Source: Rhodospirillales bacterium (GTDB lineage Bacteria > Pseudomonadota > Alphaproteobacteria > UBA8366 > Aestuariispiraceae). From it: a DNA stretch of 34,469 nt. Shown here piece by piece: positions 1-34,469 of the stretch (position 1 is the first letter of the stretch; each line of letters opens with the position of its first letter). The translations under genes were made by a program, and so were the position numbers. The notes beneath the pieces were generated by a model. The model saw only the letters and a program-made list of their open reading frames with translations. It was not told the DNA's origin and searched no databases. Where the stretch lies: positions 1-34,469 of the forward strand of contig NZSA01000090.1 of assembly GCA_002696645.1 (NCBI GenBank), written 5' to 3'.

Positions 1-83
1 AGACTGCCAAAGAAACGCTCCAGCCGCTCGGCAGACACGGCGATGGATTTGCAATGAAGAACTCTGTTCAGCGGGGCAAGCAT
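1..83 (-). CDS. Partial unknown protein, N-terminus only
   Basis: An open frame starts at an ATG on the minus strand (81-83) and runs off the left edge without a stop, giving 27 residues (MLAPLNRVLHCKSIA...). A good Shine-Dalgarno GGAG lies 7 bases before the ATG, and a plausible promoter lies further upstream (TTGCGG at 122-127, TATTTT at 100-105, 16-bp spacer). The product cannot be recognised from so few residues. The Fur-like palindrome beside the -35 box suggests an iron-related job, but that is inference from context only. Confidence 0.45.
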   Translation of the reverse strand, partial: MLAPLNRVLHCKSIAVSAERLERFFGS

Positions 84-99
84 ATAACCTCTCCGTTCA

Positions 100-143
100 A
101 AAATAGGACCCCTCATCGTTACCGCAAATGCGAATCATTCGCA
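100..143 (-). promoter_or_regulatory. Fur-like box abutting a minus-strand promoter
   Basis: Positions 129-143 read TGCGAATCATTCGCA, a perfect 7-1-7 inverted repeat of the form bound by Fur-family repressors (model TGATAATnATTATCA). It sits one base from a minus-strand -35-like TTGCGG (122-127), whose -10-like TATTTT is at 100-105. It therefore lies between the left-edge gene (start 83) and the MFS transporter (start 271), where it could control either or both. The palindrome is directly visible; which Fur-family member binds it (Fur, Mur or Zur) is not determined. Confidence 0.5.
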
Positions 144-270
144 AATACTATTTATCTTCATTTTCGCATTTCATTGATCTGGATTGCCGCCCGGTCATCG
201 GCGTGATACCGGCACGGGATGGGTGTCGATCCGATCCATCACCGGGTCGAGGGTCTGTGGAGACGAAGAT

Positions 271-1497
271 ATGGTCCGCGCGCTGCAGGAAAGTTGGACA
301 TTGTTCCTGGGGCTGTTGCTGTTGATGATCAGCAACGGGCTGCTGGTGACATTGCTGACACTGCGCGGCGCGGAATTGGGATTTTCCCAGACGACCATCG
401 GGATAATGCAAGCCTGCTATCCATTAGGGGCTCTGTTTGGCTGTGTCGTTGTACCCCGATTGATTGAGCAGGTCGGGCATATCCGAACCTTTGGCGCGCT
501 CGCCTCCCTGTGTTCCACAGCCGCCCTGATCCATATGCTGACCCAGGACCCTTTCAGTTGGTCGGCAATGCGCTTTCTGGCGGGGTTTTGCTTCACCGGC
601 CTGTATGTCATCGCCGAAAGCTGGCTGAACGCGCGGGCCCAAAATCAGAACCGCGCCGCCATTCTGTCGATCTATTTCATTGTCCAGACAGGGGGATCGG
701 CCAGTGGCGTGGCAATGGTCGGCCTGCCGGACCCATCGGGTGGCTTGCTATTCGCGATCACTTCAATCCTGGTATCGATCTGCCTGGTACCGATGCTGAT
801 CACCCGGGTCAAAGCCCCGGAGTATAGCGCCCCCGATCGCCTGTCGATCCGCACCCTGATTGGCATATCCCCCATGGCGGTCAGCGGCGCAGTACTGAAT
901 GGGATGGCCCAGGTTGCTTTATTCGTCGGTCTTCCCCTCTATGGACTGGCGCGCGGCATGTCAGATGGACAGGCAGCGTCTCTGCTGGTTATCGTCACAC
1001 TCAGCGGGGCGATATGCCAGTTTCCCATCGGCTGGTTATCAGACCGGATGGATCGCCGCTTGGTGGTGGCCGGGGCCTCCCTGATTGGGGCTGGCTTCTT
1101 TGCGCTCTTGGCTGTAGGGCCAACGGGGATTTGGCTTTACGCCGCCCTGGCAGGAATGGCGGCTGTGACATTCCCGATCTACTCCCTGTGTGTTGCCCAT
1201 GCCAATGACCGATTACAGCCCAACCAGATTGTGCCCGCCAGCGGCACCCTGGTCATGGCGTTGAATGTCGGCAGCCTGATCGGGGCACTGCTGGGACCCG
1301 CTGCAATCCGCATGTTTGGCGCATCGGGATTCATGATCTTTATGGCTGGGATTGCGCTGACCACCTTTGGCATCGCTTGGCTGAGGACCAGTCGCCGCGC
1401 CGCGCCGCTGGAAACTGGCCCAACCACAGCAATCGCCGCCGTAGGGGCGCAGGGAATCGGAGAATTGACGCAACCAGACCACTCAGCCGACCGATGA
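271..1497 (+). CDS. MFS transporter, YcaD-like
   Basis: This 408-residue protein is almost wholly hydrophobic with about twelve predicted membrane segments, as expected for a major facilitator superfamily secondary transporter in the inner membrane. The stretch ESWLNARAQNQNRAAILSIY is typical of the YcaD-like branch, and the loop GWLSDRMDRRL is the usual MFS loop motif. I chose the ATG at 271 because GGAGA precedes it by about 7 bases and the protein then begins just before the first helix; a longer TTG-started frame from 184 lacks such support. The substrate is unknown. It lies 72 bases before betC on the same strand, so it may serve choline sulfate or a related compound, but the Fur-like box upstream argues for an iron or metal link instead. 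Confidence 0.85.
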   Translation: MVRALQESWTLFLGLLLLMISNGLLVTLLTLRGAELGFSQTTIGIMQACYPLGALFGCVVVPRLIEQVGHIRTFGALASLCSTAALIHMLTQDPFSWSAMRFLAGFCFTGLYVIAESWLNARAQNQNRAAILSIYFIVQTGGSASGVAMVGLPDPSGGLLFAITSILVSICLVPMLITRVKAPEYSAPDRLSIRTLIGISPMAVSGAVLNGMAQVALFVGLPLYGLARGMSDGQAASLLVIVTLSGAICQFPIGWLSDRMDRRLVVAGASLIGAGFFALLAVGPTGIWLYAALAGMAAVTFPIYSLCVAHANDRLQPNQIVPASGTLVMALNVGSLIGALLGPAAIRMFGASGFMIFMAGIALTTFGIAWLRTSRRAAPLETGPTTAIAAVGAQGIGELTQPDHSADR

Positions 1498-1526
1498 AAT
1501 GAAACACTCTGGATAAAGATAAAAGC

Positions 1527-1550
1527 AGGGTAGGTCCTCAGCACTACCCT
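1527..1550 (+). terminator. Short hairpin between the MFS gene and betC
   Basis: AGGGTAG (1527-1533) and CTACCCT (1544-1550) form a perfect 7-bp stem with a 10-base loop, followed by only three T residues. It could be a weak terminator or an mRNA processing stem between the two genes. The short T run makes strong termination unlikely. Confidence 0.3.
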
Positions 1551-1569
1551 TTCGCAACAGGAGATCACA

Positions 1570-3123
1570 ATGGCCCCCCGCAATATCCTGATCGTCATGG
1601 CAGACCAGCTAACGCCCTTCATGGTGGGATGTTATGGCAATCCCGTGGTGAAGACACCCCATATGGATGCACTGGCGGCACAGGGGGTGCGGTTCGATGC
1701 GGCCTATAGCAACAGCCCGCTGTGCACACCTGGTCGCTATGCCTTTATGACGGGCCAGTATATTTCCCGCTTTGGGGGATGGGACAATGCGGCCTATTTG
1801 CCGTCGACCGTGCCGACCTTCGCCCATTATCTGCGCCTGATGGGGTATCGCACCGGGCTTGCGGGCAAGATGCACTTTGTGGGGGCAGATCAGCTTCACG
1901 GCTTTGAAGAGCGCCACACCACGGATGTGTATCCGGCGGATTTCGGCTGGGTGCCAGACTGGCGCTCACCAGAAAAGCGGATTGACCTGTGGTATCATAA
2001 TATGTCGTCAGTGGTGCAGGCAGGTCCGGCCTCCATTACCAATCAATTGGCCTATGATGATGAGGTCGGGGCGGCGACGCTGCGGGCGATTTATGATGCA
2101 GCCCGGACAGAAGACGAACGCCCCTTCTGCTATGTCGCCAGCTTTATTCATCCCCATGATCCCTATGCGGCGCGCCCCAGCTATTGGGATCTGTATGACG
2201 ATGCGGATATTCCCATGCCGCACGCGCCCCGCCCCAATGCTGCTGATAACGACCCCCACAGCCTGCGCCTGGAACATGCCATTGCACTGGATGCCGTTGA
2301 TATTGATGATGCTGATATCCGCCGCGCGCGCCGGGCCTATATGGCCAATGTATCCTATGTCGATGACTGGCTGGGCAAGCTGGGCGCCGCGCTGGTGGAA
2401 ACCGGTCAGGCGGACGATACCGCGATCCTGCTGGTTTCCGATCATGGAGATATGCTGGGCGAACGGGGCCTGTGGTACAAGATGACCTTCCGCGAATGGG
2501 CCTGCCGTATTCCCATGGTGCTGCATGTGCCAGGCCGCGCCGGGCAGGGTGTCAGCATCGCCAATCCGGTCAGTCAGGTGGACGTAACCCCAACCCTGCT
2601 GCAATTAGCCCATGAAGCCACCGGCGCGCCCATTCCGGACGCCATCGATCCATTGGATGGAACCAGCCTGCTGCAGTTTGTGGATGGCACGACACAGCGC
2701 GACACCACGGTGGCAGAATATACCGCGGAAGGCACCGGTCAGGCGATGCTGATGCTGCGGGATGGCTCCTGGAAATACATCTGCTGTCCCGGTGATCCCG
2801 ATCAATTGTTCGACCTGGCATCTGATCCAAATGAAGAAATCAATCTGGCCGATGCTGCCGAACAGGCCCCGCGCATGGCCGACTTTCGCGCCCGGGCACA
2901 GGCCCATTGGGACCCGGCGGATATCCATGCCCGTGTGCTGGACAGCCAGAACCGCCGCCGCGTCCTGTCAGCCGCATTGCGCATCGGTCAGCATACCGGT
3001 TGGGACTGGCAGCCCAAACGCGACGCGACACAGGAATATACCCGCAGTCATATGGACTTAACGTCTCACGACATCACCAGCCGCTCCCCTCGCCCGGTTC
3101 CGTTCAAACCGAAATGGAGCTAA
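1570..3123 (+). CDS. betC: Choline sulfatase
   Basis: This 517-residue cytoplasmic-type sulfatase hydrolyses choline-O-sulfate to choline and sulfate, feeding osmoprotectant synthesis or carbon and sulfur use. The active-site signature CxPxR is present as C52-T-P-G-R56, where the cysteine becomes formylglycine. Metal-binding Asp residues appear early (MADQ, residues 10-13) and in VSDHGDMLGERG near residue 290. The stretch GKMHFVGADQLHGFEER and the C-terminal end (WDWQPKRDATQEYTRSHMDL) are specific to BetC rather than to aryl sulfatases. AGGAG sits 7 bases before the ATG. No betA or betB lies beside it, and the BetI-like regulator in this window is 15 kb away, unlike the usual betICBA arrangement. 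Confidence 0.92.
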   Translation: MAPRNILIVMADQLTPFMVGCYGNPVVKTPHMDALAAQGVRFDAAYSNSPLCTPGRYAFMTGQYISRFGGWDNAAYLPSTVPTFAHYLRLMGYRTGLAGKMHFVGADQLHGFEERHTTDVYPADFGWVPDWRSPEKRIDLWYHNMSSVVQAGPASITNQLAYDDEVGAATLRAIYDAARTEDERPFCYVASFIHPHDPYAARPSYWDLYDDADIPMPHAPRPNAADNDPHSLRLEHAIALDAVDIDDADIRRARRAYMANVSYVDDWLGKLGAALVETGQADDTAILLVSDHGDMLGERGLWYKMTFREWACRIPMVLHVPGRAGQGVSIANPVSQVDVTPTLLQLAHEATGAPIPDAIDPLDGTSLLQFVDGTTQRDTTVAEYTAEGTGQAMLMLRDGSWKYICCPGDPDQLFDLASDPNEEINLADAAEQAPRMADFRARAQAHWDPADIHARVLDSQNRRRVLSAALRIGQHTGWDWQPKRDATQEYTRSHMDLTSHDITSRSPRPVPFKPKWS

Positions 3124-3166
3124 AGATCGACAAGACTGAATACAGGAAACTCTTTAACAGGAAGCA

Positions 3167-3205
3167 TCGATATGTTAATAATTTCTGAATTATTTAACAT
3201 ATCGA
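3167..3205. promoter_or_regulatory. Perfect inverted repeat upstream of the Fic gene
   Basis: TCGATATGTTAA (3167-3178) and TTAACATATCGA (3194-3205) form a perfect 12-bp inverted repeat with a 15-base AT-rich centre, ending 6 bases before the Fic start codon. The start itself repeats the half-site core (ATGTTAA at 3212-3218). The position suits an operator that blocks transcription or translation of the downstream gene. A natural candidate binder is the Fic protein's own winged-helix C-terminus; this is inference. Confidence 0.55.
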
Positions 3206-3211
3206 GCAAAC

Positions 3212-4300
3212 ATGTTAAAACAATCCTATGAAATACCCACACTTCCCCTGGATATTGATGTCGAGTCGAAAGCTGTTCTGAAAGCGCTTTCGACGGCACA
3301 TCGATATCTTGCTGAAGTCAAAGGGCGCGCCGCCTCAATCCCTAACCAGGGCATTCTGATCGACACGCTGACCTTGCAAGAAGCAAAGGCCAGTTCGGAA
3401 GTTGAAAATATAGTCACGACTCAGGATGACCTGTTTAAGGCCGACCCTATTATGGGCTCCCCCGATTCACCTGCCGCAAAGGAAGTCGCGCGATATCGTG
3501 AGGCGTTGAAAGTAGGCTTTCAGGAAATTGCCGCATCGCACGGCAATATAACCAACAATACCTTAATCGCGATGTTTCGTATCTTGAAATCCAGAGAGGA
3601 CGGATTTCGCAGAGTACCTGGCACCGCTTTGAAAGAGGGGGTCACGGGGAGGGTCGTGTATGTTCCACCTCAAGAGTTCGATGTCGTTCAGCGATGCATG
3701 GCGAATCTTGAGCAATATGTGAACGATCCACCGGTTTCGGAACTGGACCCGATCATCAGGATGGCGATTATCCATCATCAGTTTGAGAGCATACATCCTT
3801 TCCCGGATGGAAATGGCCGGATCGGCCGCATCCTGAATGTGCTGTACTTAACAAAAATGGGATTGCTGGACACACCGATCCTCTACTTAAGCCGCCACAT
3901 CACCAAAACCAAGATGGAATACTATACCCGCTTGCAGGCAGTCCGGGATGCTGGCGACTGGGAAGGATGGATCCTGTACATCCTGACGGCTGTTGCAGAA
4001 ACGTCAAAGACCACTCTTGTGCTCATGACGGGCATTCGGGATTTGATGGCGGAATACAAAAACACACTGCGCCAAAAATTGCCCAAGATTTACAGCCAAG
4101 ACTTGCTGAACAATTTATTTCGACACCCCTATACACGCATCGAATATATACAAAACGATCTTGGCGTATCGCGCCAAACCGCGGCAAAATATTTGGATAT
4201 GCTGGCCGATGCCGAATTTGTGACAAAAGTGACTCAGGGGCGCAGCAATTATTATGTAAACACCAGACTTATCAACTTGTTCATTCAGGCCGCTGCGTAA
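3212..4300 (+). CDS. Fic family protein with C-terminal winged helix
   Basis: Fic enzymes usually transfer AMP from ATP to hydroxyl side chains of target proteins. The catalytic motif HPFPDGNGRIGR is intact at about residues 195-206. An inhibitory helix motif of the form SxxxEN is visible as S61-S-E-V-E-N66, before the Fic core, which marks class II (self-inhibited) Fic proteins. The last 70 residues (RIEYIQNDLGVSRQTAAKYLDML) look like a winged helix-turn-helix, typical of long Fic proteins of about 360 residues. There is no separate antitoxin gene. The gene is visibly AT-richer than its neighbours and stands alone between betC and the convergent cobQ, suggesting acquisition. No strong Shine-Dalgarno is seen, so the ATG choice rests on the family-like N-terminus. 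Its target is unknown. Confidence 0.9.
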   Translation: MLKQSYEIPTLPLDIDVESKAVLKALSTAHRYLAEVKGRAASIPNQGILIDTLTLQEAKASSEVENIVTTQDDLFKADPIMGSPDSPAAKEVARYREALKVGFQEIAASHGNITNNTLIAMFRILKSREDGFRRVPGTALKEGVTGRVVYVPPQEFDVVQRCMANLEQYVNDPPVSELDPIIRMAIIHHQFESIHPFPDGNGRIGRILNVLYLTKMGLLDTPILYLSRHITKTKMEYYTRLQAVRDAGDWEGWILYILTAVAETSKTTLVLMTGIRDLMAEYKNTLRQKLPKIYSQDLLNNLFRHPYTRIEYIQNDLGVSRQTAAKYLDMLADAEFVTKVTQGRSNYYVNTRLINLFIQAAA

Positions 4301-4335
4301 CGCCTGATCAACACACGCTCAAACCAAAGGCAGAC

Positions 4336-5832
4336 CTATACAACGCGGTTTTGTGCAAGGGCTAACAGGGCGTCCAGGTCACAATGGGTTTCCATGTGAT
4401 CTGCCAGGCCGTCCAGGGTTCGTTCGACCACGGTATCATAGGCTGTGGATTGGACGCGTCCATCGCGGAACCGGTTCAGATACGCATTGCGGAATGTATC
4501 ATCGGCAAAGATACCGTGCAGATAGCAGCCCGCGATTTGGCCGGATGCGGCAATGGCCCCGTCCGGCTTGCCATCGATTTCGACCATCGGGACCGCGCAA
4601 CCCGGCCCCTCGGTCTTGCCCATATGCATTTCATACCCGCGGATCGCAGCCCCCGTCGTCAGGTCCACCCCCGTCACCTGAACCAGTCGCTTTGGCCCCT
4701 TCAGCACGGTTTCGACGTCCAGATGCCCCAATCCTTCGATTGTACCGGGGGGGCCTTCGATGCCTTCGGGATCCGCGATCCTTTGACCCAGCATCTGATA
4801 GCCGGCGCACAGGCCCAGAACCGATCCACCCCGGCGAAGATGCGCGGCCAGGTCGATATCCCACCCATTGCGCCGAAAATCCTGCAAATCGGCGATTGTC
4901 GCCTTTGATCCAGGGATCAGCACCAGGTCAGCATCCCCCGGCAGGGCCTGACCCGGCGACACGACGACCAGGGTAACATCCGGTTCTGCACGCAAAGGGT
5001 CCAGATCATCAAAATTCGCAATCCGGCCCAGTCTGGGCACGGCAATCTTAATTGGGGCGGCACCATTGCCTTGGGTTGCCATCGCCCCCCGATCCATCGC
5101 CACAGCATCTTCTGCAGGCAGCAGATGCGCATCAGGAAACCAGGTCAATACACCGAAACACGGCAATCCAGTTCGGCCTTGGATGGCAGTCAGCCCATCA
5201 TCGAATAAGGAAACATCACCGCGAAACTTATTGATCAGATACCCCCCCAACCGTGCCTGTTCAGAGGGTTCCAGCACCATATAGGTGCCAACCACAGAGG
5301 CGATCACCCCGCCCCGATCAATGTCAGCGACCAGGATTACCGGCAGATCCGCCGCCTCAGCAAAGCCCATGTTGGCGATATCACCGGCGCGCAGATTGAT
5401 TTCGGCCGGGCTTCCAGCCCCCTCGACCAGGACCAGATCGACATCCCGGGCCAGGATATCAAAACTCTCCAAAGCTTTCGGCAGCAAGGTGGATTTCAGG
5501 CCATAATAATCCCGTGCCTTGGCGGTGCCAAACACATGCCCCTGCACAATGATTTGCGATCCATAATCTGATTGGGGTTTCAGCAGGATTGGATTCATAT
5601 GCACAGACAAGGGCTGTCGGGCGGCCAAGGCTTGCAGTGCCTGTGCGCGCCCGATCTCTCCGCCATCCGGGGTGACGGCGGCATTGTTTGACATATTCTG
5701 CGGTTTAAACGGGGCGACGCGCAACCCACGACGGGTATAGGCACGCGCCAAGCCGGCCACCAGCAGACTTTTCCCAACATCCGAGCCCGTGCCCTGAAGC
5801 ATCAGGGCCGGGCAATGGGGCGCATGCGCCAT
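4336..5832 (-). CDS. cobQ: Cobyric acid synthase
   Basis: This 498-residue glutamine-dependent amidotransferase amidates side chains b, d, e and g of adenosylcobyrinic acid a,c-diamide in cobalamin synthesis. The N-terminal ATP-binding domain begins with [20 protein letters not shown] and includes the family stretch [10 protein letters not shown]. The C-terminal class I glutaminase domain carries the nucleophile Cys in [10 protein letters not shown] (about residue 343), the [11 protein letters not shown] segment, and the His in [10 protein letters not shown] (about residue 437). Length matches the family. It starts 13 bases after the SYLF gene, which follows cobO, so the three are probably one transcript. 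It converges with the Fic gene; no clear terminator lies in the 35-base gap. Confidence 0.95.
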
Positions 5833-5845
5833 AAACCCGCCCTGT

Positions 5846-6547
5846 CTATTGTTTGGTCATCAATTCCTTCAGGGTTTGGCGCAATTGATCCGCCTGTGGA
5901 TTTCCAACCACCCCCTTCAAGACGATTTCACTGGGCGTTACGGATTGTCCATAATATTCGCGGTTCAGGGTTTCCCGGGGCACAAGCGCGGTTCCTTCAA
6001 CATTAAAGCCAAGAAATGCGCCTTTTGAGATGGAATAGGCAATGACATCCGCATCCATGTTGCTGGTGGTGGACGCTTCCGCGCCACTGCCATAGGGACC
6101 AATCGCGCCGGAAATTTCGCCGCCGATCTGAACCTGATCGTCCAGAATGGCTTGCAATCCGCGCCCGGTCATCACGATCAACAGCATCTCTGACGACTGC
6201 CCGCCAAATTGCAGCCCGAAAGAGGCAGACCCAATCGACAGGAAGGCCGGATAGCTCCATTCATTATTTGCGCCGCGCGCCATCAGAATCCCCGATCCGC
6301 CTTCTCCGCCAATCAAAAAACCACCCTTCAACATAGACGGGATAACCACAACAGCTTTCGATTCGCGCAGATAATGGCGCACATATTTCGAAAATTCGGG
6401 ATGATCCCACATATTCTTGATGGTAAATTCTGATTTGACCACCAGTTGTTCGGCATCTTCGACCCGTGCCTGGGCTTGAAGTGTGGAGGTCAGACTGACG
6501 GCCAGAAACAGCGCAATCGTCCCGATGAACTGTGCTATGGATCGCAT
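5846..6547 (-). CDS. SYLF (Ysc84-type) lipid-binding domain protein, exported
   Basis: The 233-residue product starts with a signal peptide ([27 protein letters not shown], cut probably after AQA near residue 27). The remainder is a SYLF/DUF500 domain: [23 protein letters not shown], then [19 protein letters not shown], and a C-terminal [22 protein letters not shown] domains bind phosphoinositides in eukaryotes; the bacterial periplasmic versions have no firm function. A purine-rich GGAAAGGA precedes the ATG. The odd point is its position between cobO (45 bases upstream) and cobQ (13 bases downstream), where no cobalamin role is known for this family. Confidence 0.85.
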
Positions 6548-6592
6548 GGATTAAATCCTTTCCTGCAAACGCGCGCCAGACGGCGACGCGGC

Positions 6593-7216
6593 TTAAAATT
6601 CAATCCCGATCTGCGCCTTCACGCCGGACCGGAAGGGATGTTTGATCTGCGTCATTTCTGTGACCAGGTCTGCAATCTCGATCAACTCTTCCTTGGCGTT
6701 GCGACCGGTGATGACGACATGCAGCATGTCACGACGGGCCTGAAGCGTGTTTAGGACCTCTGCCAGATCCAGATAATCATAGCGCAACACGATGTTCATT
6801 TCGTCCAGGATCACCATGTCGAAACTGGGGTCCGCCATGGCTTCCTTTGCGAAATCCCAGGCCGCCGTCGCCGCCGCAATATCACGGGCGCGATCTTGCG
6901 TGTCCCAGGTGAATCCTTCGCCCATCGCCTTCATCACACACAGATCGGGGAAATGTTTCAGAACTTCGCGTTCCCCCGTGTTCCACACACCTTTGACAAA
7001 TTGAACGATACAGACCTTTTTACCATTGCCAACAACGCGCGCAGCAAGGCCCATGGCAGCCGTGGTCTTGCCTTTGCCCTTGCCGGTATGGACCATCAAA
7101 AGGCCCTTTTCGATGGTCTTTTCCGCCAGCATCTTGTCGCGGGCGGCTTTCTTCTTGGCCATCTTTTCGGCGTGGCGTTGATTGATTTCGTCTTCGGTCA
7201 TGCCATCGGTTTTCAT
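6593..7216 (-). CDS. cobO: Cob(I)yrinic acid a,c-diamide adenosyltransferase
   Basis: CobO-type corrinoid adenosyltransferase (also CobA/BtuR) moves the adenosyl group of ATP to Co(I) of corrinoids. The P-loop GKGKGKTTAAMG, the motif VQFVKGVWNTGERE and the Walker B-like DMVILDEMNIVLRYDYL are all present. The end, THPF-like as IKHPFRSGVKAQIGIEF, is typical. I chose the ATG at 7214-7216, giving 207 residues starting MKTDGMTEDEINQRH, which matches family length; the open frame extends upstream to 7357 but that part is not conserved-looking. A second ATG five codons later (7199-7201) is also possible. No B12-riboswitch core was seen in the upstream 150 bases. Confidence 0.92.
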   Translation of the reverse strand: MKTDGMTEDEINQRHAEKMAKKKAARDKMLAEKTIEKGLLMVHTGKGKGKTTAAMGLAARVVGNGKKVCIVQFVKGVWNTGEREVLKHFPDLCVMKAMGEGFTWDTQDRARDIAAATAAWDFAKEAMADPSFDMVILDEMNIVLRYDYLDLAEVLNTLQARRDMLHVVITGRNAKEELIEIADLVTEMTQIKHPFRSGVKAQIGIEF

Positions 7217-7383
7217 ACCGGTCCGTATCCCCAAATTGAATCTGCAGCCCCAATCAGCGCAGAACTTCCTATCCCGCCGAATTTCGCACGATTCGAGCAT
7301 CCGACCAGGGAGATTTAAGGCTGAAATTGAGGCAATTTTGAGATCAGGATGGCCCAACGGGCCAATAAACAGCCGCAGGCCGC

Positions 7384-7755
7384 CTATTCTGCTGCTAAGG
7401 CTGGCGTCGAACTGCGCTGTGACAGGGCAACTGTTTCCTGCTGAGCCTTCGCCGCAGCGGCTTCTTTTTCACGGGCGATCCGGGCCTGTTCCATTTCCAT
7501 CTGGCGCAGCCGATATTCAGCGTTGCGAAGACGTTTGCGCAAGGAACCCGCGCCAACAAAGGCCGCGATCGCACCGATAAGAAATCCGAAAATCAAAACA
7601 ATGAACAAGGCCAACGCCGTGGGCATGGTGACTTCAGTGGTAAAAGGCCACAGCCGCAACGTCATGATATCTGTATTGGAAACAGCGAAAGAAATCGCCA
7701 CCAGCAGAATTGGCACGGTGATGATTAGACCAAACAGCTTTGAAATCTGTCGCAT
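7384..7755 (-). CDS. LapA-domain (DUF1049) inner-membrane protein
   Basis: The 123-residue product has two membrane segments, FGLIITVPILLVAISFAVSN and a second one in TALALFIVLIFGFLIGAIAA, followed by a basic coiled-coil tail (SLRKRLRNAEYRLRQMEMEQ) and an Ala/Gln-rich end. This is the LapA/DUF1049 layout; E. coli LapA works with LapB in lipopolysaccharide regulation and assembly. In alphaproteobacteria the gene commonly follows ihfB, as here (107 bases downstream). The start at 7753-7755 places a short charged segment before the first helix; an in-frame ATG ten codons earlier (7783-7785) is an alternative. Precise role in this organism is inferred. Confidence 0.8.
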   Translation of the reverse strand: MRQISKLFGLIITVPILLVAISFAVSNTDIMTLRLWPFTTEVTMPTALALFIVLIFGFLIGAIAAFVGAGSLRKRLRNAEYRLRQMEMEQARIAREKEAAAAKAQQETVALSQRSSTPALAAE

Positions 7756-7862
7756 TCGCCTATCTGTTCCTCCGGCCTTCGCCATGATACCCGCCCTAGC
7801 CGTCACATGACTTCGCGGGGGTTAAGACCGATAAAGACCTGATCGATTGAATGAAAGCCGGA

Positions 7863-8141
7863 TCAATCCGCGTTCAGGCGTTCCCGCAATTGCTTGCCGG
7901 TCTTAAAGAAAGGCACCGACTTCGCCTCGACGGAAACAGCCTCTCCCGTGCGGGGATTGCGACCGGTGCGAGAGTCACGCGCCTTTACGGAAAAAGCGCC
8001 AAATCCGCGCAATTCAACCCGGTCACCCTGGGCCAGAGCCTGCGTCACCTCGTCGAATACGGTCGACACAACCCGTTCCACATCCCGTTGAAACAATCCC
8101 CGACGCTGAGCGATACGGGCGATTAAATCGGACCGTGTCAT
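7863..8141 (-). CDS. ihfB: Integration host factor subunit beta
   Basis: The 92-residue DNA-bending protein belongs to the HU/IHF family. The DNA-binding arm signature reads [22 protein letters not shown], with the intercalating-proline region RNPRTGE, and the helical N-terminus [15 protein letters not shown] is typical of the beta rather than alpha subunit. GGGAG sits about 7 bases before the ATG. Gene order ihfB after rpsA is standard in alphaproteobacteria. IHF acts in the nucleoid in recombination, replication and promoter architecture. Confidence 0.95.
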
Positions 8142-8511
8142 ATAGTTACTCCCACCTGTTTGGGGCGCATCGGATGATCCTCTTCCTGCGCCAATTTTTG
8201 TCCTATCGATATCGCGGCATTTCAGTCAGCGCGTCAAAACAGGCGCTCTTGCTGTCTCAGCCGTGATGATATCGCCCCATTACTCAATTTTTCTAATTTA
8301 AAAAACTATCCAACCACCAAACCGGTAAAGAGCGTGCCAAAGCCCTGATTTGCAGTCAAGGACAAACGCCCGATATCGCTCTATTTATTGAATATTTCAG
8401 GAAAATGCGAAGACCTGATTCTTCAATCTGGATGGGTCGACACAAAGATACGGGCCGGTCTTCCTGATAGAAAACCGGCCCGATCATTCGTCTTTTAGTT
8501 CAGTAGGGGAC
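8142..8511 (-). other. Intergenic gap between rpsA and ihfB
   Basis: This 370-base gap has no open frame of note. It holds the rpsA terminator hairpin at 8451-8482. On the minus strand a -35-like TTGACG (8232-8237) and a weak -10-like GATATC (8208-8213), 18 bases apart, could start ihfB transcription about 65 bases before its ATG. The middle (8282-8330) is AT-rich, which would suit an IHF autoregulatory site. I see no convincing structured RNA. Confidence 0.4.
8451..8482 (-). terminator. Terminator hairpin after rpsA
   Basis: CGGGCCGGT (8451-8459) and ACCGGCCCG (8474-8482) form a perfect 9-bp GC-rich stem with a 14-base loop, 29 bases downstream of the rpsA stop. On the minus strand it is followed by TATCTTTGTG, only a poor U-tract. 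Placement and strength suggest the end of the rpsA transcript. Confidence 0.65.
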
Positions 8512-10200
8512 TTACTCGTCGCCCGACTGTTCTTTCTGCTTCTTCAAGGCCGCACCCAGGATATCGCCCAGGGACGCACCGGAGTCAGAAGAACCATAAG
8601 CCGCCATGGCTTCTTTTTCTTCTGCGGTTTCATGCGCCTTGATCGACAGGGTCAGCTTATGGGTGGTCTTGTCGATGGCCGTGATCTTGGCATCAACCTT
8701 TTCACCTTCGGCGAAACGGTCAGGACGCTGTTCGGACCGATCCCGGCTCAATTCCGCCTTGCGGATAAAGCCTGGAACATTGTCTTTCACCGTCACTTCG
8801 ATGCCATTGTCCAGAACCTTGGTGACCGTGCAGGTGACAACTTCACCCTTGCGCAGGCCATCCATGGCTTCTTCGAACGGATCATTTTCCAGCTGTTTGA
8901 TGCCAAGAGAAACGCGTTCTTTCTCAACATCCACATCCAGGACCTTGGCCTTGACCATGTCGCCCTTGGTATAGGCCGCAAGCGCTTCTTCCGGCGCATT
9001 GTGCCAGTCGATGTCGGACATATGAACCATGCCGTCGATTTCTTCGGTCAAGCCAACGAACATACCAAATTCGGTGATGTTCTTGATCTCGCCTTCGATT
9101 TCGGCGCCCACCGGATATTTCTCCGTGAAGGTATCCCATGGGTTTTCCTGGCACTGTTTGATGCCAAGGGAGATGCGCCGCTTGTTCGGGTCCACATCCA
9201 AGACCATGACATCCACTTCCTGAGAGGTGGATACGATCTTGCCGGGGTGAACGTTCTTCTTGGTCCAGGACATTTCGGACACGTGTACCAGACCTTCGAT
9301 CCCGGCTTCCAGCTCAACGAATGCGCCGTAGTCGGTGATGTTGGTGACGCGGCCCGAGAACTTGGTGCCGACCGGGTATTTAGCGTCAACGCCTTCCCAT
9401 GGATCAGACAGCAGCTGTTTCATGCCAAGCGAAATGCGCTGGGTTTCCGAGTTGAAGCGGATAACCTGTACATTGACCGTTTGACCGATTGTCAGCTCTT
9501 CCGAGGGATGGTTGATGCGACGCCATGAGATATCCGTTACGTGCAGCAAGCCGTCCACACCACCCAGATCGACGAATGCGCCGTAATCGGTGATGTTCTT
9601 GACAACGCCTTCCAGGACTTGACCTTCTTTCAGGTTTTCGACCAGTTCAGCGCGCTGTTCAGCACGGGTTTCTTCCAGCACGGCGCGGCGCGAGACGACG
9701 ATATTGCCACGGCTGCGGTCCATTTTCAGGATCTGGAAAGGCTGAGGTGTGTTCATCAGCGGGGTGATATCGCGCACGGGGCGGATATCGACCTGGCTGC
9801 CCGGCAGGAAGGCAACAGCCCCGTTCAGGTCGACCGTAAAGCCCCCCTTCACGCGTCCGAAGATCACGCCATTGACGCGTTCCTGCTTGTTGAACTGCTC
9901 TTCCAGCTTGATCCAGCTTTCTTCGCGCTTGGCCTTTTCGCGGCTCAGCATCGCTTCGCCGTTCTTGTCTTCCATGCGTTCTACGAAAACTTCGACTTCA
10001 TCGCCCTTTTTCAAATCAGCGGGCTGGCCGGGGCTGCCGAATTCCTTCAGCGCGACGCGGCCTTCGGCCTTCAGGCCGACATCAATCAGGACCATGTCAT
10101 TGTCGATAGAAATGACGATCCCTTTTACTACAGTCCCTTCAAGCGACTCGTTTTCGCCGAGGGATTCTTCCAGAAGCTGGGCAAAACTTTCATTTGCCAT
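8512..10200 (-). CDS. rpsA: 30S ribosomal protein S1
   Basis: This 562-residue protein carries six tandem S1 (OB-fold) RNA-binding domains, roughly residues 20-87, 105-171, 192-260, 277-347, 364-434 and 451-520. Repeats such as NITDYGAFVDLGGVDGLLHVTDISW and NITDYGAFVELEAGIEGLVHVSEMSW show domains 3 and 4 clearly. S1 helps the 30S subunit bind and unfold mRNA leaders. The tail (about residues 530-562) is acidic with a LGDILGAALKKQKEQ helix, common in alphaproteobacteria. AGGAAC precedes the ATG by about 9 bases. A 160-base leader separates it from cmk; S1 often represses its own mRNA, but I see no specific site here. Confidence 0.97.
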   Translation of the reverse strand: MANESFAQLLEESLGENESLEGTVVKGIVISIDNDMVLIDVGLKAEGRVALKEFGSPGQPADLKKGDEVEVFVERMEDKNGEAMLSREKAKREESWIKLEEQFNKQERVNGVIFGRVKGGFTVDLNGAVAFLPGSQVDIRPVRDITPLMNTPQPFQILKMDRSRGNIVVSRRAVLEETRAEQRAELVENLKEGQVLEGVVKNITDYGAFVDLGGVDGLLHVTDISWRRINHPSEELTIGQTVNVQVIRFNSETQRISLGMKQLLSDPWEGVDAKYPVGTKFSGRVTNITDYGAFVELEAGIEGLVHVSEMSWTKKNVHPGKIVSTSQEVDVMVLDVDPNKRRISLGIKQCQENPWDTFTEKYPVGAEIEGEIKNITEFGMFVGLTEEIDGMVHMSDIDWHNAPEEALAAYTKGDMVKAKVLDVDVEKERVSLGIKQLENDPFEEAMDGLRKGEVVTCTVTKVLDNGIEVTVKDNVPGFIRKAELSRDRSEQRPDRFAEGEKVDAKITAIDKTTHKLTLSIKAHETAEEKEAMAAYGSSDSGASLGDILGAALKKQKEQSGDE

Positions 10201-10360
10201 GGTTGTGATGTTCCTTTCAGTCTTGTTTCATTTCCGGCCATCCGGTTGTATCCGGCGGTCTCACCTCAAAATGAATGGGGATGGCTGCACGCTTGAGGCT
10301 TATCGTGCCGCCATCATAACAAACCTAACCTTATGGTCTGCTCAGTCGCAGATCCGCGCC

Positions 10361-11041
10361 CTAGGCACCGTCTGCATCTTCAAGGGCCTCTCTTACCGGT
10401 CCCCCGATCAAGCGGAGAGCCTGAGCAAAAGACCGATCGACATCCAGTTCCGTGGTATCCAGCACCACAGCATCCTCTGCCGCTTTCAAAGGGGCCGTCG
10501 CACGATTCATATCGCGCGCGTCCCTGGCCTTCAATTCATCCAGAACGCGCGGGTATATACTGGGCGTACCCCGATTGAGCAACTCTTTGTGTCGTCTTTG
10601 TGCACGAATATCCACACTGGCGGTTACAAACAGCTTCACCAGCGCGTCCGGACAGATCACTGTGCCAATGTCCCGCCCGTCCAAAATCGCCCCCAATTTG
10701 CCATCCGGTGGCGAGGCTGCGAAGTTTCTTTGAAACTCCAACAAGGCCGACCGCACTCCGTCAATAGCGGCAACTTTGGATGCCGCAGAGGCCGCATCAT
10801 CGCCCAGTAGCTCCGGGTCATCCAGGGTTTGCAGGTCCAAAGCGCGGGCGGCATCAGTGGCCGCATCCTCATCTTCCGGGTCGCCACCAGACCGCACCAC
10901 CGCCAAACCCACCGCACGATACAGCTTGCCCGTATCCAGATAGGCGAAATCAAATTCTGTCGCCAGTTTACGCGCCACAGTCCCCTTGCCGCTGGCGGCC
11001 GGGCCGTCAACGGCGATAATAATGGGCGCATTGGATGACAT
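10361..11041 (-). CDS. cmk: Cytidylate kinase
   Basis: Cmk phosphorylates CMP and dCMP with ATP in pyrimidine nucleotide metabolism. The P-loop is IIIAVDGPAASGKGTVARKL (residues 6-25), the CMP-binding stretch AYLDTGKLYRAVG follows, and LDGRDIGTVICPDALVKLFV and RDARDMNRATAPL are family landmarks. Length is 226 residues with the ATG at 11039-11041, which is preceded by AAGGAG and avoids overlap with the upstream gene. It lies 14 bases after the nitronate monooxygenase gene, and rpsA follows it, as in many Proteobacteria (aroA-cmk-rpsA). Confidence 0.95.
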   Translation of the reverse strand: MSSNAPIIIAVDGPAASGKGTVARKLATEFDFAYLDTGKLYRAVGLAVVRSGGDPEDEDAATDAARALDLQTLDDPELLGDDAASAASKVAAIDGVRSALLEFQRNFAASPPDGKLGAILDGRDIGTVICPDALVKLFVTASVDIRAQRRHKELLNRGTPSIYPRVLDELKARDARDMNRATAPLKAAEDAVVLDTTELDVDRSFAQALRLIGGPVREALEDADGA

Positions 11042-11055
11042 ATCTGGAAACTCCT

Positions 11056-12024
11056 TCACTCAAATCGACTGTTCAGCCGTGCATGGGCCTCTTCAACCAT
11101 CGTCTCCACAATACGGGCCGCTGGCTCAATGCTGGCGATCAGACCAATCGCCTCACCACAGATCGGGGCGGATTGTTGCGGATCGCCCGCTTCCAGCGCC
11201 GCTGTATAAGCCGGGACGGCGGTTTCCACAACCGCACGCAATTCCTCTTCGTGCCCATGCCACTTCTGGGTAAAAGCATTCTGCTGTACCCGAACCTTGA
11301 ATTCAGCTGGCCAGTCTTTTTGCCGCACGATATCCACAGCGGTGGTCTGCACGGTATCATCCCCGGTCGCGGGGATAGCGGCCTTACGATGCTGCATCGG
11401 GGCCAGCGACTCCAGCGACGCCCAAAACCGCGTACCGACCAGAACCCCGTCTGCGCCAAGCATCAAGGCCGCAGCCAATCCGCGCCCATCGGCAATCCCA
11501 CCAGCAGCCACCAACAGCGTGTCGGGGGAGTTGGCGGCCAGAAGATCGGCGACCTCCGGCACGAAATTCATCGTGCCGCGCAGGGCGCCATGACCGCCAG
11601 CCTCTCCCCCTTGGGCAACGATGACCGTTGCGCCCAGATCCACGGCCTGTCGCACATGCGCGATGGTCTGACATTGGCAGATCAGCGGGACATCAGACTC
11701 TGCTATTTTTGCCACAAACGGGCCGGGATCCCCAAAGGAGAGCATGATCGCACAGGGATTGTGGGACAGAACCAAATCCAGCAAATCCGGATTTTGTGCC
11801 AAAGACCAGGTGATGAAACCACAACCAACCGCCGTGTTGCCTGCATCTCGAAATGCCTGGCTCAAAAAAGTTGCATCGCCGTAACCGCCACCGATCAGGC
11901 CCAACCCGCCAGCCTCACTGACAGCCTTGGCCAATTGCCCCCCGCTGGCACCCGCCATGGGGGCCGATAGAATGGGATGGTCGATTCCAAACTGGCGTGT
12001 CAGTCGGGTCGTAATCCGGCCCAT
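11056..12024 (-). CDS. Nitronate monooxygenase (NPD family)
   Basis: This 322-residue FMN-dependent TIM-barrel enzyme probably oxidises alkyl nitronates such as propionate 3-nitronate. The N-terminal HPILSAPMAGASGGQLAKAV, the FMN-phosphate loop VAQGGEAGGHG, and AAGGIADGRGLAAALMLGAD with GVLVGTRF are characteristic. Close relatives in fatty-acid enoyl reduction (FabK) share this fold, so the reaction is not certain. It begins 3 bases after the aroA stop and ends 14 bases before the cmk start, so it is co-transcribed in a housekeeping operon where it is not usually found. Confidence 0.85.
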   Translation of the reverse strand: MGRITTRLTRQFGIDHPILSAPMAGASGGQLAKAVSEAGGLGLIGGGYGDATFLSQAFRDAGNTAVGCGFITWSLAQNPDLLDLVLSHNPCAIMLSFGDPGPFVAKIAESDVPLICQCQTIAHVRQAVDLGATVIVAQGGEAGGHGALRGTMNFVPEVADLLAANSPDTLLVAAGGIADGRGLAAALMLGADGVLVGTRFWASLESLAPMQHRKAAIPATGDDTVQTTAVDIVRQKDWPAEFKVRVQQNAFTQKWHGHEEELRAVVETAVPAYTAALEAGDPQQSAPICGEAIGLIASIEPAARIVETMVEEAHARLNSRFE

Positions 12025-12027
12025 CGA

Positions 12028-13353
12028 TTACCCTTTCCGTCCGGAATTAAGCGCCGCCATCAGATCCAGGAAATTCGGGAAGCTGGTGCGGATCGGGGCG
12101 GCATCATCGATGGTGACCGGCTTTTTCGTCACCAGCCCCAGGACAAAGAAACTCATGGCAATGCGATGATCCAGATGGGTGGCGACCTTGGCACCGCCGG
12201 CAACATCACCGGGGCGGCCTTCGACCTGCATCCAGTCCTCGCCTTCTGTCACCGTCACGCCATTGGCGCGCAGGCCCGTCGCCATCACCGCGATCCGATC
12301 AGATTCCTTGACCCGCAATTCGGACACGCCCTGCATCCGGGTCGTTCCTTCCGCTTGAGAGGCGGCAATGCACAGGATCGGATATTCGTCGATCATGCTG
12401 GCCGCCCGCTCTGGCGGCACCTCTATCCCATGCAGCGTGGAATGGCGCGCGATCAGGTCGGCAACCGGCTCCCCGCCTGCAACACGCTCATTTTCGACAA
12501 CAATATCGGCCCCCATTTCCAGCAGGGTTTTGATCAGCCCGATGCGGGTCGGGTTCATGCCGATATTGGGCAGATGCACTTCCGATCCCGGCACCAGCAA
12601 GGCCGCCACCAAAGGAAAGGCCGCAGAGGATGGGTCGGCCGGGACCAGTATATCGGCGGCGGTCAATTCCGGCTCCCCCGCAACCGCGATGCGACTGCCC
12701 CCGTCGGCCAGGGCCTCACGGCTGACCTTGCCGCCAAAATGGGTCAACATGCGTTCTGTATGGTCGCGGGTGGCAACCGATTCAATCACGGCGGTTTCGC
12801 CCCGCGCCATTAGCCCCGCCAGCAGCACGGCAGATTTCACCTGCGCCGAGGGGACCGGCAGTTCATAGGTGATCGGCAGCACCATATCGGCACCCTGGAT
12901 CATCAGCGGCAGACGCCCGCCGTCGCGCGTTTCAATGCGCGCGCCCATTGCTGTCAGCGGATCAGTCACGCGGCCCATCGGGCGCGACCGCAGAGACGCA
13001 TCGCCCGTCATCATGCACCGGATGGGATGGCCCGCCAGAATACCCAATAACAGGCGCGCCGCCGTGCCGGAATTGCCCATATCCAGAATATCTTCTGGTT
13101 CCCGCAATCCGCCCAGGCCAACGCCGGTGACGGTCCAGGCCCCATCCTGATGGCGTGTGACATCCGCCCCCAACTGGCGAAAAGCGGCGGCTGTCGCCAG
13201 CACATCCTCCCCTTCCAGCAGACCTTCGATCTGTGTTGTGCCGACCGCAAGCCCCCCCAACATAACCGCCCTGTGCGAGATTGATTTGTCACCCGGCACC
13301 CGCACCGTTCCAATCAAAGAGGACCCGGCAGACACGGTTAAAGAAGAGCTCAT
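12028..13353 (-). CDS. aroA: 3-phosphoshikimate 1-carboxyvinyltransferase (EPSP synthase)
   Basis: AroA joins phosphoenolpyruvate to shikimate-3-phosphate in aromatic amino acid synthesis. The 441-residue protein shows [11 protein letters not shown] (residues about 19-29), [43 protein letters not shown] and LRVKESDRI. The set GDKS, SAQxK, RxHTE and NxTR is that of class II EPSP synthases, the glyphosate-tolerant group. The PEP-site glycine (GNSGT) is kept, unlike the alanine in the Agrobacterium CP4 enzyme. It heads the minus-strand aroA-NMO-cmk operon and is divergent from the TIGR02300 gene. Confidence 0.96.
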
Positions 13354-13491
13354 TTCAGAACGATCCTATTCTATACACAGCGGTATTTTGGCAGTCGAAT
13401 ATCGTCAAACCTGATGCGTGGGTGTTTTACACCTTGGCCCCCCGGCGAACAAACCCCGTTTCGTGATTTACCGTTTCTCCCTATTTATCTT

Positions 13492-13521
13492 TTGACAGCG
13501 CCGCTGGAATTTGGCAATTCC
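13492..13521 (+). promoter_or_regulatory. TTGACA box with adjacent palindrome
   Basis: In the 292-base divergent gap between aroA and the TIGR02300 gene a perfect -35 hexamer TTGACA (13492-13497) is followed by a perfect palindrome GGAATT-TGGC-AATTCC (13506-13521). No good -10 box sits at 16-18 bases, where the palindrome lies instead. It may be an activator- or repressor-controlled promoter for the plus-strand gene. The reading is tentative. Confidence 0.3.
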
Positions 13522-13645
13522 GCCCGCAATCGGCTGAACAATAGGGGGATGAGTGTATCATCGCCCTAGCGTATCGGTCGCGGTTGCTCTATAGGGAGCC
13601 TCCGAAAATATTAATTTTACTGTCAATCCGAAGGAGATCAGCGAC

Positions 13646-14002
13646 ATGGCAAATCCCAAATGGGGCTTTAAGCGTTTGTGCCTCAGCTGTGGCGCGAAGT
13701 TCTATGACATGCAGAAAGACCCGATCATCTGCCCAAGCTGCGAGGCTGTCTTCGATCCGGAAGCTGCCACCAAGCTGAAGCGCGGTCGCAACCAGGTGCC
13801 TGACGACAAGCCCAAGAAGGAAGCCAAGGTCGCGTCCAAATCATCCGGCGATCTGGATGATGACAGCGACGATGACGATGATGATCTGGACGTTCTGGAT
13901 GTTGATGACGACGACGATGATGGCGTGCTGGAAGACACATCCGACCTGGACGACGATGATGTTCCGGTTGTCGGCACCAAAAAGGACGACGACGACCTGT
14001 AA
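13646..14002 (+). CDS. TIGR02300 (FYDLN acid) family protein
   Basis: This small 118-residue alphaproteobacterial family has no known function. The N-terminus MANPKWGFKRLCLSCGAKFYD with a second pair ICPSC (residues about 34-38) forms a four-cysteine zinc ribbon. The tail from about residue 70 is extremely acidic, with runs of Asp up to six long. That pattern suggests a nucleic-acid mimic or a partner of basic proteins, but this is inference. AAGGAG precedes the ATG by about 9 bases. Its position beside aroA and a tRNA-Ala gene is conserved in the class. Confidence 0.92.
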   Translation: MANPKWGFKRLCLSCGAKFYDMQKDPIICPSCEAVFDPEAATKLKRGRNQVPDDKPKKEAKVASKSSGDLDDDSDDDDDDLDVLDVDDDDDDGVLEDTSDLDDDDVPVVGTKKDDDDL

Positions 14003-14039
14003 GAATCCCAAAGTCTTTGTGTCGGTTTCTTGAAAACTC

Positions 14040-14071
14040 TTGCGAGACCGGATACGGCGTGTATAACACGC
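14040..14071 (+). promoter_or_regulatory. tRNA-Ala promoter with palindrome over -10
   Basis: TTGCGA (14040-14045) and TATAAC (14062-14067) are separated by 16 bases and lie 40 bases before the tRNA, matching sigma-70 boxes at 4/6 and 5/6. The -10 is embedded in a perfect inverted repeat GCGTGT-ATA-ACACGC (14057-14071). Confidence 0.55.
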
Positions 14072-14106
14072 GCCGCCGGTCGAATAAGTCCAGGACCGAC
14101 ACATAA

Positions 14107-14182
14107 GGGGCCATAGCTCAGCTGGGAGAGCGCTACACTGGCAGTGTAGAGGTCAGCGGTTCGATCCCGCTTGGCTCCACCA
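14107..14182 (+). tRNA. tRNA-Ala (anticodon GGC)
   Basis: A full cloverleaf folds from 76 bases. The acceptor stem pairs GGGGCCA with TGGCTCC (one G-T wobble), the D stem is GCTC/GAGC, the anticodon stem CTACA/TGTAG encloses the loop CTGGCAG with anticodon GGC (reads GCC), and the T arm is AGCGG-TTCGATC-CCGCT. The CCA end is encoded. It has its own promoter-like boxes upstream and a strong terminator directly after. Confidence 0.97.
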
Positions 14183-14183
14183 T

Positions 14184-14213
14184 CGAAAACCCTCGGGAAA
14201 CCGGGGGTTTTCG
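14184..14213. terminator. Bidirectional terminator after tRNA-Ala
   Basis: CGAAAACCC (14184-14192) pairs with GGGTTTTCG (14205-14213), extended inward by TCGG/CCGG to a 13-bp stem with one T-G wobble and a GAAA tetraloop (14197-14200). The stem's A and T runs give a terminator shape in both directions. It begins one base after the tRNA. Confidence 0.85.
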
Positions 14214-14249
14214 CTTGTTGGGGTGTGTGTTCCTTGACAGGATAGGCCT

Positions 14250-14684
14250 ATGACCGATCAACGTCCCCTCATTGGTATTGGCACGGTTGTCTTGCGTCCC
14301 GCAACGGGCGGGATGGATGTGTTGTTGGTTCAGCGGGGGCGGGCGCCGCGTGTGGGGGAGTGGTCTATTCCTGGCGGGCGGCAGGAATGGGGGGAAACGG
14401 TTCGCGCTGCGGCCATCCGGGAAGTGCTGGAAGAGACGGGGATCGAGATTGAGATTTTGGGGTTGATCGATGTGGTGGATTCCCTGACGCCCCTGCCCGG
14501 TTCCACCGACCTGTCGCATCACTATACGCTGATTGATTTCGCGGCCCGGCCGGTTGGCGGGGTGCTGCAGGCTGGCGATGATGCGGTTCAGGCGCGCTGG
14601 GTGCCGCTGTCGCAATTGGCGGACTATCATCTATGGGACGAGACGATCCGCATCATTCATCAGGCGGCGCGGTTTCTGGCTTGA
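14250..14684 (+). CDS. Nudix hydrolase
   Basis: The 144-residue protein contains a complete Nudix box, G-x5-E-x7-REVLEETGI, starting at GRQEWGETVRAAAIREVLEE (about residues 43-65). Nudix enzymes split nucleoside diphosphates linked to another group; the upstream WSIPGG and length resemble ADP-ribose pyrophosphatase-like or NTP-cleaning members, but the substrate cannot be read from sequence. AGGA lies 7 bases before the ATG. It sits between the tRNA terminator and the aminotransferase, 71 bases from the latter. Confidence 0.9.
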   Translation: MTDQRPLIGIGTVVLRPATGGMDVLLVQRGRAPRVGEWSIPGGRQEWGETVRAAAIREVLEETGIEIEILGLIDVVDSLTPLPGSTDLSHHYTLIDFAARPVGGVLQAGDDAVQARWVPLSQLADYHLWDETIRIIHQAARFLA

Positions 14685-14755
14685 AGCACGCCGTCAGTTC
14701 GGCCACTTTGGCGATAGAGTTGCCCTTATCCCTCCCGTTCCGGAAAGCGCCCGCC

Positions 14756-15928
14756 ATGTCGATTGGTTACATCCGCCCCACCGTTGCCGGTATCGAAGAA
14801 CAGCAGATCCTGGCCGTGTCGAAGCTGGCGCTGGGGGATCCGTCGGTGATCGCCATGTGGTATGGCGAATCCGACTTGGTGACCGATGCCGATATCCGCC
14901 AAACCGCCATCAACTCCCTGAATGCGGGGGAGACATTCTATGGCCATAAGCGTGGGCTGCCAGAGTTTCAGGCGGCCCTGGCGGGCTATGTCACCGGCCT
15001 GTTTGGGCAACAGATCACGCCCAACCGCATCACCGTCACCCAATCTGGCATGTCGGCGATCATGCTGATCTTTCAGACCATTCTGGATCCCGGCGACAAT
15101 GCCGTCATCATCTCCCCCGTCTGGCCCAATGCACAATCAGTGGTCCGCGCCTTGTCGGGCACGCCGCGCTATGCCGTGCTGGACAATGACGCACAGCGGG
15201 GATGGCATCTGGATTTACAGAAACTGTATGACCAATGTGACGAACGCACCCGGGCGATTTTCATCAACACGCCCAACAACCCGACAGGCTGGGTCATGCC
15301 GCGGGAGCAAATGGTCGAGGTGCTGGCCTTTGCTAGGGAGCGGGGCATCTGGATCGTCTCTGACGAGGTCTATTCGCGCATGGTCTATGACGGGCGCGCG
15401 GCCCCCAGCTTCCTGGAAATCGCACAGTCCGACGATCCGGTCCTGGTGGTCAACAGCTTCTCCAAAAGCTGGGCGATGACCGGCTGGCGCATGGGCTGGA
15501 TCACCCATCCGCCAGAGCTGGGCGATGTTTTGGGCAATATGATCGAGTTCAATTATTCCTGCCTGCCGACCTTTATCCAGCGCGCCGGGATACAGGCGAT
15601 TGTGGAGGGGGAGCGGGCCGTTGCCCAGATTGTCGAGCATTGCCGCATCGGCCGCGACATCTGCAACCAACGCCTTCCAAATCTGCCAAAGGTGCGGGAC
15701 TATCGCCCGGCCAGCGCCAGCTTCTACGGCTTTTTCCGCATCGACGGGACCGGGGATCGCACGCTGGAGACCTGTCAGCGACTGGTGCGGGAAGCAAAGG
15801 TCGGCATCGCGCCGGGCACCGCCTTTGGCCCCGGCGCGGAGGGCTGGTACCGCCTGTGCTTCGCCCTGTCCCCCGACCGCTTATCAGAAGCATTCAATCG
15901 CCTGGAGAGTGGATTAGCCAGGCTGTGA
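14756..15928 (+). CDS. Class I/II pyridoxal-phosphate aminotransferase
   Basis: This 390-residue fold-type I enzyme probably moves an amino group between an amino acid and a 2-oxo acid. The PLP lysine lies in VNSFSKSWAMTGWRMGW, the cofactor Asn/Pro stretch is FINTPNNPTGWVMPRE, and IVSDEVYSRMVYDG carries the Asp and Tyr ligands. The end GWYRLCFALSPDRLSEAFNRL is typical. The ATG at 14756 gives MSIGYIRPTVAGIEEQQ; the open frame extends to 14633 but overlaps the Nudix gene. The Shine-Dalgarno is weak. Aspartate/aromatic type substrates are likely but not proven. Confidence 0.88.
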   Translation: MSIGYIRPTVAGIEEQQILAVSKLALGDPSVIAMWYGESDLVTDADIRQTAINSLNAGETFYGHKRGLPEFQAALAGYVTGLFGQQITPNRITVTQSGMSAIMLIFQTILDPGDNAVIISPVWPNAQSVVRALSGTPRYAVLDNDAQRGWHLDLQKLYDQCDERTRAIFINTPNNPTGWVMPREQMVEVLAFARERGIWIVSDEVYSRMVYDGRAAPSFLEIAQSDDPVLVVNSFSKSWAMTGWRMGWITHPPELGDVLGNMIEFNYSCLPTFIQRAGIQAIVEGERAVAQIVEHCRIGRDICNQRLPNLPKVRDYRPASASFYGFFRIDGTGDRTLETCQRLVREAKVGIAPGTAFGPGAEGWYRLCFALSPDRLSEAFNRLESGLARL

Positions 15929-15945
15929 TTTGAAACAATCCCGCC

Positions 15946-15980
15946 CGTCACCCCGGACGCGATCCGGGGTCCAGGGCGGC
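15946..15980. repeat. Dispersed palindromic repeat, copy 1
   Basis: The element starts CGTCACCCCGGA, has stem ACCCCGGA (15950-15957) against TCCGGGGT (15963-15970) with a 5-base loop, and ends TCCAGGGCGGC. Two related copies lie at 32318-32352 and 32419-32440. It stands 17 bases after the aminotransferase stop, in a gap before a convergent gene, where it may also act as a terminator. Similar short elements are common in alphaproteobacterial genomes. Confidence 0.75.
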
Positions 15981-16049
15981 ATGTATCACAACAGGAAGGA
16001 TGCTGGGATCTGCCTGCTGGAATGGTTCCGTGTGTATCGGGATATTCCC

Positions 16050-16898
16050 TTAATTGACCAGGCAGATAACCTGAGCAACTGCGCCATCCTGCCGCAATTG
16101 CTGCCCCAGATCTGATAGGGCCTGGGCTTCGATGGGGACCGGCACAGGGGCGGTGTCACCGATATCTCCTGGCGTCAATTGCGCTTCCTGCAGGGCAAGG
16201 GTCAGGGAGGATGGCGCAACCGTATTGAAACGCCCCCGCCGCACGGTACCCGATACTATGACACCCAGAACAGTGCCATCCTGTGCGAAAAGTGGTCCGC
16301 CGCTGATCCCCGCCAGATCCCCGGAGAAATTGGGAAAGCGCGCAGTTTCCGTCCAGATCAGCACGGGTTCATCCAGCTTATATCGCCCCGTGCTGCGCGA
16401 TGTCGCGCGCCCCAACAAGGTCCCTACCACCTCCCCAGGCTTTCCCTGCGGATAGCCAACGCCGTAGCCCTGTTCTCCGATCACCGGATCTCGATCCGCC
16501 ATTCTCAGGGCGGGACGCCGCAAGGATTGCGACAAAAGGGCCAGATCAGCAGAGGGGTGAATCCAAATCTGGTTCACCTTCGCAGCCTTTGACGGGCCGG
16601 TCATCAGGCCAACCTTGTCGCAGCCATCAACGACATGGCGCGCCGTCATCCAGACACCGGCGGATTCCAAAGAAAATGCCGTTCCCAGACTGGTCGTTGG
16701 TCTTTGCCCCATATCGACCACGACAATCGGGTCACGGGTCGGATTGCGGGGTGGCAGCGGGTCCCCCTGAGGTGGGGCCAGGGCGATGCTGGGTCGGCGC
16801 GGTGCATCCGGATCGGGGCTGGTTTCAAAAAAGCCAAAGATCGACGCCAGGGACACGACGCCCAGCACCAGGAAGGCAATTTTGTCGATCAGCTTCAT
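16050..16898 (-). CDS. Membrane-anchored trypsin-like serine protease
   Basis: The 282-residue product opens with one hydrophobic segment (IAFLVLGVVSLASIFGFF, residues 7-24) that is a signal or anchor, followed by a Pro-rich linker. The chymotrypsin-fold triad is visible as His in MTARHVVDGCD, Asp in HPSADLALL and Ser in LAGISGGPLF. There is no PDZ domain, so it is not a full DegP or DegS. The C-terminal 50 residues are not recognised. It acts probably in the periplasm. It is the last gene of a minus-strand run after a DUF350 protein (24 bases) and a lipoprotein. Substrate unknown. Confidence 0.8.
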   Translation of the reverse strand: MKLIDKIAFLVLGVVSLASIFGFFETSPDPDAPRRPSIALAPPQGDPLPPRNPTRDPIVVVDMGQRPTTSLGTAFSLESAGVWMTARHVVDGCDKVGLMTGPSKAAKVNQIWIHPSADLALLSQSLRRPALRMADRDPVIGEQGYGVGYPQGKPGEVVGTLLGRATSRSTGRYKLDEPVLIWTETARFPNFSGDLAGISGGPLFAQDGTVLGVIVSGTVRRGRFNTVAPSSLTLALQEAQLTPGDIGDTAPVPVPIEAQALSDLGQQLRQDGAVAQVICLVN

Positions 16899-16922
16899 CG
16901 CGTCGCTTCCGCCCTGCCGCCC

Positions 16923-17342
16923 CTATCCGGAGATGGCCGCTGCGTTAAAGGCCGCAATCGACAGTTTCGTGGCTGTTGCCAGAATTGCCGGGGCGATTTC
17001 CCCGGCCTCTATACGGCGCGGTAAATCCTTGAGCACAAGGTCGATCACACGATAAACGACAATCTGTAAGGCCATGCTGATCAGACCCCAGACCAGAATA
17101 TCGGCCATGCTGACACTAGACGCCATGGCAAATGCCAGGGGGATCGCCAGCCCCAGCATGGCCCCGCCCAGCGTCACAGCCGCGGCAATATTGTTCTCCC
17201 GGATCAGCTTCATTTCCGCGTAGGGGGTGGACAGGGCATACACCCATACCGCCACCAGCCAGATTGCCACGGTCAGCGCAAAATGCAGGAACAGGAAAGG
17301 AAAGCCCGTCATCACGCTTTCCAGAATGATGTCAAAATTCAT
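16923..17342 (-). CDS. DUF350 membrane protein
   Basis: The 139-residue product has four predicted membrane segments: FPFLFLHFALTVAIWLVAVW, AVTLGGAMLGLAIPLAFAM, ADILVWGLISMALQIVVYRV and a weaker last one. The stretch MKLIRENNIAAAVTLGGAML is characteristic of DUF350 (YjfL-like) proteins of unknown function. The ATG at 17340-17342 has AGGGA before it; a TTG-started longer frame is unlikely. It lies between a lipoprotein gene and a protease gene on the same strand, suggesting one envelope-associated operon. Confidence 0.82.
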   Translation of the reverse strand: MNFDIILESVMTGFPFLFLHFALTVAIWLVAVWVYALSTPYAEMKLIRENNIAAAVTLGGAMLGLAIPLAFAMASSVSMADILVWGLISMALQIVVYRVIDLVLKDLPRRIEAGEIAPAILATATKLSIAAFNAAAISG

Positions 17343-17377
17343 GTATGATCCCTTTTTTAAGACCGCATTGAACGAAA

Positions 17378-17405
17378 GGCCCCAACTTACTGGCCCCAAC
17401 TTACT
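17378..17405. repeat. 14-bp tandem duplication
   Basis: GGCCCCAACTTACT occurs twice head to tail (17378-17391 and 17392-17405). The second copy contains the stop codon of the lipoprotein gene (TTA at 17401-17403). It looks like a recent slippage duplication without coding effect. Confidence 0.9.
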
Positions 17406-18102
17406 GGCTGGGCGGGGTCCAGGCCATGATCATTTCCGGCGGTTGGGCATTCAGGCTGTCAATGTTCCAGACATAGAGGGTCGGATTCCCCTCCACAACT
17501 TCCTGCGCATTGTGATACCCGACCTTTGCCGAGGTCCAGATGCGAATGCTGCCGCGCACCCAGAACCCATTGGCAATAAGGTCATCGCGCATTTTTTTGG
17601 GCAGGCGATCGCCGAATACTTCCATAATATTGGGTTCATTGGCGAAATTCGCCGCCGCCAGAGCGGGAAGCGCCGGATGATTGGTCGCCCGGAATTTGGC
17701 CATATAGCCTTCCGCGCTGGCCGCCGTCCATCGCCGCAAACCCAGGACAACGCCGTTGCGTTCCGGGAAGCTGAACTGCTTTTCCCGCGCCAAACTGCCC
17801 TGCTTGTCAAATTTCACGCGATATTCGGCTTTGCCCAAATAAGTGACTTCCTTAAAGCCGGAATTGCGGCGCAAATCATTTTCATAAATGCCGACATATT
17901 CGTCGATCTGATTGCCGACCAGATCCCCCGTCCCGATCCGTTGGAGAAACTGTAACTGCGTCAGCGTGCCGTCATAGGCCGCTGCATATCGCCCATCCGG
18001 TGCGATCTGCATCGTCAGTTCGAACTTATTGGGCAGGTAACAACCCGTCAGCATAAGACAGGCCAGGCCCAGACCGCCAAGGCGTGAAAGAAGTGTTTTC
18101 AT
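17401..18102 (-). CDS. Putative lipoprotein of unknown family
   Basis: The 233-residue product starts MKTLLSRLGGLGLACLMLTGC, a lipoprotein signal peptide with lipobox LTGC (Cys about residue 21). The mature part shows no family I recognise: it starts YLPNKFELTMQIAPDGRYAAAYDG and has a mixed, mostly soluble composition. A longer GTG-started version from 18123 is possible; neither start has a strong Shine-Dalgarno. It follows the BetI-like regulator gene closely (30 bases) and precedes the DUF350 gene, so the four genes may be co-transcribed. Function unknown. Confidence 0.75.
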   Translation of the reverse strand: MKTLLSRLGGLGLACLMLTGCYLPNKFELTMQIAPDGRYAAAYDGTLTQLQFLQRIGTGDLVGNQIDEYVGIYENDLRRNSGFKEVTYLGKAEYRVKFDKQGSLAREKQFSFPERNGVVLGLRRWTAASAEGYMAKFRATNHPALPALAAANFANEPNIMEVFGDRLPKKMRDDLIANGFWVRGSIRIWTSAKVGYHNAQEVVEGNPTLYVWNIDSLNAQPPEMIMAWTPPSQ

Positions 18103-18132
18103 GAGGGGGAGTCTAAACCGCACTGGGCATTC

Positions 18133-18723
18133 TTACCAAACGGAATCCGACAATAAGGCATCAATTGCCAAACGCGCCTCTTTGGCGGTCAGCCCCCCTT
18201 CGCGGGTCGCGCATTCCATCCAATAGCCATCCAGCGCGACAGCCAGTCGTATCCCCATCCGAACAGCATCCCCCTGATGTGGCACCAGGGGCCGAACCGC
18301 CCGTGTCAGGGCCGCGACCTGGCGATTGCGGACCAATGCGTGAACCCTGGCGTAACCCGGTACATAGGCCACCCGCGCGGTAAATTGCAGCCAGGCTGCC
18401 GCTCGCCGAACGGTCAGAATGGTTGGGGACAAATGGGCTTCCAGGCAGGCCTCCAGCGCCGGGCGTCCCGCCGTCGCGGTCAGTCCCTGGGCGGCCAGAT
18501 TTTCGATATAGGCGCGGGCCACAGGCTTTCGGATTGCGCGCATGCTTGCCTGCAAAAGACTGACCTTATCCCCGAAATAATGATGCACGATCCCCGCCGA
18601 AATTCCTGCCCGGGCGGCGATCTTCTGTGTGGTTGCGGCATCATGCCCCTCTTCCGCAATCACGGCCAGGGCCGCATCGATCAGCTCAATCTTTCGAATA
18701 TCTTCAATTGACTGTCGGGCCAA
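18133..18723 (-). CDS. betI: TetR-family repressor, BetI-like
   Basis: This 196-residue TetR-type repressor has an N-terminal helix-turn-helix, KIAARAGISAGIVHHYFGDK (residues about 35-54), and the C-terminal features of BetI (AAWLQF, RNRQVAALTRAVRP, RLAVALDGYWMECA). BetI represses choline-to-betaine genes and releases DNA when choline is present. The start is a TTG at 18721-18723, preceded by AGGAA; an in-frame stop upstream leaves no ATG. No betA, betB or choline transporter adjoins it. The regulator identity is probable, the choline ligand is inference. Confidence 0.7.
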   Translation of the reverse strand: MARQSIEDIRKIELIDAALAVIAEEGHDAATTQKIAARAGISAGIVHHYFGDKVSLLQASMRAIRKPVARAYIENLAAQGLTATAGRPALEACLEAHLSPTILTVRRAAAWLQFTARVAYVPGYARVHALVRNRQVAALTRAVRPLVPHQGDAVRMGIRLAVALDGYWMECATREGGLTAKEARLAIDALLSDSVW

Positions 18724-18760
18724 GTGGCGAATTCCTATAGTATTTCAATATGGTGACACA

Positions 18761-18808
18761 TCATTCAATAAGTTGATTGATCATTCAATCTATAAATTAG
18801 TCAATCAA
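18761..18808. promoter_or_regulatory. Cluster of TCAATCAA-type half-sites (candidate BetI-like operator)
   Basis: TCATTCAAT occurs at 18761-18769 and again at 18781-18789, exactly 20 bases (two helical turns) apart. TTGATTGA is at 18773-18780 and its complement TCAATCAA at 18801-18808. Together they build GATTGA-TCAT-TCAATC (18775-18790), a perfect inverted repeat. The cluster is about 40 bases before the BetI-like gene and 120 bases before the helicase, placing it to control both. TetR-type autoregulation is the usual pattern. Confidence 0.6.
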
Positions 18809-18860
18809 TTTATTATTTCACGGATGCGCATAGTGCTGGTTCTTCACACAGGAATCACGT

Positions 18861-18914
18861 ATGCAGGAAATTCGTTTTGCCGCAGCGGTTCACGAACCCG
18901 GTCATATGGTTTAG
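18861..18914 (+). CDS. Possible 17-codon leader peptide
   Basis: ATG at 18861 opens a 17-residue frame (MQEIRFAAAVHEPGHMV) ending at TAG 18912-18914. AGGA lies 7 bases before the ATG, a better ribosome site than that of the helicase, whose ATG follows 11 bases after the stop. It may be a leader peptide coupling translation, or chance. Confidence 0.25.
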   Translation: MQEIRFAAAVHEPGHMV

Positions 18915-18925
18915 GCTGTCTTGAT

Positions 18926-21493
18926 ATGAGACCCTTGCACTCGCAGATACGCGCTGTTCTGGGCCCCACGAATACGGGGAAGACCTATTTAGCGGTAGAA
19001 CGCATGCTGGGGCAGATGTCGGGCATGATCGGCTTTCCCCTGCGCCTGCTGGCCCGGGAAAACTATGACCGCATTGTCGCCCGTGTCGGGATGTCCGCCG
19101 TCGCCCTGATCACGGGGGAGGAGAAAATCCTGCCCCCCAATCCGCGCTATTTCATCTGTACCGTCGAATCCATGCCGATGGATCGAACCGTTGATTTCAT
19201 GGCCATCGATGAAATTCAACTCTGTGCGGATCCGGAACGGGGTCATATTTTCACAGACCGCCTGCTGCATGCCAGGGGACGGTTTGAAACCATGTTCCTG
19301 GGGTCTGACAGTATGGCGGGCCTGATCCGGCATTTGATCCCCGATGCGGTGATTGAAAGCCGCCCCCGCCTGTCGACCCTCAGCTATGCCGGGGCACAGA
19401 AACTGAACCGACTGAAGCGGCGCAGTGCGGTTGTCGCCTTCTCCGTCGATCAGGTCTATGAACTGGCAGAAGCGATCCGCCAGCAACGCGGTGGGACCGC
19501 TGTTGTTCTGGGCGCGTTGAGCCCCCGCACCCGCAATGCCCAGGTTGAGATGTATCAGGCCGGCGAGGTTGATTATCTGGTCGCAACCGATGCGATTGGC
19601 ATGGGGCTGAATATGGACGTTGACCATGTTGCCTTCGCCCAGTTGAGCAAATTCGATGGTGCCCGCAGGCGTCCCTTGACCCCGCCAGAGATCGGACAGA
19701 TTGCCGGGCGCGCCGGGCGGCATATGAACAATGGCACCTTTGGCATTACCAATAATGTAAAGCCACCGGATGAAGAGGTCCTGCGCCGCGTCGAAGAGCA
19801 TGATTATCCGCCGGTCCGCCAGATTTACTGGCGCAATCGGTCGCTGGATTTCGCCTCCCCCAGGCGGCTTTATGCCAGCCTGAATGTCCATCCCCAACAG
19901 GAAGAACTGACCCGGGCGCGGGATGCGTCTGATCAGGTCGTCCTGGCCGCCCTGATGCGCGATGAAGGCATTCTGGCGCGAGCGGGCAGCCGGGATCGCG
20001 TGCAACTGTTATGGGATGTCTGTCAGGTTCCGGATTTCCGTAAGGTGATGCCGGACCACCATGCCACGCTGATCGGGCACATCTTTACCTATCTGGTCGA
20101 TAAAGATGGTCGCCTGCCCGCCGATTGGGTGTCGGATCAGATTGAGCGGCTGGACCGGATCGACGGCGATATTGACACGCTGACGGCCCGCTTGGCGCAT
20201 ATCCGGACCTGGACCTATATCACGCACCGGGTTGACTGGATCACCAGCGCCGCCGACTGGCAGGCCCGGACCCGCCAGATCGAAGATGCCCTGTCGGATG
20301 CCCTGCATCAGCGCCTGACGGATCGGTTCGTTGATAAACGCGCTGCTGTTTTGGGTCGGTCCAAAGGGGCCGAGGGGGCGGACCTGTTATCGGCCGTGAC
20401 CAAAAAGGACGAGGTTGTCGTCGAAGGGCATGTCGTGGGCCATATCGAAGGCCTGTCTTTCAAGCCCCATGACGCCGCCGACCGGCGCGAAGCCAAGGCT
20501 CTGCTGGCCGCCGCCCACAGGGCATTGGGAGAGGATGCCCCCCGCCGCATCAAAGCGCTGGAACAGTCCCCGGATCAGGATTTTGGCATGACCCCGGAAG
20601 GCCGCATCACATGGCGGGGTCGGGTAATCGCCCGCCCAGATAAGGGGGATTCCCTATTATCGCCCCGCGCTGTCTTGTTGAGCAACAGCCTAACCGACAC
20701 AAATCTGACGGAACGCGCGCGTGTCAGAGTGCAGCACTTCCTGGATGCCTTCATGCTGCGGCGGTTAAAGCCTCTGCTGGCCCCGGATATCGACCCGCAC
20801 AGTCTGGATGCCGCTGCCCGCGGCCTGCTGTATCAATTGCGCGAAAATCTGGGTGCCCTGACCCGCAAGCAGGCCGCAGATACGCTAGATGCCCTCAGTA
20901 AATCCGCCCAGGCCAGCCTGACCAAGATCGGCCTGCGGTTTGGGCGCGATTGGATTTATCTGGCCGGGCTGATGGATATCAAGGCAGTGCGCGCCAGGGC
21001 GATCCTGTGGTCCGCCTGGTCCGGCTCTCCCGTCCCTGAAATCCCTAATTCATCATCTCCCAGCCTGCCCCGTGATCGCGTTTCCGATCCGATCTGGCCG
21101 ATGTTGGGATATACCCCCTTGGGGCCCATCGCCTTACGGCTGGATCGTTGGGAACAACTGACCGCGAAACTGCGGCATCATCCGCGCAAGACACCATTTC
21201 TAGGCGATGGCAAATTCTGTGCGCAAATCGGCCTGCCCGAAAAGGACCCCGCCCTGGCAGGCGTGATGCGGGCTTTGGGCTTCAAGCCCGCGCCCTTGAA
21301 AGAAGGAACGCAGGACGCCCTGGCAGACCCGCCCGCCTTTGTTCCCGCCACGCGCAATCGCAATGCACGCCGGAAATCCATCAAACCCGAAACGCCGAAT
21401 GCAAAAACGCAAAAACCTCAGCGTCCGGTGACGGTGCGCCCCAATCCCGATTCCCCCTTCGCCATTTTGAAAGGTCTGGTTTCCCGGAAATGA
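18926..21493 (+). CDS. SUV3-like DEAD/DExH RNA helicase
   Basis: The 855-residue superfamily 2 helicase resembles the mitochondrial degradosome helicase SUV3. Walker A is AVLGPTNTGKTYLAVERM near the N-terminus, the DExH-like box is MAIDEIQLCADPERG, and motif VI-like GQIAGRAGRHMN lies about residue 260. The remaining 500 residues hold no other domain I can name, with a Lys/Arg/Pro-rich tail. It probably unwinds structured RNA, in decay or ribosome work. The start MRPLHSQIRAVLGP fits the family; the open frame extends upstream through the promoter region and was not used. Its stop overlaps the next gene (ATGA). Confidence 0.88.
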   Translation: MRPLHSQIRAVLGPTNTGKTYLAVERMLGQMSGMIGFPLRLLARENYDRIVARVGMSAVALITGEEKILPPNPRYFICTVESMPMDRTVDFMAIDEIQLCADPERGHIFTDRLLHARGRFETMFLGSDSMAGLIRHLIPDAVIESRPRLSTLSYAGAQKLNRLKRRSAVVAFSVDQVYELAEAIRQQRGGTAVVLGALSPRTRNAQVEMYQAGEVDYLVATDAIGMGLNMDVDHVAFAQLSKFDGARRRPLTPPEIGQIAGRAGRHMNNGTFGITNNVKPPDEEVLRRVEEHDYPPVRQIYWRNRSLDFASPRRLYASLNVHPQQEELTRARDASDQVVLAALMRDEGILARAGSRDRVQLLWDVCQVPDFRKVMPDHHATLIGHIFTYLVDKDGRLPADWVSDQIERLDRIDGDIDTLTARLAHIRTWTYITHRVDWITSAADWQARTRQIEDALSDALHQRLTDRFVDKRAAVLGRSKGAEGADLLSAVTKKDEVVVEGHVVGHIEGLSFKPHDAADRREAKALLAAAHRALGEDAPRRIKALEQSPDQDFGMTPEGRITWRGRVIARPDKGDSLLSPRAVLLSNSLTDTNLTERARVRVQHFLDAFMLRRLKPLLAPDIDPHSLDAAARGLLYQLRENLGALTRKQAADTLDALSKSAQASLTKIGLRFGRDWIYLAGLMDIKAVRARAILWSAWSGSPVPEIPNSSSPSLPRDRVSDPIWPMLGYTPLGPIALRLDRWEQLTAKLRHHPRKTPFLGDGKFCAQIGLPEKDPALAGVMRALGFKPAPLKEGTQDALADPPAFVPATRNRNARRKSIKPETPNAKTQKPQRPVTVRPNPDSPFAILKGLVSRK

Positions 21494-21933
21494 CCGACCA
21501 CGCCAATGACCCATATCCCCAGGGCAATTTAGAGGGAACCGCCAATACGGGCCGCAAGGGGCGGCTGGACAAATGGTTATGGCATGCGCGGTTTTTTAAA
21601 ACCCGCACGCGGGCCGCGGAGGTCGTTTCCGGCGGTCATGTCCGGCTGAACCGCCAACCTGTGCGCAAACCCAGCCAATCTGTTGGGCCCGGTGATGTCT
21701 TAACCTTCCTGCAGGAAAAGGATGTCAGGGTCATCGAAATTCAGGCCATTGCCGATCATCGCGGTCCCGCACCAATCGCCCAGACCCTGTATAAAGATCT
21801 GGCGCCTCCCAAGCCCCGATCAAAAACCGATGATCCGGCCCCCGTCGCGCTGCGCGGTGAGGGCGCAGGCCGCCCGACAAAAAAAGAACGCCGCGAAACA
21901 GATCGCCTGCGGGGACAGGATGATATGGGGTAG
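21490..21933 (+). CDS. S4-domain RNA-binding protein (Hsp15-like)
   Basis: The 147-residue protein has an S4 RNA-binding domain: LDKWLWHARFFKTRTRAAEVV (about residues 28-48), then GGHVRLNRQPVRKPSQSV. This resembles Hsp15 (HslR), which binds free 50S subunits carrying nascent chains. The C-terminus is basic and ends GRPTKKERRETDRLRG. The ATG overlaps the helicase stop by four bases, so the two are translationally coupled and likely work on the same RNAs. Confidence 0.88.
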   Translation: MTDHANDPYPQGNLEGTANTGRKGRLDKWLWHARFFKTRTRAAEVVSGGHVRLNRQPVRKPSQSVGPGDVLTFLQEKDVRVIEIQAIADHRGPAPIAQTLYKDLAPPKPRSKTDDPAPVALRGEGAGRPTKKERRETDRLRGQDDMG

Positions 21934-21998
21934 CTGGTACCCCCATAACACTTGTTCTGTCTAAAAATTACCAGCAATGTCGAAAATTGAACGATCCG

Positions 21999-22103
21999 GG
22001 GCGCGTTTCAGCGCGTGCCTTGAGCAGGAAATGATCTATAAAGATTTCAGCGCGTCGATGATCTTCGGCGCGTCCCTTGTTACGGGGAAACCTCCCCCTT
22101 TTT
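21999..22103 (+). promoter_or_regulatory. Leader region of the sox operon
   Basis: The 203-base gap before soxB holds an 11-base direct repeat TTTCAGCGCGT (22006-22016 and 22045-22055), a small hairpin at 22000-22019, and a terminator-like GGGG-N6-CCCC (22084-22097) followed by C and five T residues (22099-22103), 33 bases before the soxB start. These could form an attenuator or a regulator site. I could not fit the glycine riboswitch consensus. Confidence 0.3.
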
Positions 22104-22136
22104 CAGGACCATCCTGTAGGAAGCGACAGGCGATAC

Positions 22137-23393
22137 ATGTCTCGTTATTCAGTGTTCAGCGTGCTCAAAGGGGGCCTGACCGGGCAAAAACATTGGACCC
22201 GCGCCTGGCGTGATCCAAAACCGCAGGAAAGCTATGACGCCATTGTCATCGGCGGCGGCGGGCATGGTCTGGCAACCGCCTATTATCTGGCAAAACTGCA
22301 TGGCATCACCCGCGTCGCGGTCCTGGAAAAGGGCTATATCGGCGGCGGGAATACCGGGCGCAACACGACGATTGTGCGTTCCAACTACATGCTGGAGGCC
22401 AATTCTTTCTTTTATGAGAAATCATTGCAGTTGTGGGAAGGCCTGTCGGTCGATCTGAACTATAATGTGATGTTCTCTCAGCGGGGCGTCTTGAACCTGG
22501 CACATTCCGACGCGCAATTGGATGCCTATGCCCGGCGCGGCAACGCGATGCGGCTGAATGGTGTCGATGCGGAATTGCTGAACCGGGATCAGGTGCGCAA
22601 ATATGCCCCCAACCTGGACTTTTCCGACAATGCCCGCTTCCCGATTACAGGCGGATTGTTGCAGGCCCGTGGCGGCACGGCCCGCCATGATGCCGTTGCC
22701 TGGGGCTTTGCGCGGGGTGCGGACCGGCTGGGCGTTGATATTATCCAGAACTGTGAAGTCATCGGGTTTGAAATTGAAAACGGTGCGGTCAAAGGTGTGC
22801 AAACCAGTCGCGGCCTGATCAAATCTGAAAAAATCGGCATGGCGGTCGCCGGTCATACCAGTCAGGTGGCCGCCCTGGCAGGCCTGAAGCTGCCCATCGA
22901 AAGTCATGTGCTGCAGGCCTTTGTGTCCGAACCACTGAAGCCTTTCATCGATGGGGTGGTTACCTTTGGTGCAGGGCATTTCTATATCAGCCAGTCTGAT
23001 AAGGGGGGGCTGGTCTTTGGCGGCGACCTGGACGGCTATAATTCCTATGCCCAGCGCGGCAACCTGCCGCTGATCGAACATTTGGGAGAGGAAGGCATGG
23101 CCCTGATCCCCGCCATCGGGCGCATCCGCATGCTGCGCCACTGGGGCGGCGTTATGGATATGTCGATGGATGGCAGCCCGATCATTGGCAAGACCCCGAT
23201 CAAGGGCCTCTATCTGAATGGGGGATGGTGCTATGGCGGATTTAAGGCGACGCCGGGATCCGGTTGGGTTTTTGCCCATACCATCGCCAATGACGAGCCC
23301 CACTGGATCAACCGCGATCTGAATCTGGAACGCTTCCGCACCGGTCGCATGGTTGATGAACGCGGCGCCGGCCCCATCCCGAACGCGCATTAA
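22137..23393 (+). CDS. soxB: Sarcosine oxidase subunit beta
   Basis: The 418-residue FAD/FMN subunit of heterotetrameric sarcosine oxidase oxidises sarcosine to glycine, with the methyl group going to formaldehyde or methylene-tetrahydrofolate and electrons to oxygen as peroxide. The dinucleotide fold VIGGGGHGLATAYYLAK begins at about residue 37. ARHDAVAWGFARGA (His about 184) matches the His that carries covalent FMN in this family. GGWCYGGFKATPGSGW near the C-terminus is typical. I chose the ATG at 22137 because the N-terminus MSRYSVFSVLKGG fits relatives. It is first in soxBDAG. Confidence 0.95.
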   Translation: MSRYSVFSVLKGGLTGQKHWTRAWRDPKPQESYDAIVIGGGGHGLATAYYLAKLHGITRVAVLEKGYIGGGNTGRNTTIVRSNYMLEANSFFYEKSLQLWEGLSVDLNYNVMFSQRGVLNLAHSDAQLDAYARRGNAMRLNGVDAELLNRDQVRKYAPNLDFSDNARFPITGGLLQARGGTARHDAVAWGFARGADRLGVDIIQNCEVIGFEIENGAVKGVQTSRGLIKSEKIGMAVAGHTSQVAALAGLKLPIESHVLQAFVSEPLKPFIDGVVTFGAGHFYISQSDKGGLVFGGDLDGYNSYAQRGNLPLIEHLGEEGMALIPAIGRIRMLRHWGGVMDMSMDGSPIIGKTPIKGLYLNGGWCYGGFKATPGSGWVFAHTIANDEPHWINRDLNLERFRTGRMVDERGAGPIPNAH

Positions 23394-23407
23394 GGAAAAT
23401 AGAGACA

Positions 23408-23704
23408 ATGTTCAGGCTAACCTGCCCCCATTGCGGTCCACGCGATCAGGTCGAATTCAATTATGGCGGCGATGCGACCGTCGATGTCCCCGATCTGGAT
23501 GCTGATGAGCAAACCTGGTTCGATGCGGTCTATATCCGCGAAAATCCCCGGGGTCCCCATACAGAATTCTGGCAGCATGTCGCTGGCTGTCGACAATGGA
23601 TCCGCATCAAGCGCAATACACAGACCCATGAGATCCTGGCCTATGGGGCCGCCACCGGCCCGATGAGCGATGAGCCCACCGGGAAGGGGGGAGCCGATAA
23701 ATGA
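23408..23704 (+). CDS. soxD: Sarcosine oxidase subunit delta
   Basis: This small 98-residue zinc-binding subunit holds candidate ligands C6, C9, H57 and C61 (LTCPHCGPRD and QHVAGCRQW), as in known SoxD. The stretch ENPRGPHTEFWQH is strongly conserved in the family. AAGGA precedes the ATG by about 11 bases. Its TGA overlaps the soxA ATG (ATGA), showing tight coupling. Confidence 0.95.
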   Translation: MFRLTCPHCGPRDQVEFNYGGDATVDVPDLDADEQTWFDAVYIRENPRGPHTEFWQHVAGCRQWIRIKRNTQTHEILAYGAATGPMSDEPTGKGGADK

Positions 23705-26694
23705 GCAACCAAACCAACCGGCTGGGTGGCTTCGGGCACATCAACCGATCCAAACCGATTAAATTCAGTTTCGATGGTAAATCCTATACCGGGTTTGAAG
23801 GGGACACGCTTGCCTCTGCGCTGATGGCAAATGATGTCAAACTGGTCGCGCGCAGTTTCAAATATCACCGCCCCCGCGGGATATTCTCTGCCGGGGCAGA
23901 AGAACCCAATGCGCTGGTCGCTGTGCGGGAAGGGGCCCGCCAGGAACCCAATACCCGCGCCACCGTGGCGGAATTGTATGACGGCCTGGTCGCCCACAGC
24001 CAGAATCGCTGGCCGAACCTGAAATACGACACCCAGGCGGTCAATCAATTGATCGCCCGCTTCATTCCAGCAGGGTTTTACTACAAGACCTTCATGGGTC
24101 CGTTTTCCAGCACCAAATTGTGGATGATCTTTGAAGGATTTATCCGCAAGGCAGCAGGCATGGGAACCGCCAGTGGTCTTGCCGATCCCGACCGTTATGA
24201 ACGCAGCCAGGCCCATTGCGATGTGATGGTGATCGGGGCCGGACCTGCGGGCCTGAGCGCCGCGCTGACCGCCGCTGAAACCGGGGCACGGGTTGTTCTG
24301 GTCGATGAGAATCCTGTTCTGGGTGGACGGTTACGCCAGGAACGGATGGAAATTGACGGCAAGCCCGCCTATGACTGGGCCGTGGCAACGGCGGTCGCAT
24401 TGCAGGCCATGCCCAATGTCCGCATTCTGACCCGTACGACAGCGTTTGGCTATTACGATGACAACTTAATCGGCTGCATCGAAAAAGTCGCCGATCACTT
24501 CCCTGTGCCGCCGGACAACCTGCCGCGCCAGCGCTGGTGGAAGATCCGCGCCAAGCAGGTTGTGCTGGCGACAGGCGCGCTGGAACAGCCCTTGGTATTT
24601 GGCAATAATGACCGCCCCGGCATCATGCTGGCCGGTGCTGTGCGCGCCTATATCAATGACTTTGGTGTGCTGCCTGGCCGCCGCGCAGTGATTTTCACCA
24701 ATAATGACGATGCCTATCGCACCGCATTGGATCTGTTGGCAGCAGGGGCCAGCGTTCAGGCGATTGTCGATGCGCGCAGTGCGCCCGAATCCGATCTGAT
24801 CCAGGCGGTTCGGGCAAAGGGCGTGGAAATCCTGATGGGTCATGCGGTGACAAACACCCATGGACATTTCGCCCTGCAATCGGTTGAGGTCATGCCGCTG
24901 GTTGGTGGCAGCCCCCGGGAGATATCCTGCGATCTGTTGGCGATTTCCGGCGGCTGGCAGCCTGCCTTGCACTTATCCAGCCAGACCGGCGCAAAGGCCG
25001 TCTGGAATCCAGAATCCTGTTGCTTCCTGCCGGGCACCCCCAAACGGGCGGAACGATCCGCCGGGGCCAGTGCGGGGCAATTCTCGCTCTACGCCTGCCT
25101 CTCCGAAGGATATGTGCGGGGCGTCGAAGCCGCCGTCGCCGCCGGATTTAAATCTGAGAAAAGCTGGACCGTTCCAACAGTTGCGATTGAAAAGCCCGCC
25201 CGCACAGAAGCCCTGTGGGAAGCCCCGGATTCTGGCGGTCACCCTAAGAAATTTGTCGACCATCAGGATGATGTCAGTTCCGATGATGTGCGCCTGGCCC
25301 ATCGGGAAGGGTTTGTTTCCGTCGAACATTTGAAGCGCTACACGACGCTGGGCATGGGGACCGATCAGGGCAAGACGTCCAATATTACCGGCTTGGCGAT
25401 CATGGCATCCCTGCGCGGCGAACCGATCCAGGCAGTGGGCACCACAACCTTTCGCCCGCCTTATACCCCCATTGCCATTGGCGCGATGGGTGGGTCTGAG
25501 GTTGGACAGCATTACCGACCCCGCCGTCGCACCCCGATGCAGGATTGGCATCTGGAACGGGCGGGCGAAATGCTGCCAGCGGGCATGTGGGAACGCCCGC
25601 GTCATTATCCCGCCCATAAGGGTGAGACCCTGCGCGAGGCTTATATTCGGGAAACCGCACAGACCCGGAAATCGGCAGGGATTTGTGATGTCACGACTTT
25701 GGGCAAGATTGATGTTCAGGGCCCGGATGCAGCTGAATTCTTAAACCGCCTCTATGCCAATGGCTTTGCCAAATTGCCGGTCGGCAAGGCGCGCTATGGC
25801 CTGATGCTGCGGGAAGATGGCTATGTCTATGACGATGGCACGACCTCCAGGCTGGCAGAAAATCATTTCGTGATGACCACCACCACGGCCAATGCCGTGC
25901 CGGTCATGGCCAAGATGGAATATTACCTGCAAGTCGTCTGGCCCGACCTAAAGGTCAAAGTCGTCAGCGTGACTGAGCAATATGCCGCCATCGCGGTTGC
26001 CGGGCCCAACAGCCGCAAGATCATGCAGAAGATTGTCGATCTGGATATCTCTAACGAGGCCTTCCCCTTCATGGGTTGTGCCCCGTGCATGGCGGCAGGC
26101 GTGCCCAGCCGCCTGTTCCGGATCAGTTTTTCAGGCGAACTGGCGTTTGAGATCAATGTGCCCAGCGATTATGGGCAATATATCTGGGATGCCCTGCTGG
26201 AGGCCGGCAAAGAATTCGACATGGTGCCCTATGGCCTGGAAGCGCTGGGCAATATGCGGATTGAAAAAGGCCATGTGGCCGGTTCTGAATTGGACGGTCG
26301 CACCACGGCGGAAGATCTGGGCCTGGGCAAGATGCTGTCCAAACAGAAGGACTTTATCGGCAAGGCATTGGCCTACCGCGAAGGTTTTGTCGCCGATCCG
26401 CGTAAGAAGCTGGTCGGGCTGGTACCGGTGGATGGGAAATCCTCCCTGCCCAATGGATCCCAAATTATTGAGAAAGCCAATACGCGCCCGCCCGTCAAAA
26501 TGCTGGGCCATGTCACCGCCAATGGTTTCAGTCCCGAACTGGACAGCCCGATGGCGCTGGCCCTGCTGGAAGGGGGCCTGACCCGTGAAGGCGATATCGT
26601 GATTGTCGCCAGCCCGCTGAAAGGCCTGTCCATTCCAGCCAAAGTGACCAACCCTGTCTTTGTCGATCCAGAAGGGAAACGGCTTCATGCCTGA
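23701..26694 (+). CDS. soxA: Sarcosine oxidase subunit alpha
   Basis: This 997-residue subunit has a short N-terminal ferredoxin-like segment with RSFKYHRPRG, then a dinucleotide-binding domain (MVIGAGPAGLSAALTAAETG, about residues 177-196, and a second NAD-type site), and a C-terminal aminomethyltransferase (GcvT-like) domain from about residue 610 that binds tetrahydrofolate. The fold is that of enzymes converting sarcosine to glycine plus methylene-tetrahydrofolate. Length and order agree with the family. Its last 8 bases overlap soxG. Confidence 0.95.
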   Translation: MSNQTNRLGGFGHINRSKPIKFSFDGKSYTGFEGDTLASALMANDVKLVARSFKYHRPRGIFSAGAEEPNALVAVREGARQEPNTRATVAELYDGLVAHSQNRWPNLKYDTQAVNQLIARFIPAGFYYKTFMGPFSSTKLWMIFEGFIRKAAGMGTASGLADPDRYERSQAHCDVMVIGAGPAGLSAALTAAETGARVVLVDENPVLGGRLRQERMEIDGKPAYDWAVATAVALQAMPNVRILTRTTAFGYYDDNLIGCIEKVADHFPVPPDNLPRQRWWKIRAKQVVLATGALEQPLVFGNNDRPGIMLAGAVRAYINDFGVLPGRRAVIFTNNDDAYRTALDLLAAGASVQAIVDARSAPESDLIQAVRAKGVEILMGHAVTNTHGHFALQSVEVMPLVGGSPREISCDLLAISGGWQPALHLSSQTGAKAVWNPESCCFLPGTPKRAERSAGASAGQFSLYACLSEGYVRGVEAAVAAGFKSEKSWTVPTVAIEKPARTEALWEAPDSGGHPKKFVDHQDDVSSDDVRLAHREGFVSVEHLKRYTTLGMGTDQGKTSNITGLAIMASLRGEPIQAVGTTTFRPPYTPIAIGAMGGSEVGQHYRPRRRTPMQDWHLERAGEMLPAGMWERPRHYPAHKGETLREAYIRETAQTRKSAGICDVTTLGKIDVQGPDAAEFLNRLYANGFAKLPVGKARYGLMLREDGYVYDDGTTSRLAENHFVMTTTTANAVPVMAKMEYYLQVVWPDLKVKVVSVTEQYAAIAVAGPNSRKIMQKIVDLDISNEAFPFMGCAPCMAAGVPSRLFRISFSGELAFEINVPSDYGQYIWDALLEAGKEFDMVPYGLEALGNMRIEKGHVAGSELDGRTTAEDLGLGKMLSKQKDFIGKALAYREGFVADPRKKLVGLVPVDGKSSLPNGSQIIEKANTRPPVKMLGHVTANGFSPELDSPMALALLEGGLTREGDIVIVASPLKGLSIPAKVTNPVFVDPEGKRLHA

Positions 26695-27307
26695 TACTAC
26701 GCTAAAAGTAACCCGACGCTCTGCCCTGGATGGACACCGGCATGTTGGCGATTTCGGTACGATCAAGGACGGCGTGCCTGGAATCGTGATTCAGGAACGC
26801 CGGGCCCTGTCCATTGTTCATGTCGATGCCTGGACCGATCAGGTCAAGGCCTGTGGCAAGGCGATAGAGAAAGCCTGCGGCACGGCCCCGGCAGCCGAGC
26901 CCGTGAAAGCGGTGGAGAAAAACGACACCACCGTGCTGTGGGTTGGCGCAAACCGCTGGCTGATCGTGGAACCGGAATCGCGGGACTTGTTCGCAACGGT
27001 AAGTGCGGATGTCAGCGTCGACCTGGCAACCCTGACCGATCAGAGCCATTCGCGGGTTTGCTGGCGCATCACGGGTCCGAATATGCGCGATCTTCTGGCG
27101 AAGGGATCGACAATAGATTTTGACCGAAGCCAGTTTGTACCCGGCGACTGTGTCGGAACCCTGTTGAGCCATTTCACCACCGTGCTGCATTGTCGAGGTG
27201 AAGACACTGTCGATGTTTACGCCGCGCGCTCTTTCGCGGTGGATATGGACCATTGGCTGCACGCATCCAGCCTGGAATATGGTCTGCGGGTGCTGGAACC
27301 AGTCTGA
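26687..27307 (+). CDS. soxG: Sarcosine oxidase subunit gamma
   Basis: The 206-residue subunit resembles the C-terminal part of aminomethyltransferases and completes the alpha-beta-gamma-delta complex. Landmarks are LWVGANRWLIVEP, LTDQSHSRVCWRITGPNMRDLLAKG and RSFAVDMDHWLHASSLEYG. The start at 26687 overlaps the soxA end in another frame; an in-frame ATG at 26660 lies deeper inside soxA and is less likely. The operon ends here in a strong terminator. No glyA, folD or purU follows, although these often accompany sox genes. Confidence 0.92.
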   Translation: MPDTTLKVTRRSALDGHRHVGDFGTIKDGVPGIVIQERRALSIVHVDAWTDQVKACGKAIEKACGTAPAAEPVKAVEKNDTTVLWVGANRWLIVEPESRDLFATVSADVSVDLATLTDQSHSRVCWRITGPNMRDLLAKGSTIDFDRSQFVPGDCVGTLLSHFTTVLHCRGEDTVDVYAARSFAVDMDHWLHASSLEYGLRVLEPV

Positions 27308-27323
27308 AGATTGCTGCAACAGA

Positions 27324-27356
27324 AAAAAGGCCGCGCTGGATTGGCGCGGCCTTTTT
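27324..27356. terminator. Bidirectional terminator between soxG and iorB
   Basis: AAAAAGGCCGCGC (27324-27336) pairs perfectly with GCGCGGCCTTTTT (27344-27356) around a 7-base loop, giving a GC-rich 8-bp core with A/T tails on both sides. It closes the sox operon on plus and iorAB on minus, which converge. Confidence 0.92.
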
Positions 27357-27376
27357 CGTTTTCAGAATAAATCTGA

Positions 27377-29590
27377 TTATGCGGTCATGCCCTTGCTGAA
27401 AGGCAGCGTCCGAATACGTCGCCCTGATGCGCGGAAGACCGCATTGGCGACCGCTGGCCCGATAGGGGGCACGCCCGGCTCTCCAACCCCTGTCGGGGGT
27501 TCTGTGCTGGGCATGATATGAACCTCAACCTGAGGCATATGGTCGATGCGCAGCGGCAGATAGGTATCGTAATTTCCCTGATCCACCTCACCCTTGGTCA
27601 GCGTGATTTCTTCCTGAAGGATGGCCCCCAGTCCAAACCCAACCCCGCCTTCAATCTGGGCCTTGATTGTGTCTGGGTTGATCGCGGTACCAACATCCAC
27701 AGCAGCCACCACCCGATGTACCTTGATATCTGTGCCGTCGACAGAAACTTCCGCCACCTGGGCCACATAGGAGCTGAAGCTCTCGTGCACGGATACACCC
27801 AGGCTGTGTCCCTCAGGCAAAGCCTTGCCCCATCCAGCCTTTTCAGCCGCCAGTTTCAGAACCGCCGCATGACGAGGATGGTCCTTCAACAAGGCCAGTC
27901 GATACTCGACCGGATCTGCCCCGACCGCATCAATGATCTCATCCAGAAAGACCTCTGTCGCATAGCCGGTATGGGTCGATCCGACTGAACGCCACCACAG
28001 GACCGGCACACCAACCTTCGTGGATGTCAGCCCGACAGACATATTGGGGATCGCATATGGCAGCGTTGAGGACCCCTCAACAGAGGTGGGGTCGACACCA
28101 TTCTGGACCATGCTGGCAAAAGGGCCACCGTCCATAATGGACTGCCCGACGATATGGTTATCCCAGGCGATGATCTGACCATCCTTGTCCAGCCCGGCCC
28201 GCATTTGATGCACATAGGCTGGGCGATAACGACCGCCACGCATGTCATTTTCGCGGGTCCATTGGACCTTAACCGGCGCTTTCCAGCCAATCGCCTTTGC
28301 CACCGCAACGGCTTCGGCCACGACATCTGCATCCGGTACACCGCGACGACCAAAGCCACCGCCGGTTTTTAGAATATGCAACACAACCTTATCCGGCGTC
28401 GTCTCTGCGATTTGCGAGGCGATGTATTGATACAGGCCTGGCATTTGATGACCGCCCCAAACTTCCAGAACACCCTCTGGCGACATCCGTGCAACCGCAT
28501 TCAGTGGTTCCATCGATGCATGGGCCAGGTAGGGAAATTCATAGATGGCCTCGATCACTTTATCGGCCTGTGCCATCGCGCCAGCGGTATCCCCGTCGTT
28601 TCGCGCCATGGCTTGGGGCGTTTGCTTCGCCAAGGTGCGATATTCTGACAGAATTTCATCGCTGCTGCGGGTTTCCGCCTTTGATTCATCCCAATCAGCG
28701 GTCACCAGATCGCGACCCTTCAAGGCGGTCCACATATCCTGTGCAACGATGGCAATACCGCGATCAATGGCAACGACATCCACTACGCCCTTCAGGGCTT
28801 TTGCCTTGCTGCCATCAAAGGCCGTCAGTGTCGCGCCAAATTTTGGTGGATGGATCATCACAGCTGTCAACATGCCGGGCAGTTTCACATCGATGGTGAA
28901 ATCCTGCTGACCAGTGGTTTTGCCAACACGGTCATAGCGGCGCAGGTCCGCATTGCCGATCTGGGTCCAGTCCGCAGGCGATTTCAAAGCCACATCCTTG
29001 GGCACGGGCCGGGTTGCCGCTGCCTTGGCGAAGGTTCCGAAACCGGCTGCCTTGCCGCTGGCCTGATGAATGATCTGTCCAGCCTCTACTGTTATTTCAC
29101 CGGCAGGCACAGCCCATTGATCCGCCGCCACTGCGACCAGCATTTCCCGCGCCGTCGCGGCTGCCATGCGATACCGGTCCCAGGATGTCATCATAGAGGT
29201 GGATCCACCGGTTCCTTGGAACGCCCCACCGAAGGCGACGTTGCCGTAAAGGGCCACATCACCCGTCACGCCGCGTACGTCGATCTGAGACCAACTGGCG
29301 CCCAGTTCTTCCACGACCAGCGTGGCGAGGCCGTGATACGACCCCTGCCCCATGTCGAATTGAGAGGACAGAACCGTGATCGATCCATCCTGAGCAATTT
29401 CCAGATAGGCCGCCAGAGGGTTAATCACGTCGGCATCCGCCGCCTGTCCTGAGAGAGGGCGGAAGCCAACGGCCAGCCCGGTCGCTGTCGCCGCTGCGGA
29501 TAACAGAAAGCCACGCCGTGAGACAGAGAATGCCGAGGGTGCGTCAACACGAGCTGGCAGTTTAAAATGGGAGAGTTTGTTCGGGAGCAT
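27377..29590 (-). CDS. iorB: Molybdenum hydroxylase large subunit, isoquinoline 1-oxidoreductase type
   Basis: The 737-residue protein binds a molybdopterin-dinucleotide cofactor and hydroxylates N-heterocycles or aldehydes. A twin-arginine signal [12 protein letters not shown] (R25-R26) indicates folding before export. [39 protein letters not shown] and the C-terminal [17 protein letters not shown] with the catalytic Glu are xanthine-dehydrogenase-family features in the IorB arrangement. It starts 3 bases after the iorA stop. The true substrate is unknown, and the name by similarity should be read as family level. Confidence 0.88.
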
Positions 29591-29593
29591 AGG

Positions 29594-30055
29594 TTAAGCC
29601 TCCAATCGACGCGCGGCTTCATGAATGCCTGCGCGAATGCGTTGATAGGTGGCGCAACGGCACAGATTGCCGCTCATTGCGTCGTCGATATCGCCGTCAC
29701 TGGGCTTGGGATTTTCTGCCAACAGCGCGACAGCGGACATGATCTGGCCGGACTGACAATACCCGCATTGCGGAACATCAAGATCAGCCCAGACTTTCTG
29801 GACCGTTTCAGCGACTTTATTGCCGGTAACGCCTTCAATGGTGGTTACGGTGGCCCCTTCGACATCGCCAAGAAAAGTCTGGCAGGATCGCATCGGGATG
29901 CCATCCAGATGCACGGTACAGGCACCACATTGCGCCAGACCACAGCCAAATTTTGTGCCTGTCAGGCCAGCATGATCCCGCAAAGCCCACAGTAACGGCA
30001 TGTCCGGATCGGCATCCAGGCTGATCTGAGCGCCGTTGAGTGTAAATGTTGTCAT
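29594..30055 (-). CDS. iorA: Two-[2Fe-2S] subunit of the molybdenum hydroxylase
   Basis: The 153-residue protein passes electrons from the molybdenum site. The N-terminal plant-type ferredoxin cluster is C38-x4-C43-x2-C46 with C58, and the second cluster uses C97, C100, C132 and C134 (CGYCQSGQ and CRC). Both sets are intact. The ATG at 30053-30055 is chosen because the upstream extension does not look like protein of this family. It is first in iorAB and divergent from a LysR regulator. Confidence 0.93.
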
Positions 30056-30155
30056 GTGAAATCCCCTGTCATGAGCGTTTGAAGGAATAGATACGCCGCC
30101 CTTGCACACAAACAAGTTCGTTTAAATAGCATAGATTATCCTATATAGTGCATGA

Positions 30156-31055
30156 ATGGATCGTGACATATTGATACACCTGCCGGTAATTCTGTCTGTT
30201 GCCCGGTGCCGTGGCTTCGCGGCGGCGGCAAAAGATCTGGGCATGAGTGCGTCTGCGGTCAGCCATGCCATCAAGACGGTGGAAGATCGGTTGGGGCTGC
30301 CGTTGTTTGCACGCACGACTCGCTCGGTTTCATTGACAGATTGGGGGATGGATTTCATCAACACCGTTGCGCCGGCCTATACGGAAATTTCCGAGGCCAT
30401 GGAACGGGTGAAGATTGCACAAGGCCAGGTTTCAGGGCTCTTGCGCATCAATATGCCATATCTTTCCCTGCATAAGACGATATCCCCCGTGATCAAGGAA
30501 CTGCATCGGCGTCACCCTAAGCTGACTGTCGAGTTATTTGCCGACAATGCTATGACCGATATTATCGCAGATCGATTTGATGCAGGAATCCGACTGGGGG
30601 GCATGATGGCCCAGGACATGGTGACTGTCAGATTGGCCCCGCCCTTTAGATGGGTAGTCGTAGGATCGCCGGATTATCTGGCGACGCATGGTATGCCAAA
30701 GTCCATTGATGACCTAAAGCATCACACCTGCATCAGCTATCGCATGACCAGTTCCGGGCGCGTCTATCAATGGGAATTGATGCAGGATGATGTCGAGGTC
30801 CGGGTGGAAACATCGATTTCCATGATCGTCAATACGGGGCAATTTGCTATCGAACTGGCCCTGGATGGCATTGGCCTGGCCTATATGGCAGAGCCTTCGA
30901 TTTCCGAACCGTTGCGCGACGGTCGTTTGGTACAGGTTCTGCCCGAAACCAGTTCCATGGAATCCGGGTTGTTCCTGTACTTCACCCGCAGTGCCGGGCG
31001 CACGCCGAAGCTGCGCGCCTTTATCGACACCGCGAGGGAAGTTTTGAAGCTTTAA
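30156..31055 (+). CDS. LysR-family transcriptional regulator
   Basis: The 299-residue regulator has an N-terminal winged helix (FAAAAKDLGMSASAVSHAIKTVEDRLGLPLFARTTR, about residues 21-56) and a LysR substrate-binding domain from about residue 90. It is divergent from iorAB, 100 bases away, the usual layout for an activator of its neighbour. No Shine-Dalgarno precedes the ATG; the AT-rich TATATAG at 30142-30148 ends 7 bases before it, so the message may be nearly leaderless. The inducer is unknown. Confidence 0.9.
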   Translation: MDRDILIHLPVILSVARCRGFAAAAKDLGMSASAVSHAIKTVEDRLGLPLFARTTRSVSLTDWGMDFINTVAPAYTEISEAMERVKIAQGQVSGLLRINMPYLSLHKTISPVIKELHRRHPKLTVELFADNAMTDIIADRFDAGIRLGGMMAQDMVTVRLAPPFRWVVVGSPDYLATHGMPKSIDDLKHHTCISYRMTSSGRVYQWELMQDDVEVRVETSISMIVNTGQFAIELALDGIGLAYMAEPSISEPLRDGRLVQVLPETSSMESGLFLYFTRSAGRTPKLRAFIDTAREVLKL

Positions 31056-31136
31056 GCATCATGCGCTCGCATGAGCTAAGCATATACAAGCATCATGCGC
31101 TCGCATGAGCTTAAACATAAACAAACATCATGCGCT
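31054..31136. repeat. Tandem hairpin repeats after the LysR gene
   Basis: AAGCATCATGCGCTCGCATGAGCT (24 bases) is perfectly repeated at 31054-31077 and 31088-31111, period 34, and a degenerate partial third copy (AAACATCATGCGCT) lies at 31123-31136. Each full unit holds CATGC-GCTC-GCATG, a hairpin with a 4-base loop flanked by pairing AGC/GCT. The first copy begins inside the LysR stop codon. The array fills the gap before the convergent cysK. Confidence 0.85.
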
Positions 31137-31145
31137 GACGTTGCC

Positions 31146-32129
31146 CTAGAGACCGTCAAACAGGCTAGTTGACAGATACCGTTCGGCAAAGCTGGCCAAC
31201 AGGACCACAATGGTTTTGCCTTCCATGCCGGGGCGTTCTGCCAATTCAAGGGCTGCGGCAATCGCCGCGCCGGATGAAATCCCGCAGGCGATGCCTTCCA
31301 GCTTGGCGGCCTCGCGCGCGGTGGCAAAGGCTGTTTCATTGGCAATGCGCACAACATCATCGACCACGTCGGTATTCAGGTTTTCCGGAATGAACCCAGC
31401 CCCGATCCCTTGAATCTTGTGGGGACCCGGCTTGCCGCCGGAAATGACCGGGCTGTCTTCTGGCTCAACAGCGATGATTTTCACATTCGGATTGTGCTGT
31501 TTCAGGATTTCCCCGACACCCGTTACCGTCCCGCCAGTGCCTACGCCTGCGACAAAGTAATCAATCTTGCCGCCAGTATCTTTCAACAATTCCTGCGCCG
31601 TTGTTTCACGATGGATTTGCGGATTGGCCGGATTGGCGAACTGTTGGGGGATGATCGCATCGGGCATCGTCTTCTGCAATTCTTCCGCCCGGGCGATTGC
31701 CCCCTTCATGCCCTTTTCAGCAGGCGTCAGATCCAGTTCTGCGCCCAACAGTTTCAGCATCCGGCGGCGTTCCACCGACATGCTTTCGGGCATTGTCAGG
31801 ATCAAGCGGTACCCCCGCGCCGCAGCCACAAAGGCCAGCGCAATCCCGGTATTGCCGGATGTCGGTTCCACCAGAACCGTCTTACCCGGCGTTGCCAGAC
31901 CCTGCGCTTCCAGCGATTGGATCATGGCATATCCGATGCGGTCCTTCACACTGGACAGGGGATTGAAATATTCCAGCTTGGCCAGGATTTCGACATTCAC
32001 GCCATGGGCGGCGGTCAGCCGCGACATCCGTACCAGCGGGGTCGCGCCAATCGTGTCCAAGATACTGTCATATACTTTGCCCCGGAACTCGCCCGTTGAG
32101 GAAAGGGGATTTTTCGTCGCGTCTGTCAT
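31146..32129 (-). CDS. cysK: Cysteine synthase A
   Basis: This PLP-dependent O-acetylserine sulfhydrylase makes cysteine from O-acetylserine and sulfide. The PLP lysine lies in NPLSSVKDRIG, the substrate loop is PTSGNTGIALA, and the phosphate-binding VAGVGTGGTVTGVGE and GISSGAA near the C-terminus are clear. The ATG at 32127-32129 (327 residues) has AGGGAC before it; an ATG seven codons upstream (32148-32150) is possible. It lies downstream of the Rrf2 regulator on the same strand but has its own promoter-like boxes. Confidence 0.95.
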   Translation of the reverse strand: MTDATKNPLSSTGEFRGKVYDSILDTIGATPLVRMSRLTAAHGVNVEILAKLEYFNPLSSVKDRIGYAMIQSLEAQGLATPGKTVLVEPTSGNTGIALAFVAAARGYRLILTMPESMSVERRRMLKLLGAELDLTPAEKGMKGAIARAEELQKTMPDAIIPQQFANPANPQIHRETTAQELLKDTGGKIDYFVAGVGTGGTVTGVGEILKQHNPNVKIIAVEPEDSPVISGGKPGPHKIQGIGAGFIPENLNTDVVDDVVRIANETAFATAREAAKLEGIACGISSGAAIAAALELAERPGMEGKTIVVLLASFAERYLSTSLFDGL

Positions 32130-32171
32130 GATTTTCGTCCCTATTGTCATTTTTGCAATTTCTCTGGCCCG

Positions 32172-32201
32172 ACTTTAGCCTACGATAGCGCTTGAGCAAG
32201 C
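32172..32201 (-). promoter_or_regulatory. cysK promoter with palindrome over the -35 box
   Basis: On the minus strand TTGCTC (32194-32199) and TAAAGT (32172-32177) are 16 bases apart and about 43 bases before the cysK start. The -35 lies in the perfect palindrome GCTTG-AG-CAAGC (32190-32201). With an Rrf2 gene just upstream, this is a natural candidate operator; the binder is inference. Confidence 0.45.
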
Positions 32202-32317
32202 CACTCACCGCAGGATTCTTGTCATGCCCGATACGCCAATACCTTTGAACGCCCATGCGTTTCTGCAAGACATTTCCCGGATCAACTGGAACGGATAAGA
32301 CGAGATTTATACACCAT

Positions 32318-32352
32318 CGTCACCCCGAACTTGATCCGGGGTCCAGAGCGGC
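32318..32352. repeat. Dispersed palindromic repeat, copy 2
   Basis: CGTCACCCCGAACTTGATCC followed by GGGGTCCAGAGCGGC. It matches copy 1 (15946-15980) except at a few positions; one stem base differs (GAA instead of GGA), weakening the hairpin. Confidence 0.75.
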
Positions 32353-32380
32353 AGGTGGGGTTGGGGCGCTTGGCCCTGGT

Positions 32381-32398
32381 TTCCCGCCTTCGCGGGAA
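32381..32398. repeat. Second repeat type, TTCCCGC hairpin
   Basis: TTCCCGC-CTTC-GCGGGAA is a perfect 7-bp hairpin with a 4-base loop, of a kind frequently dispersed in alphaproteobacterial genomes. It lies between copies 2 and 3 of the other repeat. Confidence 0.6.
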
Positions 32399-32418
32399 TA
32401 GCGAAGCCTATACATCAA

Positions 32419-32440
32419 CGTCACCCCGGACTTGATCCGG
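32419..32440. repeat. Dispersed palindromic repeat, truncated copy 3
   Basis: Begins CGTCACCCCGGACTTGATCC as in the other copies but breaks off after CCGG, where the GGGTCCA part is missing. Downstream sequence no longer matches. Confidence 0.7.
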
Positions 32441-32493
32441 CAACCTGGGGAGAATGCGTTATAGGCCTGTGCAGGAATGAGGGACGAAACTGC

Positions 32494-32946
32494 CTAAATC
32501 ATGAAATCGAACTGGTTCTGAGACTGGCTTTCAATCCCGGCGCGTTGGGCGGCGACGCATAGGTCTTCGACGGTTTTCTTAGATAAGGTTTCCATCGCAT
32601 ACTCTTCGATTTCCTGCCAGATCGGGCGCAGGACGGTATGGCCCAATTCGCTGCCTGCCGGATCGGTCAGGGGGTCGCGCCCGCCTTCCATTTCGTGCAC
32701 AACGGCAACGATATCAGCGACCGTGATGCGACGGCGTTCCTTTGCCAGGCGATAGCCCCCCCTGGGACCCCGCACGCCGCGTAAAATCTCCGCATGCACC
32801 AATTGCTGCAGCACCTGTTCCAGATAGCGGCGGGGAATGCCCTGGCGGTCGGCGATTTCCTTCGACTGAACCGGCAGGTCAGACGCGTGATAGGCAATGT
32901 CCAACACTGCCTCAATCGCAAACATCAGTTTCTTAGTCAGCCGCAT
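32494..32946 (-). CDS. Rrf2-family transcriptional regulator, CymR/IscR-like
   Basis: The 150-residue regulator has an Rrf2 winged helix: SKEIADRQGIPRRYLEQVLQQLVHAEILRGVRGPRGGYRLA (about residues 28-68). Only one cysteine is present (DLCVAAQ), so the three-cysteine Fe-S site of IscR is absent and it is more like cysteine-metabolism regulators such as CymR. It lies between dut and cysK on the same strand; control of cysK is the simplest guess, with a palindrome in the cysK promoter as possible target. Confidence 0.88.
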   Translation of the reverse strand: MRLTKKLMFAIEAVLDIAYHASDLPVQSKEIADRQGIPRRYLEQVLQQLVHAEILRGVRGPRGGYRLAKERRRITVADIVAVVHEMEGGRDPLTDPAGSELGHTVLRPIWQEIEEYAMETLSKKTVEDLCVAAQRAGIESQSQNQFDFMI

Positions 32947-32961
32947 GACTTTCCCCTCTTT

Positions 32962-33432
32962 TTATCGGATTCCTGTCGACCCAAAACCGCCGCCACCGCG
33001 CTGAGTTTCGTCCAGGTCATCTGTTTCGCGCCAATTCAATGTCACCACCGGCGCAATCACCATCTGGGCAATCCGCATTCCACGCTCTACCGCAAAATCA
33101 GACCGCCCATGATTGATCAGAATCACGCCGACTTCGCCCCGATAGTCGCTGTCGACCGTGCCGGGTGTGTTCAGCACGGTCACCCCAAATTTTGCAGCCA
33201 ATCCTGATCGGGGCCGCACCTGCGCCTCATAGCCAGGCGGCAGGGCGAATTTTAATCCGGTCGGAATGATCGCGCTGTCGCCCGGTGCCAGGATTTTTGT
33301 CTCCGTGATGGCGGCCAACAGGTCACAGCCTGCCGCCTCCACACTGCCATAGGCAGGCAGCGGTAAATCCGCCCCATGGGGCAGACGCTGAACCGAAACA
33401 TCAATTTTTGTGCTTATTGGCTTTGCACTCAT
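32962..33432 (-). CDS. dut: dUTP diphosphatase
   Basis: Dut converts dUTP to dUMP, keeping uracil out of DNA and supplying thymidylate synthesis. The 156-residue trimeric enzyme shows all five motifs: [44 protein letters not shown] and the C-terminal [10 protein letters not shown]. The ATG at 33430-33432 is chosen by family length; the open frame upstream overlaps coaBC. It follows coaBC by 10 bases, a common gene pair. Confidence 0.96.
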
Positions 33433-33442
33433 ATGGACTGTC

Positions 33443-34469
33443 TCACTTTTTATTTTTTGATCCGGCATCAGACCGAAAGTAATCGGCAATGCGACCCGCC
33501 AAAGCGACCGCCACCGCTGGCTTGCTCTGCGCCGGCCAATCTTCCGTGCCCGATGACGTGATGAAATGGATGGTATTGTCATCGCCCCCGAATGTGCCGG
33601 TTCCGGGCGATACATCATTTGCCAGAATCCAGTCACAGCCCTTTCGGGCGCGCTTTGCGACAGCTTTTTCAACAACCGATCCGGTTTCTGCTGCAAAGCC
33701 GACCACAAGCGCCGGTCGATTGGAGGGTGACTGGGCGATTGTCTTTAAAATATCGGGATTTTCTGTCAGGGTCAGCGTTGGACACTCCGCGCCTTCCTGC
33801 TTCTTCAATTTCAGATCTGATTCAGTTGCGATCCGCCAATCCGCAACGGCTGCGGCAAAAATCGCTACATCCACCGGCAGCGCAGACTGACAGGCCGCCA
33901 GCATATCCCGCGCGCTTTCCACCCTAATCGTGGAAACGCCAGGGGGATCGGGCAAATGCGTCGGGCCGCTGACCAGGGTGACCGATGCCCCCTGGGCCGC
34001 AAGGGCCGTTGCAATCGCATGCCCTTGCTTGCCGGAAGACCGATTGGCGATATAGCGCACGGGGTCAATCGGTTCATGCGTCGGCCCGGCCGTGACAAGC
34101 GCCTTGCGCCCCTTCAGCGGTAAATCCTTATCAGGAGACAGGGCCGCCTGAATGGCGGTGACGATGTCCGCTGGTTCCGATAACCGACCAAAGCCGAATT
34201 CACCACAGGCCATGGGCCCTTCATCCGGGCCAATCACTGAAACACCGCGCGCTTTTAGTGTCGCCAGATTGGCCTGAGTGGCCGGATGATCCCACATGCG
34301 CACATTCATCGCAGGGGCCACCATGACCGGCTTATCCGTCGCCAACAGGACCGTGGTTGCCAAATCATCAGCCAGCCCGGCGGCCATTTTCGCCAATATA
34401 TCCGCACTGGCGGGGGAAACGACGATCAAGTCCGCTTGTCTGGAAAGCTGGATATGGCCCATTTCCTGT
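33443..34469 (-). CDS. coaBC: Bifunctional CoA synthesis flavoprotein, partial
   Basis: This is the C-terminal and middle part of phosphopantothenoylcysteine decarboxylase / phosphopantothenate-cysteine ligase; the start is beyond the right edge. The CoaC part shows the end of the flavin domain ([20 protein letters not shown]) and the catalytic [17 protein letters not shown] and [11 protein letters not shown]. The CoaB part starts at about [24 protein letters not shown] and includes AAAVADWR and LTENPDIL. About 341 residues are seen of roughly 400, so some 60 are missing. Confidence 0.95.

What the first reader, a model, noticed from the sequence alone, without database searches (positions are those of the whole stretch)
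3124..4300. Solitary class II Fic gene with a perfect 12-bp inverted repeat before its start
TCGATATGTTAA / TTAACATATCGA sits 6 bases before the ATG, in an AT-rich patch, and the start codon region repeats the half-site core. The Fic protein ends in a winged helix, so it may bind this operator and couple its AMP-transfer state to its own expression.
Basis: partly seen in the sequence, partly recalled or inferred. Interest (0 to 1): 0.55.

Follow-up and report, generated by a model that had tools for sequence, protein, structure and literature searches.

The report
Operator array before SoFic-like Fic gene
The palindrome in front of this bacterial toxin-like defence gene is part of a row of evenly spaced landing sites, shared by many of its relatives, that the protein itself probably binds to keep its own gene turned down.

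Summary
The palindrome is real, but it is the centre of something larger. Four alternating half-sites (TTAACA/TGTTAA, starting at 3154, 3173, 3194, 3213; steps of 19, 21, 19 bp) precede the gene. The first coincides with a predicted -35 box; the last overlaps the start codon.

The gene is a SoFic-type class II Fic (Pfam Fic_N, Fic, SoFic-like_C; PADLOC SoFic) with a C-terminal winged helix.

In a set of 93 loci (window included) the architecture recurs: convergent half-sites mostly 21-22 bp apart, everted 19-20, direct 40-41. The half-site word follows two recognition-helix residues: R-Q gives TGTTAA, R-[ILM] TGTATA, R-P TGTAAAG, K-R-Q TGTCGA. A rule fixed beforehand named the commonest word in 7 of 9 held-out loci. 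It also predicted TGTCGA before an E. coli Sofic gene: seven exact copies within 300 bp, though exact 21-bp convergent pairs were absent.

Best reading: the Fic dimer binds the array through its winged helix and represses its own promoter, as shown by experiment for CccR. Coupling to AMP transfer is untested. Autoregulation by a Fic protein is known; the family-wide phased array and apparent helix-to-operator code were not found in the papers searched.

The parts
3212..4300 (+). SoFic-type class II Fic gene, 362 aa
   Evidence: Pfam Fic_N, Fic, SoFic-like_C above their cut-offs; PADLOC SoFic E 3.6e-117; NCBIfam SoFic equivalog 373 bits, below its cut-off of 550
3154..3159 (-). half-site 1 (TTAACA); coincides with the predicted -35 hexamer
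   Evidence: sequence; promoter scan 10 of 12 matches; conserved in L007
3173..3178 (+). half-site 2 (TGTTAA), left half of the central 27-bp dyad
3194..3199 (-). half-site 3 (TTAACA), right half of the central 27-bp dyad
3213..3218 (+). half-site 4 (TGTTAA), overlaps the start codon and fixes codon 2 as TTA
   Evidence: codon-2 comparison
3173..3199 (.). central dyad TGTTAA-N15-TTAACA, the probable site of one Fic dimer
   Evidence: TG/CA dyads 27 bp wide with at least 7 of 9 outer pairs: 37 of 92 loci upstream, 2 of 92 inside the gene
3154..3182 (+). predicted promoter TTAACA-N17-AATAAT, overlapping half-sites 1 and 2 (inference)
   Evidence: 10 of 12; 4 such sites found in the 1,361-bp region against 1.8 expected, so weak by itself
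3392..3409 (+). inhibitory-helix motif SSEVEN (residues 61-66)
   Evidence: S61, S62 and E65 invariant in 47 sequences
3794..3820 (+). Fic motif HPFPDGNGR (residues 195-203)
   Evidence: H195, P196, F197, D199, G200, N201, G202, R203 invariant in 47 sequences
4097..4258 (+). C-terminal winged helix (residues 296-349)
   Evidence: AlphaFold2 model; matches SoFic 3EQX over 354 residues, Z 45.5, rmsd 1.9
4172..4210 (+). recognition helix (residues 321-333), with Q322 and A325 as proposed specificity residues

Best explanation
The gene encodes an AMP-transferring toxin of the SoFic anti-phage type, held back by its own N-terminal inhibitory helix. Inferred mechanism: the protein dimerises through its N-terminal helix, and the two C-terminal winged helices of a dimer contact the two half-sites of a 27-bp dyad (TGTTAA-N15-TTAACA; centres 21 bp, about 71 A, apart). 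Further half-sites at helical phase bring in more dimers side by side, here covering the predicted -35 and -10 boxes and the start codon, so that the protein shuts off its own promoter. Shown by comparison here: conserved architecture, and half-site words that change with recognition-helix residues 322 and 325. Inferred, not shown: physical binding, repression rather than activation, dimers side by side, and any relief of repression during phage infection.
For: Geometry: distances between exact own-class half-site words in classes A, B, C and P pile up at 21-22 bp for convergent pairs (48 of 76 within 60 bp), 19-20 for everted pairs (43 of 68) and 40-41 for direct pairs (43 of 73), with further peaks at 11, 30 and 51, near multiples of a helical turn. 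Direct repeats at 40-42 bp: 121 against 39.5 in shuffles, z 13.8, for 92 loci. TG/CA dyads 26-28 bp wide with at least 7 of 8 outer pairs: 40 of 93 loci upstream, 3 of 93 inside the gene. Two or more copies of one half-site word, unambiguous: 52 of 93 loci. Specificity: 183 own-class against 22 other-class words in 76 loci; 0 of 10,000 label permutations reach this (largest 109). In protein pairs of 45-66% identity, columns 322 and 325 rank second and third of 305 for predicting a shared half-site. R-P with TGTAAAG occurs in a sphingomonad clade inside class A and in a Hymenobacter protein whose nearest relatives in the set are class B. Rule fixed: the predicted word was strictly the commonest in 7 of 9 held-out loci. 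Prediction fixed: seven exact TGTCGA words in the 300 bp before an E. coli Sofic gene, none of the other four words tested; 2 TGTCGA in 1,062 bp of gene body. Codon 2 is TTA in 17 of 19 class A genes with Leu2, against 47 of 1,110 later Leu codons; the two exceptions (L057, L059) are the two in which the array is shifted upstream of the start codon. In the window's own genome the exact operator core occurs only before the Fic copies. Precedent: CccR represses itself through inverted repeats, and its dimer's DNA-binding helices are 70.2 A apart (PMC9755527).
Against: No binding or expression experiment. The half-site words and classes were chosen after seeing the data; the permutation test ignores kinship, and at whole-set level half-site and phylogeny are confounded (0 of 528 pairs under 45% identity share a word; all 59 pairs at 70-90% do). 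The top-ranked column, 204, is in the Fic motif region, not the winged helix. Among held-out loci L238 had no predicted word, L234 had one copy only, tied with others, and L232 (R-K, predicted to lack an array) had two TGTTAA words; direct repeats at 40-42 bp were not significant in the 14 held-out loci (z 1.2). Two of six R-P proteins (L063, L070) show no TGTAAAG. The exact 21-bp convergent TGTCGA/TCGACA pair predicted for E. coli was not found; the right halves read TAAACA or other variants. Gene-body controls were not wholly flat (direct 40-42 z 2.8; direct 45 bp z 4.3). CccR's published site has a 26-bp spacer, different from the 15 here.
Confidence: 0.82

Rival explanations
1. Another regulator (a host transcription factor) binds the array and controls the Fic gene; the Fic winged helix does something else, for example controls AMP transfer.
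For: EcSofic's C-terminal domain is needed for toxicity (PMC12249575), so the domain has a role that does not need DNA. No binding was measured here.
Against: The word changes with two residues of the Fic recognition helix, including two lineages with R-P and TGTAAAG. The same architecture occurs on plasmids and chromosomes of Alpha- and Gammaproteobacteria and a Hymenobacter. In the window's genome the exact core is found only before the Fic copies.
Confidence: 0.1
2. The inverted repeat acts as an RNA hairpin in the leader that controls translation or attenuation.
For: The window stretch 3150-3225 folds far better as RNA than shuffles (-22 kcal/mol, z -6.8), and the hairpin would lie just before the start codon.
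Against: Three relatives with the array fold only slightly better than shuffles (z -1.65, -1.65, -2.13). All half-sites of an array share one word and helical spacing, which a stem does not need. Part of the array coincides with the predicted promoter, upstream of any transcript. No Rfam match.
Confidence: 0.05
3. The Fic protein binds the array but mainly to activate, or to place itself on DNA, rather than to repress.
For: CbFic2 of Coxiella, also with an N-terminal inhibitory motif and a C-terminal winged HTH, is stimulated by DNA binding and bound random DNA (PMC10628234 passages).
Against: Half-sites overlap the predicted -35 and -10 boxes and the start codon, a repressor-like position; CccR is a repressor.
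Confidence: 0.08
4. A chance palindrome in an AT-rich gap.
For: The gap is short and AT-rich.
Against: (chance 0.04) and the conservation in relatives.
Confidence: 0.01

Closest known systems
CccR of Yersinia pseudotuberculosis (PMC9755527; passages and section 10 part 1 of 2 seen)
   Same: Fic domain plus C-terminal HTH, dimer, binds inverted repeats in its own promoter and represses itself (lacZ fusion, gel shift, footprint, mutated palindrome).
   Different: Published site is AGATAATCAT-N26-ATGATAATCT, one pair with a 26-bp spacer; here four half-sites with 13- and 15-bp spacers. CccR is a type VI secreted effector; no secretion context was looked for here. The paper gives CccR only 29% identity with 45% coverage to SO_4266, the SoFic structure.
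Sofic / SoFic anti-phage Fic proteins (EcSofic, PMC12249575, parts 1-2 of 4 and a term search; SoFic 3EQX/3ZCN, PMC3667792 passages)
   Same: Domain make-up, fold (Z 45.5 to 3EQX), class II inhibitory motif, Fic motif; 44% identity to the E. coli protein, which matches PDB 9vjc over all 358 residues.
   Different: No DNA binding or promoter is discussed in the EcSofic paper (no occurrence of 'DNA-binding', 'winged', 'HTH', 'upstream' or 'transcription'). EcSofic has a small downstream antitoxin gene, AS1; here only 35 bp separate the Fic stop from the end of the opposite-strand cobyric acid synthase-like gene. Half-site here TGTTAA, there TGTCGA.
CbFic2 of Coxiella burnetii (PMC10628234 passages)
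   Same: N-terminal inhibitory motif, Fic domain and C-terminal winged HTH that binds DNA.
   Different: Tested on random DNA, which stimulated its activity; no operator known. That paper states that DNA binding by SoFic had not been shown by 2023.
Autoregulated toxin-antitoxin operons such as phd-doc (recalled; also named as the analogy in PMC2686095, passages)
   Same: A toxin module that represses its own promoter through repeated operator half-sites.
   Different: There the antitoxin carries the DNA-binding domain; here toxin, inhibitor helix and proposed DNA-binding domain are one protein.

Membership tests
SoFic-type class II Fic proteins | Fic_N, Fic and SoFic-like C-terminal domains | tested here: met
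   All three above Pfam cut-offs; PADLOC SoFic E 3.6e-117
SoFic-type class II Fic proteins | NCBIfam equivalog ProtAdlyltaseSoFic (NF046030) cut-off | tested here: not met
   373 bits against a cut-off of 550: a relative of SoFic, not its NCBI equivalog
SoFic-type class II Fic proteins | Catalytic motif HPFx[D/E]GN[G/K]R and N-terminal (S/T)xxxE(G/N) | tested here: met
   HPFPDGNGR 195-203 and SSEVEN 61-66
SoFic-type class II Fic proteins | SoFic fold with C-terminal winged helix | tested here: met
   AlphaFold2 pLDDT 90.5; 3EQX Z 45.5, rmsd 1.9, 354 residues
SoFic-type class II Fic proteins | AMP transfer, toxicity and phage protection | not testable with these tools
   needs the bench
CccR-like self-repressing Fic proteins | C-terminal HTH and inverted repeats in its own promoter region | tested here: met
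CccR-like self-repressing Fic proteins | 26-bp spacer between 10-bp inverted repeats | tested here: not met
   spacer 15 bp between 6-bp cores, and more than one pair
CccR-like self-repressing Fic proteins | Specific binding and repression shown | not testable with these tools
   comparative evidence only

The most novel reading that the evidence does not exclude
The array is not only an operator but the toxin's brake: Fic dimers lined up on their own promoter DNA are held in an inactive geometry, so the operator DNA acts as a nucleic-acid antitoxin. Loss, degradation or competition for that DNA during phage takeover would at once free the enzyme and raise its expression. Two observations leave room for this: apo EcSofic and ATP-bound SoFic differ in the position of the C-terminal domain, and Sofic is said to protect against phage T5. 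CbFic2, stimulated by DNA, speaks against it.
Probability: 0.1. Interest if true: 0.85.

Novelty: new variant of a known kind. Interest (0 to 1): 0.62.

Why it matters
Class II Fic proteins of the SoFic type are listed as single-gene anti-phage systems whose control is called unknown in the EcSofic paper. A shared, phased operator with an apparent residue-to-base code turns the suspicion of 2009 that Fic-linked HTH domains may regulate fic expression (PMC2686095 passages) into a precise, testable claim about many proteins, including EcSofic, which has been crystallised. It also gives a ready readout (reporter release) for finding the trigger during infection.

Tried and rejected
Rejected: chance palindrome; a conserved RNA hairpin (strong in the window, weak in the three relatives folded); an Rfam element (none at 3000-3400). 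A second gene copy in the genome is doubtful: contig C83 matches C73 at 99.95% over all 4,086 bp compared, flanks included, in a bin with 6.26% contamination, so it may be a duplicated or strain-variant contig.

Led nowhere: close relatives in viral contigs with the single protein (none); genome searches around G070, G517 and G533, which returned only loci already fetched; PDB entries 9TB0, 9TC4, 9TCH and 9TCL (SoFic), absent from the rows, whose library ends on 8 April 2026. I do not know whether any of them contains DNA.

Mistakes mended: one search printed the wrong side for loci in reverse orientation (L002, L004, L041-L049); redone. The de novo array finder chose wrong words at some loci (for example L090). 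The upstream-ORF test counts chance reading frames (it flags the window itself), so its Fisher p of 0.011 is not used. Loci dropped before counting: 12 of 146 with too little upstream sequence, short proteins or late match starts, then 22 of 134 at 90% redundancy; L061, redundant with L093, was added back because of its R-P helix (93 loci).

Claims that this is not in print rest on paper searches of an open-access library without bioRxiv and most subscription journals; the SoFic structure paper of 2009 was not seen.

Full report
WHAT IS THERE. The repeat reported is exact and far beyond chance in this window. Reading around it shows four copies of one 6-base word in alternating orientation: TTAACA 3154, TGTTAA 3173, TTAACA 3194, TGTTAA 3213 (steps 19, 21, 19). 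The first coincides with the -35 box of the only promoter-like match on the + strand in this gap (TTAACA-N17-AATAAT, 10 of 12; 4 matches in the 1,361-bp region against 1.8 expected), and the last overlaps the ATG. Upstream is a choline-sulfatase-like gene ending at 3123; downstream, 35 bp away, the end of an opposite-strand cobyric acid synthase-like gene. No partner gene lies between.

THE PROTEIN. 362 residues with Pfam Fic_N, Fic and SoFic-like_C, PADLOC SoFic, the Fic motif and the class II inhibitory motif. It is a relative rather than an NCBI equivalog of SoFic (373 against a cut-off of 550 bits). The AlphaFold2 model (pLDDT 90.5) superposes on SoFic 3EQX (Z 45.5, rmsd 1.9, 354 residues, 40% identity). 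Helix 321-333 is the recognition helix of the winged domain.

RELATIVES. I collected loci from whole genomes, named plasmid and phage records and genome contigs. Of 146 loci with a match, 134 were usable and 112 non-redundant at 90% protein identity: 92 SoFic-like and 20 other class II Fic. One redundant R-P locus (L061) was added for the specificity tables, making 93.

GEOMETRY. In a first set of 48 SoFic-like loci, 29 had a direct 7-base repeat at 41 bp against 7.0 in shuffles (z 10.7), and 36 an inverted repeat at 20 bp against 12.8 (z 8.0); gene-body controls reached z 4.3 at one other distance (direct, 45 bp). In 92 loci, direct repeats at 40-42 bp gave 121 against 39.5 (z 13.8; gene body 54 against 36.7, z 2.8) and inverted repeats at 16-25 bp gave 517 against 245 (z 15.0; gene body z -0.1). 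Exact half-site words lie at discrete distances: convergent 21 or 22 bp (48 of 76 pairs within 60 bp), everted 19 or 20 (43 of 68), direct 40 or 41 (43 of 73), with lesser peaks at 11, 30 and 51. These are near multiples of one helical turn, so the half-sites face one side of the DNA. Dyads TG...CA 26-28 bp wide with at least 7 of 8 outer pairs occur upstream in 40 of 93 loci and inside the gene in 3 of 93; at 6 of 8 it is 64 and 20. A 21-bp step is about 71 A, close to the 70.2 A reported between DNA-binding helices of the CccR dimer; that match is my inference.

SPECIFICITY. Grouping the 93 loci by recognition-helix residues gives distinct words. R-Q: TGTTAA, mean 2.00 per locus, 14 of 24 with two or more. 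R-[ILM]: TGTATA, 2.10, 18 of 29. R-P: TGTAAAG, 1.17, 3 of 6. K/Q-R-Q type: TGTCGA, 3.94, 15 of 17. R-[LMVA] with S/A325, or R-A: a TCAAA-containing word, 2.43, 6 of 7. R-[NK]: none of the five words twice, 0 of 7. Three loci fell outside. The words and classes were set after seeing the arrays. For four classes (76 loci), 183 own-class and 22 other-class words; no label permutation of 10,000 reached this, though permutation ignores kinship. To limit kinship I compared only protein pairs of 45-66% identity (687 pairs, 250 sharing a word): columns 322 and 325 ranked second and third of 305; the first was 204, in the Fic motif region; the wing column 341 was tenth. R-P occurs in a sphingomonad clade close to class A (support 1.0) and in a Hymenobacter protein whose nearest relatives in the set are class B; both use TGTAAAG. 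Two other R-P proteins (L063, L070) show none.

PREDICTIONS FIXED BEFOREHAND. The rule was written. New loci gave 14 non-redundant SoFic-like genes. Nine carried helices for which the rule names a word: the predicted word was strictly the commonest in 7 and present at least twice in 6 (R-P 3 of 3, class C 3 of 3, R-Q 1 of 3 as commonest). L238 had none and L234 only one copy, tied. L232 (R-K, predicted none) had two TGTTAA words, both on one strand as I read them. L231, L326, L328 and L314 were outside the rule. Direct repeats at 40-42 bp were not significant in these 14 (z 1.2), inverted ones were (z 7.9). At I predicted TGTCGA before the E. coli Sofic gene. The gene in strain DA33133 matches PDB 9vjc over all 358 residues and has seven exact TGTCGA words in the 300 bp upstream, none of the four other words tested, and steps of 30, 40, 71, 40 and 30 bp between the forward copies. 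Exact convergent partners were missing. 278 of 5,426 E. coli genomes hold a similar gene.

START CODON. In class A the last half-site runs into the gene. Codon 2 is leucine in 19 of 24 genes and TTA in 17 of those, whereas TTA is 47 of 1,110 leucine codons later on. The two exceptions, L057 and L059 (Asticcacaulis), are the two whose array sits further upstream, clear of the ATG. This is what an operator overlapping the coding sequence would leave.

LOCI WITHOUT AN ARRAY. Five loci whose start is abutted or overlapped by a long upstream frame (L046, L110, L111, L122, L130) lack a 7-of-8 dyad; four of the frames are N6 DNA methylases and one a type I specificity subunit. A gene embedded in a restriction-modification operon has no promoter of its own to guard; this fits but is a small set.

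OWN GENOME. The operator core with up to two mismatches occurs at 6 places; the only exact ones are before the two Fic copies, and the reversed-pattern control gives 5. So the predicted target is the gene itself.

KNOWN AND NEW. CccR self-repression is established. A 2009 paper suggested that Fic-linked HTH domains may regulate fic. A 2023 paper states that SoFic DNA binding had not been shown. The EcSofic paper does not use the words DNA-binding, winged, HTH, upstream or transcription. In searches I found no report of phased arrays or of a helix-to-operator code for Fic proteins; the library has no preprints, and four SoFic PDB entries of unknown content exist.

VERDICT. Observation confirmed and widened; self-binding and self-repression likely (0.82); coupling to AMP transfer open.

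Noticed in passing
L350:901-1200: Seven exact TGTCGA half-sites in the 300 bp before an E. coli Sofic gene whose product matches PDB 9vjc over its full length.
   Followed up: yes
G000 contig C83:8552-12637 (L002): A second copy of the Fic gene with its flanks, 99.95% identical over 4,086 bp; probably a duplicated or strain-variant contig rather than a true second gene.
   Followed up: partly
L110, L111, L122, L130, L046: SoFic-type genes directly downstream of type I restriction-modification genes (four N6 methylases, one specificity subunit) lack the dyad; three of the five have N or K at position 322.
   Followed up: partly
L018, L010, L028, L025 upstream of the Fic start: Other class II Fic genes (28-30% identity) show alternating half-sites with a similar 20-bp step but related to CCATATT/AATATGG, so the architecture may be wider than SoFic.
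   Followed up: partly
L314 and L326 upstream of the Fic start: Helices without R321 have other repeated words: TGTCAAA-like in L314, and a repeated AAAGGT-containing inverted element in L326.
   Followed up: no
window 3150-3225: The same repeat would form an unusually stable RNA hairpin over the leader (z -6.8), much less so in the three relatives folded.
   Followed up: partly
window residue 204 (Fic motif region): This column ranks first of 305 for association with half-site class, ahead of the recognition helix; probably a clade marker, but unexplained.
   Followed up: no
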